Positions 1 to 64,000 of a stretch of DNA of 64,000 nt are shown piece by piece (position 1 is the first letter of the stretch; each line of letters opens with the position of its first letter). Source of the DNA: Mesoterricola sediminis (GTDB lineage Bacteria > Acidobacteriota > Holophagae > Holophagales > Holophagaceae). The stretch covers positions 62,001 to 126,000 of the forward strand of contig NZ_AP027081.1 in NCBI RefSeq assembly GCF_030295425.1. The letters run 5' to 3'. A model generated the notes under the pieces. It saw nothing but the letters and a program-made list of their open reading frames with translations. It searched no databases and was not told the origin of the DNA. A program made the translations under genes and the position numbers.

Positions 1-159
1 GGCCTGGAGGCGGTTCAGGTCGCTTGTCTGGGCGTCCGACGCGAACAGGCGCGCATCCAGGTCCCGGAGGAAGCCGTCCCAGGCCGGTCCATCGGGCAGC
101 GTCATGCCGCCGGCCTGAAGGCCGGCCAGATGCCGGGCGAGAACGGGGTGGAAGTCCAT
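1..159 (-). CDS. N-terminal fragment of unidentified protein, possibly a signalling kinase or cyclase
   Basis: The gene runs off the left edge, so only about 53 N-terminal codons are visible. It begins with ATG (complement of 157-159) and stays open to position 1. The peptide is soluble, with no signal peptide or membrane segment. A short stretch with the pattern W-x-x-F-L-x-x-L-D followed by a D-L-N-R-L-like helix resembles the N-terminal segment that precedes PAS, GGDEF or histidine-kinase modules in some sensor proteins. That resemblance is weak. It is transcribed divergently from recA. Confidence 0.5.
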   Translation of the reverse strand, partial: MDFHPVLARHLAGLQAGGMTLPDGPAWDGFLRDLDARLFASDAQTSDLNRLQA

Positions 160-328
160 GGGGCGCGGATCGGGCGAACCCATCCATACTATCGGTAGGA
201 CCGGCGAAAGCCATGGCGGCCGACCTGGTCCGGAAAAAAATTCTTGTTTTTTTCGCTTTTTACCCCCATGCTTGGGGGGTCGGGTTCCAGTCCCCCTCGA
301 AACCCCCCGCCGACTTCCGGAGTGATCC
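160..328. promoter_or_regulatory. recA leader and divergent intergenic region with competing hairpins
   Basis: This 169-bp gap separates the partial gene at the left edge from recA. It holds an A/T-rich patch (about 233-261) followed by a C-run at 262-267, a G-run at 274-279 and another C-run at 303-308. The G-run can pair with either C-run, giving two mutually exclusive stems before the recA ribosome binding site (GGAG at 319-322, six bases before the ATG). I see no obvious LexA-type operator of the GAAC-N4-GTTC or CTGT-N8-ACAG kind. Promoter elements are not clear. Confidence 0.4.
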
Positions 329-1375
329 ATGGCCACCGCCAATGAGCAGGACGACCGTCTCAAAGTTTTGAACCGCACCCTGGCGGACATCGAACGGTCC
401 TTCGGCAAGGGCGCCATCATGAAGCTCGGCGACACCCTGAACATGGATGGCATCGACGTCATCTCCACGGGCTCCATCTCCCTGGACGCGGCCCTGGGCG
501 TCGGCGGCGTTCCCAAGGGCCGGGTGGTCGAGGTCTACGGCCCCGAGGCCAGCGGCAAGACGACCTTGGCCCTCCACATGGTGGCCCAGGCCCAGAAGAA
601 GGGCGGCCTGGCCGCCTACATCGACGCGGAGCACGCCCTCGATCCCGATTACGCCCGCAAGCTGGGCGTCGACATCGACAACCTCTTCATCAGCCAGCCC
701 GACAGCGGCGAGCAGGCCCTGGAGATCTGCGACCAGCTGGTGCGCAGCGGCGCCCTCGACATCATCGTCGTGGACTCCGTCGCCGCCCTCGTGCCCAAGG
801 CCGAGATCGACGGCGAGATGGGCGAGATGCAGGTGGGCCTCCAGGCGCGCCTCATGAGCCAGGCCCTCCGGAAGATGACGGCCTCCATCAGCCGCACCAA
901 CACCTGCGTCGTGTTCATCAACCAGATCCGCATGAAGATCGGCGTCATGTTCGGCAACCCCGAGACGACGACCGGCGGCAACGCCCTCAAGTTCTACGCC
1001 TCGGTCCGCCTCGACGTGCGGAGCATCCAGAGCATCAAGGGCAACACCGGCGATCCCCTGGTGGCGGCCAAGGACGAGGATTCCTCCGTCATCGGCAAGA
1101 AGACGAAGGTCAAGGTGGTGAAGAACAAGGTGGCGCCGCCCCTCAAGGTGGCGACCTTCGACATCATGTATGGCGAGGGCATCAGCCGCACCTCCGAGCT
1201 CGTCGAGCTCGGCACCCAGCTGGAGATCATCCAGAAGAGCGGCTCCTGGTACAGCTACAAGGATTCCCGCCTGGGCCAGGGCGCCGAGAACGTGAAGAAG
1301 CTCTTCGCCGACAACCCCGAACTGGCCGACGAGGTGGAAGGCCTCATCCGGGCCAAGGTCGGGCTTCGCGCCTGA
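329..1375 (+). CDS. recA: Recombinase RecA
   Basis: RecA forms ATP-dependent filaments on single-stranded DNA. It drives homologous strand exchange and triggers LexA self-cleavage in the SOS response. The 348-residue length is normal for the family. The Walker A motif GPEASGKTT lies at residues 71-79 and the Walker B strand LDIIVVD at 143-149. The N-terminal polymerisation helix (about residues 10-35) and the ATP-sensing segment near 200-222 are present. The start is supported by GGAG six bases upstream. The gene stands alone, with a convergent gene 37 bp downstream. No SOS operator was recognised upstream, so its regulation is unclear. Confidence 0.98.
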
Positions 1376-1391
1376 GATCCGGGGGCGTGCG

Positions 1392-1405
1392 GGGGGCATG
1401 CCCCC
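1392..1405. terminator. GC-rich palindrome between convergent genes
   Basis: A perfect 14-bp palindrome (five G, C-A-T-G, five C) lies between the convergent ends of recA and the protease gene, inside a longer G/C-rich run from 1381 to 1411. It could terminate transcription in both directions. There is no clear U-tract, so it is at best an atypical terminator. Confidence 0.35.
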
Positions 1406-1412
1406 GGGGGGT

Positions 1413-2726
1413 TCAGGAGCCGGTCCCGTTCTGGGACGGGCTTCTGAGCCGCAAGTGCCCCTCGGCCTCCTTCGCGGTGGCCTTGTCGCCAGCTTGTAGG
1501 CTCACGCGCCGGATGTCGGCCCACCACTCCAGGCGGTAGGGGGCATAGCGGAGGGCCACCCGGTAGTGCGCCACGGCCGCCTTCCCCCGGCCCAGGCTCG
1601 CCTCGCAGTAGGCCAGGCGGGCCCAGCTCTCCGCGTGGTCGCCCTGGAGGGCGAGTCCCTGCTCCAGGGCGGGGATGGCCTCCTGGAGGCGCCCGCTGTT
1701 GAGGAGGCTCGCCCCCAGGTTGAGCCAGGCCAGTCCGTAGTCGGGGCGGGCGGCGAGCGCGCGCCGGAACGCCGTCTGGGCCTCGGCGAAGCGGTTGAGG
1801 GAATCGAGGGCGGAGCCCAGGTTGTTCCAGGCCTTGGTGTAGCGGGGGTCCAGGTCCACGGCGCGCTGGTAGGCCTCCATGACCGCCCCGAGGAGGGCGG
1901 CGTCCTCCGGGTGGGCCCGGTAGCGGGTGTCCAGGGCGGTGCCCCGGGCATACCAGCCGGCCGCGTCGCGGGGGGAGCCCGCCACCCAGGCCCGGGTCAA
2001 GGCCTCCCAGTGCGCCTGGTTCCGGGGATCCTCCCCCATGAGGTCCGTGAAGTCCATGAGCAGCCGGTCTTCCACGATGGCCGGGCAGGCCAGGGGGGCG
2101 TCCTCCCCGCGCCCGCGAACCAGGGAGAGGACCCAGTCGGCGGGCACGGCGAAATCCATGGCCTCGGCCACCGGCACGTTGAACGTGGTGATCCCCAGCA
2201 GGTAGCCGTCCTCCGTGAACAGGCCGCCGCCACTGCTGCCGGGCCGGTTACGCGTGTTCGTCTGGATGAGGTGGCTCCCGCGGAAGGACCAGAGGGCCGT
2301 GATGCGCCCCCGCTCCTGGCCCAGGACGGGCCCGCCGCCGAAGCCCACCGCCACCACCGCCTCGCCCGCCCGGACCCGCTCCGCGGGCGCCGGTTCAGCC
2401 ACAGGGAGGAGCAATCCCGGCAGGCGGAGGATGACCAGGTCCCGGTCCGGGGCGATGCACAGGGCGCTGGCCTCCCAGACGCGGTCCCCCTGGAAGGCGA
2501 CGATGCGGTAGGCATTCTTCACCACATGGGCATTGGTGACGACCTGCCCGGACGCCACGACCACGCCGCTGCCCTGCTGGTACCGTCCGGGCGCGACCTC
2601 CGCCCGGATCCGCACGAGGCTCCGGGCCATGCGGTCCAGGGGGGCTGGCTGGGGGGAAGCCGGTCCCGGCGCGGGCTGCGCCAGCAGGACGGAGGCGCTC
2701 AGCGCCAGGATCCAGGGAAGGCGCAT
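1413..2726 (-). CDS. Secreted trypsin-like serine protease with TPR domain
   Basis: The protein has a signal peptide (about residues 1-16), a chymotrypsin/HtrA-like protease domain (about 30-215) and a C-terminal tetratricopeptide array (about 250-425). The catalytic triad is visible: His67 in TNAHVV, Asp96 in PDRDL and Ser165 in PGSSGGG. There is no PDZ domain; the TPRs take its place, presumably as the protein-interaction module. The ATG at 2726 is chosen over an upstream in-frame start because GAAGGAGA lies just before it and it opens directly into the signal sequence. It probably acts in the periplasm. The substrate is unknown. Its 5' end lies 130 bp from the IS element. Confidence 0.85.
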   Translation of the reverse strand: MRLPWILALSASVLLAQPAPGPASPQPAPLDRMARSLVRIRAEVAPGRYQQGSGVVVASGQVVTNAHVVKNAYRIVAFQGDRVWEASALCIAPDRDLVILRLPGLLLPVAEPAPAERVRAGEAVVAVGFGGGPVLGQERGRITALWSFRGSHLIQTNTRNRPGSSGGGLFTEDGYLLGITTFNVPVAEAMDFAVPADWVLSLVRGRGEDAPLACPAIVEDRLLMDFTDLMGEDPRNQAHWEALTRAWVAGSPRDAAGWYARGTALDTRYRAHPEDAALLGAVMEAYQRAVDLDPRYTKAWNNLGSALDSLNRFAEAQTAFRRALAARPDYGLAWLNLGASLLNSGRLQEAIPALEQGLALQGDHAESWARLAYCEASLGRGKAAVAHYRVALRYAPYRLEWWADIRRVSLQAGDKATAKEAEGHLRLRSPSQNGTGS

Positions 2727-2944
2727 GGAAGGGTCTCCTTCGGGCGGCACAGCGGGGGGCGGATCCACCCATCATAGGATCGATCCGGCTTCCTTTCGCA
2801 GCCCGCGTGGCCGGGGCGCGCCCGTGGCCCCGTCGGAGCGGGGAATCCAAGCCTAGGCTGTGTTCGGAATCTATAGATTAGATAAATAGTTAACTTGTAC
2901 TCATACGTAAAGGCTCGTACACCACGAATTTTCCTGGGGTAACG

Positions 2945-3699
2945 ATGCCGAGACGTTTCCTGACCGATGCCATGTGGGCAAAGCTTGAACCGCTCCTTCC
3001 GCCAGAGCGTGGAGGGATGGGGCGATCCCGTCACCCCAACCGTCCCATGGTGGAGGCGATCCTGTGGAGGCACAGGACTGGGGCGCCGTGGAGGGACCTG
3101 CCGGAGGAATTTGGACCTTGGACAAGCGTGTACACGCGATTTGAGGCCTGGACCAAGCGCGGCGTGTGGCAAAGGATCCTGGAGTTCCTGCGCAAGGAAG
3201 CCGACCTGGAGTGGGTCATGCTGGATGGCACCATCCTTCGCGCTCATCAACCTTCAGCAGGCAAAAGGGGGGGCTCTGGAACCAGGCGCTCGGACGATCT
3301 CGGGGTGGATGCTCGACCAAGATCCATTTGATCTGCGATGCCCACGGTAATCCTTTGGATTTCCTGGTCACTCCGGGGCAAGCCCATGAAAGCCGGTCTG
3401 CTGAAGGATTGCTGTGCGGTTGGCAGGCAGAGTACGTGTTCGGAGATCGGGCCTACGATGGGAACCCGGTAAGGAAGGCGATCGAGGCCATGGGTGCGAC
3501 AGCCGTCATCCCACCTCATCCCCGGCGCAAGAATCCGGCGGCCTGGGTCTCACACCTATACAAGGCCCGCCATGCCATCGAGCATGGGTTCGCCAAGCTC
3601 AAACAGTTCAGGGCGCTGGCCACCAGGTTCGACAAAACGGCGCGAAGTTTCTCAGCCCAGGTGGCTTTGGCCTGCATCGTGATCTGGCTGAGGCTATGA
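2945..3699 (+). CDS. IS5-family (IS427-like) transposase, OrfAB by -1 frameshift
   Basis: A DDE transposase is encoded in two frames. OrfA (2945-3331) starts with the MPRRFLTDAMWAKLEPLLP-type N-terminus typical of IS5/IS427 OrfA and contains the first acidic residue in the WVMLDGT segment. OrfB, one frame back, supplies the rest: the STKIHL strand, the YVFGDRAYDG segment with the second Asp, and the HAIEHGFAKLK segment with the Glu helix. The frames meet at 3263-3273 (four A then seven G). A G-GGG-GGC slippery heptamer at 3268-3274 is in the right phase for a -1 shift. The fused product of about 250 residues is near normal length, so the enzyme is probably active. Confidence 0.85.
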
Positions 3700-3732
3700 G
3701 CGGAGGGTGACAAGCGTTCCGGATCCTCATTG

Positions 3733-4110
3733 ATCCTATGAAACGCGGAGGCGCGGAGGATCTCGCAGAGGGTCGCGGAGGAAAGCGCTCCTGGAACCTG
3801 CCACCTCCCAATGACACGTCCCAACGGGAGGCGTGATGGGAAGGCATTGGGGAGAGGTCGACGGGGAGGATCATCCGCACAAGGAGATCACCCAGGCCAT
3901 CATCGGGGAGGCCATCGAGATCCAGAAGGCTCTGGGGCACGGACTCCTGGAAGATCCCTACAAGGTCTGTCTGGCGCACTCCCTGAGACTGGCCGGCCAT
4001 AAGGTGAAGCGGGAGGTTTTCCTGGATATCGAGTGGAGGGGGCTTGTGGGCTTGATCCTTTCTCCGCGAGCCTCAGCGAGATCCTCCGCGCCTCCGCGTT
4101 CCAATAGGAT
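3733..4110. repeat. 378-bp cassette with 53-bp inverted repeats around a truncated GxxExxY gene
   Basis: The left arm (3733-3785) and right arm (4058-4110) are near-identical inverted copies. They share a core rich in GCGGAG steps (ACGCGGAGGCGCGGAGGATC) and begin with ATCCTAT at the outer edge, with about five differences over 53 bp. The cassette lies between the transposase stop and the right end of the IS, so it looks like a secondary insertion that now travels with the IS. The right arm begins inside the GxxExxY reading frame and cuts off its 3' part. The same cassette is in the second IS copy. Confidence 0.8.
3836..4057 (+). pseudogene. GxxExxY family protein, 3'-truncated
   Basis: About 74 codons match the N-terminal half of the GxxExxY family. 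There is a helix-rich start, then GLLEDPY at residues 36-42, which is the family signature G-x-x-E-x-x-Y, followed by a VKREVFLDIEWRGL-type strand. Full members are about 120-130 residues and continue with the D-x-x-V and ELKA core strands of a PD-(D/E)XK-like fold. Those are missing because the frame runs into the right inverted repeat, after which the translation is repeat-derived. GGGAGG four to five bases before the ATG (GTG at 3833 is an alternative) supports the start. The family's function is not established. Confidence 0.75.
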
Positions 4111-4223
4111 GCTGCGAATGCGCGGCGCCATCAGGCACTGCAGCACAGACTCACTATTCCGGCTCCCCCATGCTCCGGCACGGATGGGTATTAGCCATTA
4201 CTATCCTAGATTACGAACACACC

Positions 4224-5471
4224 CTAGTCGTCGCTCTGGACACCCAGGCTCAGGCCGCGGAGGTGGGCCGGAACGGGGCTGCTCGCCTGAGCCGACAGGG
4301 CGCCCTGCTGGGCCTGGCTGGCCAGGGCCGCGGGGGTCGGGCGGTGGGCGGCGGGCTGGGCGGCGCCCTTGATGAGGGCGGCCATCTGTTCGGGCGTGGC
4401 GAAGCACTCCAGGCGCTCGAGCTGGGCGGCCGTGGGGAAGCCCTCGTAGCGCAGGCGGCGGGGGCCCCAGATGTCCACCGGGGTGCCGTGCAGCTCGGAG
4501 ATGCGGGGCAGGGTCTGGCGGAAGTAGATGCCCAGGGGCTGGCCCGTGGCCGCCAGGAAGCCCACCAGGTCGCTTTCCGGCAGCAGGACGGCGTCGCCCT
4601 CCTGCCAGGTGGTCAGGCTAACCGAGCGGCCCTGCTGGGTGCGGAGCATGCCCAGGGGCGCGGGGTGGCCAAGCTCGGCGGGCAGGGCGGCCTCCTGGGC
4701 GCGGTAGGCCTCGGCGAGGTCCGACTGGCGGAGCTCCCGCTGGGGCTGGGCCATGGGGTGCGGATCCTGGAGGTTGGCCGGCAGCAGGTGCTCGTGGACG
4801 CGCTGGTAGATGGTGGCCGCGATGCGGCGGCCGGGGCCGCCCAGGGACGTGGTGATGGCCTCGACGAGCTTGGGCAGCAGCACCTGGGGCGCGATGAGGA
4901 TCCGGTCCTCGGAGGGCACGGCGACGAAGGTGTTCTGGCCCGGGAAGAGGCCCTCCCACAGTTCGGGCGCGAGGAGGCGGCTGGCGGCCTGGCCGTCATC
5001 GAAGACCCCCTGGTAGATGCCCGTGGGCAGGCGCTGGAAGGGCTTGTCCTTGGAGGCCTCCCGCAGCTGGTCCATGGCCCGGTCCATGAGATCGGGGGCG
5101 CCCAGGCCCCAGAGGGTCAGCCAGGGTTCGGGGATGACCTGGCCACAGGCGAGGATGCGAACCGCCAGACCTTCGATGAAAGGGCGATAGTAGCGACCGT
5201 CCCGCTCCGCCATCCAGAGGGGCACCACCTCGGGCCGCAGGTCGAACTGGGCGTCCACCCAGTCGGGAGGCAGCGGCCAGCCGTGCGCCACGCTCTCGGC
5301 GAGGGCATCGGCCCAGCGGACGCGCTCCGCGGCGCGGAGGTGCTGGAATTCCACCTTGAAGGGTTCCAGGCCCGGCAGGTCGAGGGGGATCTGCCGCTCG
5401 GCCATCAGCTCCTCGAGGGTGGGGAGGGGCGTCTTGTCGGCGGAAGCGAAGAATCGGGAGAAGAAAGCCAT
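4224..5471 (-). CDS. Hypothetical protein, 415 aa
   Basis: I do not recognise this cytoplasmic protein with confidence. It has no signal peptide or membrane segment. Its layout hints at a duplicated module: a strand FVAVPSEDRILIAPQV near residue 210 is echoed by a later segment around DAVLLPESDLVGF, a pattern loosely reminiscent of DUF1444-like proteins. The C-terminal 45 residues are Ala/Gln/Pro-rich and probably disordered. The stop TAG falls in the CTAG flanking the IS, so the insertion abuts the last codon and may have altered the original C-terminus. It is divergent from moaA with a 71-bp gap. The start at 5471 is the first good Met; the ribosome site is weak. Confidence 0.7.
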   Translation of the reverse strand: MAFFSRFFASADKTPLPTLEELMAERQIPLDLPGLEPFKVEFQHLRAAERVRWADALAESVAHGWPLPPDWVDAQFDLRPEVVPLWMAERDGRYYRPFIEGLAVRILACGQVIPEPWLTLWGLGAPDLMDRAMDQLREASKDKPFQRLPTGIYQGVFDDGQAASRLLAPELWEGLFPGQNTFVAVPSEDRILIAPQVLLPKLVEAITTSLGGPGRRIAATIYQRVHEHLLPANLQDPHPMAQPQRELRQSDLAEAYRAQEAALPAELGHPAPLGMLRTQQGRSVSLTTWQEGDAVLLPESDLVGFLAATGQPLGIYFRQTLPRISELHGTPVDIWGPRRLRYEGFPTAAQLERLECFATPEQMAALIKGAAQPAAHRPTPAALASQAQQGALSAQASSPVPAHLRGLSLGVQSDD

Positions 5472-5542
5472 GGGGGGTCCAGCCTGGGAAGGGTTCCTGT
5501 TTGGTTTGGTCGGGGGTCTCCAGTTTGACGTAATCTGGAACC

Positions 5543-6550
5543 ATGAAGGTCTCGGATTCACTGGATCGGCCCCTGCGGGCCCTGCGCATCTCGGTCACCG
5601 ACCGATGCAATTTCCGGTGCCCATACTGCATGCCCCGGGACAGGTTCGGCGCGGACTTCGCGTTCCTGGATCGGAAGGAAGTCCTCACCTTCGAAGAAAT
5701 CATACGCCTGGCGCGCGTCTTTGTCTCGGCGGGGGTTGAGAAGGTCCGCCTGACCGGGGGGGAGCCCCTCCTCCGCCACGGCCTGCCCACCCTCGTCGCC
5801 GGGATCGCCGGGGTGCCCGGCATCCGGGATGTGGCCCTCACGACAAACGGCTCATTGCTTGCGCCCCAGGCCCGCGCCCTGCGCGAGGCGGGCCTGCACC
5901 GGCTCACCGTGAGCCTGGATTCCCTGGATCCGGGCCGCTTCGCCGAGCTGTCGGATTCGACGGTCCCCCTCGCCCAGGTGCTGGCGGGCCTGGAGGCCGC
6001 GTCGGAGGCGGGTTTCCGGCCCGTCAAGCTGAACTGCGTCCTGCGCCGGGGGGTCAACGAGGAGGACATCCTGCCCCTGGCCGCCTTCGCGCGGGAGCGG
6101 GGCCACACCCTCCGGTTCATCGAATACATGGACGCCGGGACGGGAAACGGCTGGCGCCTGGACCAGGTGGTGCCGGCCCGGGAGGTGGCGGCCCGGGTCT
6201 CGGCGCGCTGGCCCCTGGCGCGCCGGGCCTGCCCGAAGGGCAACTGCGTGGCCCAGCACTGGGTCTACGCCGACGGGGCGGGGGAGCTGGGACTCATCGC
6301 CTCCGTGACCGAACCCTTCTGCCGGGGCTGCGACCGGGCCCGGTTGTCCGCGTCGGGGGTCCTGTACACGTGCCTCTTCGCGGCCCAGGGGCTGGACCTC
6401 AAGGGCCCCCTGCGGGCGGGGGCCTCGGACGCCGATCTGCGGGCCCTCATCGCGGAGGGCTGGCGTCGGCGCGACGACCGCTACTCGGAACGGCGCACGG
6501 AAGGAACGGCCGGTCTGCCCAAAGTTGAGATGTTCCACATCGGCGGATGA
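5543..6550 (+). CDS. moaA: GTP 3',8-cyclase MoaA
   Basis: MoaA is the radical-SAM enzyme that, with MoaC, turns GTP into cyclic pyranopterin monophosphate, the first step of molybdenum cofactor synthesis. The N-terminal cluster is Cys22, Cys26 and Cys29 in RCNFRCPYC. The C-terminal [4Fe-4S] site is Cys260, Cys263 and Cys277 (C-x2-C-x13-C). The protein ends in Gly-Gly, which is needed in MoaA. LTGGEPLLR, the SAM-binding GGEP motif, is present. At 335 residues it is of normal length. No other moa gene is nearby, so the pathway is dispersed. A regulator gene follows 30 bp downstream. Confidence 0.95.
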   Translation: MKVSDSLDRPLRALRISVTDRCNFRCPYCMPRDRFGADFAFLDRKEVLTFEEIIRLARVFVSAGVEKVRLTGGEPLLRHGLPTLVAGIAGVPGIRDVALTTNGSLLAPQARALREAGLHRLTVSLDSLDPGRFAELSDSTVPLAQVLAGLEAASEAGFRPVKLNCVLRRGVNEEDILPLAAFARERGHTLRFIEYMDAGTGNGWRLDQVVPAREVAARVSARWPLARRACPKGNCVAQHWVYADGAGELGLIASVTEPFCRGCDRARLSASGVLYTCLFAAQGLDLKGPLRAGASDADLRALIAEGWRRRDDRYSERRTEGTAGLPKVEMFHIGG

Positions 6551-6580
6551 AAAAAAATTTCCGGCTGCTACCCTAGGGCC

Positions 6581-7426
6581 ATGACGCCGCAGAAGGTTTC
6601 CATCGTGGCAAGGCTCCAGGATGCGCGGGGGCTTTCCTCCAGCCAGCGGCGAATCGCCGATTGCATCCTGGCCCGCATGGGGGACGCCGCCTTCTGGGGG
6701 GTGGAGGAGATGGCGGAACACAGCCAGAGCAGCGTGGCCACCGTGGTGCGCTTCGCCCAGAAGCTCGGCTATTCCGGCTTCCTCGAACTCCGGCAGGCCC
6801 TGGTCGCCCAGGCCCGCAAGCGGGACAAGAGCGGTGAGCGCCTCTTCCAGGCGCCGGAGGAGGCCGCGGCGACCCTCCTGGAGGTGGCGCGCCGCGACGT
6901 GGCCAACATCGAGCAGATGGTCCACGGGGTGAACGAAGCCCTGCTCCAGGAAGTGGTGCGGAGCCTCAAGTCCGCGCGCCACCGGGTGGCGGTGGGCCGG
7001 GGCGTGTCCGCCATCATGGCGGGCCAGTTGGCCTACCTGCTGACCCAGGCGGGTCTGCCGACGGTGGAGGGCAGCCCTGCGGACTTCGCCGCCCAGGCCT
7101 CCAACCTGGACGCGGGCGATCTGCTCATCGCCTTCAGCTTCCACCCCTATTCCACGGAGACCCTGGACGCGGCCGCCTACGCCCGCAAGAAGGGCATCCG
7201 CATCCTGGCCTTCACCGACAAGCTGGGGGCGCCCATCGCGCGCCTGGCCGACGCGACCCTGCCGGTGGCGGGCGAGAACCTGCTGTATTCGCACAGCCTG
7301 GCCGCCTTCTCCGTGCTCTCCCACGGCATCGCCACCGCCCTGGCGGCCTCGGAGCGCGAGGAGGCCATCCGGCGCGTGCGCGAGGCGGACCGGGTGGCCA
7401 AGCCCCAGTTCGTCAAAGACGCGTAA
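6581..7426 (+). CDS. MurR/RpiR family transcriptional regulator
   Basis: The 281-residue protein has the two-domain RpiR architecture. An N-terminal helix-turn-helix domain (about residues 1-80) contains the SQRRIADCIL and SSVATVVRFAQKLGYSGF segments typical of the family. A C-terminal SIS sugar-phosphate binding domain (about 125-260) includes VAVGRGVSAIM and LLIAFSFHPYS. Members usually sense phosphosugars and control sugar or amino-sugar catabolism, but no sugar gene lies beside it, so the target is unknown. The A-rich 30-bp gap after moaA may allow co-transcription. Its 3' end overlaps a convergent gene by 14 bp. Confidence 0.88.
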   Translation: MTPQKVSIVARLQDARGLSSSQRRIADCILARMGDAAFWGVEEMAEHSQSSVATVVRFAQKLGYSGFLELRQALVAQARKRDKSGERLFQAPEEAAATLLEVARRDVANIEQMVHGVNEALLQEVVRSLKSARHRVAVGRGVSAIMAGQLAYLLTQAGLPTVEGSPADFAAQASNLDAGDLLIAFSFHPYSTETLDAAAYARKKGIRILAFTDKLGAPIARLADATLPVAGENLLYSHSLAAFSVLSHGIATALAASEREEAIRRVREADRVAKPQFVKDA

Positions 7427-7853
7427 GCGCGTCCTGGAGGCAGGCCTCCCAGGTCTCGTCGGAGGTCTCGTCCAGGAGGAACTCCACCGCGTTGCCCGCG
7501 GGACGGCCTTCGGGCCGGGCGGACCACGCGTCGTACACCGCGTCGAGGCCGGAGCGGTCCAGGGGGTTGGCGCGCAGCTTGTGCGATTTCCGCATGCGGT
7601 CCGTGTCGGGGCCGCGCATGGACAGCCCGTGCCGGGGCGCGGCGTGGAAGGAGAAGACGTGCGCCCACGTGGTGCCGATCAGCTGGTCGAAGTGGAGGAA
7701 GGCCCCGTGGTTGGAGAAGGTGGTGGCCAGGGCCCGGCGCGGGCCGGCCCACAGCGCCGCCCACCGGCGCAGCAGGGCTTCGGCGCGCTGGCGCTCCTGC
7801 GGATGCTTCAGGCAGGCCTGGGCCTTGGTAATGAATATTTCCAGTTCTTCCAA
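7413..7853 (-). CDS. Hypothetical protein, 146 aa
   Basis: This small soluble protein matches no family I can name. It is rich in Arg, Trp and His and has a helical N-terminal half. There is no ATG at the expected position. A TTG start at 7853 is preceded by GGGGAGGGG and gives the full reading frame. Codon use matches neighbouring genes and the frame overlaps the RpiR gene end by only 14 bp, so it is likely real. It is divergent from the GGDEF-EAL gene. Confidence 0.6.
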   Translation of the reverse strand: MEELEIFITKAQACLKHPQERQRAEALLRRWAALWAGPRRALATTFSNHGAFLHFDQLIGTTWAHVFSFHAAPRHGLSMRGPDTDRMRKSHKLRANPLDRSGLDAVYDAWSARPEGRPAGNAVEFLLDETSDETWEACLQDALTRL

Positions 7854-7955
7854 GGCCCCTCCCCGGACACCATTGCCCTCGTTGATGTTCCCGGAAAGAA
7901 TCTACCTTGTAAGATGATTTTACCCAAGCGGATCCCCCTCCCGCGAGACGCAGTC

Positions 7956-9896
7956 ATGGCCCACGAGGAACCCCAGCGACCACCGGCACGCCCCTTCGGG
8001 GGGCGGGATGGCGCCGCGTGTTCCCTTCCCCTGCTGCTGGCGGCCCCGGCCGGGACGTTGGCGGGCATCCTGGTCCTGACCCTGCTCTGCCTCGCCGTCT
8101 TCGCCTTCTTCATGATCCGGGATCTGCTCCGCGCGAGGGCCGCCATCCTGCGGGAGCGCGAGCTCCGACGGTCCGCGGAGGAGGAGCTGCGCGCCTATGT
8201 GGACCTGCTCCCCATCGGCGTGGTCACCATCGACGCCTCCGGGCGCATGGCCCTCGCCAACCGCCGGGCCCCGGCCCTGCTGGGCCTGAGTCTGGAGAAG
8301 ATGATGGCCCTGGACTGGACGCGCCCCGCCCTTTCCATCATCGACGGCGACGGGGACGGCCTGGAGGATGACGAACTGCCCTGGAACCGGGCCCTGTCCT
8401 GCGGACGGAAGATCACCGGCATCGTCCTGGGCGTCGAGCGCGAGGACAGCGGCGAGTGGGCCTGGATCTCCGTGTCCGCCCAGCCCCGGAGCGACGTGGC
8501 CGGCGCCGTGGCGGAGGTCATCTGCACCCTCGAGGACGTGACGCAGCAGAAGACCACCGAGGCGGAGCTGACCCTCCACCACCTGAGGGACAGCCTCACC
8601 AGCCTGCCCAACCGGGCCCTCTTCATGGAGCGCCTCTCCCGGGCCATCCTCCGCAGCGACCGCCGGAAGTTCTTCTCCGCCGTCCTCTTCCTCGACCTCG
8701 ACCGGTTCAAGGTGGTGAACGACAGCCTCAGCCACGAGGCGGGGGACAAGCTCCTGGTCCAGGTGGCCAACCGCCTCCGGGGCTGCCTGCGGCCCGAGGA
8801 CACCGTCGCGCGCCTGGGCGGCGACGAGTTCGCCGTGCTGTTCGAGGACATCCTGTCCGTGAACGACGGCATCAACGTGGCCGACCGCATCGCCCAGGGC
8901 TTCGTCCAGCCCTTCACCCTGAACGGGCAGGAGGTCTTCACCACCTGCAGCATGGGCATCGCCATCAGCACCGGGTCCGACACGATCCCGGCCGAACTCC
9001 TGCGGGACGCCGAGGTGGCCATGTACCGGGCCAAGGCCAAGGGGGAGGGCTCCATCGAGATCTTCGATCCGAGCATGAACGCCCAGGCCCTGGCGCGGTT
9101 CCACATGGACGCCGACCTGCGCCGGGCGCTGGAGCGGAACGAGTTCGTGCTCCACTACCAGCCCGTCGTGGGGCTCCGCACCGGCCGCATCGAGGGTTTC
9201 GAGGCCCTCGTGCGCTGGCGGCACCCCGAGCGGGGCATGGTGCCGCCCCTGGAGTTCATCCCCCTCGCGGAGGAGACGGGCCTGATCGTGCCCCTGGGCA
9301 AGTGGGTGCTCGAGGAGGCCTGCCGCCAGGCCGGCGAATGGCGCCGCAAGTTCCCCACCGGCCAGCCCCGGCTCATGAACGTGAACATCTCCGCCCGCCA
9401 GTTCCAGCACCGGGACCTCATCCACACGGTCCTGGGGGCCCTCCACGCCGCCGACCTGGAGCCCGGAAGCCTGAAGCTGGAGATCACCGAAAGCATCATG
9501 ATGCGGGACCCCGAGGCCTCCCTGGAGGCCATGAAGGTGTTTCGGAGCATGGACATCCACCTGGTGGTGGACGACTTCGGGACGGGCTACTCGAGCCTGG
9601 GCTACCTGAAGCGCTTCCCCGTGGACACCCTGAAGATCGACAAGAGTTTCGTGGAAGGGATCGGCCGGGACCCGGAAAGTTCCGCCATCGTGGCCGCCGT
9701 CATCTCCCTGGCCCGCTCCCTGGGCATGCGCGTGACGGCGGAAGGCATTGAGACGCAGGAGCAAATGCAGCATCTGCAGCGGTTGCACTGCGACCAAGGC
9801 CAGGGCTACCACTTCTCGCGGCCCCTCCCCCCGGAGGCGGCGGAAGCCCTCCTGGCCCAGGACCCGCGCTGGCCGGGTTCATCTTTTTCTCAATGA
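7956..9896 (+). CDS. Membrane-anchored PAS-GGDEF-EAL protein (c-di-GMP turnover)
   Basis: A single transmembrane segment (about residues 24-56) is followed by a short coiled stretch, a PAS domain (about 75-200), a diguanylate cyclase domain and an EAL phosphodiesterase domain (about 380-635). The cyclase signature GGDEF is intact at 288-292. An RPED sequence five residues before it fits the RxxD inhibitory site. EAL is intact at 416-418 within EALVRW, and DDFGTGYSSL and KIDKSFV are present. Both activities are therefore possible; PAS input probably decides the balance. The ATG at 7956 is preferred because it leads into the membrane segment, but an in-frame ATG at 7914 is also possible. Confidence 0.88.
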   Translation: MAHEEPQRPPARPFGGRDGAACSLPLLLAAPAGTLAGILVLTLLCLAVFAFFMIRDLLRARAAILRERELRRSAEEELRAYVDLLPIGVVTIDASGRMALANRRAPALLGLSLEKMMALDWTRPALSIIDGDGDGLEDDELPWNRALSCGRKITGIVLGVEREDSGEWAWISVSAQPRSDVAGAVAEVICTLEDVTQQKTTEAELTLHHLRDSLTSLPNRALFMERLSRAILRSDRRKFFSAVLFLDLDRFKVVNDSLSHEAGDKLLVQVANRLRGCLRPEDTVARLGGDEFAVLFEDILSVNDGINVADRIAQGFVQPFTLNGQEVFTTCSMGIAISTGSDTIPAELLRDAEVAMYRAKAKGEGSIEIFDPSMNAQALARFHMDADLRRALERNEFVLHYQPVVGLRTGRIEGFEALVRWRHPERGMVPPLEFIPLAEETGLIVPLGKWVLEEACRQAGEWRRKFPTGQPRLMNVNISARQFQHRDLIHTVLGALHAADLEPGSLKLEITESIMMRDPEASLEAMKVFRSMDIHLVVDDFGTGYSSLGYLKRFPVDTLKIDKSFVEGIGRDPESSAIVAAVISLARSLGMRVTAEGIETQEQMQHLQRLHCDQGQGYHFSRPLPPEAAEALLAQDPRWPGSSFSQ

Positions 9897-9989
9897 ACCT
9901 TCCCCTGGTATCTGCCACCTGTTATTAATGTTGCACGCCCGTGCTTCGCAAATTGAACTGGAACCCGTCGTCTAACGGTTGAGGCACTC

Positions 9990-10265
9990 ATGATCAAGAT
10001 CGATATCGCCGGAACCCTCATGCAGACGCTGCCCGTGTCCAAGGCCACGGCCCTGCAGGTTGTTGATCTTCTCACCGACCGCATGAAGAAGGCCCTGCTG
10101 GAGGGGCACCGCATCGAGATCCGGGGGTTCGGCGTGTTCGAGCCGCGCCCGCGCAAGCGCGGCATGGGGCGCAACATCAAGACCGGCGCCAGCGTGGACA
10201 TCCCCAAGGGCCGCAGCATCCGCTTCAAGCCCGGCAAGGACCTGCGCGACATCAACGCCGAGTAG
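9990..10265 (+). CDS. HU/IHF family DNA-binding protein
   Basis: This 91-residue histone-like protein bends DNA as a dimer. The N-terminal helical dimerisation part (residues 1-45) is followed by the family core IEIRGFGVFEPRPRKRG and the beta-arm with an Arg/Lys-rich tip (GRNIKTGASVDIPKG), whose proline intercalates DNA. The EIRGFG form and GRNIKTG arm are closer to IHF-type than to classical HU, but alpha and beta subunits cannot be told apart here. GGTTGAGG precedes the ATG. The gene is monocistronic and its stop abuts the end of the convergent rqcH-like gene. Confidence 0.92.
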   Translation: MIKIDIAGTLMQTLPVSKATALQVVDLLTDRMKKALLEGHRIEIRGFGVFEPRPRKRGMGRNIKTGASVDIPKGRSIRFKPGKDLRDINAE

Positions 10266-11693
10266 CTATTCCTTCGGATAGACGCGGACGCTCTTCCAGG
10301 TCTTCAGGAGCACCTTGCCCGGCGGGAACCCGCGGGGCTTCGAGACGTCCGCCACGCGGCAGTAGTGGACCTCCACCTTGCCGCCGTCCCGGGCCTTGCT
10401 GAAGAAGGCCGCGAGTTCCGCCGCGCGCTCCACCACGGGGCGGGGGAAGTCGGAGAGGCGGTCCGGGTTGCGCACGATCACGTGGCTGCCGGGGGTGCCG
10501 GCCACGTGGAGCCAGAGGTCCAGGGGCGCGCCCACCTTGAAGGTCAGCTGGTCGTTGTCCGCGTCGCCCTTGCCGATCAGCACCTCGAAGCCGTCCACCA
10601 TCACGCTCCGGTAGGCGCGGCCTTTGCCGTCGGCGCGCTTGGCTTCCTTGGGGGGCTTGCTGTCCATGCCTTTCCTTTCCTTCAGGGGCGCCTTCTCCAG
10701 GGGCGGGGGCGCGGCCTCCCGCCGCGCCAGGTCCCGGAACTGCCGCTGGAGTTCCTGCTCCAGATCCGCGACCCGCTCGAGGCCGCGTTCGGCCCGCTTG
10801 ACGGCGGTGAACCAGCGCTGGGCCGTTTCCTCCGCGCGCTGCCCATCGGGCAAGCGTAGCCGGGTACCGTCGGTGAGCTCAACCTCGCCGGCGCGCCCCT
10901 TCAGGCGGTACAGCTCGGCGGCGAGGGCCTGGGCCCGGGGCCGGAGCTCCAGGGCCCGGGTGTGGCGGGCCCGGTCCTCGGCAAGGGCCTCCCGGTAGCG
11001 CTCCAGCCGCTTCCGCTCCGCCACCAGCTTCCGGTCGGTGCGGGCCTGGCGGGGGGCCAGGATGAGCTTCTCGGCCCGGGCGAGGCTCCAGGCGCGATGG
11101 CGGACGAGGAGGGGCCCTTCGCCGGGCAGCACCTCCGGAAGCTCCCCGCCCAGGGCGGCCAGAAGCCGCTCCCCGAACGCCTCCCGCCACCGGAGGAAGG
11201 CCGGCGGCTCCCCCCGCGGTTCCGGCGCGGTGGGCGGGAAGGGCTGGCCCAGGCCGATGCGGGCGGGGTTGAGGTCCAGGCCGTCCAGTCGGACTCCGGC
11301 CCGGCCAGGGAAGGCCTGGAAGGCCAGGCGGGTGGCCTCGATGCGGCCGGTGACGGCGCGCCGGCGGAAGACCAGGCCCACCCAGCGCTCCCGGGGGTCC
11401 CCCTCCACCTCGGTGAGGCGGGCGCCCTTCAGCTCCAGGGCCCACCGCCGCGACAGGTCCCCCCGGGCCTCGGCCTTGAGCTGGACGCAGGCCTCGTCCC
11501 GCTCGTGGAGGAGCCACAGCTCCGGGGCGGGGTTGAGCAGGAAGACCCAGGCCAGGCCCGGGTCCAGCCCGCCCCGGCGGTCCGGGGCCCACTGGAGGCC
11601 CAGGGCGCGGGGGCCGCACCAGACCCCCTGGATGGCGCCTTCGCCGGCCAGGCGGCGGGCGTGGGCGAGGGCGAGGAGGAGCGGCGCGTCCAT
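10266..11693 (-). CDS. rqcH: RqcH-like NFACT protein (ribosome-associated quality control)
   Basis: The C-terminal NFACT-R domain (about residues 370-470) is clear, with the signature DLWLHVAGTPGSHVIVR and a preceding strand VDGFEVLIGKGDADND. A basic coiled-coil segment (about 215-340) corresponds to the arms of RqcH/FbpA. The N-terminal NFACT-N region is recognisable but short: 475 residues against about 570 in Bacillus RqcH. RqcH binds obstructed 50S subunits and adds C-terminal alanine tails to stalled chains. Start and stop of the upstream gene overlap as TGATG, so translation is coupled. The shortened N-terminus means the Ala-tailing activity should not be assumed. Confidence 0.85.
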   Translation of the reverse strand: MDAPLLLALAHARRLAGEGAIQGVWCGPRALGLQWAPDRRGGLDPGLAWVFLLNPAPELWLLHERDEACVQLKAEARGDLSRRWALELKGARLTEVEGDPRERWVGLVFRRRAVTGRIEATRLAFQAFPGRAGVRLDGLDLNPARIGLGQPFPPTAPEPRGEPPAFLRWREAFGERLLAALGGELPEVLPGEGPLLVRHRAWSLARAEKLILAPRQARTDRKLVAERKRLERYREALAEDRARHTRALELRPRAQALAAELYRLKGRAGEVELTDGTRLRLPDGQRAEETAQRWFTAVKRAERGLERVADLEQELQRQFRDLARREAAPPPLEKAPLKERKGMDSKPPKEAKRADGKGRAYRSVMVDGFEVLIGKGDADNDQLTFKVGAPLDLWLHVAGTPGSHVIVRNPDRLSDFPRPVVERAAELAAFFSKARDGGKVEVHYCRVADVSKPRGFPPGKVLLKTWKSVRVYPKE

Positions 11694-12253
11694 CAGAGGA
11701 GCTGGAGGAGCGCCTCGGTGGGCAGGACCATGGCGAATTCCCCGTGGAGCTCGGCCAGGGCGAGGTCGTGGAGGACCTGGGCCGGGATCGCGGCCCCGTC
11801 CGGACCCTCCAGGGCGAAGGCGGCGCAGGCGTCCCCGGCCACGACGGTCTTGAAGCCGAGGTCGCAGCTGAGCCGCGCCGTGGTGGAGACGCAGTGGCAC
11901 GTGGTGAAGCCCGCGATCACGAGCCGGTCCACCCCCCGCGCGCGGAGGTGGGCCTCGAGGCCCGTGCCCACGAAGGCGCAGTGGGCGCTCTTGCGGAACT
12001 GCGCCTCGCCGGGGAGCGGCGCCGTGGCCTCCTTGAAGGCGTGGCCGGGCTCGTCGGGGTGCAGGGGCGAATCGGGGTCCCGGCTGTCATGGCGCACGTG
12101 GACGACCTCGAGGCCCTGGCGGCGGAAGGCCTCGGCCAGGGCCAGCTGGTTGGCCTCCGCGTCCGGATTGCAGCGCTCCCCCCAGAAGGGGTCGTCCCAG
12201 GCCTTCTGCACGTCGACGAGGAGGAGGGCGGTGGTGCGGGGCAGCATGGACAT
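11693..12253 (-). CDS. Isochorismatase-like cysteine hydrolase
   Basis: The 186-residue protein has the isochorismatase fold with the catalytic residues visible: Asp14 in LLLVDVQ, a Lys near residue 88 in FRKSAHCAF, and Cys121 in GFTTCHCVSTTA. Relatives include nicotinamidases, ureidoacrylate hydrolases and other amidases; the substrate cannot be read from the sequence. It lies in an operon between an Lrp-type regulator (4-bp gap) and the RqcH-like gene (overlap). Confidence 0.85.
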   Translation of the reverse strand: MSMLPRTTALLLVDVQKAWDDPFWGERCNPDAEANQLALAEAFRRQGLEVVHVRHDSRDPDSPLHPDEPGHAFKEATAPLPGEAQFRKSAHCAFVGTGLEAHLRARGVDRLVIAGFTTCHCVSTTARLSCDLGFKTVVAGDACAAFALEGPDGAAIPAQVLHDLALAELHGEFAMVLPTEALLQLL

Positions 12254-12257
12254 GATC

Positions 12258-12749
12258 CTACTCCGCCAGGACTTCGGTGAAGGGGGAGGGCCCGATCTTC
12301 TCGAAATAGGTCTTGAGGACCATCGTGGTCCGGGTGGTCACGTGGGGCCCCAGCCCCTTGATGCGGCGGAGGCGCACGTGGAGGTCCAGGGGGGTCTCGG
12401 CCACCACCTTCAGCAGGAGCCAGTCGGCGCCGGCGGTGCTGTAGGCGGCGAGGACGTCGGGCTCCTTCTCCAGCGCCTGGAGGAAGCGGTCCTCGGCGAG
12501 GTCGTCGCCGCCGGAGTGGAAGCGCACCGCGACGAAGGCCACGCAGGGCTTGTTGACGGCCTCGGGGCTCACGTTGGCGCTGTACCCGCTGATGACCCCG
12601 TCGGCCTCCAGGCGCTTGATGCGGTCGATGACGGTGGGGCGGCTGACACCCAGGCGCTCGGCGAGCTCGGCGTGGCTGATCCGGCCCTCTTTCTGGAGAC
12701 AGGCCACCAGGCGGCGATTGAGGTCGTCCGTCATCAAGTTCTTCGGCAT
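12258..12749 (-). CDS. Lrp/AsnC family transcriptional regulator
   Basis: The 163-residue protein has an N-terminal winged helix-turn-helix (about residues 8-65, with GRISHAELAERLGVSRPTV) and a C-terminal RAM effector domain (about 75-155). Lrp-type proteins assemble as octamers and sense amino acids or related metabolites. It is the first gene of a three-gene operon and is divergent from kdsA with a 69-bp gap, so it may regulate both directions. The ATG six codons in (MTDD) is an alternative start. Confidence 0.9.
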   Translation of the reverse strand: MPKNLMTDDLNRRLVACLQKEGRISHAELAERLGVSRPTVIDRIKRLEADGVISGYSANVSPEAVNKPCVAFVAVRFHSGGDDLAEDRFLQALEKEPDVLAAYSTAGADWLLLKVVAETPLDLHVRLRRIKGLGPHVTTRTTMVLKTYFEKIGPSPFTEVLAE

Positions 12750-12818
12750 GGCGGGGGCTCCTGAGACAATAGGATGTCACATCCGGGGCCGCGGGTCCCG
12801 GGCAGGCCAGGGGACGTC

Positions 12819-13652
12819 ATGGACTTCAGCACACCGCACACCGAACGCAGCTTCTTCCTCATCGCGGGGCCCTGCGTCATCGAGGGCCGGGACCACGCCC
12901 ACTTCCTGGCGTCCAGCCTGCGGGACCTGGCGGAGGCCCGGGGGATCCCCTTCCTGTTCAAGGCCAGCTTCGACAAGGCCAACCGCACCTCCAAGGACAG
13001 CTACCGGGGGACCTCCCTGGAGGAGGGCCTCGACATCCTCTCCGAGATCCGCACCCGCCACGGCGTCCCGGTGCTCACCGACGTGCACGAGTCCGCCCAG
13101 TGCCCCCTGGTGGCCTCGGCGGTGGACGTGCTCCAGATTCCCGCCTTCCTGTGCCGGCAGACGGACCTGCTCCTGGCGGCGGGGGCCACCGGCCGGGCCG
13201 TGAACATCAAGAAGGGCCAGTTCCTCGCCCCATGGGACCTCCGCCACGCCGTGGACAAGGTCCGCACCGTCGACGGGCACGGCCCCGTCTGGGTGACGGA
13301 GCGGGGGGCCAGCTTCGGCTACGGCAACCTCGTGGTGGACTTCCAGGGCTTCCCCCACCTGCGCCGAACCGGCTGCCCCGTGGTCTTCGACGCCACCCAC
13401 AGCGTCCAGAAGCCCGGCGCCCTGGGCCACGCCACGGGCGGCGCCCGGGAGATGATCCCAACGCTCGCTCGTGCGGCCGCGACGGCCGTGGACGGGTTCT
13501 TCTTCGAGGTGCACGAGGACCCCTCCAAGGCCCTCAGCGACGGCCCCAACGCCATCCGCCTGGACGCCTTCGGCGACCTCCTGGACCAGCTCCTCGCCAT
13601 CTGGCGGGCGAGCCGCGCCGCCACCCTCGCGGACCCGGCGGCCCACCCCTGA
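12819..13652 (+). CDS. kdsA: 3-deoxy-8-phosphooctulonate synthase
   Basis: KdsA condenses phosphoenolpyruvate with arabinose 5-phosphate to Kdo-8-phosphate, the committed step to the Kdo core of lipopolysaccharide. The substrate-binding segments FKASFDKANRTS, LTDVHE, QIPAFLCRQTDLL and NIKKGQF are all present. The N-terminal segment is GPCVIE, with Cys where the E. coli enzyme has Asn, marking the metal-dependent class. The ATG at 12819 (277 residues) is chosen over an upstream in-frame ATG because AGGGGACG precedes it and family members begin here. It converges on gltB with a 16-bp gap. Confidence 0.95.
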   Translation: MDFSTPHTERSFFLIAGPCVIEGRDHAHFLASSLRDLAEARGIPFLFKASFDKANRTSKDSYRGTSLEEGLDILSEIRTRHGVPVLTDVHESAQCPLVASAVDVLQIPAFLCRQTDLLLAAGATGRAVNIKKGQFLAPWDLRHAVDKVRTVDGHGPVWVTERGASFGYGNLVVDFQGFPHLRRTGCPVVFDATHSVQKPGALGHATGGAREMIPTLARAAATAVDGFFFEVHEDPSKALSDGPNAIRLDAFGDLLDQLLAIWRASRAATLADPAAHP

Positions 13653-13668
13653 TCCGTCCTCCCCCGGT

Positions 13669-16600
13669 TCAGGTCCGCCGGGGAACGTAGAGCCCGAAGG
13701 TGGCCAGCGTCTCGGCCCAATGGGTGAGCAGCCGGAGGGCGGTGGCGCTGCCGGTGGCGGCCAGGTAGTCGGAGAGCAGGGCCTGGAAATCCCGGGCCGC
13801 GGCCTCGTCCAGGGGACGAGCCTCCAGGTAGGCGGCATTCACGTGGGCCTCCCGGCGCCGGTCCAGGAAGAGGCGGCCCCCGGTCATGCCCGCGCCCACG
13901 TTGTGGGAGACGGGACCCAGGATGGCCACGGTGCCGCGGGTCATGTACTCGCAGGCGTGGAGACCCGCCCCCTCGGCCACGGCGGTGGCGCCGCTGTTCC
14001 GCACGGCGAAGCGGTCCCCGACGAGGCCGTGGGCGTAGAGGGTCCCGCCCGTGGCGCCGTAGAGGGCGCAGTTCCCCAGGATGGCGTTCTCCTCCGGGAC
14101 GAAGGCCGCCTCGGGGGAAGGCCGGACGACGACCCGTCCGCCCGACATGCCCTTGGCCACGCTGTCGTTGGCCTCCCCGAAGAGGGTGGCCTCGATCCCC
14201 GCCACCAGGAACACCGCGAAGCCCTGGCCGGCGCTGCCCCGGAAGGTGAAGCGGAGGGGGGCCGGGGGCGGGCTCCCCGCGGCGGCCAGGTGGCCGGAGA
14301 GGGTGGCGAGCACGGCCCGGTCCGTGGTGCGCACGGGGTAGGCGGCCTCCAGGCCGGTCCCGCGGGCCATGGCCGCCCGGGCCTCGGCCAGGAGGCGGGC
14401 GTTCAGCTCCGACACGGGCTCCCGCAGGGGCCGCACCTGGCCCGGGGCGGGGGGGGCGGGGGCCATGAACCGGTCCAGGCGGATGCGCCGGTCCCGGATG
14501 AAGGCGGCATGCCGGGCCGCGGGGCGAAGCCGCTCGGCCTGGCCGACGATGGACCCCAGCGAGGCCACCCCCAGGGCGGCCAGGTGGTCCCGCACCTCGC
14601 CGGCCAGGAGGCGCAGGAGGCGCACGATCCGGTCCTTGTCCCCCCGGTACCGGGCCTTCACCCGGGGATCGTGGGTGGCGATGCCGGCGGGGCAGGTGTT
14701 CTTCTCGCAGACGCGGGCCATGACGCAGCCCTCGGCGACGAGGAGCAGCTTGCCGAAATCGAAGCCGTCGGCGCCCAGGAGGGCCATCACCACCAGGTCG
14801 CGCCCGGTGAGGAGGCCGCCGTCGGCCCGGAGGCGCACGCTGTCCCGCAGGCCGTTCTCCACCAGGGCCCGGTGGGCCTCGGCCAGGCCGAACTCCACGG
14901 GCAGGCCCGCGTGCTTCATGGAGCCGAGGGTGGCGGCCCCGGTGCCCCCGTCCCCGCCGGCCACGTAGATGATGTCCGCCCCGGCCTTGGCCACCCCCAC
15001 GGCGATGGTGCCCAGCCCCGCCCCGGAGACGAGCTTCACGCTGATCTCCGCGGCGGGGTGCACCTGGCGCAGCTCGAAGATGAGCTCCTTGAGGTCCTCG
15101 ATGCTGTAGATGTCGTGGAGCGGGGGGGGCGAGATGAGGTCCACCCCGGGCATGGAGAACCGGGCCCGGGCGATCTCCTCGGTGACCTTGACGGCCATGA
15201 GCTGGCCGCCCTCGCCGGGCTTGGCGCCCTGGGCCGCCTTGATCTGGAGTTCCTGGCCGGTGACCAGGTACCGGGCCGTCACGCCGAAGCGGGCCGAGGC
15301 GACCTGCTTGGTGGAGGCGGTGATCCCCTCCGTCTCGAAGAACGGGTTCTCGCCGCCCTCGCCGCTGTTGGACCGGCCCCCGACCTCGCGCATGGCGAGG
15401 ATGAGGTCGCGCTGGGACTCGGCGCTGACGGCCCCGAAGCTCATGGCCCCCGCCCCGAAGCGGGCCAGGATGGCCTCCTCGGGCTCCACGGCCTCCAGGG
15501 GCAGGGGGCGCTCCCCCGCGAGGTCGAAGAGGTGGCGCACCGCCACCGGCTCCGCGGCGGCCCCCAGGGCCAGGTACTCCCGGTAGCGCGCGGCGGCCTC
15601 GGCCGGCTCGAGGCCCGGCTCCACCATGCGGTGGACGGCGCGGGCCCGGGCGCTGGTCATGGCGTGGACCTCGCCCCCGCCCTGCGGGTTCTCCCGGAAC
15701 TGCCAGGTGTTCAGGAGGCGGTCCGGATCCGCCGGGAGCGCCGTCTTCTCCAGGACGTCGCCGGCCAGTTCCAGGTAGCCGATGCCCCCCATGGGGCTGG
15801 CGTCGCCGGGGAAGAAGTTCTCCATGAGCTCGTCGCCGAGCCCGATGGCGGTGAAGAGCTTGGAGCTGACGTAGCTCTGCAGCACCGAGATGCCGCTCTT
15901 GCTCATGATCTTGAGGAGGCCCGAGACGAGCGCCTCCACCAGGTTCCGTTCGCGGGCGTCGGGGGAGAGCCCGGCGGTGAGGCGGTGGTCGTCGCCCCGG
16001 GCGATGCCCAGGGCCAGGTAGGGGCACACGGCCGAGGCCCCGAAACTGAGGAGCGCCGCCACGTGGTGGGGCGTGCGGGCCTCCCCCGTCTCCATCACCA
16101 CGGAGGCGTCCAGCTTGAGGCCGGAGCGGTTGAGGGCGGTGACGACGGCCCGGAGCGCGACGAGGCCCGGGATGGGGGGCCGCTCCGGCGAGGCGTCGCG
16201 GTCGCTGAGGAGGACGATGGGACAGCCCCGCTCCACCGCCGCCAGCACCTCGGCGGCCAGGGCGTCCACGGCCGGCTTGAAGCCCGCGGGCCCCGCGGCG
16301 CGGTCCCAGGTCATGGAGAAGCGCCGGGGGATGATGGGGCTGGTGGAGGGGGTCTTGCGGGAGAGCTCGTGGAGGAAGCGCATCTCCCCCAGGGTCAGCA
16401 CCGGCCGCGGGGCCTCGATGGCGGGCTCGGGGGGGAGCAGGTCCTTGGGAAAGAAGATGTTGGGACGGCGGCCCAGGTGGATCCGCAGGTCGGTGACGTT
16501 CTCCTCCCGCAGGTAGTCCAGGGGCGGGTTCGTCACCTGCGCGAAGCTCTGGTAGAAGTAGTCGAAGAAGGGGCGGTGCTCCACGGAGAAGACGTTGGGC

Positions 16601-18021
16601 CGGGCGGTGTCGCCCATGGAGCCGATGGGCTCCCGCCCCGCGGCGGCCATGGGGAACAGCAGCCGCTCCTGCTCCTCCTCGGTGAGGGAGAACAGCTGGC
16701 GCTGGGCCAGGGCGGGCGCGGGCTCCCCGGGCTCCGGGGCCGGCAGGCTCCTCAAGGGGAGGGTGCGCGGATCGAACCCCGCGTCCCGGTTGCCCCGGGA
16801 GATGGAGGGGTCGCGGAAGTGGACCCGGCCCGTGCCCAGGTCCACCTTCACCCCGGTGCCCGCATGGAGCGTGCCCTTGCGGAGGATGCGGCCCTCGGGG
16901 ATCCCGAAGGCGCCCGCCTCGCTGGACAGGTAGAAGGCGTCCTCCGTGAGGGCCCAGCGGCTGGGACGGAAGCCGTGGCGGTCGAGACGGGCGCCCACGG
17001 TGTTGCCGTCGGAGTAGAGGATGATCGCGGGCCCGTCCCACGGCTCCATGGCGCGGCTCCAGAAATCGTAGAAGGGGCTCCGGCCCTGGCGGCCCCCGGC
17101 GGGGGGCATCATGATCGCCAGGATGTCCTCGAGGTGGGGGATGGCGCTGCGGTGCATCAGGGCCTCGGCCATCTCGTTGAGGCTCCCGGAATCGCTGATG
17201 CCGGCGTGGGTGAGGAGCTCGTCCCGGCGCAGGCCGATGGAGCGCTCCCGGGCGTGGGCCCAGGACCGGTTGCCGGCGATGGTGTTGATCTCGCCGTTGT
17301 GGGCGATGAGGCGGAAGGGCTGGGCCTTGTCCCAGCTCGTGCGGGTGTTGGTGGAGAAGCGCCGGTGGAAGAGGGCGAAGCGGGTCACGAAGCGGGGGTC
17401 CCGCAGGTCCAGGTAGAAGGCCTCCAGGGCGTCGGCCTGGGTGAGCGCCTTGTAGACGACGGTGGAGCCGGACAGGGACGCGAAGAAGAAGGCCCCCTTG
17501 ATGCCCTGGTCGGCCTGTTTGGTCCGCACCTCCTGCTTCACGAAGTACAGGAGGCGGTTGAAGGCGGAGTCGGTCCGACAGTGGGCCGGGCGCCTGAGCA
17601 CCGCCTGGACCATGGCCGGCCGGGTGGCGGCGGCCTCCTCCCCCAGCCCCCGGGGATCCACCGGGAGGTCGCGGAAATCCAGCACCGGGAGCTCGTGGTA
17701 CGCCATGGTGGCGCAGAAGACGTCCAGAGAGCGGGCCCGCCGGTCCGGATCCTGGGGCATGAAGAGGTTGGCCACGGCCACCTGGCCCCGCCGGTAGCCG
17801 AGGAGGTCCCAGGGGATGTCGGTCATGACGCCGGCCCCGTCCCCGGTGATGCGGTCCGCCCCGCAGGCGCCCCGGTGCTCCATGCAGCCCAGGGCGTCCA
17901 GCGCTTCCCGGAGGACCCCGTGGGAGGCGACCCCGGTGCGGGAGGCGACGAACCCGACGCCGCAGGCGTCCCGTTCCTCCGCGGGGCGGAAGCTTCGCTG
18001 GTGAGGCTCGTCCTGGGCCAT
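13669..18021 (-). CDS. gltB: Glutamate synthase large subunit
   Basis: GltB transfers the amide nitrogen of glutamine to 2-oxoglutarate. The 1450-residue protein has the full domain order: class II glutaminase with the nucleophile Cys20 in DACGVGF (19-residue propeptide), central domain, FMN-binding synthase domain with GGRSNSGEGGENP, the 3Fe-4S Cys set CEKNTCPAGIATHDP, and the C-terminal GXGXG domain with GNCALYGATGGTLYAHG. The ATG at 18021 is chosen because it places the nucleophile correctly; an upstream in-frame start would add 42 odd residues. The small subunit gltD is not in the window. It is divergent from the sigma-54-type regulator, with amtB-glnK just beyond. Confidence 0.96.
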   Translation of the reverse strand: MAQDEPHQRSFRPAEERDACGVGFVASRTGVASHGVLREALDALGCMEHRGACGADRITGDGAGVMTDIPWDLLGYRRGQVAVANLFMPQDPDRRARSLDVFCATMAYHELPVLDFRDLPVDPRGLGEEAAATRPAMVQAVLRRPAHCRTDSAFNRLLYFVKQEVRTKQADQGIKGAFFFASLSGSTVVYKALTQADALEAFYLDLRDPRFVTRFALFHRRFSTNTRTSWDKAQPFRLIAHNGEINTIAGNRSWAHARERSIGLRRDELLTHAGISDSGSLNEMAEALMHRSAIPHLEDILAIMMPPAGGRQGRSPFYDFWSRAMEPWDGPAIILYSDGNTVGARLDRHGFRPSRWALTEDAFYLSSEAGAFGIPEGRILRKGTLHAGTGVKVDLGTGRVHFRDPSISRGNRDAGFDPRTLPLRSLPAPEPGEPAPALAQRQLFSLTEEEQERLLFPMAAAGREPIGSMGDTARPNVFSVEHRPFFDYFYQSFAQVTNPPLDYLREENVTDLRIHLGRRPNIFFPKDLLPPEPAIEAPRPVLTLGEMRFLHELSRKTPSTSPIIPRRFSMTWDRAAGPAGFKPAVDALAAEVLAAVERGCPIVLLSDRDASPERPPIPGLVALRAVVTALNRSGLKLDASVVMETGEARTPHHVAALLSFGASAVCPYLALGIARGDDHRLTAGLSPDARERNLVEALVSGLLKIMSKSGISVLQSYVSSKLFTAIGLGDELMENFFPGDASPMGGIGYLELAGDVLEKTALPADPDRLLNTWQFRENPQGGGEVHAMTSARARAVHRMVEPGLEPAEAAARYREYLALGAAAEPVAVRHLFDLAGERPLPLEAVEPEEAILARFGAGAMSFGAVSAESQRDLILAMREVGGRSNSGEGGENPFFETEGITASTKQVASARFGVTARYLVTGQELQIKAAQGAKPGEGGQLMAVKVTEEIARARFSMPGVDLISPPPLHDIYSIEDLKELIFELRQVHPAAEISVKLVSGAGLGTIAVGVAKAGADIIYVAGGDGGTGAATLGSMKHAGLPVEFGLAEAHRALVENGLRDSVRLRADGGLLTGRDLVVMALLGADGFDFGKLLLVAEGCVMARVCEKNTCPAGIATHDPRVKARYRGDKDRIVRLLRLLAGEVRDHLAALGVASLGSIVGQAERLRPAARHAAFIRDRRIRLDRFMAPAPPAPGQVRPLREPVSELNARLLAEARAAMARGTGLEAAYPVRTTDRAVLATLSGHLAAAGSPPPAPLRFTFRGSAGQGFAVFLVAGIEATLFGEANDSVAKGMSGGRVVVRPSPEAAFVPEENAILGNCALYGATGGTLYAHGLVGDRFAVRNSGATAVAEGAGLHACEYMTRGTVAILGPVSHNVGAGMTGGRLFLDRRREAHVNAAYLEARPLDEAAARDFQALLSDYLAATGSATALRLLTHWAETLATFGLYVPRRT

Positions 18022-18097
18022 GGCATCCCTCCGGCAAGGGTCTGCCCCGGAATGTAGGAGGCTCCGGGCGAAGGGCCAGGGAAAAGTGCTTGAAACA

Positions 18098-18140
18098 ACA
18101 ATTTTGTAGGAGAAAATTTCAGGACCAACAATTCTGGAGG
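18098..18140. promoter_or_regulatory. Candidate operator pair between gltB and the NifA/NtrC-like gene
   Basis: In the 124-bp divergent region lies ACAATTTTGT (18098-18107), an inverted repeat ACAA-N2-TTGT. A related, imperfect copy follows within 18125-18140 (ACAATTCTGG). The same ACAA-N2-TTGT pattern recurs in perfect form 80 bp upstream of the amtB promoter. Its place in both nitrogen-gene control regions suggests a shared binding site. The classical NifA site TGT-N10-ACA is not seen here, and no convincing sigma-54 promoter for gltB was found. Confidence 0.35.
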
Positions 18141-18145
18141 TTGGC

Positions 18146-19687
18146 ATGGCGGACCCCGAACCCGGCCTTCACCTGGACGCCCTCCTGGACCTCAGCGTCG
18201 CCCTGGCCGCCCCCGAGATCCGCACCTCCCTGCCCCGGGTCCTGGAGATCCTCCAGGAGGCCTTCCGGGCCGTCACCGGAGCCATCGCCCTCCAGGATCC
18301 GGCCTCGGGGATCCTCCGGGTGGAGGCCTCCTTCGGCCTTCCGGCCGCGGCCCGGGACCTGCAGTACCGGGCCGGGGAGGGCATCACCGGCCTCGTGTTC
18401 CAGAGCGGGAAGCCCATCGTCGTTCCCAAGGTGGGGGACGAGCCCCTCTTCCTCGGGCGGTCCCTGCGGCGCACCAAGAACCGCGCCCTGCCCCAGGTGA
18501 GCTTCCTCTGCGTGCCGCTCTTCCTGGACGGCCGGCCCGCCGGGACCCTGGCCCTCACCGTGCCGTACGACGAGGCCCGGGACTACGCCGGCGACACCAC
18601 GGTCCTCCAGATCGCTGCGGGGATGGTGGGCCTGGCCATGAAGGTGGCCCGCCTCGTGGCCGCGGACCGCCAGCGCCTGCTGGACGAGAACCGCCAGCTG
18701 CGCCAGGAGCTCCAGGACCGGTACCAGATGCAGAACATGGTCGGCAAGAGCCACGCCATGCGCCAGGTCTTCGAGCAGGTGGCCCAGGCCGCCCCCGCCA
18801 GCACCACGGTCCTCATCCGCGGCGAGTCCGGCACCGGCAAGGAACTGGTGGCCCGGGCCATCCACTACGGCTCCCACCGCGCCGGCCGGCCCTTCGTGGA
18901 GGTGAGCTGCGGGGCCCTGCCGGAGGCCCTCATCGAATCCGAGCTCTTCGGCCACGAGGCCGGCGCCTTCACGGACGCCCGCACCGCCAAGCCCGGGCGT
19001 TTCGAGCTGGCCAACGGCGGCACCCTCTTCCTGGACGAGATCGGCGAACTGTCGCCGGCCACCCAGGTCAAGCTCCTGCGCGTGCTCCAGGAGCGCCAAT
19101 TCGAGCGCCTGGGCGGCGTCACGCCCGTGAAGGTGGACGTGCGCCTCGTGGCGGCCACCCACCGCAACCTGGAGGCCCTCATCCAGGCGGGCACCTTCCG
19201 GGAGGACCTGTACTACCGCCTGAACGTCTTCGAGCTCTACCTGCCCCCCCTGCGGGAGCGGAGCACGGACATCCTCCTCCTGGCCGACCACTTCGTGGAG
19301 AAGTTCGCCCATGCCCAGGGCAAGGACGTCCGGCGCATCTCCAACAGCGCCATCGACATGCTCATGGCCTACCACTGGCCGGGCAATGTGCGGGAGCTGG
19401 AGAACTGCATCGAGCGGGCCGTGCTCGTGTGCCCCGGGGGCGTGATCCACGCCCACCACCTGCCGCCCACCCTCCAGACGGCGGAGGCCTCCAACACCTT
19501 CCTGGGCACCTCCTTCGAGGAGGCCGTCGGCGCCTTCGAGCGGGACCTGATCCAGGACGCCCTCAAATCCGCCCGGGGCAACCGGGCGAAGGCCGCCCGC
19601 CTCCTCCAGACCACGGAGCGGATCCTCTCCTACAAGGTGAAGAAGTACGGCATCGCGTTCGGAAAGGGCTACAAAAACGTTCCATGA
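18146..19687 (+). CDS. Sigma-54-dependent regulator, GAF-AAA-HTH (NifA/NtrC-like)
   Basis: The 513-residue protein has a GAF sensor domain (about residues 15-170), an AAA+ sigma-54 activation domain (about 195-435) and a Fis-type helix-turn-helix at the C-terminus (about 465-505, [20 protein letters not shown]). Walker A is GESGTGKE at 226-233; Walker B is [11 protein letters not shown]. The loop that touches sigma-54 reads GAFTDA (273-278) instead of GAFTGA, a variant known among functional members. There is no receiver domain, so activity is probably set by a ligand or PII protein at the GAF domain. Lying between gltB and amtB-glnK, it is the likely activator of this nitrogen module. Confidence 0.9.
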
Positions 19688-19699
19688 TTTTACCATTGC

Positions 19700-19711
19700 G
19701 ACAAAATTGTC
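19700..19711. promoter_or_regulatory. ACAA-N2-TTGT inverted repeat upstream of amtB
   Basis: GACAAAATTGTC is a perfect inverted repeat (arms GACAA and TTGTC, two-base spacer) 80 bp upstream of the -24 element of the amtB promoter, a typical distance for an enhancer bound by a sigma-54 activator. The inner part matches the site in the gltB control region. Confidence 0.4.
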
Positions 19712-19779
19712 TATGCCCCCGGAGGCGCCTTTGGATGCCTTCTCGTTTATTTGCTTTGTTTAGCTGAAACCGTCGTCCC

Positions 19780-19795
19780 TGGCACGGCGGCTGCT
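19780..19795 (+). promoter_or_regulatory. Sigma-54 promoter of amtB-glnK
   Basis: TGGCACG, four bases, then CTGCT matches the sigma-54 consensus TGGCACG-N4-TTGCW at all positions but one, with exact spacing between the -24 GG (19781-19782) and -12 GC (19793-19794). Transcription should begin near 19806, about 28 bp before the amtB ATG. The promoter lies 92 bp after the stop of the sigma-54 activator gene. Confidence 0.8.
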
Positions 19796-19833
19796 ATCCC
19801 CCATGGGAGGGGCACGGCAGCCCGGGGGGACGC

Positions 19834-21471
19834 ATGGACAAGGCGCGACGACGATCCTGGCCGGGAGGGCGCGGGGCCCTCCGGTGGGGCCTGGCCCTCC
19901 TCCTGGTCACCGGGGCGGCGGCCCTCGCGGCGGCGGACCCCTCGGGGGGCGCCACGGGCGGCATCCAGAACGTGCCCGCGCAGACGCCGGGCCAGCCCAC
20001 CCTCCAGGAACTGGGGGCGGCCCTCGGCCAGACGCGCGTCTCCCTCAATTTCGTGTGGGTGCTCTTCTCCGGCTTCCTGGTGATGTTCATGCAGGCCGGC
20101 TTCGCCCTGGCGGAGACGGGCTTCACCCGCGCGCGCAGCGCCGCCCACACCATGACCATGAACCTGATGGTCTACGGGATCGGCATCCTGGGCTTCTGGG
20201 TCTGCGGATACGCCCTCCAGATGGGCGGCTCGGGCGGGCCCGCGGGGGCGGCGCTGGCGGCCCCGGCCTCCATGTCGCGGCTGGTGGGGCCGGTCATCCA
20301 CGGCCAGGTCTGGGGGCTCTTCGGCGGCAGGGGGTTCTTCCTGACCGGCGGCGCCTACGATGTGTCGGCCTTCGCCATGTTCCTCTTCCAGATGGTCTTC
20401 ATGGACACGGCCCTCACGATCCCCACCGGGGCCATGGCGGAGCGCTGGAAGCTCTCGGCCTTCACGATCTACGGCTTCGTCGCCTCCATGCTCATCTACC
20501 CCGTCTACGCCTGCTGGGCCTGGGGCGGCGGCTGGCTCTCCCAGCTGGGGCGGAACGTGGGCCTGGGCCACGGCTACGTGGATTTCGCCGGATCGGGCGT
20601 CGTCCACCTCACGGGCGGGACGATGGCCCTGGTCGGGGCCGCGGTGCTGGGGCCCCGCATCGGGAAGTTCGTGAAGGGGAAGGCCCAGGCCATTCCCGGC
20701 CACGACCTGTCCATGGCCTTCCTGGGGTGCTTCATCCTGGCCTTCGGCTGGTTCGGGTTCAACGCCGGCTCCACCCTGGCCGGCACGGACCTGCGGATCT
20801 CCGTCGTGGCCACCAACACCATGCTGGCCTCGGCCGCGGGGGCCCTGGCCGCCTACGGCTTCACCTGGCTCAAGTACGGGCGTCCCGATCCCTCCATGAG
20901 CGCCAACGGCCTCCTGGCGGGCCTCGTGGCCGTGACGGCGCCCTGCGCCTACATCAACGCGCCGGCCGCGGTGCTCGTGGGCGCGGTGGGGGGCGTGCTC
21001 GTGGTCGCCGGGGCCCTCTTCGTCGAGAACACCCTCGGCATCGACGACCCGGTCGGGGCCGTGGCGGTCCACGGCTTCAACGGGATCTGGGGCCTCCTCG
21101 CCCTGGGCCTGTTCGCGGACGGGTCGTACGGGCAGGGCCTCAACAACGGCCCCGCCACGGGCGTGACGGGCCTCCTGTACGGGGACCCCGGGCAGCTCGC
21201 GGCGCAGCTCGTGGGCATCGGCGCCAATCTGCTGTGGGTGGCGCCCACCAGCTACGCGCTCTTCAAGCTGATCGACCTGGCGGTGGGCATGCGGGTGGCC
21301 CCCGAGCACGAACTGCAGGGCCTGGACTTCCACGAGGTGTCGGCCCCCGCCTACCCCAGCGACGGCGCCGGCCTCGGCTCCCCCGTGATGGTGTTCCAGG
21401 CGCCGCCGGCGGCCGCCGGCGCCAGGACGGCCCGCCCCGCATCCACCGTCCCCCAGGAGGCCCGGTCATGA
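19834..21471 (+). CDS. amtB: Ammonium transporter AmtB
   Basis: An inner-membrane ammonium channel of 545 residues. A signal peptide (about 1-33) and a periplasmic stretch precede the eleven-helix Amt domain (about 60-480). Visible landmarks are the GAMAERW segment with the conserved Asp region just upstream, the first pore His in SGVVHLTGG and the second in AVHGFNGIWG. The C-terminal tail after about residue 490 is long, with an Ala/Pro-rich end. It is followed by glnK with an ATGA overlap, the classic amtB-glnK pair in which PII blocks the channel under nitrogen excess. A sigma-54 promoter lies upstream. Confidence 0.96.
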   Translation: MDKARRRSWPGGRGALRWGLALLLVTGAAALAAADPSGGATGGIQNVPAQTPGQPTLQELGAALGQTRVSLNFVWVLFSGFLVMFMQAGFALAETGFTRARSAAHTMTMNLMVYGIGILGFWVCGYALQMGGSGGPAGAALAAPASMSRLVGPVIHGQVWGLFGGRGFFLTGGAYDVSAFAMFLFQMVFMDTALTIPTGAMAERWKLSAFTIYGFVASMLIYPVYACWAWGGGWLSQLGRNVGLGHGYVDFAGSGVVHLTGGTMALVGAAVLGPRIGKFVKGKAQAIPGHDLSMAFLGCFILAFGWFGFNAGSTLAGTDLRISVVATNTMLASAAGALAAYGFTWLKYGRPDPSMSANGLLAGLVAVTAPCAYINAPAAVLVGAVGGVLVVAGALFVENTLGIDDPVGAVAVHGFNGIWGLLALGLFADGSYGQGLNNGPATGVTGLLYGDPGQLAAQLVGIGANLLWVAPTSYALFKLIDLAVGMRVAPEHELQGLDFHEVSAPAYPSDGAGLGSPVMVFQAPPAAAGARTARPASTVPQEARS

Positions 21472-21830
21472 AGCTCATCACCGCGATCATCCGTCCCGAG
21501 CGCCTGGAGGACGTGAAGGCCGCCCTCTTCGAGGCCGAGGTCACGGGGCTGACCCTCCACCGCGTGGCCGGCCACGGCGGCGAGACCGTCGCCTTCGAAT
21601 CCTACCGGGGCGCGCCCCTGGTGTACGAGTTCCACGAGAAGGTGCAGCTGGACATCGCCGTCTCGGAGCCCTTCGTGGAAGCCACCCTCGCCGCCATCCT
21701 CAAGGCGGCCCGGACCGGGGAGGTGGGCGACGGGAAGATCTTCGTGCGGCCCCTGGAGCGGGTCGTGCGGATCCGCACGGGCGAGACGGACGTGGACGCG
21801 CTGACGCCGGATCCCATGCGCTTCCCCTGA
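21468..21830 (+). CDS. glnK: Nitrogen regulatory protein PII
   Basis: A 120-residue PII trimer subunit that senses ATP/ADP and 2-oxoglutarate. It begins MKLITAIIRPERLEDVK, as PII proteins do. The T-loop carries Tyr46 in SYRGAP, the likely uridylylation site, but the loop is a few residues shorter than in E. coli GlnK. The C-terminal part has GDGKIFVRPLERVVRIRTGE, the conserved nucleotide-binding strand. Its ATG overlaps the amtB stop, so the two are translationally coupled. Besides gating AmtB it could control the GAF regulator upstream. Confidence 0.95.
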   Translation: MKLITAIIRPERLEDVKAALFEAEVTGLTLHRVAGHGGETVAFESYRGAPLVYEFHEKVQLDIAVSEPFVEATLAAILKAARTGEVGDGKIFVRPLERVVRIRTGETDVDALTPDPMRFP

Positions 21831-21894
21831 AGCGCCGGCGGAACCATCGGGGGGACGGGCACGGCGGACACGGGTGGCTCCTGCGCCGGTCCTG

Positions 21895-21913
21895 TCCCCC
21901 CGGTCACGGGGGG
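21895..21913. terminator. C6/G7 hairpin between convergent glnK and folate dehydrogenase genes
   Basis: Six C, a six-base loop, then seven G form a strong stem between the ends of two convergent genes. It would work in either direction. There is no long U-tract, so this is a tentative terminator. Confidence 0.4.
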
Positions 21914-21915
21914 GG

Positions 21916-22773
21916 TCAGACCCCCGCGGCGTAGGTGAGGTTCAGGAGGGCCATGGCCCGCGTGACCTTGCCGACGCTGTTGCGCTTCGTGTTGGTGTAC
22001 TGGATCCCCTTGGCGTCCAGGGCGGGGTAATCGAAGTTGCCCTGGTGGCTCAGGTCCACGCACAGGGCGGAGGGCTTGATCCAGTCCGTGGGGAGCAGGT
22101 AGTCCTGGGCGGGCACGGCGCTGATGATCACGTCGGCCATCTTCACGAAGCCCTCGAGGTGGTCCTGGTTCGTGTGCTGGTGGCAGATGATGGGCGTGCC
22201 CTTGAGGTTGGCCACCATGGCTGAGACCGGGCGGCCGATGCGGAGGCTGTCGTTGATGATGAGGACGGTCTTGCCGGCGAAGTAGTCGGTGCCGAAGCCC
22301 CGCTTGATCACCTTGATCACCGCGCGGCCCGTGCAGGGCACCATGCACACGCGGTCGATCCCCTCGGACATGCGCTTCCGGAACTTGTTGAGGTAGCCGA
22401 TGTTGATGGAGTGGAGGCCCTCGATGTCCTTGCCGGGGTCCACCAGGTCCATGATCTCGTCGTCCTTCAGTTCGGGGTACCGGAGGGGGTAGAAGATGAA
22501 GATGCCGTCCGTGCCCGTGTCCTGGTTCAGGTGGGCGATGAGCTTGACCACCTGGATCCCGCTGCCGACCATGTGCAGGGAGGTGCGGATGCCCATCTCC
22601 TCGCAGTCCTTCACGAGCAGGTCCCGGTAGAGCACGCTGCCGGGGTCGTCGCTGCCCAGGATCACCCCCAGGCCGGGCGCCCGGCCCAGCTTCTTGACGT
22701 TGGCCTTCACCCGCTCGCGGTAGTGCAGGGCGGTCTCGACGCAGTCCAGCTTTCCGGTCGGATGGAAGGTCAT
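21916..22773 (-). CDS. MTD1-like methylenetetrahydrofolate dehydrogenase
   Basis: The 285-residue protein has the FolD fold but departs from bifunctional FolD at catalytic sites. In the segment SVLYRDLLVKDCEEMG the position of the FolD catalytic Lys (E. coli K56) reads Leu. The FolD QLPLP motif reads FYPLR. The C-terminal Rossmann half retains LIINDSLRIGRPVSAM and VDLSHQGNFD, which resemble yeast Mtd1, the monofunctional NAD-dependent 5,10-methylene-THF dehydrogenase that lacks cyclohydrolase activity. I infer a dehydrogenase-only enzyme of one-carbon metabolism. GGAGGTG before the ATG at 22773 decides the start over an upstream in-frame codon. No canonical folD lies in the window. Confidence 0.78.
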   Translation of the reverse strand: MTFHPTGKLDCVETALHYRERVKANVKKLGRAPGLGVILGSDDPGSVLYRDLLVKDCEEMGIRTSLHMVGSGIQVVKLIAHLNQDTGTDGIFIFYPLRYPELKDDEIMDLVDPGKDIEGLHSINIGYLNKFRKRMSEGIDRVCMVPCTGRAVIKVIKRGFGTDYFAGKTVLIINDSLRIGRPVSAMVANLKGTPIICHQHTNQDHLEGFVKMADVIISAVPAQDYLLPTDWIKPSALCVDLSHQGNFDYPALDAKGIQYTNTKRNSVGKVTRAMALLNLTYAAGV

Positions 22774-22836
22774 TCGGCACCTCCGGGCCATTCTACCGGT
22801 TTATCCTAGGACGGAATGCAGGAGGCCCCGGTTTTC

Positions 22837-24279
22837 ATGACAAAGCAGGCACCCCCCGCCCAGGCGCTGCAGGTCCGGCTGGCGGCGTCGTACCCGGACG
22901 CCCGCTGCGCCCTGGACCACGTGGACCCGTTCCAGCTCGTGGTGGCCACCCTCCTGAGCGCCCAGTGCACGGACGCCCGGGTCAACCTGACGACGCCCGC
23001 CCTTTTCGCCCGGTTTCCCGATGCCCGGGCCCTCGCTTCGGCCGACCTGGCGGAGCTGGAGGGCCTGATCCGTTCCACGGGATTCTACCACAACAAGGCC
23101 CGGAACCTGAAGGCGCTGGGGGCCGCCCTCCTGGCGCGCCACGGGGGGGAGGTGCCGGACACCCTGGAGGCCCTGGCCGCCCTCCCCGGCGTGGGGCAGA
23201 AGACCGCCAACGTCGTCCTCAGCAACGCTTTCGGCGTGCCGGCCCTGCCCGTGGACACCCACATCTTCCGGGTGGCCCGGCGCCTGGGCCTCTCCACCGC
23301 CGGGACCCCGGAGAAGGTGGAGGCCGACCTTTGCCGGCAGTTCCCCCGCGCGGCCTGGATCGACCTGCACCACCAGCTCATTCTCCACGGCCGCCGGGTC
23401 TGCGACGCGCGGAAGCCCGACTGCGCCGGCTGCGGCCTCCTGGACCTGTGCCCCACGGGCCAGGGGGCCCAGCCCGATCCCCACAGCGGCCGGGTGCTGG
23501 ACGCGCCCCGGGGCGCCGCCCGGGTGGCCCCGGCGCCCGCCCCGGCCCCCGCGCCCGCCACGGCCCCCACCCGGATCATCTCCCTGGTGCCCAGCGTCAC
23601 GGAACTCCTGGTGGCCTGGGGCCTGGCCTCACGCCTGGCCGGCAGGACCACCTTCTGCGTGGAGCCCCGGTGGATCCGCAACACGGTGCCCGCCATGGGG
23701 GGGACCAAGGATCCGGACCTCGCGCGCATCCGCTCCCAGCGGCCGGACCTGGTGGTGATGGAGCGCGGCGAGAACACCCGGGAGGCGGCGGAGGCCCTGG
23801 CCGCCGCCGGCCTGCCCCTCCTCGTCCTGGACATCCGGCGCGTGCGGGACTGCCTCAAGGCCTACCAGGTCCTGGCCGACGCCGTGGGCCTGCCCGAGGC
23901 GGGCCGGGCCCGGGCCGCGGCCCTCAAGGCCCGCCTGCGGCCGGCGCCCCGGAAGGGGCCCCGGACCGTGGTCCTCGTCTGGAAGGAGCCCTGGATCGTG
24001 GCCGGCCCCGACACCTACGTGGGGGACCTCGTCCGGCAGGCCGGTCTCATGCCCGTCGGAGGGGACGGCTACCCGCGCCTGGACGACGCCGGCCTCGCCG
24101 CCCTCGACCCCGAGGTGGTCCTCCTGCCCAGTGAACCCTACCGCTTCACCGTCCGGCACCGGGACGCCCTGGCCCGCTTGCTTCCCGGGGCCCGCGTCCG
24201 GCTCGTGGAGGGCCGGGCCCTCACCTGGTACCTGAGCCGCACCGAGGATGCCATCCTGCAGCTGCGCGCCCTGTCCTGA
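22837..24279 (+). CDS. Endonuclease III fused to a BtuF-like cobalamin/metal-binding domain
   Basis: Residues 1-215 are a complete Nth glycosylase/AP lyase. The helix-hairpin-helix LPGVGQKTANVVL carries the catalytic Lys122. Asp140 lies in VDTHIFRV. The [4Fe-4S] cluster is Cys189, 196, 199 and 205 in the C-x6-C-x2-C-x5-C spacing. An Ala/Pro linker (about 227-245) leads to a helical-backbone receptor domain (about 246-480) like periplasmic BtuF (IISLVPSVTELLVAWGL, then two Rossmann-like lobes). There is no signal peptide, so the second domain must sit in the cytoplasm. AGGAGG before the ATG at 22837 supports the start. It is co-transcribed with a thioredoxin-fold gene 26 bp downstream. Confidence 0.85.
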   Translation: MTKQAPPAQALQVRLAASYPDARCALDHVDPFQLVVATLLSAQCTDARVNLTTPALFARFPDARALASADLAELEGLIRSTGFYHNKARNLKALGAALLARHGGEVPDTLEALAALPGVGQKTANVVLSNAFGVPALPVDTHIFRVARRLGLSTAGTPEKVEADLCRQFPRAAWIDLHHQLILHGRRVCDARKPDCAGCGLLDLCPTGQGAQPDPHSGRVLDAPRGAARVAPAPAPAPAPATAPTRIISLVPSVTELLVAWGLASRLAGRTTFCVEPRWIRNTVPAMGGTKDPDLARIRSQRPDLVVMERGENTREAAEALAAAGLPLLVLDIRRVRDCLKAYQVLADAVGLPEAGRARAAALKARLRPAPRKGPRTVVLVWKEPWIVAGPDTYVGDLVRQAGLMPVGGDGYPRLDDAGLAALDPEVVLLPSEPYRFTVRHRDALARLLPGARVRLVEGRALTWYLSRTEDAILQLRALS

Positions 24280-24305
24280 TCCCCCGGCCCGTCCTGGAGT
24301 CCCCC

Positions 24306-25343
24306 ATGAAGACCCTCCTCCTGCTCCCCCTCGTCGTCGCCCCCCTCGCGGCCCGTCCCGCCGACCCCGCCCAGCAGGTCCTGGACCACGCCAAGGCCCG
24401 GGTCGCCGCCATCGCCAAGGCGCGGGCGGCCTGGATCGAGGCGGGCAACCCCTCCCAGGCCTTCCGGCCCGAGCTGGGCAAGGACCTGGCCCAGGCCGCG
24501 GCCCGCCTCGCCCGCGAGAAGCGGCCTCCTGTCCGCCGGGCCCTCCTGGTCACGCGGCTCCTCTTCCGGAAGCTGGCCCGGGAGCTGCCCTCGGCCGGGG
24601 AACTCGCCGACGTCCGGCGCGAGGTGCCCGCCACGGATCCGGCCTGGACCGTGGACCTGGGCCTCCTGGGCGCCGCCGAGGGATGGGACCCCCAGGCCTT
24701 CGGGCCCTACGTGGCCCAGGCCCGGGCCGCCCACCCCGACGGGGCCCTCCGCCGCCACCTCCTCTTCAGCCACTTCACGGACATGATCGACACCAGCACG
24801 GAGCAGGACTGGCGGCCCTCGTACGCCATGCTGCTCAAGGACTTCCCCGACAGCCCCGAGGCGGCCAAGGCCCGCGCGCGCCTGGACAGCGAGTCCCTCA
24901 CCGCCGTGGGCGCCCCGGCCCCCGCCTTCGACCTGCCCAGCCTGGACGACCCCGACCAGCGCCTGACCCCCGCGACCTTCAAGGGGGGCTACGTCCTCGT
25001 GGACTTCTGGGCCTCCTGGTGCCCGGACTGCGTCCGCGAGATGCCCGGCATGCACCGGGCCTGGGCCCGCTTCAAGGAGAAGGGCCTGGCCATCCTCAGC
25101 CTGAGCCTGGACCGGAAGGCGGAGCACATCGCCAAGTACCGGGCCGTGGGCGAGACGCCCATGCCCTGGCGCCACGCCTTCCTGGAGGGCGGCTGGAAGA
25201 ACCCCGTCTGCGCGGCCTGGGGGGTGATGAGCATCCCCAAGCCGGTGCTGGTCGGCCCCGACGGGCGCATCGTCGCCAGCGGCGCGGACCTCCGGGGCGA
25301 GGCCCTGGAGCGGACCCTCGCCAAGTTCCTCGAGCCGCGGTAG
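24306..25343 (+). CDS. Secreted thioredoxin-fold protein (TlpA/ResA-like)
   Basis: A signal peptide (about residues 1-19) is followed by a helical region of about 180 residues without clear family, then an AhpC/TSA-type thioredoxin domain (about 200-345). The redox motif is WCPDC with Cys239 and Cys242. A cis-Pro segment MSIPKPVLV and a DFWASW entry strand are typical of TlpA-like thiol oxidoreductases. It presumably reduces disulfides in the periplasm. It converges on lapB with a 15-bp gap. Confidence 0.85.
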   Translation: MKTLLLLPLVVAPLAARPADPAQQVLDHAKARVAAIAKARAAWIEAGNPSQAFRPELGKDLAQAAARLAREKRPPVRRALLVTRLLFRKLARELPSAGELADVRREVPATDPAWTVDLGLLGAAEGWDPQAFGPYVAQARAAHPDGALRRHLLFSHFTDMIDTSTEQDWRPSYAMLLKDFPDSPEAAKARARLDSESLTAVGAPAPAFDLPSLDDPDQRLTPATFKGGYVLVDFWASWCPDCVREMPGMHRAWARFKEKGLAILSLSLDRKAEHIAKYRAVGETPMPWRHAFLEGGWKNPVCAAWGVMSIPKPVLVGPDGRIVASGADLRGEALERTLAKFLEPR

Positions 25344-25358
25344 GGATCTCCGGCGGGA

Positions 25359-26717
25359 TCAGACCCAGGGGCCGGTCTCCTGGCGGAGGCCCATGTCGGG
25401 GAGCTCGTTCTCCTTGAACATGAAGTGGCTCGCGTTCCAGCTGCCGCAGGCCTCGCAGCGGTCCACGTAGTCGGGGGTCTTCTGGCCGCAGACGCTGCAC
25501 TCGAAGCGCTGGCGGAGGATCCCCAGGTTCCGCAGGAGCTGGCGGTACTCGTTCAGGGCCTGCTCGTTCCGGCCCCGGCGGGCGTGGATCTTGGCCATGA
25601 AGAAGAAGAGGATGGGGGAGTAGACCACCTGGGTGCGCACCTCCTGGAAGAGGACGAGGGCCTCGTCCAGGATCTCCAGGCGGTACAGCATCTTCCCGAG
25701 GAAGAACTTGGCCGTCGTGGTGAACTCGCTGGTGGCGGCCACCCGGCGCAGGACGCCGAGGCCCTCGTCGGGCTTGCCGCTCTGGATGTAGAAGTCCTCC
25801 AGCTCCTGGAGGAGGGCGCCTTCGCCGGTGGTGCGGAAGCCCTCCAGCCAGATCTCGATGCCCTGGGGCTCCTGGTCCTGGAGGATCATGCAGCGTCCCA
25901 GCGACAGGTAGGCGGGGACGAAGTCCGTGTCCTCCTTGAGGATCTGCTGCAGGATCGGCACGGCCTCGCGGAACTGGTCGGCCTCGATCTTGTTCATGGC
26001 GACCTGGTAGAGGAGGGCGGTGCCCTGGGCGCGTTCCTGGGCGTTCACCTCCTTGACGAAGCGGCTCACGAGGCGCTTGTGGACGTCCAGCGCCTCCTCC
26101 CAGCGTCCCGCGTCCATGTGCAGGGTGCGCAGCTTCCGGAGGGCCCGGAGGCCCTGCTTGGGGTGGTCGCCCGCGAGGCGCTTCAGGAGGGAGGTGGCCC
26201 CGTCGGGGTTCCGGTCGGCGACGAGCGCGTCGGCGAGGAGGTAGTGGAACTCCACGTCGTCGGGATGGGTCAGGCACCAGGCCTCCAGGTGCTTCACCGC
26301 CGTGTCGTACTCCCCGAGCTTCATGAGGGCCTCGGCCAGGAGGAGGTTGGCGGCCTCGTGGTCGGCGCGCTCGCGGATGACGCTCTCCAGCACCTGGCGC
26401 GCGTGGCCGGGGAGGCCGTGGGCCAGCAGCTCCCGGGCCTCGTGGAGGAGGCTGGAGAGGCGCTTGCCGGCGCGGGTCGCGGCGGAGGCGTTGATGCCCT
26501 TCACGAAGCGGCTGAGCTCCATGATCCCCGTGTAGAGGATGTTGAGCACGAACCCCAGCAGGAAGGCGCCGATGAGGAGGGAGGAGACGCGCACGCTCGC
26601 GTCGCTCCACAGCATCACGTCCAGGCCCAGCACCGCGGTGTTGCGCATGTAGACGTAGCCGACCGACATCAGCGCGAAGGCGATGAGGGCGATGAAGAGG
26701 AGGTTGATCAGGCGCAT
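25359..26717 (-). CDS. lapB: LapA-LapB type membrane TPR protein
   Basis: Two N-terminal membrane segments (about residues 5-25 and 45-68) form a LapA/DUF1049-like domain. A TPR array (about 85-395) and a C-terminal rubredoxin-like knuckle (FECSVCG and CEACGSW, near 405-425) follow. TPR plus a CxxC...CxxC metal knuckle is the hallmark of LapB (YciM), which controls LPS synthesis by directing FtsH to LpxC. In E. coli LapA and LapB are separate; here the LapA-like part seems fused to LapB. It is co-transcribed with the UDG gene upstream (34-bp gap). Confidence 0.82.
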   Translation of the reverse strand: MRLINLLFIALIAFALMSVGYVYMRNTAVLGLDVMLWSDASVRVSSLLIGAFLLGFVLNILYTGIMELSRFVKGINASAATRAGKRLSSLLHEARELLAHGLPGHARQVLESVIRERADHEAANLLLAEALMKLGEYDTAVKHLEAWCLTHPDDVEFHYLLADALVADRNPDGATSLLKRLAGDHPKQGLRALRKLRTLHMDAGRWEEALDVHKRLVSRFVKEVNAQERAQGTALLYQVAMNKIEADQFREAVPILQQILKEDTDFVPAYLSLGRCMILQDQEPQGIEIWLEGFRTTGEGALLQELEDFYIQSGKPDEGLGVLRRVAATSEFTTTAKFFLGKMLYRLEILDEALVLFQEVRTQVVYSPILFFFMAKIHARRGRNEQALNEYRQLLRNLGILRQRFECSVCGQKTPDYVDRCEACGSWNASHFMFKENELPDMGLRQETGPWV

Positions 26718-26751
26718 GACGTGTCCTCGGTCCTGGGGGCCCAGTTTGGCA

Positions 26752-27576
26752 TCAATCCGCGCCTCCGGGATGCTCGTCCAGCCAGGTCCGGACGGCCTTG
26801 AGGTCGCCCCAGACGGCCGCGCGCACCTCCTGGGTGTACTGCCGGAGCACGTAGGCGGGATGGAAGGTCGGCATCACCGGAATGCCCCCCAGCATCTCGA
26901 GGCGCTGCCACTGGCCCCGGATTCGGGTGATCCCGGCCTGGACGCCGACCAGCTCCCGGAGGGGGGTCGCGCCCAGCGTCACGATGACCTGGGGGCGCAC
27001 CAGCTCGATCTGGCGCCGCAGGTAGGGGAGGCACCGCTGGGCCTCGGCGGGGGTGGGGGTGCGGTTGTCGGGGGGGCGGCACTTCACCACGTTGCAGATG
27101 TAGACGTCCTCCCGGCGGAACCCCATGGCCACGATCATCTTGTCCAGGAGCTCCCCCGCGCGGCCCACGAAGGGCCGGCCCTGGAGGTCCTCGTCCCGGC
27201 CGGGACCCTCGCCCACGAACATGAGGCGGGCCCGGGGGGACCCCTCGCCGAAGACGAACTTCATGCGGTTGGAGCCGAGCGGGCAAGCCAGGCAGCCCCC
27301 GGTGCACGCCTCCAGCGCCGCCAGGTCCGGCGCGGCCTGCACGGCCTCCGGGGAGGGCCCGGCCCCCAGGGGCGGGGCCGCCGGGGTGGGGCGGGGCGGG
27401 ACCGGCGCGGCCTTCACAGCGGGGGTGGGAACGGGCGAAGCCTTCCCGGCGGGGACGGGCGCCGCCTGGATGGGGGGGATGTCGGGCGCGGCCGGGGGTT
27501 GGTAGGGTGGAGGGATGAGGCCCACCACCCCCAGGTCCTGGAGGGTGTCGCGCCAAGGGTGGAGAAGCCCGGTCAT
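26752..27576 (-). CDS. udg: Family 4 uracil-DNA glycosylase
   Basis: This enzyme removes uracil from DNA in base excision repair. The catalytic domain (about residues 88-265) has GEGPGRDED at 122-130 and the HPAY motif near the C-terminus. Cys95, 98, 166 (VVKCRPP) and 182 are the expected [4Fe-4S] ligands of families 4/5. An N-terminal tail of about 85 Pro/Ala-rich residues is probably disordered. In many bacteria this tail mimics the DNA polymerase beta-thumb-like region of phage SPO1, but no such similarity is visible here. It is the first gene of an operon with lapB. Confidence 0.9.
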   Translation of the reverse strand: MTGLLHPWRDTLQDLGVVGLIPPPYQPPAAPDIPPIQAAPVPAGKASPVPTPAVKAAPVPPRPTPAAPPLGAGPSPEAVQAAPDLAALEACTGGCLACPLGSNRMKFVFGEGSPRARLMFVGEGPGRDEDLQGRPFVGRAGELLDKMIVAMGFRREDVYICNVVKCRPPDNRTPTPAEAQRCLPYLRRQIELVRPQVIVTLGATPLRELVGVQAGITRIRGQWQRLEMLGGIPVMPTFHPAYVLRQYTQEVRAAVWGDLKAVRTWLDEHPGGAD

Positions 27577-27662
27577 GGTCCTAGACTAACCAATTCCGGC
27601 CATGGGACCACGAGCCGGGGAACAAATCTCCCTTTTGCAGCATTCCAGCCACGGAGCCATGC

Positions 27663-28190
27663 ATGGAGCCGTTCAATCCGCCGGACCTCCCCTTCGGGGA
27701 GAACGCCGACTTCCACGAAATCTTCAGTGCCCTGTATCCCCGCCTGGTGAGCTACGCCCGGCGGTACGGAGCCACTTACCCGGAAGATATTGCCCAGGAA
27801 GCCTTCGTCATCCTCATGCAGCGGGAAACGCCCGTGGAGCATCCGACGGCCTACCTCTATGGCACCGTCCGCACCCTCTCCCTCACCGAGCGCCGTCCCC
27901 TCAAGAACCAGTCCATCAGCCTCGAAGCCGTCATGGAACAGGGCAAGGGGCCGGACGCGGACGACGAACTCCTGAGCCAGGAGGTCCGGGAGCGCATGAA
28001 GACCCTGTCCCCCACATTCCGCGAGACCCTGTGGCTCTTCGTGGTCGAGGACCTGTCCATCCGCCAGATCGCGGATATCCTGGACATCCCCGAAGCGACC
28101 GTGAAGACCCGCATCCATCGCGCGAAGGCCCATCTCAGGAACCAGCTCAATTCATCCGGATCATCGGGAGGCCTCCATGTCCTGGCTTGA
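27663..28190 (+). CDS. ECF-type RNA polymerase sigma factor
   Basis: The 175-residue protein has only regions 2 and 4 of sigma factors. Region 2 (about residues 20-65) includes YPEDIAQEAFVILM. Region 4 (about 115-165) includes LSPTFRETLWLF and IRQIADILDIPEATVKTRIHRAK, the DNA-binding helix-turn-helix. It overlaps the next gene by 14 bp, an arrangement typical of ECF sigma and anti-sigma pairs. GGAG stands before the ATG. Its target promoters are not evident. Confidence 0.85.
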   Translation: MEPFNPPDLPFGENADFHEIFSALYPRLVSYARRYGATYPEDIAQEAFVILMQRETPVEHPTAYLYGTVRTLSLTERRPLKNQSISLEAVMEQGKGPDADDELLSQEVRERMKTLSPTFRETLWLFVVEDLSIRQIADILDIPEATVKTRIHRAKAHLRNQLNSSGSSGGLHVLA

Positions 28191-28695
28191 CCCCCAGCGC
28201 AGTCAAGAATCCGCAGAGGACACCCTGCTCCGGGAGGAGCTCCGGGCGCTCCTGGGCTTCCAGCCCCGGAACCTCTTCGAGACGGAGCCCACGCCCGAAC
28301 TCATCGCCCTGGCCGAGGACCTCCGCCGGGAGGCCCGGCGCCGGAACCGCACGTCCCGGAAGCAGACCCACTGGATGCTCATGGCCGCGGCGCTGCCCCT
28401 GGCCATCGCCTTCGGCGGGGTGGGGCTCTGGGGCCTGAGCCAGAAGAACAAGGCCGACGAGCTGGCCACGGCCATCACCCGCCAGGAGGCGGAGATCACG
28501 CGCCTCGCCGGCGTCGTCAAGCAGCTGGGGACCACCTCCCCGGAGGCGAGCCGGGCCCTCAATCCGGCCCCCAGCCTCCTGGCCGTGAAGGACCAGCCCA
28601 AGGCGAAACAGCCGAAGGGCAAGGAGCTGGTGATCCCCGTGGACAACCCCGCCAGCGTCGTTCCCCAGGACACGCAGCGGGTGAAGGCCCACTGA
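28177..28695 (+). CDS. Single-pass membrane protein, probable partner of the ECF sigma factor
   Basis: The 172-residue protein has a charged cytoplasmic N-terminus of about 65 residues, one transmembrane helix (about 68-88), a short coiled coil (about 90-115) and a Lys/Pro-rich tail. This topology and the overlap with the sigma gene fit an anti-sigma factor. No zinc-binding HxxxCxxC motif is present, so it is not a ZAS-type anti-sigma. GGGAGG precedes the ATG. The anti-sigma role is inferred from position only. Confidence 0.7.
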   Translation: MSWLDPQRSQESAEDTLLREELRALLGFQPRNLFETEPTPELIALAEDLRREARRRNRTSRKQTHWMLMAAALPLAIAFGGVGLWGLSQKNKADELATAITRQEAEITRLAGVVKQLGTTSPEASRALNPAPSLLAVKDQPKAKQPKGKELVIPVDNPASVVPQDTQRVKAH

Positions 28696-28739
28696 CGCGA
28701 CGGTTTCCAACCCGGTAAGATGGGGGCAGGAGCGCCGCC

Positions 28740-29027
28740 ATGTCCACCGGAATGGAACTACTCATCCTCCTGTGCTCCGCCTTGGCCGCCGCCTTGGCGG
28801 GCATGGCCGTGTTCAGCAACAGCCGTCCGCCCGATCCCCGCGTCAATCAGGTCATGGACGAGATGGAGGAGCTGAAGGGCCTGCTGAACCAGATGCAGAA
28901 GTCCATCCTCCAGCTGGAGCGCAAGTTCGACAAGGATGCCAAGGACGGCCGGGCCGAGCTCAAGGACGTCCTGGAGCGCGTCGGCGACCGCATCGACAAG
29001 CGACTGACCGAGATCAGCAACCTCTAG
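28740..29027 (+). CDS. Small membrane-anchored coiled-coil protein, 95 aa
   Basis: An N-terminal membrane helix (about residues 5-25) is followed by a highly charged coiled coil (about 38-92) with regular Leu/Met spacing. No family was recognised. It lies 44 bp after the sigma-partner gene on the same strand and may be part of that operon. Such proteins often act as membrane-bound spacers or oligomerisation partners; here nothing more can be said. Confidence 0.6.
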   Translation: MSTGMELLILLCSALAAALAGMAVFSNSRPPDPRVNQVMDEMEELKGLLNQMQKSILQLERKFDKDAKDGRAELKDVLERVGDRIDKRLTEISNL

Positions 29028-29036
29028 GCAGGGCCC

Positions 29037-30947
29037 TCACCCCGCCTGGGTCGTGACCGGCGGGGTCCAGCCGCGCTCGTTGAGGAGGCGGACGCCCATG
29101 ATGCGGCTCAGGCGGAAGGTCATGACCTCCTGGTGGAGGTGGCAGAAGCCCCGCAGGTGCTCGCCGTCGACGCCCTGGGGGGTCACCTTGCGGAGCTGCG
29201 GCCGGTGGGCCGCCAGCGGCAGGTAGGTGAGTTCCACCATGAGGTTGTAGCTGGCCGCGTATTCGATGATCCGCTGGGTCTCCTCGGCGGCCTGGGCCCC
29301 CATGCCCATGTGGAGCATGGGCACGCGCCGGCGGACCTCCTGGTAGAGGTTGGGGTCCTCGGCCTGGATCCGCTGGAGCGCGGCGTGGATGATCTGGCGG
29401 ACGGGGTCCAGGTGGTGGTTCATGCCCTGTTCGTCCACGAAGGAAAGGCAGGCCAGGGACCAGAGATACAGGGACTCGTCGCCGTCGATGCTCACGGGGA
29501 GGAAGCGGCCGGGCTTTGGCAGGAAGCCGGCCTGCTTCAGGAGGGCGAAGGCATTGCCGGGGCCGTTGGCCTCCAGGACCGTCTCGGAGATGCGCTGCAG
29601 ATTCAGCGTGGCCAGCTCGGGCCGAAGCATGAGCTCGTCGGCCAGGGCGGCGCTGCGGGCCCGCACGAGGCGGCAGCCCTGCTGGACCTCCACCTCGCCC
29701 AGGCGCCGGGCCAGGTCCTCCAGGAGCTGGGCCAGGGGCTGGGGCACCGCGGCGGCGGGGGCGCCGAGGAGGCCGTTCATCTCCTCCAGGGTCAGGCCGG
29801 TGTCCAGCGCGCGCACGAGGGTGTCGGAGCCGATGCGCAGGGTGACCATGGCGTCCAGGATCTCCACCTCGGCCATCTGGGCCACGCGCAGGAGGCGGTG
29901 GGGGTTCTGCACCATGGGGGTCAGCACCTCCAGGGTGGGCTGGATGACCAGGGGCTGGTCGGCCTGGAGGAGGGTCCAGTGCGGCTCGGTGCCGCGGTGG
30001 TCCCGGAGCAGGTACTCCTGGGCGAGGGCCTCGCCGTGGGCGCTGAGGCGCACGTGCTGGCCCGAGGCGTCCAGGTCCACCAGGCCCATGCGGCCCAGGA
30101 AGGGCAGGAAGACCGTCTCGGTGCGCCCCGCGTCCAGGGGATGGAGGGTCTGGAGGAAGGCCAGGAAGGGCTTCACGGCCAGGACCTGGCCCCGGCGTTC
30201 CAGCAGGTGCTGCATGAAGAAGGTCCGGTCATCGGCCGGGGGCATGTTCCAGAGCTTGAGGTCGTGCTCCAGGAGGATGGCGAAGGCGCGCTCCGGCACC
30301 CAGCGCGGCGCGTGGCTGAGGACGGCGGGCAGCAGGGTGTCCACCCGGCCCTCCCGGTTCCACAGCAGGCCCAGGCGGTGCAGGAGGCCGAAGACGAGGG
30401 TGGCGTCCCGCTCGTCCTTGAGCATGGCGTTCCGGAAGAGGAGCTGGGTGAGCTCCTTCTTGGCGGGAAGGCCGCCCTTCAGGACCCGGATCCCGCCCAT
30501 GCAGCGGAGCAGCACGGAGGTGAGGGCCAGGGCGAAGCCGTAGGGCTGCGCGGGAATCAGCTCCACGTCGGGGCCGGCCTGGAAGCAGAAGGCCGCGTCG
30601 TCGAAGTCGGCCAAGGCATCCGCCACCCGGCCCGGCACCACCCACTGCCCCGCGTGGGGCAGGATGAGGCCCAGGGTCAGGAGCTCCTCCTGGAACGCGG
30701 GCTCGGGCTGCCGCTCCGCCTCCGCCAGGGCCTTGAGGCAGGCCAGCTTGGCCGCGTCCAGGTCCAGGAGCGTGTTGGTGAGCTGCTTGTTGTCCTCCAG
30801 GTGGAAGACCATCGTCTTCAGGAGCCGCGTGCGCCCCTCGGGGCCCTCCTGCCAGTACTGGGGCACGGGCAGTTTCCGACGCTGGCAAATCGCCCGCAGC
30901 TGGTCATCGGAACAGTTGCATAGGAGCTGATAGTGCGAAGGGGCCAT
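29037..30947 (-). CDS. Helicase-associated protein with WYL-like C-terminus, XPB partner
   Basis: The protein of about 636 residues resembles the helicase-associated (XPB/Ssl2 N-terminal, Helicase_C_3) proteins encoded next to bacterial XPB genes. A long helical N-terminal half is followed by a region near residues 330-480 resembling the helicase-C-3 unit (PLVIQPTLEVLTP, then LRIGSDTLVRALDTGLTLEEM). The last 90 residues look like a WYL-type module (IIEYAASYNLMVELTY, then FCHLHQEVMTFRLSRI). It is divergent from the XPB gene with a 160-bp shared control region. GAGGAA before the ATG at 30947 sets the start. It is likely a DNA-repair accessory factor; its biochemical role is unknown. Confidence 0.72.
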   Translation of the reverse strand: MAPSHYQLLCNCSDDQLRAICQRRKLPVPQYWQEGPEGRTRLLKTMVFHLEDNKQLTNTLLDLDAAKLACLKALAEAERQPEPAFQEELLTLGLILPHAGQWVVPGRVADALADFDDAAFCFQAGPDVELIPAQPYGFALALTSVLLRCMGGIRVLKGGLPAKKELTQLLFRNAMLKDERDATLVFGLLHRLGLLWNREGRVDTLLPAVLSHAPRWVPERAFAILLEHDLKLWNMPPADDRTFFMQHLLERRGQVLAVKPFLAFLQTLHPLDAGRTETVFLPFLGRMGLVDLDASGQHVRLSAHGEALAQEYLLRDHRGTEPHWTLLQADQPLVIQPTLEVLTPMVQNPHRLLRVAQMAEVEILDAMVTLRIGSDTLVRALDTGLTLEEMNGLLGAPAAAVPQPLAQLLEDLARRLGEVEVQQGCRLVRARSAALADELMLRPELATLNLQRISETVLEANGPGNAFALLKQAGFLPKPGRFLPVSIDGDESLYLWSLACLSFVDEQGMNHHLDPVRQIIHAALQRIQAEDPNLYQEVRRRVPMLHMGMGAQAAEETQRIIEYAASYNLMVELTYLPLAAHRPQLRKVTPQGVDGEHLRGFCHLHQEVMTFRLSRIMGVRLLNERGWTPPVTTQAG

Positions 30948-31057
30948 GGTTCCTCGCAAAGGGGGGGGCCGATCCGGGATGACCGATCAGTTTCTCATGA
31001 ACGTCACAGTCGCGTCATGGGGAAAAAGAGCGGCCCCCCTCAAGAGGATCTCCCACG

Positions 31058-31086
31058 TTGACCCGGCAGGGATCTGGACCTAGGCT
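31058..31086 (+). promoter_or_regulatory. Candidate sigma-70 promoter for XPB helicase
   Basis: TTGACC (31058-31063) and TAGGCT (31081-31086) are separated by 17 bp. The -35 matches five of six bases; the -10 only three of six. The helicase GTG start is 22 bp further on. Confidence 0.45.
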
Positions 31087-31107
31087 CAAGCTTTTGGACG
31101 TGTACGC

Positions 31108-32853
31108 GTGATCGCCCTACGCCCGGAAAACCCCCTGATCGTCCAGAGCGACCGGACCCTGCTCCTGGAGGTGGCGCACCCCCGCTTCGAGGAGGTCCGG
31201 GACGACCTGGCCCGGTTCGCGGAGCTCGTGAAGTCCCCGGAGCACATCCACACCTACCGCATCACCCCCCTCTCCCTCTGGAACGCGTCCGCCTCGGGCG
31301 TGTCCTGCGAGGAGATGACCGCCACCCTGGAGCGCTGGTCGAAGTATCCGGTGCCCCAGAACCTGCTCCAGGAGATCCAGGACCACGGGACCCGCTACGG
31401 GCGCCTGCGCCTCGTGCAGCGGGGGGAGCGCCTGGCCCTGGAGATGGACGACCGGGGCCTCTTCTACGAGCTGGAGAACCAGCGCAGCCTGCAGGGCCTC
31501 CTGGCCGAGCCCTACCCCGACCAGCGGGGCATCTTCCTGGAGGAGGGCAAGCGGGGCGAGGCCAAGCTCCAGCTGATCCGCCTGGGCCACCCCGTGCAGG
31601 ACATGGCGGGCTTCAAGCCGGGGGACCCCCTGCCGTTCCGCCTGCGGGACACCCTGGCCGGGACGGGCCGACCCTTCGGGTTGCGGCCCTACCAGCAGGC
31701 GGCGGTGGACGTGTTCCACGCCGGGGGCGGACCGGAGGGGGGCGCGGGCGTCCTCGTGCTTCCCTGCGGCGCCGGCAAGACGGTCATCGCCATCGGCTGC
31801 ATGGCCCGGCTCCAGACCCACACCCTCGTCCTCACCACCAACGTCACCGCGGTCAAGCAGTGGAAGCAGGAGCTCCTGGACAAGACCGACCTCCGGGACG
31901 ACCAGATCGGTCTCTACACCGGCGACACCAAGGAGATCCGGCCGGTGACCATCGCCACCTACCAGATCCTCACCTACCGGAAGAGCAAGGGCAGCCCCTT
32001 CGAGCACTTCAAGCTCTTCCAGGCCGCCAACTGGGGCCTGGTGATCCACGACGAGGTGCACATGCTGCCCGCGCCCGTCTTCCGGGCGGTGGCGGAGCTG
32101 CAGGCCAAGCGGCGCCTGGGCCTCACCGCCACCCTCGTGCGGGAGGACGGCAAGGAGGAGGACGTCTTCTCCCTCATCGGTCCCAAGCGCGTGGACGTGC
32201 CCTGGAAGACCCTGGAGAAGGACGGCTTCATCGCCACCGCCCACTGCCTGGAGATCCGGGTGCCCCTGCCCAGCGAGGAGCGCATGGCCTACGCGGTCGC
32301 GGATCAGCGGGCGCGTTTCCGCATCGCCTCCGAGAACAGCCTGAAGCTGAACGTGCTGGACGAGCTGCTCGCCGGCCATCCGGAGGACAGCATCCTGATC
32401 ATCGGCCAGTACCTGGAGCAGCTCCGCATCATCGGCGAGCGCCTCGAGGCGCCGGTCCTCACGGGCCAGACCCCGGAGCGGGAGCGGGAGGACCTGTATC
32501 GCCGCTTCCGGGAGGGGGCCCTCCGGATCCTCATCGTGAGCAAGGTGGCCAACTTCGCCATCGACTTGCCGGACGCCAGCGTGGCCGTCCAGGTCAGCGG
32601 CACCTTCGGCTCCCGCCAGGAGGAGGCCCAGCGCCTGGGCCGCATCCTGCGCCCCAAGGGGGTCCGCAACGTCTCCTACTTCTACAGCCTCATCAGCCGG
32701 GACACCTCCGAGCAGGAGTTCGCCCGGAACCGACAGCTCTTCCTCACCGAGCAGGGCTACCGCTACCTCATCGAGAGCCGCAGCCTGGGCGAGGACGGCC
32801 TCAGCGAGCCGGCCGTGTGGAAGGGCCTCCTGGCGGAGACGGGGCACCCCTGA
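31108..32853 (+). CDS. DNA repair helicase XPB
   Basis: This superfamily 2 3'-5' helicase is related to eukaryotic XPB and archaeal XPB. A damage-recognition-like N-terminal part (about residues 1-195) precedes two RecA-like domains. Walker A is LPCGAGKT at 218-225, the DEVH box is at 315-318 and the XPB-specific RED motif is at 345-347. Motif VI lies in QEEAQRLGRILRPKG. It begins with GTG and lacks a strong ribosome site. Its divergent neighbour is the usual helicase-associated partner. It probably unwinds DNA in nucleotide excision or related repair. Confidence 0.92.
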   Translation: MIALRPENPLIVQSDRTLLLEVAHPRFEEVRDDLARFAELVKSPEHIHTYRITPLSLWNASASGVSCEEMTATLERWSKYPVPQNLLQEIQDHGTRYGRLRLVQRGERLALEMDDRGLFYELENQRSLQGLLAEPYPDQRGIFLEEGKRGEAKLQLIRLGHPVQDMAGFKPGDPLPFRLRDTLAGTGRPFGLRPYQQAAVDVFHAGGGPEGGAGVLVLPCGAGKTVIAIGCMARLQTHTLVLTTNVTAVKQWKQELLDKTDLRDDQIGLYTGDTKEIRPVTIATYQILTYRKSKGSPFEHFKLFQAANWGLVIHDEVHMLPAPVFRAVAELQAKRRLGLTATLVREDGKEEDVFSLIGPKRVDVPWKTLEKDGFIATAHCLEIRVPLPSEERMAYAVADQRARFRIASENSLKLNVLDELLAGHPEDSILIIGQYLEQLRIIGERLEAPVLTGQTPEREREDLYRRFREGALRILIVSKVANFAIDLPDASVAVQVSGTFGSRQEEAQRLGRILRPKGVRNVSYFYSLISRDTSEQEFARNRQLFLTEQGYRYLIESRSLGEDGLSEPAVWKGLLAETGHP

Positions 32854-33390
32854 TCAGCGCGCCCGGAGCAGGAGGGGGACCAGGAGCTGGCTGAGGGGCA
32901 GGGCGTAGAGGCCGGCCACGACGTCGTCGGCCACGATGCCGGCCCCGCCGGGCAGGACCTGGATTTGCCGGACGGGCCAGGGCTTCCAGATGTCGAAGAG
33001 CCGGAAGAGGAGGAAGGGCACGCCCAGGTGCACGGCCAGGGTCCAGGGCCCCGGCGCCGCCAGGGCCCCGGCCGCCTCCCACCGCACGGCCCAGAGGGCG
33101 ATCCACACCCCCGCCCACTCGTCGGCGACGATGTAGCCCGGGTCCTTGTCCCCCGTTTCGGCCACCACCCGGTCGGAGGCGGCGATGGCCAGCCCGGTCA
33201 TGGCGAGGGGGAGGGCCAGGAAGACCAGCTCCCCGAGCCAGGCGGGAGCGCCGTGGACCGCGCGGGCGAAGGGGACCCAGGCGAGGAGGGCCGCCAGGCT
33301 GCCCCACGTGCCCGGGGCGGGCCGGAGCCGGCCCGACCCCAGGCCCGTGGCGGCCCACCAGGCCCAGCGGGGGGCGGCGGTCCCGGCCAC
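32854..33390 (-). CDS. pgpA: Phosphatidylglycerophosphatase A
   Basis: This inner-membrane enzyme removes phosphate from phosphatidylglycerophosphate to give phosphatidylglycerol. The family motifs are present: TGLGSG with APGTWGSLAA near the N-terminus, ADEWAGVWI in the middle, and FRLFDIWKPWP with GGAGIVADDVVAG toward the end. Three to four hydrophobic helices are visible in 178 residues. The GTG start abuts the osmC stop, so the two form an operon. It converges on the XPB gene with no gap. Confidence 0.92.
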   Translation of the reverse strand: MAGTAAPRWAWWAATGLGSGRLRPAPGTWGSLAALLAWVPFARAVHGAPAWLGELVFLALPLAMTGLAIAASDRVVAETGDKDPGYIVADEWAGVWIALWAVRWEAAGALAAPGPWTLAVHLGVPFLLFRLFDIWKPWPVRQIQVLPGGAGIVADDVVAGLYALPLSQLLVPLLLRAR

Positions 33391-33840
33391 CTAGCCTTCC
33401 ACCACGGTGGGATCGGCGACGATGCGGCCGTTGAAGCTGTTGGCGATGACGCAGTACTTGTGGGCCTTGTGGAACATCTCGGCCACCTTGGCGTGGTCGG
33501 TGCCGGGGGCCACGGTGATGGTGGGCCGGAAGGTGACGGCGGCCACCCGGCTCACCCGGTCCACGGTTTCCATCGTGGCCTCGGCGGTGCCGCTGAAGCC
33601 CCGCACGTCCAGGCGGGTCTTGGCGGCCAGGGCCAGGAAGGTGAGCATGTAGCAGTTGGCCAGGGCCCCGGCGAAGAGGTCCTCGGGGTTCCAGCAGGCG
33701 GGGTCGCCGCCGAAGGCGGCGGTGCTGCTGGCGGGGATGGCGGCGCGGCCCCCCGGCTTGGTCAGTTCGGAGACCCGGCCGTAGGCGGGATCGGCCGTGC
33801 TGCCGCGCCAGGTGATGGTGGTGGAAAGGGCTTCGGACAT
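33391..33840 (-). CDS. OsmC/Ohr family peroxidase-like protein
   Basis: The protein of 149 residues has the OsmC fold. Cys63 lies in NPEDLFAGALANCY, the peroxidatic position, and a second Cys is in AHKYCVIANS, the resolving position; a third Cys is near residue 49. Members reduce organic hydroperoxides. The ATG at 33840 is chosen because sequence upstream of it belongs to the IS element. The IS end is only 27 bp upstream of this start, so the insertion has probably replaced or separated the native promoter. Confidence 0.88.
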   Translation of the reverse strand: MSEALSTTITWRGSTADPAYGRVSELTKPGGRAAIPASSTAAFGGDPACWNPEDLFAGALANCYMLTFLALAAKTRLDVRGFSGTAEATMETVDRVSRVAAVTFRPTITVAPGTDHAKVAEMFHKAHKYCVIANSFNGRIVADPTVVEG

Positions 33841-33980
33841 CAGGTCCTCCAGGCACCCGTAGTCTAGGGTGTGTTCGTAATCTAGGATAGTAATGGCTAA
33901 TACCCATCCGTGCCGGAGCATGGAGGAGCTGGAAGAGTGAGTCTGTGCTGCAGTGCCTGATGGCGCCGCGCATTCGCAGC

Positions 33981-34358
33981 ATCCTATTGGAACGCGGAGG
34001 CGCGGAGGATCTCGCTGAGGCTCGCGGAGAAAGGATCAAGCCCACAAGCCCCCTCCACTCGATATCCAGGAAAACCTCCCGCTTCACCTTATGGCCGGCC
34101 AGTCTCAGGGAGTGCGCCAGACAGACCTTGTAGGGATCTTCCAGGAGTCCGTGCCCCAGAGCCTTCTGGATCTCGATGGCCTCCCCGATGATGGCCTGGG
34201 TGATCTCCTTGTGCGGATGATCCTCCCCGTCGACCTCTCCCCAATGCCTTCCCATCACGCCTCCCGTTGGGACGTGTCATTGGGAGGTGGCAGGTTCCAG
34301 GAGCGCTTTCCTCCGCGACCCTCTGCGAGATCCTCCGCGCCTCCGCGTTTCATAGGAT
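33981..34358. repeat. Second copy of the 53-bp inverted-repeat GxxExxY cassette
   Basis: The inverted equivalent of 3733-4110. Both 53-bp arms with the GCGGAG-rich core are intact, and the enclosed GxxExxY fragment is truncated at the same point as in the first copy. The truncation therefore predates duplication of the IS. Confidence 0.8.
34034..34255 (-). pseudogene. GxxExxY family protein, 3'-truncated (second copy)
   Basis: Identical in layout to 3836-4057: the GLLEDPY signature is present, the C-terminal nuclease-like half is absent, and the frame runs into repeat sequence. An ATG with GGGAGG upstream is retained, so a short product could still be made. Confidence 0.72.
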
Positions 34359-34391
34359 CAATGAGGATCCGGAACGCTTGTCACCCTCCGC

Positions 34392-34761
34392 TCATAGCCT
34401 CAGCCAGATCACGATGCAGGCCAAAGCCACCTGGGCTGAGAAACTTCGCGCCGTTTTGTCGAACCTGGTGGCCAGCGCCCTGAACTGTTTGAGCTTGGCG
34501 AACCCATGCTCGATGGCATGGCGGGCCTTGTATAGGTGTGAGTCCCAGGCCGCCGGATTCTTGCGCCGGGGATGAGGTGGGATGACGGCTGTCGCACCCA
34601 TGGCCTCGATCGCCTTCCTTACCGGGTTCCCATCGTAGGCCCGATCTCCGAACACGTACTCTGCCTGCCAACCGCACAGCAATCCTTCAGCAGACCGGCT
34701 TTCATGGGCTTGCCCCGGAGTGACCAGGAAATCCAAAGGATTACCGTGGGCATCGCAGATC
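34392..34761 (-). pseudogene. Transposase fragment (OrfB C-terminal part)
   Basis: About 123 codons of the IS5-type transposase from the CDAHGNPLDFLVTPGQ segment to the normal stop. The first catalytic Asp and all of OrfA are missing through the 457-bp deletion, so no functional enzyme can be made. The second Asp (GDRAYDG) and Glu helix are intact. One residue differs from the first copy (Asp for Val before SHLYKARH). Confidence 0.85.
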
Positions 34762-34864
34762 AGATTCCGAACACAGCCTAGTGCAGCGTCCGCAAAGTTG
34801 CCTGAATCATCCGAGGGGAGCGGCCGCGGCACCCGTGCATCCCCCGGAACGCGGGAACGGGCTT

Positions 34865-36241
34865 TCAGCCCCGGGCCCGGACCTGGGCCTCGTAGCGGGC
34901 GACGGCCGCCTCCGCCGCGCCGGCCTCCACCTCGCCGACCAGGTCGTAGGCGTGGCCTTCGGTGATGCGCACCTGCTGGATCGTGCCGGGCCGGACGTCG
35001 CCGCCCACGATGAGGACGTTGCCGTCCACCTCCGGCGCCTGGCCCCGATGCCGGCCCTTGAAGACCAGGTCGGTCTCCTCGTGGGTGCCCTCCACCAGGA
35101 CCTCCAGGATCCGGCCCTCCAGGGCGCGGTTCTTCTCGCGGCAGATGCGCTGCTGGAGCTCCATGATGCGGCGCTTGCGGCTGGCCTTGACCCGGGCGGC
35201 GACGGGATCGCCGAGGGGGGCCGCCGGGGTGCCCTCCTCCAGGGAATAGGTGAAGACGCCCACGTGCTCGAACCGGGCCTCCTCGATGAAGCCGCGGAGC
35301 TCGTCGAAGGCGGCGTCGTCCTCCCCGGGAAAGCCGACGATGAAGTTGGAGCGCACGAAGAGGTCCGGCACGATGCGCCGGGCCTTCTCCAGGAGCTTCA
35401 GGAAGGTCTTCCGGCCGCCCCCGCGCGCCATCTGGCGCAGCACCCGGGCGTCGGCGTGCTGGAGGGGCATGTCCAGGTACTTGGCGCAGGCCGGCGTCTC
35501 GGCCATGGCGTGGAGGAGGCCGTCGGTGAGGCGGTTCGGGTAGGAATAGTGGATGCGGAACCAGCGCAGGCCCTCCACGGCGCCCAGGGCCCGGACCAGC
35601 TTCTCCAGGGCGTCGGGGTCGCCCAGGTCCCGGCCGAAGTCCGTGGTGTCCTGGCCGACGAGGTTGATCTCCAGGACGCCCTGGGCCACCAGGTTGCGGG
35701 CCTCGGCCACCACCGAGTCCACGGTCCGGCTGCGCTGCGGGCCCCGGATGGCGGGGATGGCGCAGAAGGCGCAGGCGTGGTCGCAGCCCTCGCTGATCTT
35801 GAGGTAGGCGGAGGGCCCGGGGGTGGTCAGCATGCGGGGGCTGGCCTCGTTGTAGAGGTAGGCAGGGTCGCGCTCGGGTTCGAAGAGGCGGTCCCCCGCC
35901 CCCAGCACCTCGGCGATGTGCTCGATGTCCCGGGTGCCCAGGCAGGCGTCGATCTCGGGCAGGTCGGCCAGGAGCTGGTCCCGGTACCGCTCGACCATGC
36001 ACCCGGCGACCACCACCTTCCGGCAGACGCCCGTCTTCTTGTACGAGGCGGCCTGGAGGATGGCGTCGATGCTCTCCCGCTTGGCGGACTCGATGAAGCC
36101 GCAGGTGTTGACCACCAGGATCTCCGCCTGGGCGGGATCGTTGGTGATGGTGAAGCCCTTCAGGCGGAGATGCCCGAGCATCACCTCGCTGTCCACCAGG
36201 TTCTTGGGGCATCCCAGGGACATGAATCCGACTTTCGCCAT
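34865..36241 (-). CDS. rimO: Ribosomal protein S12 methylthiotransferase RimO
   Basis: A radical-SAM enzyme that adds a methylthio group to an aspartate of ribosomal protein S12. The 458-residue protein has the N-terminal methylthiotransferase domain (GCPKNLVDSE, VNTCGFI, VVAGCM for the first cluster), the radical-SAM domain with CDHACAFC, and a C-terminal TRAM domain (about 385-455). The ATG at 36241 gives the standard start MAKVGFMSLGCPKN; the open frame upstream is antisense to the cyclase gene. It ends 84 bp from the deleted IS copy. Confidence 0.95.
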   Translation of the reverse strand: MAKVGFMSLGCPKNLVDSEVMLGHLRLKGFTITNDPAQAEILVVNTCGFIESAKRESIDAILQAASYKKTGVCRKVVVAGCMVERYRDQLLADLPEIDACLGTRDIEHIAEVLGAGDRLFEPERDPAYLYNEASPRMLTTPGPSAYLKISEGCDHACAFCAIPAIRGPQRSRTVDSVVAEARNLVAQGVLEINLVGQDTTDFGRDLGDPDALEKLVRALGAVEGLRWFRIHYSYPNRLTDGLLHAMAETPACAKYLDMPLQHADARVLRQMARGGGRKTFLKLLEKARRIVPDLFVRSNFIVGFPGEDDAAFDELRGFIEEARFEHVGVFTYSLEEGTPAAPLGDPVAARVKASRKRRIMELQQRICREKNRALEGRILEVLVEGTHEETDLVFKGRHRGQAPEVDGNVLIVGGDVRPGTIQQVRITEGHAYDLVGEVEAGAAEAAVARYEAQVRARG

Positions 36242-36308
36242 CCCGACTCCTTGACCCTCCAGGATACCTGCAAGGATGCTAGACTCGGCACTCGAGAGAG
36301 TCCGCGCC

Positions 36309-37892
36309 ATGTACATCATCCTGCTGGTGGAAGGGGCCCGCCAAACGGTCGAGCTAACGGGGGACGGTGTCACCGTGGGCCGGGGCGAGGCCGCCGGGAT
36401 CCGCGTCTGTTCCAACGCCGTGAGCCGGGTCCACGCCCGGCTCTTCGAACGGGACGGCCAGGTGTACGTGCAGGACATGAAGTCCATGAACGGCACGACC
36501 CTCAACGACGCGCCCGTCCTGGAGCCGACCCCCCTCCGCCCCGGGGACACCATCCTCCTGGGGGAGGTGCCGATCCAGTGGCTGGCCGAGGCCGTGCCCG
36601 CGCCGGCCGGCTCCCTGACCACGAGCACGGCCCGCCCCCACGCCGAGAACCGCATCGAGATGGAGGAGCGGGCCTTCGACACCTCCGGCAGCATCATGGT
36701 CCCCCACACCACCCTGGAGGACCTGCTGGCTCGGCACCCGGCCGAGAAGGCCCCCGCGGAGGTGGAGGCCCTGTTCCAGCGCCTGGCGGCCATGGCCGGC
36801 AAGCTCCTGGCCGCCGCGGGCCTGCCGGAGCTCCTGGATTCGGTCATGAGCCTGGTGACGGCCCAGATCCGCTGCCAGCGGGGGTTCATCCTCCTGACGG
36901 ACCCCGCCGGGGAGCTGGTGCCCGAATACGTGTGGGAGGAAAAACCCGGCGCCATCACCACGCCCATCAGCCGCACCATCGCCCGTACGGCCATGAAGGA
37001 CAAGGTGACCATCCTCACCACGGACGCCCGGGTGGACCCGCGGTTTTCCGCCGGAGAGAGCATCAAGATCCACGGCATCTCCTCGGCCCTCTGCGCCCCC
37101 CTCATCGTGGAGACCCAGGCCCTGGGGGTCATCTATCTGGAGGCCAGCCTCAGCAAATCGGGGTTCAAGCGGGAGGACGAGCACCTCCTCTCCGCCATGG
37201 CCAACTTCGCGGCCGTGGGGATCCAGCGCGAGCGCGAGACCCGGTTCCGCCAGAGGCTGGAGCGCTACCACAGCCCCCAGGTGGTGGGGGAGATCCTGCG
37301 GTCCAGCCAGAACCTGGACGCCCCCATCCTCCAGGCCCGCCGGTGCGAGATCACCGTCCTTTTCGCCGATATTTCGGGTTTCACCCGCATGTCGGAGGGC
37401 ATGGAGCCCCTCCGGCTGGCCTCCATCCTGAACCGGTCCTTCGAGGCGCTCACCGACCAGATCTTCCAGCGGGGGGGCACCCTCGACAAGTACATCGGCG
37501 ACGCCATCATGGCCTTCTTCGGCGCCCCGGCCCCGGACCCCGACCACGCCCGCCACGCCGTGGAGGCCGCCGTGGCCATGCAGCAGGGGCTCCGGGCCCT
37601 GAACGGGTGCCGGCCCGAGGGCTTCCCCGAGCTCCGGATGCGCATCGGCATCAACTCCGGCGAGGCCTTCGCCGGGGACATCGGCTGCGAGAAGCGCATG
37701 GACTACACCGTCATGGGCTCGACGGTGAACCTCGCCAGCCGCCTCGAGAGCAGCGTGGCCCGCCCGGGCCAGATCGCCATCGGCCCACGGACGGCTCAAC
37801 TTATTCAGATGCAAGGTTTGGAACAGCTCGACCCGGTCCTGGTCAAGGGCATCGACCACGAGATCCGGCCCTTCCTGGTGCCCTGGGGCTGA
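36309..37892 (+). CDS. FHA-GAF-adenylate/guanylate cyclase
   Basis: The 527-residue cytoplasmic protein has an FHA phosphothreonine-binding domain (about 1-95, with VGRGEAAGIRV, SRVHARL and NGTTLN), a GAF domain (about 145-305) and a class III nucleotide cyclase domain (about 335-520). The metal-binding segments VLFADISGFT and KYIGDAIMAFFG both contain their Asp, and INSGEAFAGDIG and TVNLASRLES are present, so it is probably active. GAGAGAG before the ATG at 36309 decides the start. It probably links Ser/Thr phosphorylation and a GAF ligand to cAMP or cGMP. Confidence 0.9.
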   Translation: MYIILLVEGARQTVELTGDGVTVGRGEAAGIRVCSNAVSRVHARLFERDGQVYVQDMKSMNGTTLNDAPVLEPTPLRPGDTILLGEVPIQWLAEAVPAPAGSLTTSTARPHAENRIEMEERAFDTSGSIMVPHTTLEDLLARHPAEKAPAEVEALFQRLAAMAGKLLAAAGLPELLDSVMSLVTAQIRCQRGFILLTDPAGELVPEYVWEEKPGAITTPISRTIARTAMKDKVTILTTDARVDPRFSAGESIKIHGISSALCAPLIVETQALGVIYLEASLSKSGFKREDEHLLSAMANFAAVGIQRERETRFRQRLERYHSPQVVGEILRSSQNLDAPILQARRCEITVLFADISGFTRMSEGMEPLRLASILNRSFEALTDQIFQRGGTLDKYIGDAIMAFFGAPAPDPDHARHAVEAAVAMQQGLRALNGCRPEGFPELRMRIGINSGEAFAGDIGCEKRMDYTVMGSTVNLASRLESSVARPGQIAIGPRTAQLIQMQGLEQLDPVLVKGIDHEIRPFLVPWG

Positions 37893-38003
37893 CCCGGCCT
37901 TTTCTTGGACAGCGCCCCCGGCGGCATGGAAAAATGACAAGAACCGGGACAAATTCAAGGGGGTCGTTCCCCGTACCGATCCACCAAGCATAGGAAGGTC
38001 CAC

Positions 38004-38399
38004 ATGTCCTCCGAACGCCGCCAGTACCGCCGGATCCCCATGGGGGCCACCGTGGGCTTCCAGGAGATCTCCTTCGCCAGGGAGCCCGAGCCCGCCACCA
38101 GCGTGTACGGGGACATCTCCGGGGGGGGGCTCCTGCTCAACTCGCCCCGGGCCCTCCCGCTGGACACCCTCCTGAGGCTCGAACTCCGCGTCCCGGGGTG
38201 GGGGAAGCACCAGAACCACTTCGGGCCCGTGCAGGATTTCGACCTGCGCCCCCTCGTGGCGGTGGGGCAGGTGGTCCGGGTGGAACGCCTCGAGTCCGGC
38301 GAGTACGAACTTGGGGTAAAATTCGTGAATGTCTATCCCGATGACCAGGCTGCCCTTCTAAAATTCATCGAGGCATCCGCGCCGGCGGAAGAGAAGTAG
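38004..38399 (+). CDS. PilZ domain protein (c-di-GMP receptor)
   Basis: The 131-residue protein is a single PilZ domain. The c-di-GMP signature is complete: ERRQYRR near the N-terminus and DISGGGLLL near residue 37. It lies 26 bp upstream of cheY in the same direction and probably belongs to the chemotaxis operon, giving a direct point for c-di-GMP input. AGGAAGG precedes the ATG. Confidence 0.9.
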   Translation: MSSERRQYRRIPMGATVGFQEISFAREPEPATSVYGDISGGGLLLNSPRALPLDTLLRLELRVPGWGKHQNHFGPVQDFDLRPLVAVGQVVRVERLESGEYELGVKFVNVYPDDQAALLKFIEASAPAEEK

Positions 38400-38425
38400 G
38401 ATACTGACCCCAAAAGGAGCTCCCC

Positions 38426-38782
38426 TTGAAGATCCTAATCGTGGACGACTCTTCGACGATGCGCCGCATCATCATCAACACCCTTTCCCGCATCGGCTAC
38501 ACCGACGTGGTGGAGGGCGAGCACGGGAAGGCCGGGCTGGACAAGCTCTCCCAGGGCGGGGTCGAGATGATCATCACCGACTGGAACATGCCGGAGATGG
38601 ACGGCCTGGAGTTCGTCCAGACGGTCCGGGCCCAGAACCCCTCCATCCCCATCCTCATGGTCACCACGAACGCCGCCAAGGAGGACATCGTCCAGGCCCT
38701 CCAGGCCGGCGTGAACAACTACGTGGTCAAGCCCTTCACGCCCGAGACGCTCAAGGAAAAGATCGAGTCGCTGCTCGGCTAG
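38426..38782 (+). CDS. cheY: Chemotaxis response regulator CheY
   Basis: A 118-residue stand-alone receiver domain. The acidic pocket is Asp7-Asp8, the phosphorylation site is Asp52 in TDWNMPEMDG, the conserved Thr is near residue 80 and Lys near 102 in VVKPF. It starts with TTG, supported by AAGGAG ten bases upstream. Phospho-CheY from the CheA in this operon would act on a flagellar or pilus motor; neither motor's genes are in the window. Confidence 0.93.
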   Translation: MKILIVDDSSTMRRIIINTLSRIGYTDVVEGEHGKAGLDKLSQGGVEMIITDWNMPEMDGLEFVQTVRAQNPSIPILMVTTNAAKEDIVQALQAGVNNYVVKPFTPETLKEKIESLLG

Positions 38783-38816
38783 ACCCCCCACGCTTCCGTT
38801 CCAAGGGGAGGGCTCC

Positions 38817-39380
38817 ATGGACCAATCCGAAATCGACGCTCTGATGAAGAACGCGCCGGCGGCCAAGGCCAAGCCGGCGGTTGCCGCGCCGCCCGCCCAG
38901 CCCCAGCCGGTCACGGACGACAAGGGCCACGTGATCTCCGAACTGGACGCCGTCACGGCGGTCACCGAGCGGGAGACCAACAAGGTCATGGACCAGCTGG
39001 ACGTCATCAGCGGGCTGGTCGGCAAGCAGCAGAACCTGGTCACGGGCCTGCTCGCGCACCCCGCGGCCCAGGACCCGGCGGTCCAGAAGGCCATCAACGA
39101 GGTCATGGCCTCGGGCAAGGACATCCAGGACAAGGTCTACGAGGCCATGGACCTGATGCAGTTCCAGGACATCACCCGGCAGAAGCTGGAGCGCATCGTC
39201 CACCACCTCCGCCAGATCCACGACTACATCGTGGACCTCCTCGGGACGGGCCTGAAGAGCGAGGGCGAGCGCGCTTCCATCAGCCGCACCATCGCCACCA
39301 CGGGCACCACCCCCGACGAGCGCAAGGAACACGCCGACTCCGTCGTGGAGGAATTCCGGCGGCTCCAGAGCAAGGATTGA
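38817..39380 (+). CDS. cheZ: CheZ-like CheY-P phosphatase with FliM-like N-terminus
   Basis: The 187-residue protein has a long helical hairpin with the CheZ active site: Asp118 and Gln122 in LMQFQDITRQKLERI, matching the QD-x3-Q catalytic motif. The first ten residues MDQSEIDALM resemble the FliM/FliN N-terminal peptide (SQSEIDALL) that binds phospho-CheY. An Ala/Pro linker (about 12-32) separates the two. In E. coli CheZ the CheY-binding helix is at the C-terminus; here it seems replaced by the N-terminal FliM-like one. It lies between cheY and the triple CheW gene. Confidence 0.85.
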   Translation: MDQSEIDALMKNAPAAKAKPAVAAPPAQPQPVTDDKGHVISELDAVTAVTERETNKVMDQLDVISGLVGKQQNLVTGLLAHPAAQDPAVQKAINEVMASGKDIQDKVYEAMDLMQFQDITRQKLERIVHHLRQIHDYIVDLLGTGLKSEGERASISRTIATTGTTPDERKEHADSVVEEFRRLQSKD

Positions 39381-39383
39381 TCC

Positions 39384-40892
39384 ATGGCCACAGCTGACGT
39401 CCAGGCCAGGCAGGCCCACGATATCGTTCCTTCCGGTCAGCTGGTGACCTTCACCCTGGACGGGGTGGAGTTCGGCCTGGACATCGACCGGGTCCAGGAG
39501 ATCACCCCCCGCACGGACATCACCCCCGTGCCCGGGTCGCCCAGCTTCGTCCTGGGCGTGGTGAACCTCCGGGGCATGATCATCCCCGTGCTGGACAGCC
39601 GCCTGCGCTTCCACCTCCCCCCCAAGGCCCCCACCGACAAGACCCGCATCATCATCCTCGGGCTGGCGGGCCAGCCCACCGGCCTCATGGTGGATTCGGT
39701 GGCCGAGGTGGTGAAACTGGACGACTTCACCCTCCGCGACACCCCCCCCCTCGTGGCCGGCGTCCGGAGCGAGTACCTGGCGGGCATGGTCACGGCCGGC
39801 GACCGCCTCATCACCCTCATCAACCTCGACAAGATCCTGGATTCCGCCGAGTTCGGCCTGCGCGAAAGCCTGGGCGAGGCCACCGCGGCGGGCTCCTCCT
39901 TCATGTCCCTCGAGGGGGCCGTGGAGCAGGTCGAGGACGAGCTGCCCTACGTCACCTTCACCCTCGGCCGGGAGTCCTTCGGCATCGACCTCAAGCTGGT
40001 GGAGGAGATCATCGAGATCCCGTCCATCACCAAGGTGCCCGACGCGCCCCCCTACGTGCTGGGCGTCATCTGCCTCCGGGACCAGGTCCTGCCCCTGCTC
40101 GACTTCATCCAGCTCCTCCAGGTCGAGCCCGGCGAGAAGGACGGCTCCGGCGACATGGTGATCCTCCTCAGCTTCGGCACCGCCAAGCTGGGCATCGTCG
40201 TGGACGGCATCCAGGAGATCATCCGGATCCGCGAGGACGACATCCTCCCGCCCCCCCAGACCCTCTCCGAGCGCGAGAGCAAGGACCTGGAAGGCGTCGT
40301 GCTGCGCAGCGACCGCATGGTCAGCCTCCTGAAGGTCCTCGACATCATCACCGGCGAGGACCAGGCCAAGATCGCGGCCATGAGCACCAGCCTCATCAGG
40401 GAGAAGGAGGAGGAGGCCGCGGACGCCCACGAGCTCCCGATGGTCGTCTTCCGCCTGGGCCCCGAGGCCTACTCCCTGCGCCTCCACGAGGTGCGCGAGA
40501 TCATCATGGTCGGCAACATCACGCCGGTGCCCCGCGCCCCCTCCTTCATCGAGGGCGTGCTGAACCTGCGCGGCGAGGTGATGCCCGTCATCGACCTCCG
40601 CGAGCGCTTCGGGCTCGACCGGCAGAAGCCGACGAACCTCTCCCGCATCGTGATCACGCCCATCGGCGGGGTCTCCACCGGCCTGATCGTGGATTCCGTG
40701 GACGAGGTGAAGTCCGTCGACAACCGGCGCCTCGAGGAGCCCCCCAGGGTCACCGCCGTGGGCGCCAACGCCTTCATCGAGAAGGTGGCCCGTACGGAGG
40801 AGGGCGTTGTCTTCCTCCTGAACGTCCAGCGCCTCCTCACGGACGTGGAGGGCCAGCAGCTCCAGGCCTTCCAGGGCAAGAAAAAGGGCTGA
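39384..40892 (+). CDS. cheW: Triple-domain CheW scaffold
   Basis: The 502-residue protein has three tandem CheW domains (about residues 17-165, 185-345 and 355-495). Each has the entry strand (LVTFTLDGVEFGLDI, YVTFTLGRESFGIDL, MVVFRLGPEAYSLRL) and the NLRG or equivalent loop. The second copy has CLRD in place of NLRG, so its receptor or CheA contacts may differ. Single CheW proteins bridge CheA to receptors. Three in a row could link several receptors or kinases in one array. It is encoded four bases from cheZ and three bases from cheA. Confidence 0.92.
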   Translation: MATADVQARQAHDIVPSGQLVTFTLDGVEFGLDIDRVQEITPRTDITPVPGSPSFVLGVVNLRGMIIPVLDSRLRFHLPPKAPTDKTRIIILGLAGQPTGLMVDSVAEVVKLDDFTLRDTPPLVAGVRSEYLAGMVTAGDRLITLINLDKILDSAEFGLRESLGEATAAGSSFMSLEGAVEQVEDELPYVTFTLGRESFGIDLKLVEEIIEIPSITKVPDAPPYVLGVICLRDQVLPLLDFIQLLQVEPGEKDGSGDMVILLSFGTAKLGIVVDGIQEIIRIREDDILPPPQTLSERESKDLEGVVLRSDRMVSLLKVLDIITGEDQAKIAAMSTSLIREKEEEAADAHELPMVVFRLGPEAYSLRLHEVREIIMVGNITPVPRAPSFIEGVLNLRGEVMPVIDLRERFGLDRQKPTNLSRIVITPIGGVSTGLIVDSVDEVKSVDNRRLEEPPRVTAVGANAFIEKVARTEEGVVFLLNVQRLLTDVEGQQLQAFQGKKKG

Positions 40893-40895
40893 ACC

Positions 40896-43031
40896 ATGAG
40901 CGATTTCTCCCTGGACGATCCCAGCTTCTACGAAGACTTCCTCGTGGAGGCAGGGGAGCATTTCGAGCTCATCGAGCAGAACTTCCTCACCCTCGAGGAG
41001 GCCCCCGGCGACCTGGAGATCCTGAACGCCATCTTCCGGAGCGTGCACACCATCAAGGGCGCCTCGGGCTTCCTGGGCCTGGCCAAGGTCCAGTCCCTGG
41101 CCCACGTCGGCGAGAACGTGCTGGACGACCTGCGCAAGGGGCGCATGTCCGTGAGCCCCGAGGTCATGGAGGTGCTCTTCGAGACGGTGGACACCCTCAA
41201 GGTCCTCGTCAGCGACGTGGCGGTCACCCTCCGCAAGCAGGGCGCCCCCGCCGATCCGGACACCACGGCCCTCATCGCGCGCCTCGAGGCCCTCAAGGGC
41301 GGCGGCAAGGCCCCCGCGGCCGCGGCGGCAGCCCCCGCTCCGGTGGCCCCGGCCCCCAAGGCGGCGGCCCTGGCGATTCCCGAGCCCCTCCGGGACATGG
41401 ACCGCGAGGCCGTCGAGGCCGCGGAGGAGGCCCTCGGCCAGGGCGTGCCCGTCATGGCCCTCCGGGTCCATCTGCTGCCCGAGCTCCTGGGCACGCCGTT
41501 CAACCCCCTGTCCATGATCTCCATGGTCGACCTGGTCGGCCGTTTGGTGCATTCGTCCAAGCTGATGAAGCCCATGGACCTGGATCTCTTCGATCCCGCG
41601 GACCTGCCCTTCGACCTCCTCCTCCTGCTCAGCCCCTCCGAGGCCCCGGACGCCGTGCGCCGCCTCTTCGACAGCGTGAAGAACGTGCGCATCGAGTACT
41701 TCGACCTCACCCTGGGCAGCCCCGCGGCCCCCGCCGCGGCCGCGCCGGAAGAGCCTGTCGCCGAGGCCGCGGCCGGTCCCGCCGCGGACACCGCGACCCG
41801 CCGCGCCCAGGACAAGACGGGCTCCGACACCATCCGCGTCAGCCAGGCCAAGCTGGACGGCTTCATGAACACGGTGGCCGAGCTGATCATCAGCAAGACC
41901 ATGATCAGCCACATCGTCGAGCGCTTCGAGGCCGAGGCGCTCACGGGCAACGCCGATGGCCTCGTGAAGGAGCTGCGCCGGGCCTCCGTCTACCTGGACC
42001 AGGTGTCCAAGGAGATCCAGGCCTCCGTCCTGGGCATCCGCATGGTGCCCGTGAAGACCATCTTCACCAAGTTCCCCCGCATGCTGCGCGACCTGGCCAA
42101 GGCGAGCGGCAAGAAGATCGACTTGCAGATGGTGGGCGAGGACACCGAGATCGACAAGAGCCTCATCGAGGAGCTGAGCGATCCCCTCATCCACCTCATC
42201 CGCAACAGCGCCGACCACGGCATCGAGATGCCCGACGTGCGCGTCGCGGGCGGCAAGTCCGAGACCGGCACGGTCGTCCTGAGGGCCCGCCACGAGGGCG
42301 ACTCGGTCCTCGTGGAGATCGAGGACGACGGCAAGGGGATCAATCCCCAGGTCATCCGCTCCAAGGCCGTCGAGAAGGGCATCCTCACCGCCGAGAAGGC
42401 CGAGTCCATCACCGACGACGAGGCCATCAACCTCATCTTCCTGCCCGGCTTCTCCACCGCCAAGCAGGTCACCGACATCAGCGGCCGCGGCGTGGGCATG
42501 GACGTGGTCAAGTCCAACGTCCGCCGCCTCAACGGGAGCGTCTCGGTGACGAGCTCCGTCGGCCGGGGGTCCATCTTCACCATCAAGCTGCCCCTGACGC
42601 TGGCCATCATCGACGCCCTGCTCATGCGCGCCGGCGGCCAGGTCTTCGCCCTGCCCGGGACCGCCGTGGAGGAGACCCTCCTCGTGCCCCGGGAGAGCCT
42701 CAGCCACCTCACCCGCCGGAAGGCCATCAACCTCCGGGGCGAGGTCCTGGGCGTCACCCGGCTGCGGGACCTCCTGCACTTCCGGGACATCGAGGCCGAG
42801 GCCTACGAGGGCGACGAGCTGCCGGTGGTCGTCGTCTCCACGGGCGGGCGCCGCATGGGCGTCATCGTGGACGCCTTCCTGCGCCGGCAGGAAATGGTGA
42901 TCAAGCCCCTGGCGCCCTACCTCGCCAGCCTGCCGGGCATCTCCGGCGCCAGCATCATGGGCGACGGCGGCGTGGTCCTCATCCTGGATCCGGCTGAACT
43001 CCTCATGCTCGCCGTGCAGGAGGGCCTGTGA
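40896..43031 (+). CDS. cheA: Chemotaxis histidine kinase CheA
   Basis: The 711-residue protein has the CheA domain order. HPt (P1, about 8-115) carries the phosphorylated His51 in VHTIKGASGF. A P2-like CheY-binding region (about 165-270) is bounded by Ala/Pro linkers. The P3 dimerisation helices follow (about 310-375), then the ATP-binding P4 (HLIRNSADHGIEMP, DDGKGINP, GRGVGMDVV) and the CheW-like P5 (about 565-705). All ATP-binding motifs are intact. It overlaps the CheW-CheZ gene as GTGA. Confidence 0.95.
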   Translation: MSDFSLDDPSFYEDFLVEAGEHFELIEQNFLTLEEAPGDLEILNAIFRSVHTIKGASGFLGLAKVQSLAHVGENVLDDLRKGRMSVSPEVMEVLFETVDTLKVLVSDVAVTLRKQGAPADPDTTALIARLEALKGGGKAPAAAAAAPAPVAPAPKAAALAIPEPLRDMDREAVEAAEEALGQGVPVMALRVHLLPELLGTPFNPLSMISMVDLVGRLVHSSKLMKPMDLDLFDPADLPFDLLLLLSPSEAPDAVRRLFDSVKNVRIEYFDLTLGSPAAPAAAAPEEPVAEAAAGPAADTATRRAQDKTGSDTIRVSQAKLDGFMNTVAELIISKTMISHIVERFEAEALTGNADGLVKELRRASVYLDQVSKEIQASVLGIRMVPVKTIFTKFPRMLRDLAKASGKKIDLQMVGEDTEIDKSLIEELSDPLIHLIRNSADHGIEMPDVRVAGGKSETGTVVLRARHEGDSVLVEIEDDGKGINPQVIRSKAVEKGILTAEKAESITDDEAINLIFLPGFSTAKQVTDISGRGVGMDVVKSNVRRLNGSVSVTSSVGRGSIFTIKLPLTLAIIDALLMRAGGQVFALPGTAVEETLLVPRESLSHLTRRKAINLRGEVLGVTRLRDLLHFRDIEAEAYEGDELPVVVVSTGGRRMGVIVDAFLRRQEMVIKPLAPYLASLPGISGASIMGDGGVVLILDPAELLMLAVQEGL

Positions 43032-43963
43032 GCCTGATTCCGGCCACGGGGGCCCCCGGGGGGGCCGCCAGCGACGCCGGCGCCGACCGGCAGTACCTGA
43101 GCTTCAGGTTGGCCGGCCACGTGTACGGCGTGCCCCTGGCCCAGGTCGCCGAGATCACCCCCAACCGCGAACTGAACGTCATCCCCCACATGCCCCGGGG
43201 CGTGGAAGGCCTCCTGGACCTCCGCGGCCAGGTCATCCCCGTCATCAACCTCCGGGTCCGCCTGGGCCTGGAACGCCAGGACGCCGACCAGAGCCGGAAC
43301 ATCGTCGTCCTGGACATGGGCGCGGCCAGCAACGTGGGCCTCCTCGTGGACAACGTGGAATCCGTCGTCCAGACCGCCGTCGAGGAGCTCGTCGCCGCCA
43401 GCCCCCTCCTCGCGGGCCCCGAAGGGGCCTACGTGCAGGGCTTCGTGCTCACGGACAAGGGCATCATCGGCCTCCTCGACCCCCGCCAGATCACCACCAT
43501 CCACGGCGCCCGCGCCCACGGGCTGAGCTTCCACGCGGGCCACGACGTGGAACAGGCCCTGGACGACAGCCTCCAGCAGCTGATCGCGTCCGCCCCGCCC
43601 CGCACGGAGCACGAGGCGGCCCGGATCATCCCCCAGATGGAGCAGGCCATCGCCCACACCGAACGGGAGATGGAGAAGGTCCTGGAGCGGGTGGAGGGCA
43701 TGCTGACCGGCACCGACCGCGCCTTCCAGGCCCTGGTCCGCCTCAAGCAGGAGGCCGGCCTCGGGCACATGAAGGGGCTGGAGAAGGACCTGGCCGAGCT
43801 GGAGGGCCTGGGCTCCCGGCTCCAGGACGAGGTGTTCGGCCTGATCCAGCGGCTGCAGTACCAGGACATCGCCCGGCAGAAGCTGGAGCGGGTGCTGAAC
43901 CACATCCGCGGCCTCCAGGTGGTGGTTGGCTCCAAGTTCAGGGACGCCGGCAAGCTGGCCTGA
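43028..43963 (+). CDS. CheW-CheZ fusion protein
   Basis: Residues about 20-165 are a CheW domain (YLSFRLAGHVYGVPL and LDLRGQVIPVINL). After a helical linker, residues about 195-305 form a long helical hairpin with a CheZ-type active site: Asp280 and Gln284 in LQYQDIARQKLERV, the same QD-x3-Q pattern as the CheZ gene in this operon. The fusion would place a CheY-P phosphatase directly at the receptor-kinase array. It starts with GTG overlapping the cheA stop. CheW-CheZ fusions are not a standard member of chemotaxis operons as I know them. Confidence 0.85.
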   Translation: MSLIPATGAPGGAASDAGADRQYLSFRLAGHVYGVPLAQVAEITPNRELNVIPHMPRGVEGLLDLRGQVIPVINLRVRLGLERQDADQSRNIVVLDMGAASNVGLLVDNVESVVQTAVEELVAASPLLAGPEGAYVQGFVLTDKGIIGLLDPRQITTIHGARAHGLSFHAGHDVEQALDDSLQQLIASAPPRTEHEAARIIPQMEQAIAHTEREMEKVLERVEGMLTGTDRAFQALVRLKQEAGLGHMKGLEKDLAELEGLGSRLQDEVFGLIQRLQYQDIARQKLERVLNHIRGLQVVVGSKFRDAGKLA

Positions 43964-44008
43964 AGCGGCGATCCTTGCGATGATGGAAGGGTATCGCCGG
44001 AGCATGCC

Positions 44009-45307
44009 GTGGAAAGCCCCCTTGTCGAGATCCGCCACCTGAAGCAGCACGTGGGCCAGACCGTGGCCGTCCGGGGCTGGGTGCGTAACGCCCGGACGAG
44101 CAAGACCCGCTTCATCGACCTGCGCGACGGCTCCGGCTTCGTCCAGTGCGTGGTGGGCGCCGCCGAGGCCGAGCCCGAGGCCTACGAATTGGCCGGCAAG
44201 CTGACCCAGGAGGCCGCCGTCCGCGTCGTCGGCGTCGTCCAGCAGCATCCGCGCACCGGGGCGCCCGAGCTCCTCGTGAAGGGCCTCGAGCTGATCGGCG
44301 GCAGCGCCGACTACCCCATCACCCCCAAGGAGCACGGCACCGCCTTCCTCATGGAGAACCGGCACCTGTGGCTGCGCAGCAAGCGGCAGTGGGCCATCCT
44401 CCGCGTGCGCCACACCATCGCCAAGGCCATCCGGGACTTCTTCGACGGGGACGGCTTCACCCTCCTGGACGCCCCCATCCTCACCCCCAGCGCCTGCGAG
44501 GGCACCTCCACCCTCTTCGGCACGCCCTACTTCGACGAGGGCATGGCCTACCTGAGCCAGTCCGGCCAGCTCTACCAGGAGCCCGGCATCGCGGCCTTCG
44601 GGAAGGTCTACTGCTTCGGACCCACCTTCCGGGCCGAGAAGAGCAAGACCCGGCGCCACCTCACCGAGTTCTGGATGGTCGAGCCCGAGATGGCCTTCGC
44701 CCACCTCGAGGACGTGATGGTCCTGGGCGAGCGGCTCGTGAAGTTCATCGTCCAGCGCGTGCTGGAGGGCCGCCGCGAGGAGCTCGAGATCCTCGAGCGC
44801 GACCTGGCCCCCCTGGAGAGCGTCCTGAACGTCGAGTTCGGCCGCATGACCTACACCGAGGCCGTGGCCAGGCTCAAGGAGCTGGGCAGCGACATCAACT
44901 GGGGCGAGGACTTCGGCAACGACGACGAGACCATCCTCATGAACGCCTACGACCGGCCCCTCTGGGTGCACCGCTTCCCCAAGGCCTTCAAGGCCTTCTA
45001 CATGGAGCCGGACCCCGAGGATCCCAAGCTGGCCCTGGGCGCCGACCTCCTGGCCCCCGAGGGCTACGGCGAAGTCATCGGCGGCGGCGAGCGCGCCTCC
45101 AGCCTCCAGTACCTCCTGGACCAGATCGTCCACGAGGGCCTGGACCGGGCCGACTACGAGTGGTACCTGGACATCCGCAAGTACGGCAGCGTCCCCCACG
45201 CCGGGTTCGGCCTGGGCCTGGAGCGGGCCGTGGCCTGGATCTGCAAGCTGCCCCACGTGCGCGAGACGGCCCCCTACCCCCGCATGCTGGGCACCCTCCG
45301 GCCCTAG
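44009..45307 (+). CDS. asnS: Asparagine--tRNA ligase
   Basis: A 432-residue class IIb aminoacyl-tRNA synthetase. The N-terminal OB-fold anticodon-binding domain (about 1-105, [20 protein letters not shown]) is followed by the catalytic domain with motif 2 ([20 protein letters not shown]) and motif 3 ([13 protein letters not shown]). The segment distinguishes AsnRS from AspRS through its length and the [11 protein letters not shown] form. It begins with GTG. The gene ends 10 bp before the composite repeat. Confidence 0.95.
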
Positions 45308-45317
45308 GGTGGGTTGA

Positions 45318-46304
45318 TCGAATCACCGGAACCACCTTGTTCCAAGCCTTCGTGCTGGCAAGGGTGAGTAAAAATCCCGTACACCGAGTGCGCCGAGACG
45401 CTGAGTCACGCGGAGTCGGCTTCGCGGTTCAGCACGCCGACCCATACCGCCCAGGCCCTGGCCCGCTGGCGCGGGCCGCGATGCTGCGCATCGCTCGGCT
45501 GGGGGCTCCGGGCCTTCCGCATGCACGCCTGTGGGTGCCCTGCGCCCCCAGCCTTGGGCGGGCCTGGGCTCAGCCCCGAGGCCTTGGTCACCCGCACGAT
45601 CTCGGCCTTGCGCTCCGCCGCGAGGGTGGCACCCGGCCTCCAGGAACCGGCCTCGCCACCGCCGGACGGTGATGTAACCCACCTGGAGCTGGTCGGCGGT
45701 GGGCCGAACCTCAAGCCCAGGCCCGTCCAAGGCTGGGCTCAGCCCCGAGGCCTTGGTCACCCGCACGATCTCGGCCTTGCGCTCCGCCGCGAGGGTGGCA
45801 CCCGGCCTCCAGGAACCGGCCCCGCCACCGCCGGACGGTGATGTAACCCACCTGGAGCTGGTCGGCGGTGGGCCGAACCTCAAGCCCAGGCCCGTCCAAG
45901 GCTGGGCTCAGCCCCGAGGCCTTGGTCATCCGCACGATCTCGGCCTTGCGCTCCGCCGCGAGGATGGCGCCCGGCCTCCAGGAGCCGGTCCCGCCACCGC
46001 CGGACGGTGTTGTAACCCACCTGGAGCTGGTCGGCGGTGGGCCGAACCTCAAGCCCAGGCCCGTCCAAGGCTGGGGGCGCAGGGCACCCACAGGCGTGCA
46101 TGCGGAAGGCCCGGAGCCCCCAGCCGAGCGATGCGCAGCATCGCGGCCCGCGCCAGCGGGCCAGGGCCTGGGCGGTATGGGTCGGCTTGCTGAACCGCGA
46201 AGCCGACTCCGCGTGACTCGGCGTCTCCGCGCACTCGGTGTACGGGTTTTTTACTTACCCTCGCCAGCGCGAAGGATCGGAACAAGGTGGTTCCGGTGAT
46301 TCGA
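45318..46304. repeat. Composite repeat: 240-bp inverted arms around three 169-bp tandem units
   Basis: The arms 45318-45557 and 46065-46304 are near-identical inverted copies (a few substitutions near the outer edge). Between them 45558-46064 is exactly three 169-bp direct repeats; the marker CAGCCCCGAG begins at 45571, 45740 and 45909. The arm carries a segment built of GCGGAG-like steps (about 45390-45425) that recalls the GxxExxY cassette arms. Several open frames cross the block, but the 169-bp period is not a multiple of three, so each copy is read in a different frame. On the minus strand the units read as a helix-turn-helix fragment like the N-terminus of IS630 transposases (VGYNTVRRWRDRLLEAG). 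No gene is called here. Confidence 0.85.
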
Positions 46305-46336
46305 CCTACCTGAAGGAGGAGGGCGGCCCAATAGGC

Positions 46337-46370
46337 GTCCGTGTTCCGGGCGTGCGTCCGGGACACGGAC
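46337..46370 (-). terminator. 13-bp stem-loop downstream of the S46 peptidase gene
   Basis: GTCCGTGTTCCGG (46337-46349) pairs with CCGGGACACGGAC (46358-46370) around an eight-base loop, with one mismatch, and can extend outward by a few pairs. It lies 29 bp past the peptidase stop (46399). There is no U-tract, so the role as a terminator is tentative; an mRNA-end stabiliser is also possible. Confidence 0.45.
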
Positions 46371-46398
46371 CTACCGGCACCCTTCGCGGGAGCGCCGC

Positions 46399-48492
46399 CT
46401 ACCTGGCGAGGAGCTCCTTCACGAGGTGGGGGGCGTCGTAGACCTTGCCCAGGGCCTCCAGGATGGAACGGACGTCCACGGACACGCTGCGGTTCACCCG
46501 CTCGTCATAGAAGTAGCTGCCCGGCAGGCCGTCGATGTTGCCATCGAAGAGGAGGCCCACCAGTTCGCCCTTGCGGTTCACCACGGGGCTGCCGGAGTTG
46601 CCGCCCACCGTGTCCACCGCGTGGGCGAAGTTGAAGGGGGTCTTCAGGTCCACCTGGCTCATCCGGTCCAGCCAGCGCTGGGGGAGCTTCCAGTCGGTGT
46701 TGGCCTTGCCGGCGTTGCCCCCCCAGCCCCAGTGGCGGTCGTAGAGGCCGGCGAAGGTCGTGAAGGGCTGGATCAGGGTGCCATTGGCGGGGTAGGCGGA
46801 AACCGTGCCGTAGCTCACCCGCAGGGTACCCGTGGCGTCCGGGGAGAGGGTCTTGCCGTAGACGGCGAAGCGGGCCTTGGCGATCCGGGCGGCGTGCTCA
46901 TCGATCACCGCCTTGAGGGCATCCTGCTTCAGGCGCAGGGCCAGGAGCATGGGCTCGAGCTTGCGGGCCAGGATGATCATGGGATCGGGGCTGGCGGCGA
47001 CCGCCTTCTGGCCGCCCTCCACCAGGGCCTTGCGGGTCGCTGGATTCCCCAGCTGGGTGGTCTCCACCAGCTCCTTGGCCAGCTCGGCGGGCTTGCGGCC
47101 GCCCAGCATGGCCTTCACGTAGGGATGCGAGGCGCCCAGGGCCTGGACCAGATCCTCCAGGCCGCAGGTGAAGAGATGGATCTCCAGGTCCTTGCCGGGG
47201 GTCATCCCCATCATGCCCGCGGCCGGGCCCGAGAGGCGGGCGCGCAGGGTCTTGAGGCTGTTCTCGCCCCGGTACTCGGTGAGCCGCTTGGCTTCGGGAA
47301 GGGCCAACTGATCGCCGAGGCGGACGATGGCCAGGGCCTGGCCCAGGGTGGTGGACCGGGCGGCGCCGAGGTGGGCGGCGGGCTTGCGCAGGGCCTCCTG
47401 GTCCTTGAGCGCCTTCTCGATGCGGGCCCAACTGCCGCCGGTGCTGGCCTGCAGCCGGGGGTCCTGGGCGACCGCGGCCCGCAGGGCCTGCTCGGCGGCC
47501 TCGATCCGCTTCATGGCGGCGGCGTCCTGGAGGCCCTTCAGGGCCCCCTCCCGGTTCTTGAGGCCGTTGGTCACGCCCAGGATCAGGGTCTGGACCTGGC
47601 GGGCCTGCTCGGGGCCGCGCTGTCCGAAGGCCTCCAGGAGCGCCACGGTGCGCCGGGCGTTCTTCAGGTAATCGGGGATTCCGGCCGTGCGGTCGTAGGT
47701 CATCTGGGCCAGGGTGTACTGGCGGTAGGTGCGGCCGGGGTGGCCCACCACGAAGGTGAGATCGCCGGCCTGGAGGCCCTCGGTGCTCCACGTCAGGTGG
47801 TGGGGCGGGTTGTAGGGCTTGCCGTCCTCGTACACCCGCACCAGGCTGAAGTCCAGGTCGTGGCGGGGGTAGGTGAAGTTGTCCCAGTCGCCGCCGAAGG
47901 CCGCGAGGGCGATCTCGGGGGCCGCCACCAGCCGCACGTCCTTGAACAGCTTGTAGCCGTACATCCAGGTCTCGCCGCCCTGGTAGAGGTTCACGGTCTC
48001 GAAGGTGAGTCCTTGCTTCTTCTCGAGCTGGGATTTGAGGGCGTCCAGGGCCTTGGCCCGGGCTTCGGCGGCCTGCTTTTCCGTCATGCCCGGCTTCACG
48101 GCCTGGGCCACCCGCTCCGTGACGTTCTCCATGGCCATGAGGGTCCGGTAGGTCAGGCCGGGCATCTTGATCTCCTGGCTCCGGTCCATGGCCACGAAGC
48201 CGTCCTTGATCATGTCCCGGTCCTTGCTGGAAAGGCGGGCGATGGAACCGCGGGTGCAGTGATGGTTGGTGAGGACGAGCCCCTCGGCGCTCACGAAGGA
48301 GCCAGAACAGCCGCCCAGGCTGAGGGAGGACAGGCGCACGTGGTCGATCCAGGCCTGGCCCGGTTCGAACTGGTACTTCTCCTTGAGCTGCTTCAGGGGC
48401 AGGTTGTCGAACGTCCACATGCCCTCCTCGGCGCGGCCGGGCAGGGCCAGCGCGAGGGCCAGCAGGGACAGGAGGGGGGTGCGCAGGCGCAT
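46399..48492 (-). CDS. S46 family dipeptidyl-peptidase (DPP7/DPP11-like)
   Basis: This periplasmic serine exopeptidase releases dipeptides from peptide N-termini. The 697-residue protein has a signal peptide (about 1-21). The chymotrypsin-fold catalytic residues are visible: His77/78 in LTNHHCT, Asp in HDLDFSLVRVY near 210, and Ser in GGNSGSPV near 650. The helical domain characteristic of S46 fills about 270-560. The residue that separates DPP7 from DPP11 specificity lies near FDGNIDG, but I cannot assign it safely. It suits growth on peptides. Confidence 0.92.
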   Translation of the reverse strand: MRLRTPLLSLLALALALPGRAEEGMWTFDNLPLKQLKEKYQFEPGQAWIDHVRLSSLSLGGCSGSFVSAEGLVLTNHHCTRGSIARLSSKDRDMIKDGFVAMDRSQEIKMPGLTYRTLMAMENVTERVAQAVKPGMTEKQAAEARAKALDALKSQLEKKQGLTFETVNLYQGGETWMYGYKLFKDVRLVAAPEIALAAFGGDWDNFTYPRHDLDFSLVRVYEDGKPYNPPHHLTWSTEGLQAGDLTFVVGHPGRTYRQYTLAQMTYDRTAGIPDYLKNARRTVALLEAFGQRGPEQARQVQTLILGVTNGLKNREGALKGLQDAAAMKRIEAAEQALRAAVAQDPRLQASTGGSWARIEKALKDQEALRKPAAHLGAARSTTLGQALAIVRLGDQLALPEAKRLTEYRGENSLKTLRARLSGPAAGMMGMTPGKDLEIHLFTCGLEDLVQALGASHPYVKAMLGGRKPAELAKELVETTQLGNPATRKALVEGGQKAVAASPDPMIILARKLEPMLLALRLKQDALKAVIDEHAARIAKARFAVYGKTLSPDATGTLRVSYGTVSAYPANGTLIQPFTTFAGLYDRHWGWGGNAGKANTDWKLPQRWLDRMSQVDLKTPFNFAHAVDTVGGNSGSPVVNRKGELVGLLFDGNIDGLPGSYFYDERVNRSVSVDVRSILEALGKVYDAPHLVKELLAR

Positions 48493-48647
48493 GGGTTCTC
48501 CGCAGGGAATACCTCGTATTGTGTTAGCAATTCCCTGGATTGGCCACCGCTTCGGTGGGGGGCCGGGTCCAGGGCGGCGGTCCCATGAAAGGCTCCGTGG
48601 CGCCGGGAGGGGGAGGGCGCCACCCTGGCCTGGAGCACCGGAGGCCC

Positions 48648-49157
48648 ATGGACTACCTCTTCTACCTGCGCGAGGGCCCCGGGGCGGCCCCGGGCCCGGA
48701 AACGGGCCTGGAGGTGGAGGTCTGGCGCCCCACCCTGCTCCGGCCCCTCCGGGCCGGACTGCCCCTGCTGCCCTTCGCCGCCTGGAGCGCCTTCCATTTC
48801 GCCCGGGTCTTCGCCACCCGGGACTACCGGGTCCTCCTCCTGGCCGGGCCCGAGGGGCCCGTGCACCGCACCTGTCTCCTCCCCGCCCATTTCCGCTTCC
48901 CCTTCATGGTTCCCGGGGACCTCCAGGCCGCCGCCCTGTGGACCCGGGGGGACCTGCGGGGTCGGGGCATCGCCCTGGCCGGGCTGAGGGCGGCCCTGGC
49001 CACCGTGGGGGAGCATCGGGTCTGGTACATGGTCCGGGAGGACAACCTGCCGTCCATCAGGCTGGCGGAAAAGGCCGGGTTCGCCTTCCACGCCCGGGGC
49101 GGCCGGAGGCGGGGCGCCCTGGCGGGGCTTCTGGATCGCTTCGAGCTCCAGGCCTGA
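48648..49157 (+). CDS. GNAT-family N-acetyltransferase
   Basis: The 169-residue protein has the GNAT features in its C-terminal half: a GDLRGRGIALAGLRAAL-type acetyl-CoA segment (R/Q-x-x-G-x-G/A) and an REDNLPSIRLAEKAGF helix-strand typical of the family end. The N-terminal half is unusual and hydrophobic-aromatic. Substrate unknown. GGAGG before the ATG at 48648 supports this start over upstream frames. It is divergent from the S46 gene. Confidence 0.75.
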   Translation: MDYLFYLREGPGAAPGPETGLEVEVWRPTLLRPLRAGLPLLPFAAWSAFHFARVFATRDYRVLLLAGPEGPVHRTCLLPAHFRFPFMVPGDLQAAALWTRGDLRGRGIALAGLRAALATVGEHRVWYMVREDNLPSIRLAEKAGFAFHARGGRRRGALAGLLDRFELQA

Positions 49158-49178
49158 GGGGGCCTCCCGGGGGCCGTC

Positions 49179-49448
49179 TCAGAGCTGCATCACCACGCCG
49201 GGGAGGCCCTGGAGGGCGGCCCGGAGGGGGGCCTCGGCGTCGGCGTGGGGCAGGGTGACCCAGAAGGTGTAGCTGGTGTAGGCGCCTTTGGCGGCGGTGC
49301 CGTGGGCGCGGTCGGCCTCGGGCTGGGGGCCCAGGTGGGTCTGGATGAGGGCGGCCATGGCCGCCGGATCCATGTCGGCGCCGCGGCCGATGATCTTGAA
49401 GGGAACCCGCTGGGGGAAGGTCTGCTCGGGGCGGGGGCAGGTCGTCAT
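49179..49448 (-). CDS. DUF493 family protein (YbeD-like)
   Basis: The 89-residue protein fits the DUF493/YbeD family, a small ferredoxin-like alpha/beta fold with an N-terminal FPQRVPFKIIGRG strand and a YTSYTFWVTLP strand in the middle. YbeD has an unestablished, possibly regulatory role. It is convergent with the GNAT gene and divergent from the P460-like gene. Confidence 0.8.
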   Translation of the reverse strand: MTTCPRPEQTFPQRVPFKIIGRGADMDPAAMAALIQTHLGPQPEADRAHGTAAKGAYTSYTFWVTLPHADAEAPLRAALQGLPGVVMQL

Positions 49449-49551
49449 GCCGTCATTATGTCATGGCTTGGAATTTGCAATTTCACGGGCCAGATGGTCG
49501 GAAAACAAGGCAGAATGGTTGGAAATCCTCCCTGCCTCCCCGGGAAAAGCC

Positions 49552-50580
49552 ATGGACTGGATCCTCTGGATCGCCAGCAAGCACATTCTGGTCGTGCACG
49601 TGCCCATCGCCGCGGCGATCCTGGTGCCCCTGCCGATTCTGGCCGCGCAGCGCGGCGGGCGCGGCATCCGGCCCTGGTGGACCACCTGCCGCTACCTGAC
49701 GGGCGCTGGCTTGCTTGGTGCTCTGCTCGCCCTCGGCACGGGGTACGCCAAGGCGCGCTCCGGCGGCATCCTCGCCCCCGGCGCCTGGTTCGCCCCGGCG
49801 GACCCCGGGATCGGGTACCTCTTCCGCCTCCATGAGGCCGGTGGCGTGCTGGCCCTGGTCCTGGGCGCCGTCTGCCTCCGGGCCCTCTACCGCAAGCGCC
49901 AGGAGCACCAGGGCATCGGGGTTCCCGCCCTCCTGCTCGGCCTGCTCTGGTGCGCCGTGGCCCTCGTCAGCGCCTGGACCGGGTCCGTCCTCGCCGGGAA
50001 GCGGCCGCCCCACCGGTTCCTTCTGGCGCCGCCGGTCCTGAAGGCCGAGCCCAAGCCGGAGCCCCCCGCGCCGGCCCCCGCCCCGGCGCCCCGTCCCGCG
50101 GAGCCGGAAGCCCAGGCGCCCCTGCGGGTGCTCGACTACCTGAGCCTGAAGGCCCAGCACCCCGAACCCGTGAAATCCCCCGCCCACGGCAACCGCTGGA
50201 TCCGGGTCTGGGTGGACGCCGCCGGGGAGAAGGCCTACCAGGAGGGGACCCCCCTGCCGCCGGGTGCGATCGTCGTGCTGACCACCCAGGAGGACCGCTG
50301 GGGCCGCCCCGGGCCCGACGCCGGCCCCTTCTACGCCCTGGAGGGCGCCGCCGACGGCCGGACCCGCTTCACCTTCTACTGGCCCCAGGTGCCGGAGGCC
50401 CGCCGCGCCGAGCTGCAGGGCGAGGCCCGCGCCTACTGGCGGGACGGCGACCCCCGGCTGCAGGCCTGCAACGCCTGCCACGCCCAGGGCCTGGCGCCCC
50501 GCAAGGACCGGAGCCGCTTCGGCGTGCCCCGCAAGCCACGCCCCGAGGGCGCCGCCGTCCAGGCCCCCGCGGTCCGGTAG
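49552..50580 (+). CDS. Membrane protein with P460-like c-type cytochrome domain
   Basis: The 342-residue protein has four membrane segments in the first 155 residues, of the DUF2231-like pattern. A Pro/Ala-rich linker (about 165-195) leads to a periplasmic domain (about 200-342). That domain has a single heme c motif CNACH (306-310) near the C-terminus and WIRVWVDA and FYALEG strands resembling cytochrome P460. P460 proteins oxidise hydroxylamine or bind NO, but the cross-linking Lys cannot be identified here. The ATG at 49552 is chosen because it opens directly into the first membrane helix. The role is probably respiratory electron transfer or nitrosative stress defence. Confidence 0.75.
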   Translation: MDWILWIASKHILVVHVPIAAAILVPLPILAAQRGGRGIRPWWTTCRYLTGAGLLGALLALGTGYAKARSGGILAPGAWFAPADPGIGYLFRLHEAGGVLALVLGAVCLRALYRKRQEHQGIGVPALLLGLLWCAVALVSAWTGSVLAGKRPPHRFLLAPPVLKAEPKPEPPAPAPAPAPRPAEPEAQAPLRVLDYLSLKAQHPEPVKSPAHGNRWIRVWVDAAGEKAYQEGTPLPPGAIVVLTTQEDRWGRPGPDAGPFYALEGAADGRTRFTFYWPQVPEARRAELQGEARAYWRDGDPRLQACNACHAQGLAPRKDRSRFGVPRKPRPEGAAVQAPAVR

Positions 50581-51969
50581 TCACTCCCCCGCGCGGAAGG
50601 TCACCCAGGGTTGGGTGGGTCGGCTGGGGAGGGTGTCGCCCAGCCAATCGAACTGGGGATGCTCGGCCAGGAAGCGGGGGGCGTCGAAGGGCCGTCCGCA
50701 CGCGGCGCCGAAGCGCCCCGCGAAGCTCATGCGCAGGGCCAGGGCCGTGTCCACGACCTTGGCGTCCGTGGTGCCGGAGGGTTCGAAGGGCACGTCGCCG
50801 GGGGTCTCGGCTTCCAGCTCGAAGTGGGCGCAGAGGGTCCTGCCGCCGGGCCGTTCCGCGTTCCGGGCCACGTCCCGGTGATCCGCCTCGAAGGCCTTGG
50901 CGGCCTCCAGATCGATGCGGCCCCGGTGGGCGGCCAGGAGCTCCCGCCAGCGGACGCGGCGGGCCACCTTCGACGTGGTGATGTCCGTGTCCCGGGTCGT
51001 GGTCTCCAGCCGGAGGATGCGCGGGTCCTCGGCGATGTTGGACCCGGAGAACCAGCCGTCCGTCTTGGTCTCGAAGCCCACGTAGCGGAGCCCGAGCTCG
51101 AGCCGGGCGATGACCTTGCGCCTCACGTCGCCCAGGAGCCACGCGTTGGCGTAGCCCCCGTTGTTCCCCGCGCGCATGAGGGCGCACCAGGCCTCGATGC
51201 CGTCGGCGCGCTGGGTGGCGGTCCGCATGCGGGAGAATTCGGGGGCGCCCCCGGGGGCGTAGGGCTGGAAGTCGCCGATCGTCGTTTCGGTGCCCACGAG
51301 GCCGGCGTCCGTCACGAAGAAGTCGGTGCCGCTGTGGATCCAGCCCGGGACGCCCTGCATGAGGATCCGGTGCCCGCGGTCGGGCTGGAGGTCGATGACG
51401 ACGTTGGTGAGCGGCTCCTGGTAGCTGCTCATGTTGTTGTGGCCCATGACGACGCCGCCGTCCTTCGTCCAGGACCCCACGGCGATGAAGGCGCTGCAGG
51501 ATTCCCGCACCTTGTGCGGGGCCACGGGCTCGTTGCGGATCCGGGCCAGCTCCACGGGCCACCAGTAGCCGCTGAGCTCGGTGGATCCGTTGTAGCAGAC
51601 CAGCTCGTCGCGGGTCGTGGCGACGCCGGCGGCCCGCAGGCCCTCCGCCATGCCCTCCAGCTCCTCCAGGAGTTCGGGGTCGACCCCCGGGACGAAGAAG
51701 CCCTGGGCCTTCTCCAGGAGCGAGGCCCAGGTGGTCCCCGTCTGGAACGTCCAGGAAAGGCGGATGGCCTTCAGGCCGCGGTCGATCTCCCTGGCCAGGA
51801 GCCACCCGTGCTGGAGGCCCCGCGCCCGCGCGGAGCCTTCCAGGTGCAGGAAGATCCAGCCGGCCTTCTCCTTGCGGTAGCCCTTTCGGACGAGGGCCTC
51901 CTGCTCGGGGCTGAGGCCGGCGAAGGCCGGCAGGACCGCCAGGAGGAGGGCGAGACCGCGAGGACGCAT
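50581..51969 (-). CDS. Secreted C45-family/phospholipase B-like hydrolase
   Basis: A signal peptide (about residues 1-17) precedes an Ntn-hydrolase domain. The likely nucleophile is Cys158 in ESCSAFIAVG, followed by KDGGVVMGHNNMSSY, which is typical of C45 (acyl-CoA:6-APA acyltransferase-like) and phospholipase B-like proteins. Such enzymes self-cleave before the Cys and hydrolyse amides. The N-terminal 60 residues carry HGWLLAREI, also seen in the family. GGAGC before the ATG at 51969 decides the start. Substrate unknown. Confidence 0.78.
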   Translation of the reverse strand: MRPRGLALLLAVLPAFAGLSPEQEALVRKGYRKEKAGWIFLHLEGSARARGLQHGWLLAREIDRGLKAIRLSWTFQTGTTWASLLEKAQGFFVPGVDPELLEELEGMAEGLRAAGVATTRDELVCYNGSTELSGYWWPVELARIRNEPVAPHKVRESCSAFIAVGSWTKDGGVVMGHNNMSSYQEPLTNVVIDLQPDRGHRILMQGVPGWIHSGTDFFVTDAGLVGTETTIGDFQPYAPGGAPEFSRMRTATQRADGIEAWCALMRAGNNGGYANAWLLGDVRRKVIARLELGLRYVGFETKTDGWFSGSNIAEDPRILRLETTTRDTDITTSKVARRVRWRELLAAHRGRIDLEAAKAFEADHRDVARNAERPGGRTLCAHFELEAETPGDVPFEPSGTTDAKVVDTALALRMSFAGRFGAACGRPFDAPRFLAEHPQFDWLGDTLPSRPTQPWVTFRAGE

Positions 51970-52030
51970 GGCAGCTCCGGGGGACGGGGGTGGTGAGCAG
52001 GATACCACCGCCCCCCGGGGCCGCCGCGCC

Positions 52031-53077
52031 TCAGCGGGTCTCCTTGTAGCGCGCGAGGTTCTTCCGGATGAGGGCGAGGTTCGCCGGCGTGGCGTGGGTG
52101 TCCTTGAGGGCCGCGGCCAGGGCCTCCTCCCCGATGCGGGCGGCCTCCTGCCGGTCGCCGCCGTTGAAGTAGAGCTCGGCCTTCATGGCGGTGAACATGA
52201 AGTTGGCCTGGCCGCGCTGCTCGGCCTCGGCCACCAGGGTCCGGCCGAAGGCGTAGGCCTCCGGGGACAGGTCGGTCTGGACGGCCATCGCGGCGATCAT
52301 CATCCAGTAGGCGCCGGGCTCGTGGCCGGACTCCTCCAGGATCTCGCGGGAGACCTTCCGGCCCAGCTCCAGGTCGGCGTGGTAGAGGGCGACGAGGCGC
52401 TGGTACGTGAGGGGGTGCTTGAGGGCGGGGCGCTTCTCCACGGCCGCGTCGATCACGCGGATGGCCCGCGGATAGTCCTTGGCGGCCATGGCCTCCTCGA
52501 TGGGGCGGGTGATCTCGAGCTCCGTCTCGCGCCGGGTGCGGGCCGCGGCCAGGTCATAGGTGCCGGCGAGGGTCTCCTTGAGGACGCCCTCGAGGGCGGA
52601 GGGGTGGCCGATCCACGCGACCCGGCCCTCCCGGTCCACCAGGAAGCTGCAGGGGATGCCGGCCTCGGAGGCGGCCTTCATCCAGGCGTCGGCGATGCGC
52701 CCGTCGGGACCGTCCGCGGCCACGCGGTAGCCCATCTTCGGGCCCTGGGCCTTCACGAACCTGGCGACCTTGGGGAGGGCGTCGGCGGTGCCGCCCTTGG
52801 CGTTCTCCCAGATGTCGATGCCGATGACGTCCACCTTGCCCTTGTAGGCGCGGGCGAGCTCGGTGAGGTGGGGGATGTTCTCCCGGCAGGGGCCGCACCA
52901 GGTCGCCCAGAACTCCACCACGTAGAGGTGGCCCTTCTCGAAGGCCCGGACGGGGTTCCCCTTCAGCCACCGCGCGGAAGCGATGGAGGGGGCGGGGTCG
53001 CCCAGCCGCAGGTACGAGGGGGGGGTCGCGGCCGAGAGGAGGGCGCCGGCCAGGGCGATGCCGAATGCAAGCTTCAT
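52031..53077 (-). CDS. TlpA-like periplasmic thiol-disulfide protein with helical C-terminus
   Basis: A signal peptide (about residues 1-17) is followed by a thioredoxin-fold domain (about 25-165) with WCGPC (Cys61 and Cys64), a cis-Pro segment GIPCSFLV, and a helical TPR-like region (about 190-345). The WCGPC motif is that of TlpA/ResA reductases. The C-terminal helices may bind a partner. It precedes the C45-like gene on the same strand (61-bp gap), so the two may be co-transcribed. Confidence 0.85.
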   Translation of the reverse strand: MKLAFGIALAGALLSAATPPSYLRLGDPAPSIASARWLKGNPVRAFEKGHLYVVEFWATWCGPCRENIPHLTELARAYKGKVDVIGIDIWENAKGGTADALPKVARFVKAQGPKMGYRVAADGPDGRIADAWMKAASEAGIPCSFLVDREGRVAWIGHPSALEGVLKETLAGTYDLAAARTRRETELEITRPIEEAMAAKDYPRAIRVIDAAVEKRPALKHPLTYQRLVALYHADLELGRKVSREILEESGHEPGAYWMMIAAMAVQTDLSPEAYAFGRTLVAEAEQRGQANFMFTAMKAELYFNGGDRQEAARIGEEALAAALKDTHATPANLALIRKNLARYKETR

Positions 53078-53271
53078 GAGCTGCTCCTAGGGAAGTGGAC
53101 GTCGGGCCCGGGCGCCCCGGCCTGGGGTCCGGGGGGGGCGACAGGGTCAGGATCGGGTGCGCGCCCGGGGGTGACCAGTCAATTGTGGAAAGGGTTGCGG
53201 CCGGTTTTAACGGAGGGGGCGGGTGCGTGCGGATCCGCTCCGGCCGCAGGTTCTGGCGGAACGGGAAGCCG

Positions 53272-54876
53272 TCATCGCCGGAAGGAGGAGGCGTCCCCGG
53301 AGCGGGCCTGGCCGGGGAGTTCGAGCACCGCCGAGAAGCCCGTCCCGTCCTCCGCGGCCTCGAAGCGGAGGCCCCAGCCCTCGTGGAGGGCCATGCGCCG
53401 CAGCAGGGCCAGGCCCATGCCGTGCCCGGGGGCGGAGGGCCCGGAGTCCGCGCCGGCTTCGGGGAGGGCCGAGAGGCGCGCCGGGGGGATGCCCGGGCCC
53501 GCGTCCCGCACCTCCACCTCCACCAGGCGCCGGCGGCGCCGGACGCGCACGGAGACGGCCCCGCGTCCGTGGACGAGGGCGTTCTCCAGGAGGGTGTTCA
53601 GGGCCGCCTCCAGGGCGCGGCGGGGCGCGCGGAAGGCGATGGGCTCGGCCTCCAGGGCCAGGGTCCGGCCCTCCTCCGCGAAGATGGGCACCATGGGCTC
53701 AAGCAAACGAGCAAAGGTGCCCGCGTCCACCGGATCCGCGGGGGGCGGTTCCGATTTCGGCTTCACGCCCTCGAGGCCCGCCTCGATGACCTTCACGAGG
53801 GTGTCCACCTCGTCGCCGATCCGGGCGACCTGGCCGTCCTGGATGTCCCGGGGCAGGTTGGCGTTGCGGATGGTGTCGCAGCGCAGCTTGAGGATGGTGA
53901 GGGGGGTCTTGAGGCTGTGGGCGAGGAAGGCGAGCTTGTCGGCGCGGAGGCGGTCCCGCCGCGCGGCCAGGAGCTGGGCCAGGCAGCCCAGGCCCAGGAG
54001 TCCCACGAAGCCGGCGTAGCCGGCCCAGGCCTGGCTGCGCCAGGCCCGGATCGCGCGGACGGCGCGGTGGGCCTGGGCGTCGGTCCCCCACAGGCCCACG
54101 ACCCAGGGCTCGCCGAAGGCGAGGCTCAGGTCCGGGAAGACGATGGAGAAGGTGGGCCGAGTCGCCCGGTCGGACAGCGCGTCGCCGGACAGGGGCCGCC
54201 CCTGGGCGTTCATGCGCCCCGCGGCGGGGTCCCGGTCGTACCGGGTGAGGGCGAACCGGGCAGGGGACCCCACGCCGCTGAACCGCTCGAGGAAGCGCTC
54301 CGCCGTCCGGGAGGAGGGGGCCCACACCTTGAACTCCCACCAGGGGCCGACGGCGAGGGCGAGGGTGGCCTCCTGGAGGGCCCGGGGGTTGTCCGCCACG
54401 GCGGGAATCCAGGTGGACCGCCCCGCGGCCTGGGCCTGGCCGGCCCACTGCGCCAGGCGCGCGGCGGAGGCCGCCTCCGCCGGGACGGGGGGGCGCAGCC
54501 GGAGGCCGTCCCGGAGCCAGACCGCGCCGGTGGCGGGGTCCACCAGGGCGGCCAGGAGGGGGTCGTCCTCCAGGCGGGACCGCAGCGGGGCCTCGTCACC
54601 GGACCGGAAGGCCGGGATGGGCCGCGCCTGGGTCCAGTCCTGGACCACCGCCTTGCCGGTCTCGTGGGCCTGCTCTTCCCAGGCCCGGAGCATCCCGTTC
54701 ACCCGGTGGGTGACGTAGAAGCGGGGCAGGAAGGCGGCCAGGAGGGAGACGAGGCCCCAGAGGCCCAGGAGGGCCGGACCGGAAAGGGCCTTGGCCGGCA
54801 TCCGCAGCCGGCGCACCCGCCAGGGGAACCGGCGGATGCGGGGGCTGCAGACCCGGGTGGACGGCATGGGGGGCAT
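53272..54876 (-). CDS. Sensor histidine kinase
   Basis: The 534-residue protein has two membrane segments (about residues 35-55 and 285-308) enclosing a periplasmic sensor of about 230 residues, then the kinase core. The H box is FLAHSLKTPLTILK with His320. The N box is NTLLENALVHG, G1 is DAGPGIP and G2 is GHGMGLAL. The adjacent receptor gene ends 9 bp before this start, so receptor and kinase form an operon; the response regulator is divergent. The start is uncertain: Met codons at 54876 and 54867 both lack a clear ribosome site. Confidence 0.85.
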   Translation of the reverse strand: MPPMPSTRVCSPRIRRFPWRVRRLRMPAKALSGPALLGLWGLVSLLAAFLPRFYVTHRVNGMLRAWEEQAHETGKAVVQDWTQARPIPAFRSGDEAPLRSRLEDDPLLAALVDPATGAVWLRDGLRLRPPVPAEAASAARLAQWAGQAQAAGRSTWIPAVADNPRALQEATLALAVGPWWEFKVWAPSSRTAERFLERFSGVGSPARFALTRYDRDPAAGRMNAQGRPLSGDALSDRATRPTFSIVFPDLSLAFGEPWVVGLWGTDAQAHRAVRAIRAWRSQAWAGYAGFVGLLGLGCLAQLLAARRDRLRADKLAFLAHSLKTPLTILKLRCDTIRNANLPRDIQDGQVARIGDEVDTLVKVIEAGLEGVKPKSEPPPADPVDAGTFARLLEPMVPIFAEEGRTLALEAEPIAFRAPRRALEAALNTLLENALVHGRGAVSVRVRRRRRLVEVEVRDAGPGIPPARLSALPEAGADSGPSAPGHGMGLALLRRMALHEGWGLRFEAAEDGTGFSAVLELPGQARSGDASSFRR

Positions 54877-54885
54877 TCTACCGCG

Positions 54886-57816
54886 CTAGAACTTGAGGCC
54901 GGTGATGAGCTGGACCATGCGCGGGAACATGTTGCCCTGGCCCAGGCCGTAGGTGCGGGAGGGGTTGAACTGGTTGGAGGGCGTGGTCCCGTCCACGGGC
55001 GGCGGCGGATAGAGCTGGCCCACCTGGCCCTGGTAGACGACGGTGCCGCTCGTGTCCCGGGTCATGGGGCGCACCCGGTTGAACACGTTGATGATGTTGA
55101 CGCGGACGTAGAAGCGGACCTTGCCGGCGAGGGCCTGGTCGTAGCCGGTCTGGAGGTCCATGGTCCAGACCTCGGGCTGGCGCACCACGCCCAGCTCCGG
55201 GAAGTAGCGCGTGTAGGCGGAGGCGTAGCCCTGGTCCATCAGGCTGGCGGGGACGTTCGCCATGGCGCTGCGGAAGGCGACGGCCGCGCCGGACTTGTAG
55301 GTGCCCACGAGGCCCACGTTCAGGGTGCCGGAACCGAAGGTGTGACGGTAGCTGGCGTCCGCGTTGACCATCAGGGGGACGTCGAGGCCCGGGGCGGGGC
55401 CCATGGGGTTCAGCTGGCCGCTCGGGATGTTCCCGGCGCCGAAGTCGTTGGCCTGGGAGGCGGCGCCGCCGAGGTTCACGCCGGCGTTCTCGAAGGTGCG
55501 GCTCCAGGTGGCGTTCCCGCCGACGGTGAAGGCGTCGCCGATGCGCTGCCGGTAGGTCATCTCGAGGCCGTAGTAGTCCTGGCGGGCGTTGGGATCGTTC
55601 TTGATGACGATGCGGGCCTTGCCGGGGGCCATGCCGTTGCCGATCCAGAAGTCGTCCAGGAACTGGTCGTTCCAGCGGCGGATCAGGGTCGCGGAGAAGG
55701 AGCGGGTCGTGCCGGTCCAGGTGTAGCCGAGGGTGACTTCCCGGGTCCGGGGGGCCTTGATGTCCGGATCCACGAAGATGTTCCGGTCGGTCAGGGGGTC
55801 GGAGACGTAGTTGGGATGATCGATGCCGGTCTGGCCCTGGCGGTTGCCCCAGGCGTTCCAGTTGATGGAGCCGTCGGCCAGGAGGGCGTCGGCGCCGGTC
55901 CCCTGGCGGGCGCCGCCCGTGCCCACGTAGACGTACTGGCGGGTGATGGGGGAGGAGGTGACCGTGGCGGAGGCCAGGTTGCCCTGGTTGATCATGCCGG
56001 AGTACTCGGCGAAGCCCACGGAGACGACGTGCTTCTTGTCGCCGGTGACGTCGTAGCTGGCGCTGAGGCGGGGCGTGACCGCCTTGAAGTCGTAGCTGAT
56101 GCCCTCGGGGCTGGTGGAGGCCTTGTACTGGTCGAAGCGGAAGCCCAGGTTGAAGGACCAGTGGGCGTTCAGGGCCCAGGCGTCGTTGATGTAGAGGCTG
56201 TTGACCTTGGAGTCGGCCTCCCCGTGGGTCGGGAAGTAGTGCTGCAGCACCGTGTCCTGGGCGCTCAGGGGCGTGAGGATGCGGTTCGCGAGGTCGTAGG
56301 TCGTGGCGCCGTCGGCGTACCCACGGAACTCGATGGAGTAGTTGGAGGGCGTCGGCGAGGCGGCGCCGGTGCGGTTGTAGTGGTAGAACTGGAAGCCGCC
56401 TTCCACGTTGTGGGTGCCGTTCGCCTCCACGACCCAGACGAGGTTGGCCGCGCCGGTGCGGGTGTGGCTCTCGGCCTTGTCGTCGGAGCCGTAGCCGTTG
56501 TCGAGGACGTCGCTGGACTCCAGCTCCTTCCAGGTGACGACGTTCTTGCCCCCGGTGGGGCCCGTGCCGGGGCCGCCGCTGCTGGAGAAGGCGTCGTTGT
56601 ACTTCACGTCCAGGGCCAGGGACGGCGAGAGCTGGGCCACGTAGCCCAGGGACCAGTAGCCCTTCCTGCTCTTGGTGAGGCCGCTGAGGGCGGCGACGGT
56701 GGCGGAGTTGCCGCTGGAGATGCCGTTCTCGTCCCGGCTGTTGGCCTCGTTGAGCTCGGCGGTGAGGCGCTGGGCGCCGTTGATCTGCCAGTCGACCTTC
56801 GCGTCCAGGAGGTAGGCGTCGCGGACGACGGTGTAGGGCACCTTGGGGCCGATGGAGTTGGTGGTCTGGGAGACCATCCGCGTCTCGGGGCTGTTGGTCT
56901 GGTAGGCCAGCGCGAAGAAGAGGCGGTCCTTGATGATGGGGCCGAGGAGGGTGTAGCTCTGGGTGATGCTGTGCTTGTCCTGGACGGGGGGCCAGGTGAT
57001 GGGGAAGTGGTACAGGTTGGAATAGAAGTAGGCCACCTCCGGCATGCGGTACATGGAGTTCCACTTGTCGTTGGTGATCTCGAACCGGCTGGTCCCCGAC
57101 CAGGTGTTCGTGCCGCTCTTGGTGGTGACGTTGAGGACGCCGCCCGTGAAGCGGCCGTACTTGGCCGAGATGCCGCTGGTGAGGATCTGGACCTGGTCGA
57201 TGAAGTCGTTGTTCAGCGAGACGGCCTTGCCGCCGTAGTTGGCGTCGGAGGCCGAGACGCCGTCCACGACGTAGGCGTTGTGCTGGCTGTCGGTGCCGTG
57301 GATGGTGTCCATCACCGAGCCGGGGGCCCGGAACGTGGTCGCGTCGAGGCGGTTGGTGCCCATGTAGTAGATGGGCAGCTCCTCGATGCGGTCCATGGTC
57401 ATCACGAGGCCCGTGCGGGCGATGGTGGTGTCGATGGCCTCCATGCCGGCCTGGTCAGTCACCTCGACCACGACGCCGAGGGCGCCGAGCTTGACGTCCA
57501 TGCGGTTGGTCTGGTTCGCGACGACGACGAGGGTCGAGTCGAAGCCCGAGGTGCCCGGGGCGGAGACCTTGATCTGCACCCGGCCCGGCAGCAGCTGGCG
57601 GAAGCTGAACTCGCCCTGGGCGTTGGTCTTCTGCTCCTGGGCGCCGCGCGTGGTGACGGCCTGGACCCGGGCGCCGGCGATGAGCTTGCCGTCGGGGCCC
57701 TTGACGGTGCCGGTGATGTTCCCCACCGGGTTGCTCTGGCTCCAGAGGATGCCGGAGGAGGCTACGATCAGGGCGCAGAGGCGCCGGGAGTTCCAGATGG
57801 ATGGACGCACGGCCAT
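54886..57816 (-). CDS. Oar-like TonB-dependent receptor
   Basis: The 976-residue outer-membrane protein has a signal peptide (about 1-27), a carboxypeptidase-regulatory-like beta-sandwich (about 30-115, with TGTVKGPDGKLIAGARV), a plug domain (about 120-240, with AYVVDGVSASDANYGG) and a 22-strand barrel ending in Phe (GLKF). This layout is common in Acidobacteriota and Myxococcota (Oar type). No canonical TonB box was identified. The ligand is unknown; protein- or peptide-derived ligands are plausible given the secreted peptidases nearby. The ATG at 57816 is preferred; GGAGA precedes it. It is the first gene of an operon with the histidine kinase. Confidence 0.9.
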   Translation of the reverse strand: MAVRPSIWNSRRLCALIVASSGILWSQSNPVGNITGTVKGPDGKLIAGARVQAVTTRGAQEQKTNAQGEFSFRQLLPGRVQIKVSAPGTSGFDSTLVVVANQTNRMDVKLGALGVVVEVTDQAGMEAIDTTIARTGLVMTMDRIEELPIYYMGTNRLDATTFRAPGSVMDTIHGTDSQHNAYVVDGVSASDANYGGKAVSLNNDFIDQVQILTSGISAKYGRFTGGVLNVTTKSGTNTWSGTSRFEITNDKWNSMYRMPEVAYFYSNLYHFPITWPPVQDKHSITQSYTLLGPIIKDRLFFALAYQTNSPETRMVSQTTNSIGPKVPYTVVRDAYLLDAKVDWQINGAQRLTAELNEANSRDENGISSGNSATVAALSGLTKSRKGYWSLGYVAQLSPSLALDVKYNDAFSSSGGPGTGPTGGKNVVTWKELESSDVLDNGYGSDDKAESHTRTGAANLVWVVEANGTHNVEGGFQFYHYNRTGAASPTPSNYSIEFRGYADGATTYDLANRILTPLSAQDTVLQHYFPTHGEADSKVNSLYINDAWALNAHWSFNLGFRFDQYKASTSPEGISYDFKAVTPRLSASYDVTGDKKHVVSVGFAEYSGMINQGNLASATVTSSPITRQYVYVGTGGARQGTGADALLADGSINWNAWGNRQGQTGIDHPNYVSDPLTDRNIFVDPDIKAPRTREVTLGYTWTGTTRSFSATLIRRWNDQFLDDFWIGNGMAPGKARIVIKNDPNARQDYYGLEMTYRQRIGDAFTVGGNATWSRTFENAGVNLGGAASQANDFGAGNIPSGQLNPMGPAPGLDVPLMVNADASYRHTFGSGTLNVGLVGTYKSGAAVAFRSAMANVPASLMDQGYASAYTRYFPELGVVRQPEVWTMDLQTGYDQALAGKVRFYVRVNIINVFNRVRPMTRDTSGTVVYQGQVGQLYPPPPVDGTTPSNQFNPSRTYGLGQGNMFPRMVQLITGLKF

Positions 57817-58059
57817 TGGCGGATTCTCCAGAAAGGGGTATGGGACGTGGGTGGGACGTCCTTGATCCTTGACCCCCGGCGGCCTCCCGTCCAGTAAAGC
57901 CGGACAAAGGGAACGCCCCATTTTAACAGCCTCGTGATGCGTGGATAAACAAAGCGGGTTCATTAATTGCGATCAAAATTGAAGGGGGTCCGCGCGCGGG
58001 AAGCCGTGCCCTTCCAACTTCCCGCGACGGGGGCCCGGAGATGCCGTACCATCGCCCTC
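57817..58059. promoter_or_regulatory. Divergent control region between TonB receptor and response regulator
   Basis: The 243-bp gap has an unusually A/T-rich stretch (about 57918-57985) in an otherwise GC-rich context, as expected for divergent promoters. TTGTTT on the minus strand near 57950 with a TTAAAAT-type -10 about 20 bp further is a weak candidate for the receptor promoter. No clear direct-repeat binding site for an OmpR-type regulator was identified. Confidence 0.35.
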
Positions 58060-58779
58060 ATGGCCCCGAGAACGAACGCCTCCCCACGGATCCTCGTCAT
58101 CGAGGACGAGCCGGAGATCGCCGGCCTGGTGAAACTGAACCTGGCCGCGGCGGGCTTCGAGGTCGCGGTGGCCCCCGACGGCGCCGCGGGGCTCGTCATG
58201 CAGGAGCGCGAGCCCGCGGACCTGGTCGTCCTCGACCTCATGCTCCCCAAGGTGGGCGGCCTCGAGGTGCTCCACATCCTCCGCCGCCGGCGGAACCCCG
58301 TGCCCGTGCTGATCCTCACCGCGCGCAACGGCGACGAGGACCGCGTGAAGGGGCTGGCCATGGGCGCGGACGACTACCTGGGCAAGCCCTTCTCCGTGCT
58401 GGAGCTCATCGAGCGGGTCAAGGCGATCCTCCGCCGGACGCGGGGGGCCGCGGGGCAGCCCCGGGAGCTCCGGAGCGGGCCCTTCCGGATCAACCTGCCG
58501 CTCCTGAAGGCCTACCGGGGCCGCACGGATCTCGAGCTCACCCTGCGGGAGTTCCGGCTCCTGGAGGTGCTGGTCTCCAATCCTGGCCGGGTCAACAGCC
58601 GCCAGGAGCTCCTGAACATGGCCTGGGATCCCGACGGCAGGCCGATGCCCAAGACCGTGGACGTCCACATCGGCATGCTCCGGAAGAAGCTGGGGGAGAC
58701 GGAGCGCGCCCCGTACATCCAGACCCTCGAGCGCGAGGGCTACCGCTGGCTGCTGCCGGTGACGGCCGGCGAGGGCTGA
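58060..58779 (+). CDS. OmpR-family response regulator
   Basis: The 239-residue protein has a receiver domain (about 10-125, phosphorylation site Asp59 in VVLDLMLP, acidic pocket Glu15-Asp16) and a winged-helix DNA-binding domain (about 140-235, with LTLREFRLLEVLVSNPGRV and GYRW). It is divergent from the receptor and kinase operon and is most likely phosphorylated by that kinase. The ATG at 58060 starts a normal-length protein; an upstream in-frame ATG at 57967 would add 31 unlike residues. It converges on ftsK. Confidence 0.92.
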   Translation: MAPRTNASPRILVIEDEPEIAGLVKLNLAAAGFEVAVAPDGAAGLVMQEREPADLVVLDLMLPKVGGLEVLHILRRRRNPVPVLILTARNGDEDRVKGLAMGADDYLGKPFSVLELIERVKAILRRTRGAAGQPRELRSGPFRINLPLLKAYRGRTDLELTLREFRLLEVLVSNPGRVNSRQELLNMAWDPDGRPMPKTVDVHIGMLRKKLGETERAPYIQTLEREGYRWLLPVTAGEG

Positions 58780-58794
58780 GCCCGGGGGCCGGCC

Positions 58795-61413
58795 TCAGGC
58801 CTCCTCGACGAGGACCTCGCGGGGCTTGCCCGCGCCGCGATCGGGCCCGACGATGCCCTCGTCTTCCATGCGGTCGATGAGCCGTGCGGCACGGCCGTAG
58901 CCGAGGTTGAGCTTCCGCTGGAGGAGGCTGGTGGAGGCCTTGCGCTCGCGCTTGACGAGGGCCACGGCGCGCTCGTACACGTCGTCGCCGCCGCCGGAGG
59001 CCGCCGCCTCCTCGAGGGCCCCGCCCTCGTCCTCGGTCTCCATGGCGGAGAGGAGGTGCTGGTTGTAGTCGGGCTTTCCCCGCTCCTTCAGCCACTCCAC
59101 GAGCCGGAGGGTCTCCTCCTCGGTGAGGAGGGGCGCGTGGATGCGCTTGGGCCGGGCGCTGCCGGGGGCGAGGAAGAGGGCGTCGCCCTTGCCCAGGAGC
59201 TGCTCGCCGCCGCCGCTGTCCAGGATGGTGCGGCTGTCGATCTTGGTGTTCACGCGGTAGCTGAGGCGGCTGGGCAGGTTGGCCTTGATGACGCCGGTGA
59301 CGATGTCCACGGAGGGGCGCTGGGTGGCGAGGATGAGGTGGATGCCCACCGCGCGCGCCTTCTGGGCGATGCGGGCGATGCTCTCCTCCACGTCGGAGCG
59401 GCAGACCATCATGAGGTCCGCGAGCTCGTCGATGACGACGACCACGTAGGGGAGGGGCTCCAGGACCGCGGGCCGCTCCGGCCAGCGCGGGTTCGGGGTC
59501 CGGTCGCTCAGGTCGATGGATCCGCCCGCCTCCTCCAGCTTGGCGTTGAAGCCCTCGAGGTTGCGCACGCTGAGGAGGGCGAGGCGCCGGTAGCGCTCCT
59601 CCATCTGCGCCACCACCCACTTGAGGACGCGGCCCGCCTCCTTCATGTCCGTGACCACGGGAGCCCAGAGGTGGGGGATGTCCTCGTAGATGCCCAGCTC
59701 GACCATCTTGGGATCCACGAGGATGAGCTTGACCTCGCTGGGCAGGGCCCGGAGCAGCACCGAGCAGATCATCGCGTTGACGCCGACGCTCTTGCCGGAG
59801 CCGGTGGAGCCGCCGATGAGCAGGTGGGGCATCTTGGCGAGGTCCGCCACGACGGGGTGCCCGGCCATGTCCTTGCCCAGGGCCAGGGTCAGCAGGCTCC
59901 GCGCGTCCTTCTGGGAGGGGTCGCGGAAGGCGGGGCTGTCCACCACCTCCCGGAAGCTGATGATCTCCCGGTGGCGGTTGGGCACTTCCACGCCGACGAG
60001 GTTCTTGCCCGGAATGCGGTCGATGCGGACCTTCTCGGCCTGGAGGCCGAGGGCCAGGTCCTCCTCCATGCCCAGGACCTTGGCCACGGGCACGCCCGGA
60101 TCCGGCTGGAACTCGTAGACCGTGACCACGGGCCCGGGCTGCATGCCGGTGACGTTGCCCTTGACCTTGAACTCGGTGAATTTCTGCTGGACGAGGGCCC
60201 GGGTGGCCTCCAGGGCGCCCGCGTCCTGGCGGGCGCCGGGCGCAGGGGGGTCGAAGAGACGGCGGGGGGGCAGTTCCAGGCGATCCACGATGCCCGGGGT
60301 GTCGGGGGCCGGGGGCGGGACCTCCTTCACCCGTTCCCGGACCGGCTCCTTGGGCCGGGGGGCCGGCGTCGGCGGCAGGGCGGGCAGGGGATGGACCGGC
60401 GTGGGCTCGGTCAGGCCCAGGGGCTGCTGCTCGATGACGCGGCCGAAGGCGTCCTTGGCCACCTTGGGCGCCACCAGAAGGGGCTTGGGCGGGGGCGGGG
60501 GCGGCAGGTCCCGGAGGAGGGCGGGGGGCGGGAGGGGCTCCCCGGGCGTCAGGAGGCGCTCGGAGATGATCACCGAGGGATCCTCGGGGATGTCCTCGGG
60601 GCCCACGTCCAGGTGCAGGGAGTGGATCACCGGCAGGTCGGGCTCCTGCGGCGGGTTCAGGCGGCGGTACAGGGCCGATTCCCGCTCGGCCCGCTCCAGG
60701 GCCTCGATGCTCTCCCGGTCCACCTTGGCCAGGGCCGATTCGCGGGTCATCTCCAGGGCGTCGGAGGCGTCCAGGTCGGGGACGTCCCGCTGGGGGGAGA
60801 CCCGCAGGAAGGGCCTGCGGAGCATGGAGAGGAAGGCCCGGGCGCCCTTGCCGGGCAGGGGCTTGACCCAGGGCAGGGCGCGCTTGCCCATCCAGCGGGC
60901 GATGGCGTCCCCCAGGCGCCGGGTGAGCCCGGGGGCCAGGAGGGTCGCGGAGAGGGCCATGAGGAGGGCGGCCAGGAGGGGGAGGCCCACGGGGCCCAGG
61001 GTCCGGCGGCACGGCGGGTACAGCAGTCGGCCGATCCAGCCGCCCCAGCGGAGTTCCAGGGTCTGGCCCCCGTCCAGGTGCCAGATCCGGGGCCCGGGGG
61101 CGCCCAGGAGGGTCCACACGGCCAGGGCCAGGGCAAACCAGGCCACCCGGCGGGGCCACAGGGTGGCGCCGGAGGGGAAGCACTCCCAGAGGATGTAGAA
61201 GGGCACGAGCCAGGCCCCCACGCCCATGAGGGTCTGGAGGGTGCCGGCCAGGAGGGCCCCGAAGGTGCCGCAGAGGTTGTGGACGGGCGCGTCCACGCCC
61301 CCCGTGGCGAAGGGATGGGGGTCGAGGGGGTGGAAGCTCAACAGGGACAAGAAGATCACGAGCGCAAGCGCGCCCGCCATGACCCTGAGCAGGATCCTGC
61401 CCAACCCCTTCAC
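58795..61413 (-). CDS. ftsK: DNA translocase FtsK
   Basis: FtsK pumps DNA at the septum and activates XerCD dimer resolution at dif. The 872-residue protein has four membrane helices in the first 170 residues, a Pro-rich linker (about 285-385), the motor domain with Walker A GGSTGSGKSVG and Walker B VVVVIDELADLMM, and the C-terminal gamma winged helix (STSLLQRKLNLGYGRAARL) that reads KOPS sites. A GTG at 61413 preceded by GGGGAGGA is chosen over a GTG seven codons upstream. Confidence 0.95.
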   Translation of the reverse strand: MKGLGRILLRVMAGALALVIFLSLLSFHPLDPHPFATGGVDAPVHNLCGTFGALLAGTLQTLMGVGAWLVPFYILWECFPSGATLWPRRVAWFALALAVWTLLGAPGPRIWHLDGGQTLELRWGGWIGRLLYPPCRRTLGPVGLPLLAALLMALSATLLAPGLTRRLGDAIARWMGKRALPWVKPLPGKGARAFLSMLRRPFLRVSPQRDVPDLDASDALEMTRESALAKVDRESIEALERAERESALYRRLNPPQEPDLPVIHSLHLDVGPEDIPEDPSVIISERLLTPGEPLPPPALLRDLPPPPPPKPLLVAPKVAKDAFGRVIEQQPLGLTEPTPVHPLPALPPTPAPRPKEPVRERVKEVPPPAPDTPGIVDRLELPPRRLFDPPAPGARQDAGALEATRALVQQKFTEFKVKGNVTGMQPGPVVTVYEFQPDPGVPVAKVLGMEEDLALGLQAEKVRIDRIPGKNLVGVEVPNRHREIISFREVVDSPAFRDPSQKDARSLLTLALGKDMAGHPVVADLAKMPHLLIGGSTGSGKSVGVNAMICSVLLRALPSEVKLILVDPKMVELGIYEDIPHLWAPVVTDMKEAGRVLKWVVAQMEERYRRLALLSVRNLEGFNAKLEEAGGSIDLSDRTPNPRWPERPAVLEPLPYVVVVIDELADLMMVCRSDVEESIARIAQKARAVGIHLILATQRPSVDIVTGVIKANLPSRLSYRVNTKIDSRTILDSGGGEQLLGKGDALFLAPGSARPKRIHAPLLTEEETLRLVEWLKERGKPDYNQHLLSAMETEDEGGALEEAAASGGGDDVYERAVALVKRERKASTSLLQRKLNLGYGRAARLIDRMEDEGIVGPDRGAGKPREVLVEEA

Positions 61414-61545
61414 GTGTCCTCCCCGGTTCTTCACGAGTCTAGGCCCCCCGCCGGGTCTGCGAAAGCCCCGGGATCGCGCGCCACGCGGATCTCGCTCGAA
61501 CGGGAACGCGGAAACGCCGGGCGGACGCGGAGGTGCGGCGGCATG

Positions 61546-62337
61546 CTAGCGAAGCAGCGCGGCGCGCCGGGCCGGATCCCAGGTGGGTTTGCCGAGGTCC
61601 CGCAGGTACTCGCCGATGGGAACGACGTGCCAACCCTCGGCCCGGGCGCGGTCCAGGAAGGGGCCCAGCACCTGGGCGGGGCGGTCGCCCACGGGCCGCC
61701 CGGACCCCAGGTGCATGAGCACGATGAGGCCGTCGCCGTCCCGCTTTTCCATGCGGGCCCGGAGCTTGTCCAGGATGGCGTCGCCGGTGCGGTAGAGGCG
61801 GCGCTCCTTCACGGTGGCCCAGTCCAGGGTGTCGGCGCCCTCGCTCCAGCCCACGTGGCGGTAGCCCAGCTCCTCCGCCCACTGGCGCACCTCCAGGGTG
61901 TGCTCCCCGTACGGGGCCCGCCAGTAGGGGTCGAAGGGGCGGCCCAGGAGCTTCAGCAGCTCCCGGTCGGCGGCGAGGAGCTCCTCGTGCACCTTGTCCC
62001 GGGTCCACCGGGGGTCCCGCCGCATGCCCGGCGCCAGGTGGGGATGGTCCAGGGTGTGGTTGCCCAGCTCGTGGCCCTCCCGGTCCATGCGGCGCACCAG
62101 GTCGGGGTACTTGCGGATGAACTCGCCGGTCAGGAAGAACGTGGTGCGGATGCCGCGGGCCTTGAGGGCGTCCAGGACGTCCACGGCGACCTCGGCGGTG
62201 GAGCCGCCGTCGAAGGTCATGCAGATGCGGCGGCCGCCCCGGGGGCCGCGCAGGAGGTTGAAGCCCTCGCCCGCGCCCGTCCAGCCGGGCAGCACGGCGG
62301 CGGGCCGGGGCGGCTGCTTGGGGTTGGGGGGCGCCAC
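61546..62337 (-). CDS. Polysaccharide deacetylase (NodB-like) domain
   Basis: A NodB-homology domain (about residues 35-255) that deacetylates sugar polymers. Motif 1 reads MTFDGGS, where most members have TFDD, so one metal-binding Asp is Gly. Motif 2 is NHTLDHP, motif 3 is WRAPYG and motif 5 is IVLMHLGSG. The visible start (GTG at 62337) has no ribosome site, and in-frame sequence upstream is Pro/Ala-rich until a stop at 62377-62379. The upstream gene at 62217-63119 ends in a similar Pro/Ala-rich tail in another frame. The two are probably one frameshifted gene encoding an exported deacetylase. Confidence 0.75.
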   Translation of the reverse strand: MAPPNPKQPPRPAAVLPGWTGAGEGFNLLRGPRGGRRICMTFDGGSTAEVAVDVLDALKARGIRTTFFLTGEFIRKYPDLVRRMDREGHELGNHTLDHPHLAPGMRRDPRWTRDKVHEELLAADRELLKLLGRPFDPYWRAPYGEHTLEVRQWAEELGYRHVGWSEGADTLDWATVKERRLYRTGDAILDKLRARMEKRDGDGLIVLMHLGSGRPVGDRPAQVLGPFLDRARAEGWHVVPIGEYLRDLGKPTWDPARRAALLR

Positions 62338-63119
62338 CTGGATGGGCCGGGGCGCGGGGGCGGGGGACGGGGACCTTCACGGGGGCCTTGGCGGCGGGCG
62401 GGGCCGGCGCCGGGGCCTGGGGGCGGGGACCGGGCGGCTCGGCGCGGCCGGGGCCGGGGTGGGCCGGGGGCGGGCTGAGGCGGCGGGACGGGTTTCTGGA
62501 CCGGGGCGGGCCGGGGCGGCGCCGCGGGGCTGCCGGACCGGGGGCCGGGTCCAGGCTCGGGCCGCGGGGGGCTGGAGGCCGGGGGCAGGTCGGGCGGGGG
62601 TTTCGGTTCAGGCGGCCGCGCGGGGGCTGGCGCGGGCAGCAGGGGCGGGGCCGCGGGGGGCTGGACGGGCGGTGTCGCCGCCGGGCGAGCTGGCGCCGGG
62701 GGCGGGGCGGGCCGGGCCGGGACCGCTTCGGGCGCGGGCGGCGGGGCCTGGGGCCGGGTCCGGGGCGGGGGCTCCTTGTCGAACTCGAACTTCATGAGCA
62801 GCTTGCCGTCCATCGTCCGGAGCTCGGCCACCTCGCCCTTGGGCGGGCGCAGCATCTCCCACCGCACTGGGCCGAAGGGCAGGGTCCGCGTCTCATGCAG
62901 GGTCGTGCCCTGGAGGGTGACCACCACCGGGTCGTCCACCTCGCCGGTGATGACCAGGAGGCCGCCCACGAAGTGGAAGCTCCAGGGGTCCAGGAGGGGG
63001 GCCGGAGCCGCGGCGGGGGGCGGCAGGGAGGGGGGTTCGCGCCGCTCGCAGTGGAGCATCGCCAGGGCCGCCAGGAGGGGCGCCGCGCGCAGGAGGCCGG
63101 GGACGGCCCGGGGCCTCAC
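62217..63119 (-). CDS. Exported protein with Pro-rich tail, probable 5' part of the deacetylase gene
   Basis: A hydrophobic N-terminal segment (about residues 4-20) ending in Cys precedes a small beta-rich domain (about 40-115, FHFVGGLLVITGEV, MDGKLLMKFEFD) and more than 100 Pro/Ala-rich residues. The residues before the Cys (M-L-H) do not fit a lipobox well. After about position 62470 the frame loses the linker character; a plausible Pro/Ala/Lys linker continues in a second frame near 62400-62350 and then enters the deacetylase frame. Two single-base insertions in C/G runs would join everything. The GTG start overlaps the queD-like stop as GTGA. Confidence 0.6.
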   Translation of the reverse strand: MRPRAVPGLLRAAPLLAALAMLHCERREPPSLPPPAAAPAPLLDPWSFHFVGGLLVITGEVDDPVVVTLQGTTLHETRTLPFGPVRWEMLRPPKGEVAELRTMDGKLLMKFEFDKEPPPRTRPQAPPPAPEAVPARPAPPPAPARPAATPPVQPPAAPPLLPAPAPARPPEPKPPPDLPPASSPPRPEPGPGPRSGSPAAPPRPAPVQKPVPPPQPAPGPPRPRPRRAARSPPPGPGAGPARRQGPREGPRPPPPRPGPSRWRPPTPSSRPGPPPCCPAGRARARASTSCAAPGAAAASA

Positions 63120-63463
63120 CGGCCTTCCCGGCGGCAGGCGGCCCAGTAGTTGGCCTTTTCGCGGACCTGGACCCGGGCCACCCGGAGGCCCTCCGCCTCC
63201 AGGTGCAGGAGCAGGTCCCGCGCCAGGGCCTCGGCCGTCGGGTTCCGCCCGGCGAGGGAGGCCTGCTGGTTGAGCAGGGTGTAGTCCATGCGGGCGATCC
63301 AGTCGTCCAGGGCCCCGGCGGGGGCCTCGGTCTCGCCCGGGGCGCCCCGGAAGGTCACCTCGGCCTCCCAGTTGTGCCCGTGGCGCGCCTCCACGAACCC
63401 GGGCAGGTCGTGGAAGTGGTCGGCCACGAAGGGCCTGCGCACGGTGAGGTAGAGGGATCCCAT
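63116..63463 (-). CDS. 6-carboxytetrahydropterin synthase-like protein (QueD/PTPS family)
   Basis: The 115-residue protein has the PTPS fold. Zn ligands are visible: His in FVADHFHDL and the HGH pair in ARHGHNW. In QueD and PTPS a catalytic Cys lies four residues before this HGH (C-x2-L-H-G-H); here that position reads Val (FVEARHGH). The C-terminal strand VQVREKANYWAACR retains the conserved Glu. QueD makes 6-carboxy-tetrahydropterin for queuosine and deazapurines. Without the Cys the reaction may differ, as in PTPS-III/VI variants. No other queuosine gene is adjacent. Confidence 0.75.
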   Translation of the reverse strand: MGSLYLTVRRPFVADHFHDLPGFVEARHGHNWEAEVTFRGAPGETEAPAGALDDWIARMDYTLLNQQASLAGRNPTAEALARDLLLHLEAEGLRVARVQVREKANYWAACRREGR

Positions 63464-63559
63464 GCCCCATTCTAGCCACGTTCTCCGGGCGTACGTGGCC
63501 GGCGCGGGGCCCGGATGGCATCATGGTGCGAGGGATGTCCGTTCCCCCGCGGAGGTAGG

Positions 63560-64000
63560 ATGCGTCGCTGGACAGCATGGCTCTTGATCGTTCTGGCCGC
63601 GGTGGTGTGCCGGGCCGGTGCCTTCGATCCCGAGCGGGACGTGGTGGTGGCCTTCCGGAAGGGGGCCGTGGTGCTCACGGTGCCCGCGGGCGCCCACCTG
63701 AAGGCCGCCTTCATGGAGGTGGCCCTGGCCAAGGGAACGGCCGGAACCCTGAAGGTGGGCCCCCTCCCGCCGACCCGGGAGAAGGACGAGCTGGGCGACG
63801 GCATCTGGCACGACCGGGTGGCCATTCCGGTGGCGGGCGAGGGCCTGGCCGGCACCGTGGCCCTGACCGTCACCTACCAGCCCTGCACCGAGGGCCAGGG
63901 CGGCGTCTGCTATCCGCCCACCGACAAGGTGCTCCAGGTGAAGGCCGCCGATATCCCCGCCCTGAAGCCGGCCGCCGCGCCCGCCCCCGCCGAGGCGCCC
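63560..64000 (+). CDS. DsbD-like thiol:disulfide interchange protein, N-terminal part
   Basis: The gene runs off the right edge after 147 codons. A signal peptide (about residues 1-20) precedes a DsbD alpha-type immunoglobulin-like domain (about 22-135). It has the characteristic Cys pair in TYQPCTEGQGGVCYPP, which passes electrons to periplasmic partners. The linker after about 135 is Ala/Pro-rich. GGAGG lies five bases before the ATG. The membrane and thioredoxin parts would lie beyond the window. It could serve the two TlpA-like proteins encoded in this window. Confidence 0.85.
   Translation, partial: MRRWTAWLLIVLAAVVCRAGAFDPERDVVVAFRKGAVVLTVPAGAHLKAAFMEVALAKGTAGTLKVGPLPPTREKDELGDGIWHDRVAIPVAGEGLAGTVALTVTYQPCTEGQGGVCYPPTDKVLQVKAADIPALKPAAAPAPAEAP

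Follow-up and report, generated by a model that had tools for sequence, protein, structure and literature searches.

Endonuclease III joined to a cytosolic TroA-like receptor domain in one polypeptide of the Holophagaceae

Endonuclease III (Nth) excises oxidised pyrimidines and then nicks DNA at the resulting abasic site. BtuF is a periplasmic receptor for vitamin B12, and Tyr50, Trp66 and Trp85 are residues of its N-lobe that contact B12 in the E. coli structure. A second branch of the same receptor fold, defined by the TroA_like model NF038402, lies in the cytosol, and the literature searched held no functional study of it. Within a 64,000-nucleotide stretch of Mesoterricola sediminis DNA (the window), a complete Nth is joined to a receptor of this cytosolic branch. 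A search of the open literature returned no relevant report of an Nth-receptor fusion. Our best reading, to which we give a probability of about one half, is that of a working Nth to which a variable linker tethers a cytosolic receptor whose ligand is probably a corrinoid or a metal cofactor related to it, all originating in one fusion.

The fusion gene and its endonuclease III domain

The gene occupies positions 22837-24279 of the forward strand and forms one frame of 480 residues plus a stop that ends at 24279, with endonuclease III, linker and cytosolic TroA_like receptor in that order. The host contig is a single chromosome of 4,524,604 bases. A ribosome-binding site AGGAGG at 22820-22825 (forward strand), read from the sequence, serves the ATG at 22837 and favours it over an upstream ATG at 22816. 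Pfam HhH-GPD and Peripla_BP_2 matches agree with a two-domain layout of the protein, and the original prediction that both domains lie in one polypeptide was thus confirmed.

The Nth domain comprises residues 10-209 (22864-23463, forward strand). In a profile search it scored 245.4 bits against the TIGR01083 equivalog (cut-off 211.7) over residues 10-196. The helix-hairpin-helix LPGVGQK (residues 116-122) ends in the catalytic Lys122 (23200-23202), and the catalytic Asp140 (23254-23256) lies in PVDTH (residues 138-142), both on the forward strand and positioned by script; they correspond to Lys120 and Asp138 of the E. coli enzyme. The [4Fe-4S] motif C-X6-C-X2-C-X5-C follows at residues 189-205 (23401-23451, forward strand), and its four cysteines are kept in 42/42 fused proteins of the set described below. 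All catalytic and Fe-S residues that had been claimed for a complete Nth are accordingly in place.

An AlphaFold model of the fusion, based on an alignment of 61 rows, reached a mean pLDDT of 94.7 and a pTM of 0.87, and the sole stretch of low confidence inside the chain was found at about residues 221-240, in the linker. A run with a shallower Nth alignment had given a pTM of 0.84 and a poorer N-domain (about 4.8 Å), a fault that disappeared with more rows. The pTM lies above expectation for two freely moving domains of equal size and suggests a defined domain packing, as read from this global score rather than from an inter-domain error map.

Divergent from the fusion, and outside it, lies a FolD-like gene (21916-22791, reverse strand) that is a conserved neighbour of nth in the Holophagaceae, the unfused G009 included. 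The catalytic motif of FolD is YxxxK. Since YRDLL stands at this position, and since a second FolD in the same genome (C1:4217120) scores better, the paralogue may have kept the dehydrogenase activity alone or be non-catalytic. A family-4 uracil-DNA glycosylase (26752-27576, reverse strand; 201.6 bits, cut-off 125.3) follows the fusion at a distance of about 2.5 kb downstream, which places two base-excision glycosylases close together.

Distribution, history and linker of the fusion

A search of relatives for the same two-domain protein, as the original prediction had proposed, yielded 42 distinct full-length fusions from Holophagaceae genomes and metagenome-assembled genomes (MAGs) of independent projects, spread over several genera; within the aligned set the fused proteins are 45-75% identical to that of the window. 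When 61 Holophagaceae genomes were sampled, the receptor family exceeded its cut-off in 49, with a full-length match in 48, which in 47 of these falls in an open frame of 462 residues or more. The exceptions were G080, in which a 236-residue frame starts at a contig end, and G079, with a partial match. Some sister genera carry nth alone and lack a TroA_like receptor, and no receptor of the NF038402 family was found in eight genomes whose nth stands alone (G007, G009, G013, G016, G017, G019, G021 and G029). Three genomes that retain the fusion (G012, G020 and G027) measure 0.9-1.2 Mb and have a GC content near the gene of about 43%, which would fit the streamlined genus UBA12189/'Acidiparvus' (PMC11561045). 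No fusion was found outside the Holophagaceae, either among 28 free-standing TroA_like receptors of Acidobacteriota or at the nth loci L041-L111 of other taxa, beyond the Acidobacteriota sampled solely through contigs that match nth.

The receptor-domain tree placed every fused copy in one clade (SH-aLRT 99) apart from 15 free-standing copies, which argues for a single fusion event. In the Nth tree the fused state requires three changes, and a single fused clade was not rejected (p-AU 0.62); one fusion followed by losses is therefore the simplest history. A free-standing receptor beside nth was considered as a precursor of the fusion and was found in none of the 28 loci (whose neighbours were annotated in part). 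Across 11 species pairs, simple pairwise dN/dS estimates put Nth at 0.05-0.28 and the receptor at 0.12-0.43, while those for the linker, from short alignments, ran from 0.08 to 1.1 and were in most pairs higher than those of either domain. Purifying selection thus acts on the two domains and largely spares the linker. We conclude that the fusion is real, ancient in these soil and freshwater bacteria, and maintained by selection.

The linker itself (residues 206-245; 23452-23571, forward strand) consists of a DPH(S/T/L)G tail followed by a hypervariable Ala/Pro segment. As the conserved tail is also carried by unfused Nth proteins of the family, the receptor was evidently added behind a pre-existing Nth tail. 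The Ala/Pro linker of the original prediction holds for this species and not for the family as a whole: richness in Ala and Pro is seen here only, and across the fused proteins the linker measures 17-68 residues and varies as widely in sequence. In some Geothrix-type fusions the linker DNA holds a dispersed repeat that is read in frame (L025:2227-2316, the linker of the G030 fusion; L232:470-766). Repeats of this type occur 59 times in G018, partly as 99-bp tandem units with a palindromic core GGGGGGAC...GTCCCCCC, and 6-9 times in G008, G030 and G065.

A variable and fast-evolving linker is what one might see if the fusion were an accident without functional coupling, that is, two independent proteins in one chain, each with its own job. 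Such an explanation, which we consider possible if somewhat doubtful, also draws on the sister genera that keep Nth without a receptor and on the free-standing receptors, which are not associated with nth. Against it, no split form occurs among 42 distinct proteins from several genera, although an uncoupled fusion might sometimes split, and the pTM of the model is high. If the two activities are not coupled, the gene would be a clear example of a gene fusion that lasts although its parts do not act on each other.

The receptor domain and its probable ligand

The receptor domain spans residues 246-480 (23572-24276, forward strand). It scored 154-157 bits against NF038402 (cut-off 30) over residues 246-465, covering model positions 1-217 of 219; together with the Peripla_BP_2 match and the fold of the model, this supports the helical-backbone receptor that had been predicted. 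The predicted cytoplasmic location holds as well, as the domain is C-terminal to a cytosolic repair enzyme and no export signal was seen by eye at the N-terminus; being internal to the chain, the receptor has no signal peptide of its own. The label 'BtuF-like' stood for the fold and fell for the family. Membership of BtuF was ruled out by the equivalog score (34.8 bits against a cut-off of 234 for NF002894), by location and by the pocket residues.

In the profile alignment, the N-lobe aromatics Tyr50, Trp66 and Trp85 of BtuF are replaced in the fusion by Glu276, Thr290 and Glu309. Since these contacts are not conserved, the ligand need not be B12, and its binding mode must differ from that of BtuF. 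The permease-docking residues Glu72 and Glu202 of BtuF become Ala296 and Ala418, positions that vary within the family, with Glu or Asp in some members. Cys274, Lys291, Glu312, Asn313, Trp382, Pro385, Trp386, Phe437 and Trp464 are kept in 42/42 fused proteins, and most are invariant in free-standing members too. Across fused and free-standing proteins together, the invariant or nearly invariant set is Arg246, Ser249, Pro252, Cys274, Gly288, Lys291, Glu312, Asn313, Trp382, Pro385, Tyr412, Glu433, Pro434, Phe437 and Trp464. To judge from the alignment with BtuF, and not from coordinates, these residues would line the ligand cleft, with Cys274, Lys291, Glu312-Asn313, Trp382, Tyr412, Glu433 and Trp464 in a TroA_like pocket distinct from that of BtuF.

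The cytosolic branch recurs across the Acidobacteriota and is also present in Actinomycetota and Bacteroidota. A survey of 396 Acidobacteriota genomes gave a score gap between TroA_like proteins (at least 196 bits) and BtuF-like ones (at most 170 bits). Free-standing copies from Acidobacteriota open almost at once with an MR(I/V)(V/I)SL strand or have a few polar residues ahead of it, with no signal peptide by eye. Among the 28 free-standing loci, part of which were searched for riboswitches, three lie in btuF-btuC uptake clusters, two of these with a cobalamin riboswitch. In G246 and G259 the receptor is downstream of the riboswitch and btuF-btuC on the same strand, with about 9 kb and other genes, one of them on the opposite strand, intervening in G259. 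In G101 its immediate neighbours are btuF on one side and a FecCD permease-ATPase pair (btuC-btuD) on the other, and in G374 a run of N separates it from the genes downstream, which encode methylmalonyl-CoA mutase with the B12 subunit. The btuF-btuC clusters thus occur in two Acidobacteriota families and the mutase neighbour in a third. As G246 and G259 belong to one family, the corrinoid link comes from two lineages and one more across an assembly gap. In 24 of the 28 loci no B12 gene was seen among the neighbours examined, which are mixed; recurrent neighbour families are mostly common only within one bacterial family.

Two further observations were made at these loci. A second receptor-like family of about 300-313 residues, apparently without signal peptide and starting PSSTEIVCALG or PSATEILFALG (L148:2745-3686 and L159:217-1125, both reverse strand), is encoded within or close to the clusters that hold the free-standing TroA_like gene in G246 and G101. 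In G366 (L221:4085-6905), by sequence reading, the receptor follows genes like those of an ABC importer of the zinc type, while the opposite strand carries a regulator of the Fur family, a context that possibly points to a metal rather than a corrinoid.

Of the corrinoid or metal sensor in the original prediction, a link to corrinoids is supported indirectly, through free-standing members in btuF-btuC clusters and beside methylmalonyl-CoA mutase. A corrinoid-type ligand is most likely, given the genomic context of the free-standing relatives and the similarity in sequence and fold.

The C-domain model is equally near to BtuF (1n2z, Z 24.1) and to the heme receptor ShuT (2r7a, Z 24.1), with RhuT and BhuT in the same range (Z 23-24). 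Its ligand could then be heme, an iron chelate or another metal complex, for example one tied to iron or to the Fe-S cluster of Nth, and the invariant Cys274 could serve as a metal ligand; the missing B12 aromatics agree with this. We nevertheless consider a ligand of this kind unlikely, as profile scores of the receptor family favour BtuF structures (92-95 bits) over heme receptors (73 bits) and the context of the free-standing members is B12-related where informative. In BtuM a cysteine is reported to be the axial ligand of cobalt (PMC6072759). The invariant cysteine of the receptor recalls this residue by analogy, which is not evidence.

For B12 uptake the Holophagaceae have a different operon, associated with a riboswitch and encoding a TonB-type receptor, a periplasmic receptor, BtuC and BtuD; it was traced in detail in G012 and partly in the genome of the window. 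Of 31 genomes, 30 have a cobalamin riboswitch, 30 a BtuC-type permease and all 31 B12-binding proteins, with or without the fusion. Because the uptake riboswitch and permease are present either way, the fusion is not a transport receptor. For the same reason a presence/absence test of the fusion against B12 use had no power and was set aside. No cobalamin riboswitch was found in the stretch covered around the fused gene at seven loci (L171-L176 and L180) nor in the window.

Proposed tethering, possible coupling and comparison with known systems

In the explanation we propose, one cytoplasmic protein would combine a predicted working endonuclease III with a C-terminal TroA_like receptor free of a signal peptide. 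The fusion would have arisen once in the Holophagaceae lineage and later have been lost from, or not shared by, a few genera. In the cytosol the receptor would bind a corrinoid, or else a metal cofactor closely related to corrinoids, in a pocket unlike that of BtuF, and a long, variable and flexible tether would hold it next to the glycosylase, so that the two activities would share expression and location. Simple tethering without allostery is our default.

It could also be envisaged, in line with the original prediction, that a corrinoid or metal cofactor bound by the C-domain alters DNA binding or catalysis by Nth and so couples repair to cofactor or redox state. The pTM values of 0.84 and 0.87, which suggest defined packing, the invariant receptor residues and the retention of the fusion in streamlined genomes are consistent with such ligand-gated repair. 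A linker of such unequal length and relaxed rate is, however, unlike a tuned coupling element, none of the 28 free-standing receptors is near nth, and several sister genera do without the receptor; we thus regard it as distinctly unlikely. Direct regulation of base-excision repair, or of the Nth Fe-S cluster, by the receptor in response to the cofactor seems to us very unlikely, and we know of no precedent for a ligand-gated DNA glycosylase of such a kind. Were there coupling, it would connect base-excision repair with the state of a cofactor in a manner not described before. The receptor might instead protect or deliver a cofactor near DNA, or do no more than share the chain.

A sequencing or assembly artefact, such as a stop or frameshift missed in the linker, has practically no chance of being correct, given that 42 distinct proteins, from the genomes and MAGs of numerous projects, have this architecture and that the contig is a single one of 4.5 Mb; the orthologues always split by a linker stop that the original prediction would have taken as a sign of artefact were not found, as 42/42 read through.

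As the receptor is stably fused to an enzyme whose activity is known, the protein offers a handle on the cytosolic receptor branch, in that ligand and effect on a measurable reaction could be addressed in one protein. Compared with bacterial Nth (Geobacillus stearothermophilus 1p59/1orn and E. coli 2abk), the fusion has a common HhH-GPD fold, the catalytic Lys and Asp and the [4Fe-4S] loop, and the N-domain of the model superimposes on the DNA-bound enzyme (1p59/1orn) with Z 29.1 and an rmsd of 1.5 Å over 211 residues at 44% identity. In contrast to these enzymes, it carries about 270 more C-terminal residues, which make up a complete second domain. This domain has the fold of BtuF (Z 24, over an alignment that spans most of it), and yet lacks the signal peptide, the adjacent BtuCD and the N-lobe B12 aromatics of that system. 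It shares the fold equally with ShuT, RhuT and BhuT, which are periplasmic and match with a lower sequence-profile score. The free-standing TroA_like proteins of NF038402 (about 235-275 residues) have the same invariant residues and likewise no signal peptide, whereas the fused clade is joined to Nth and bears a signature of its own in Trp261, Glu309 and an LSRT motif after Trp464.
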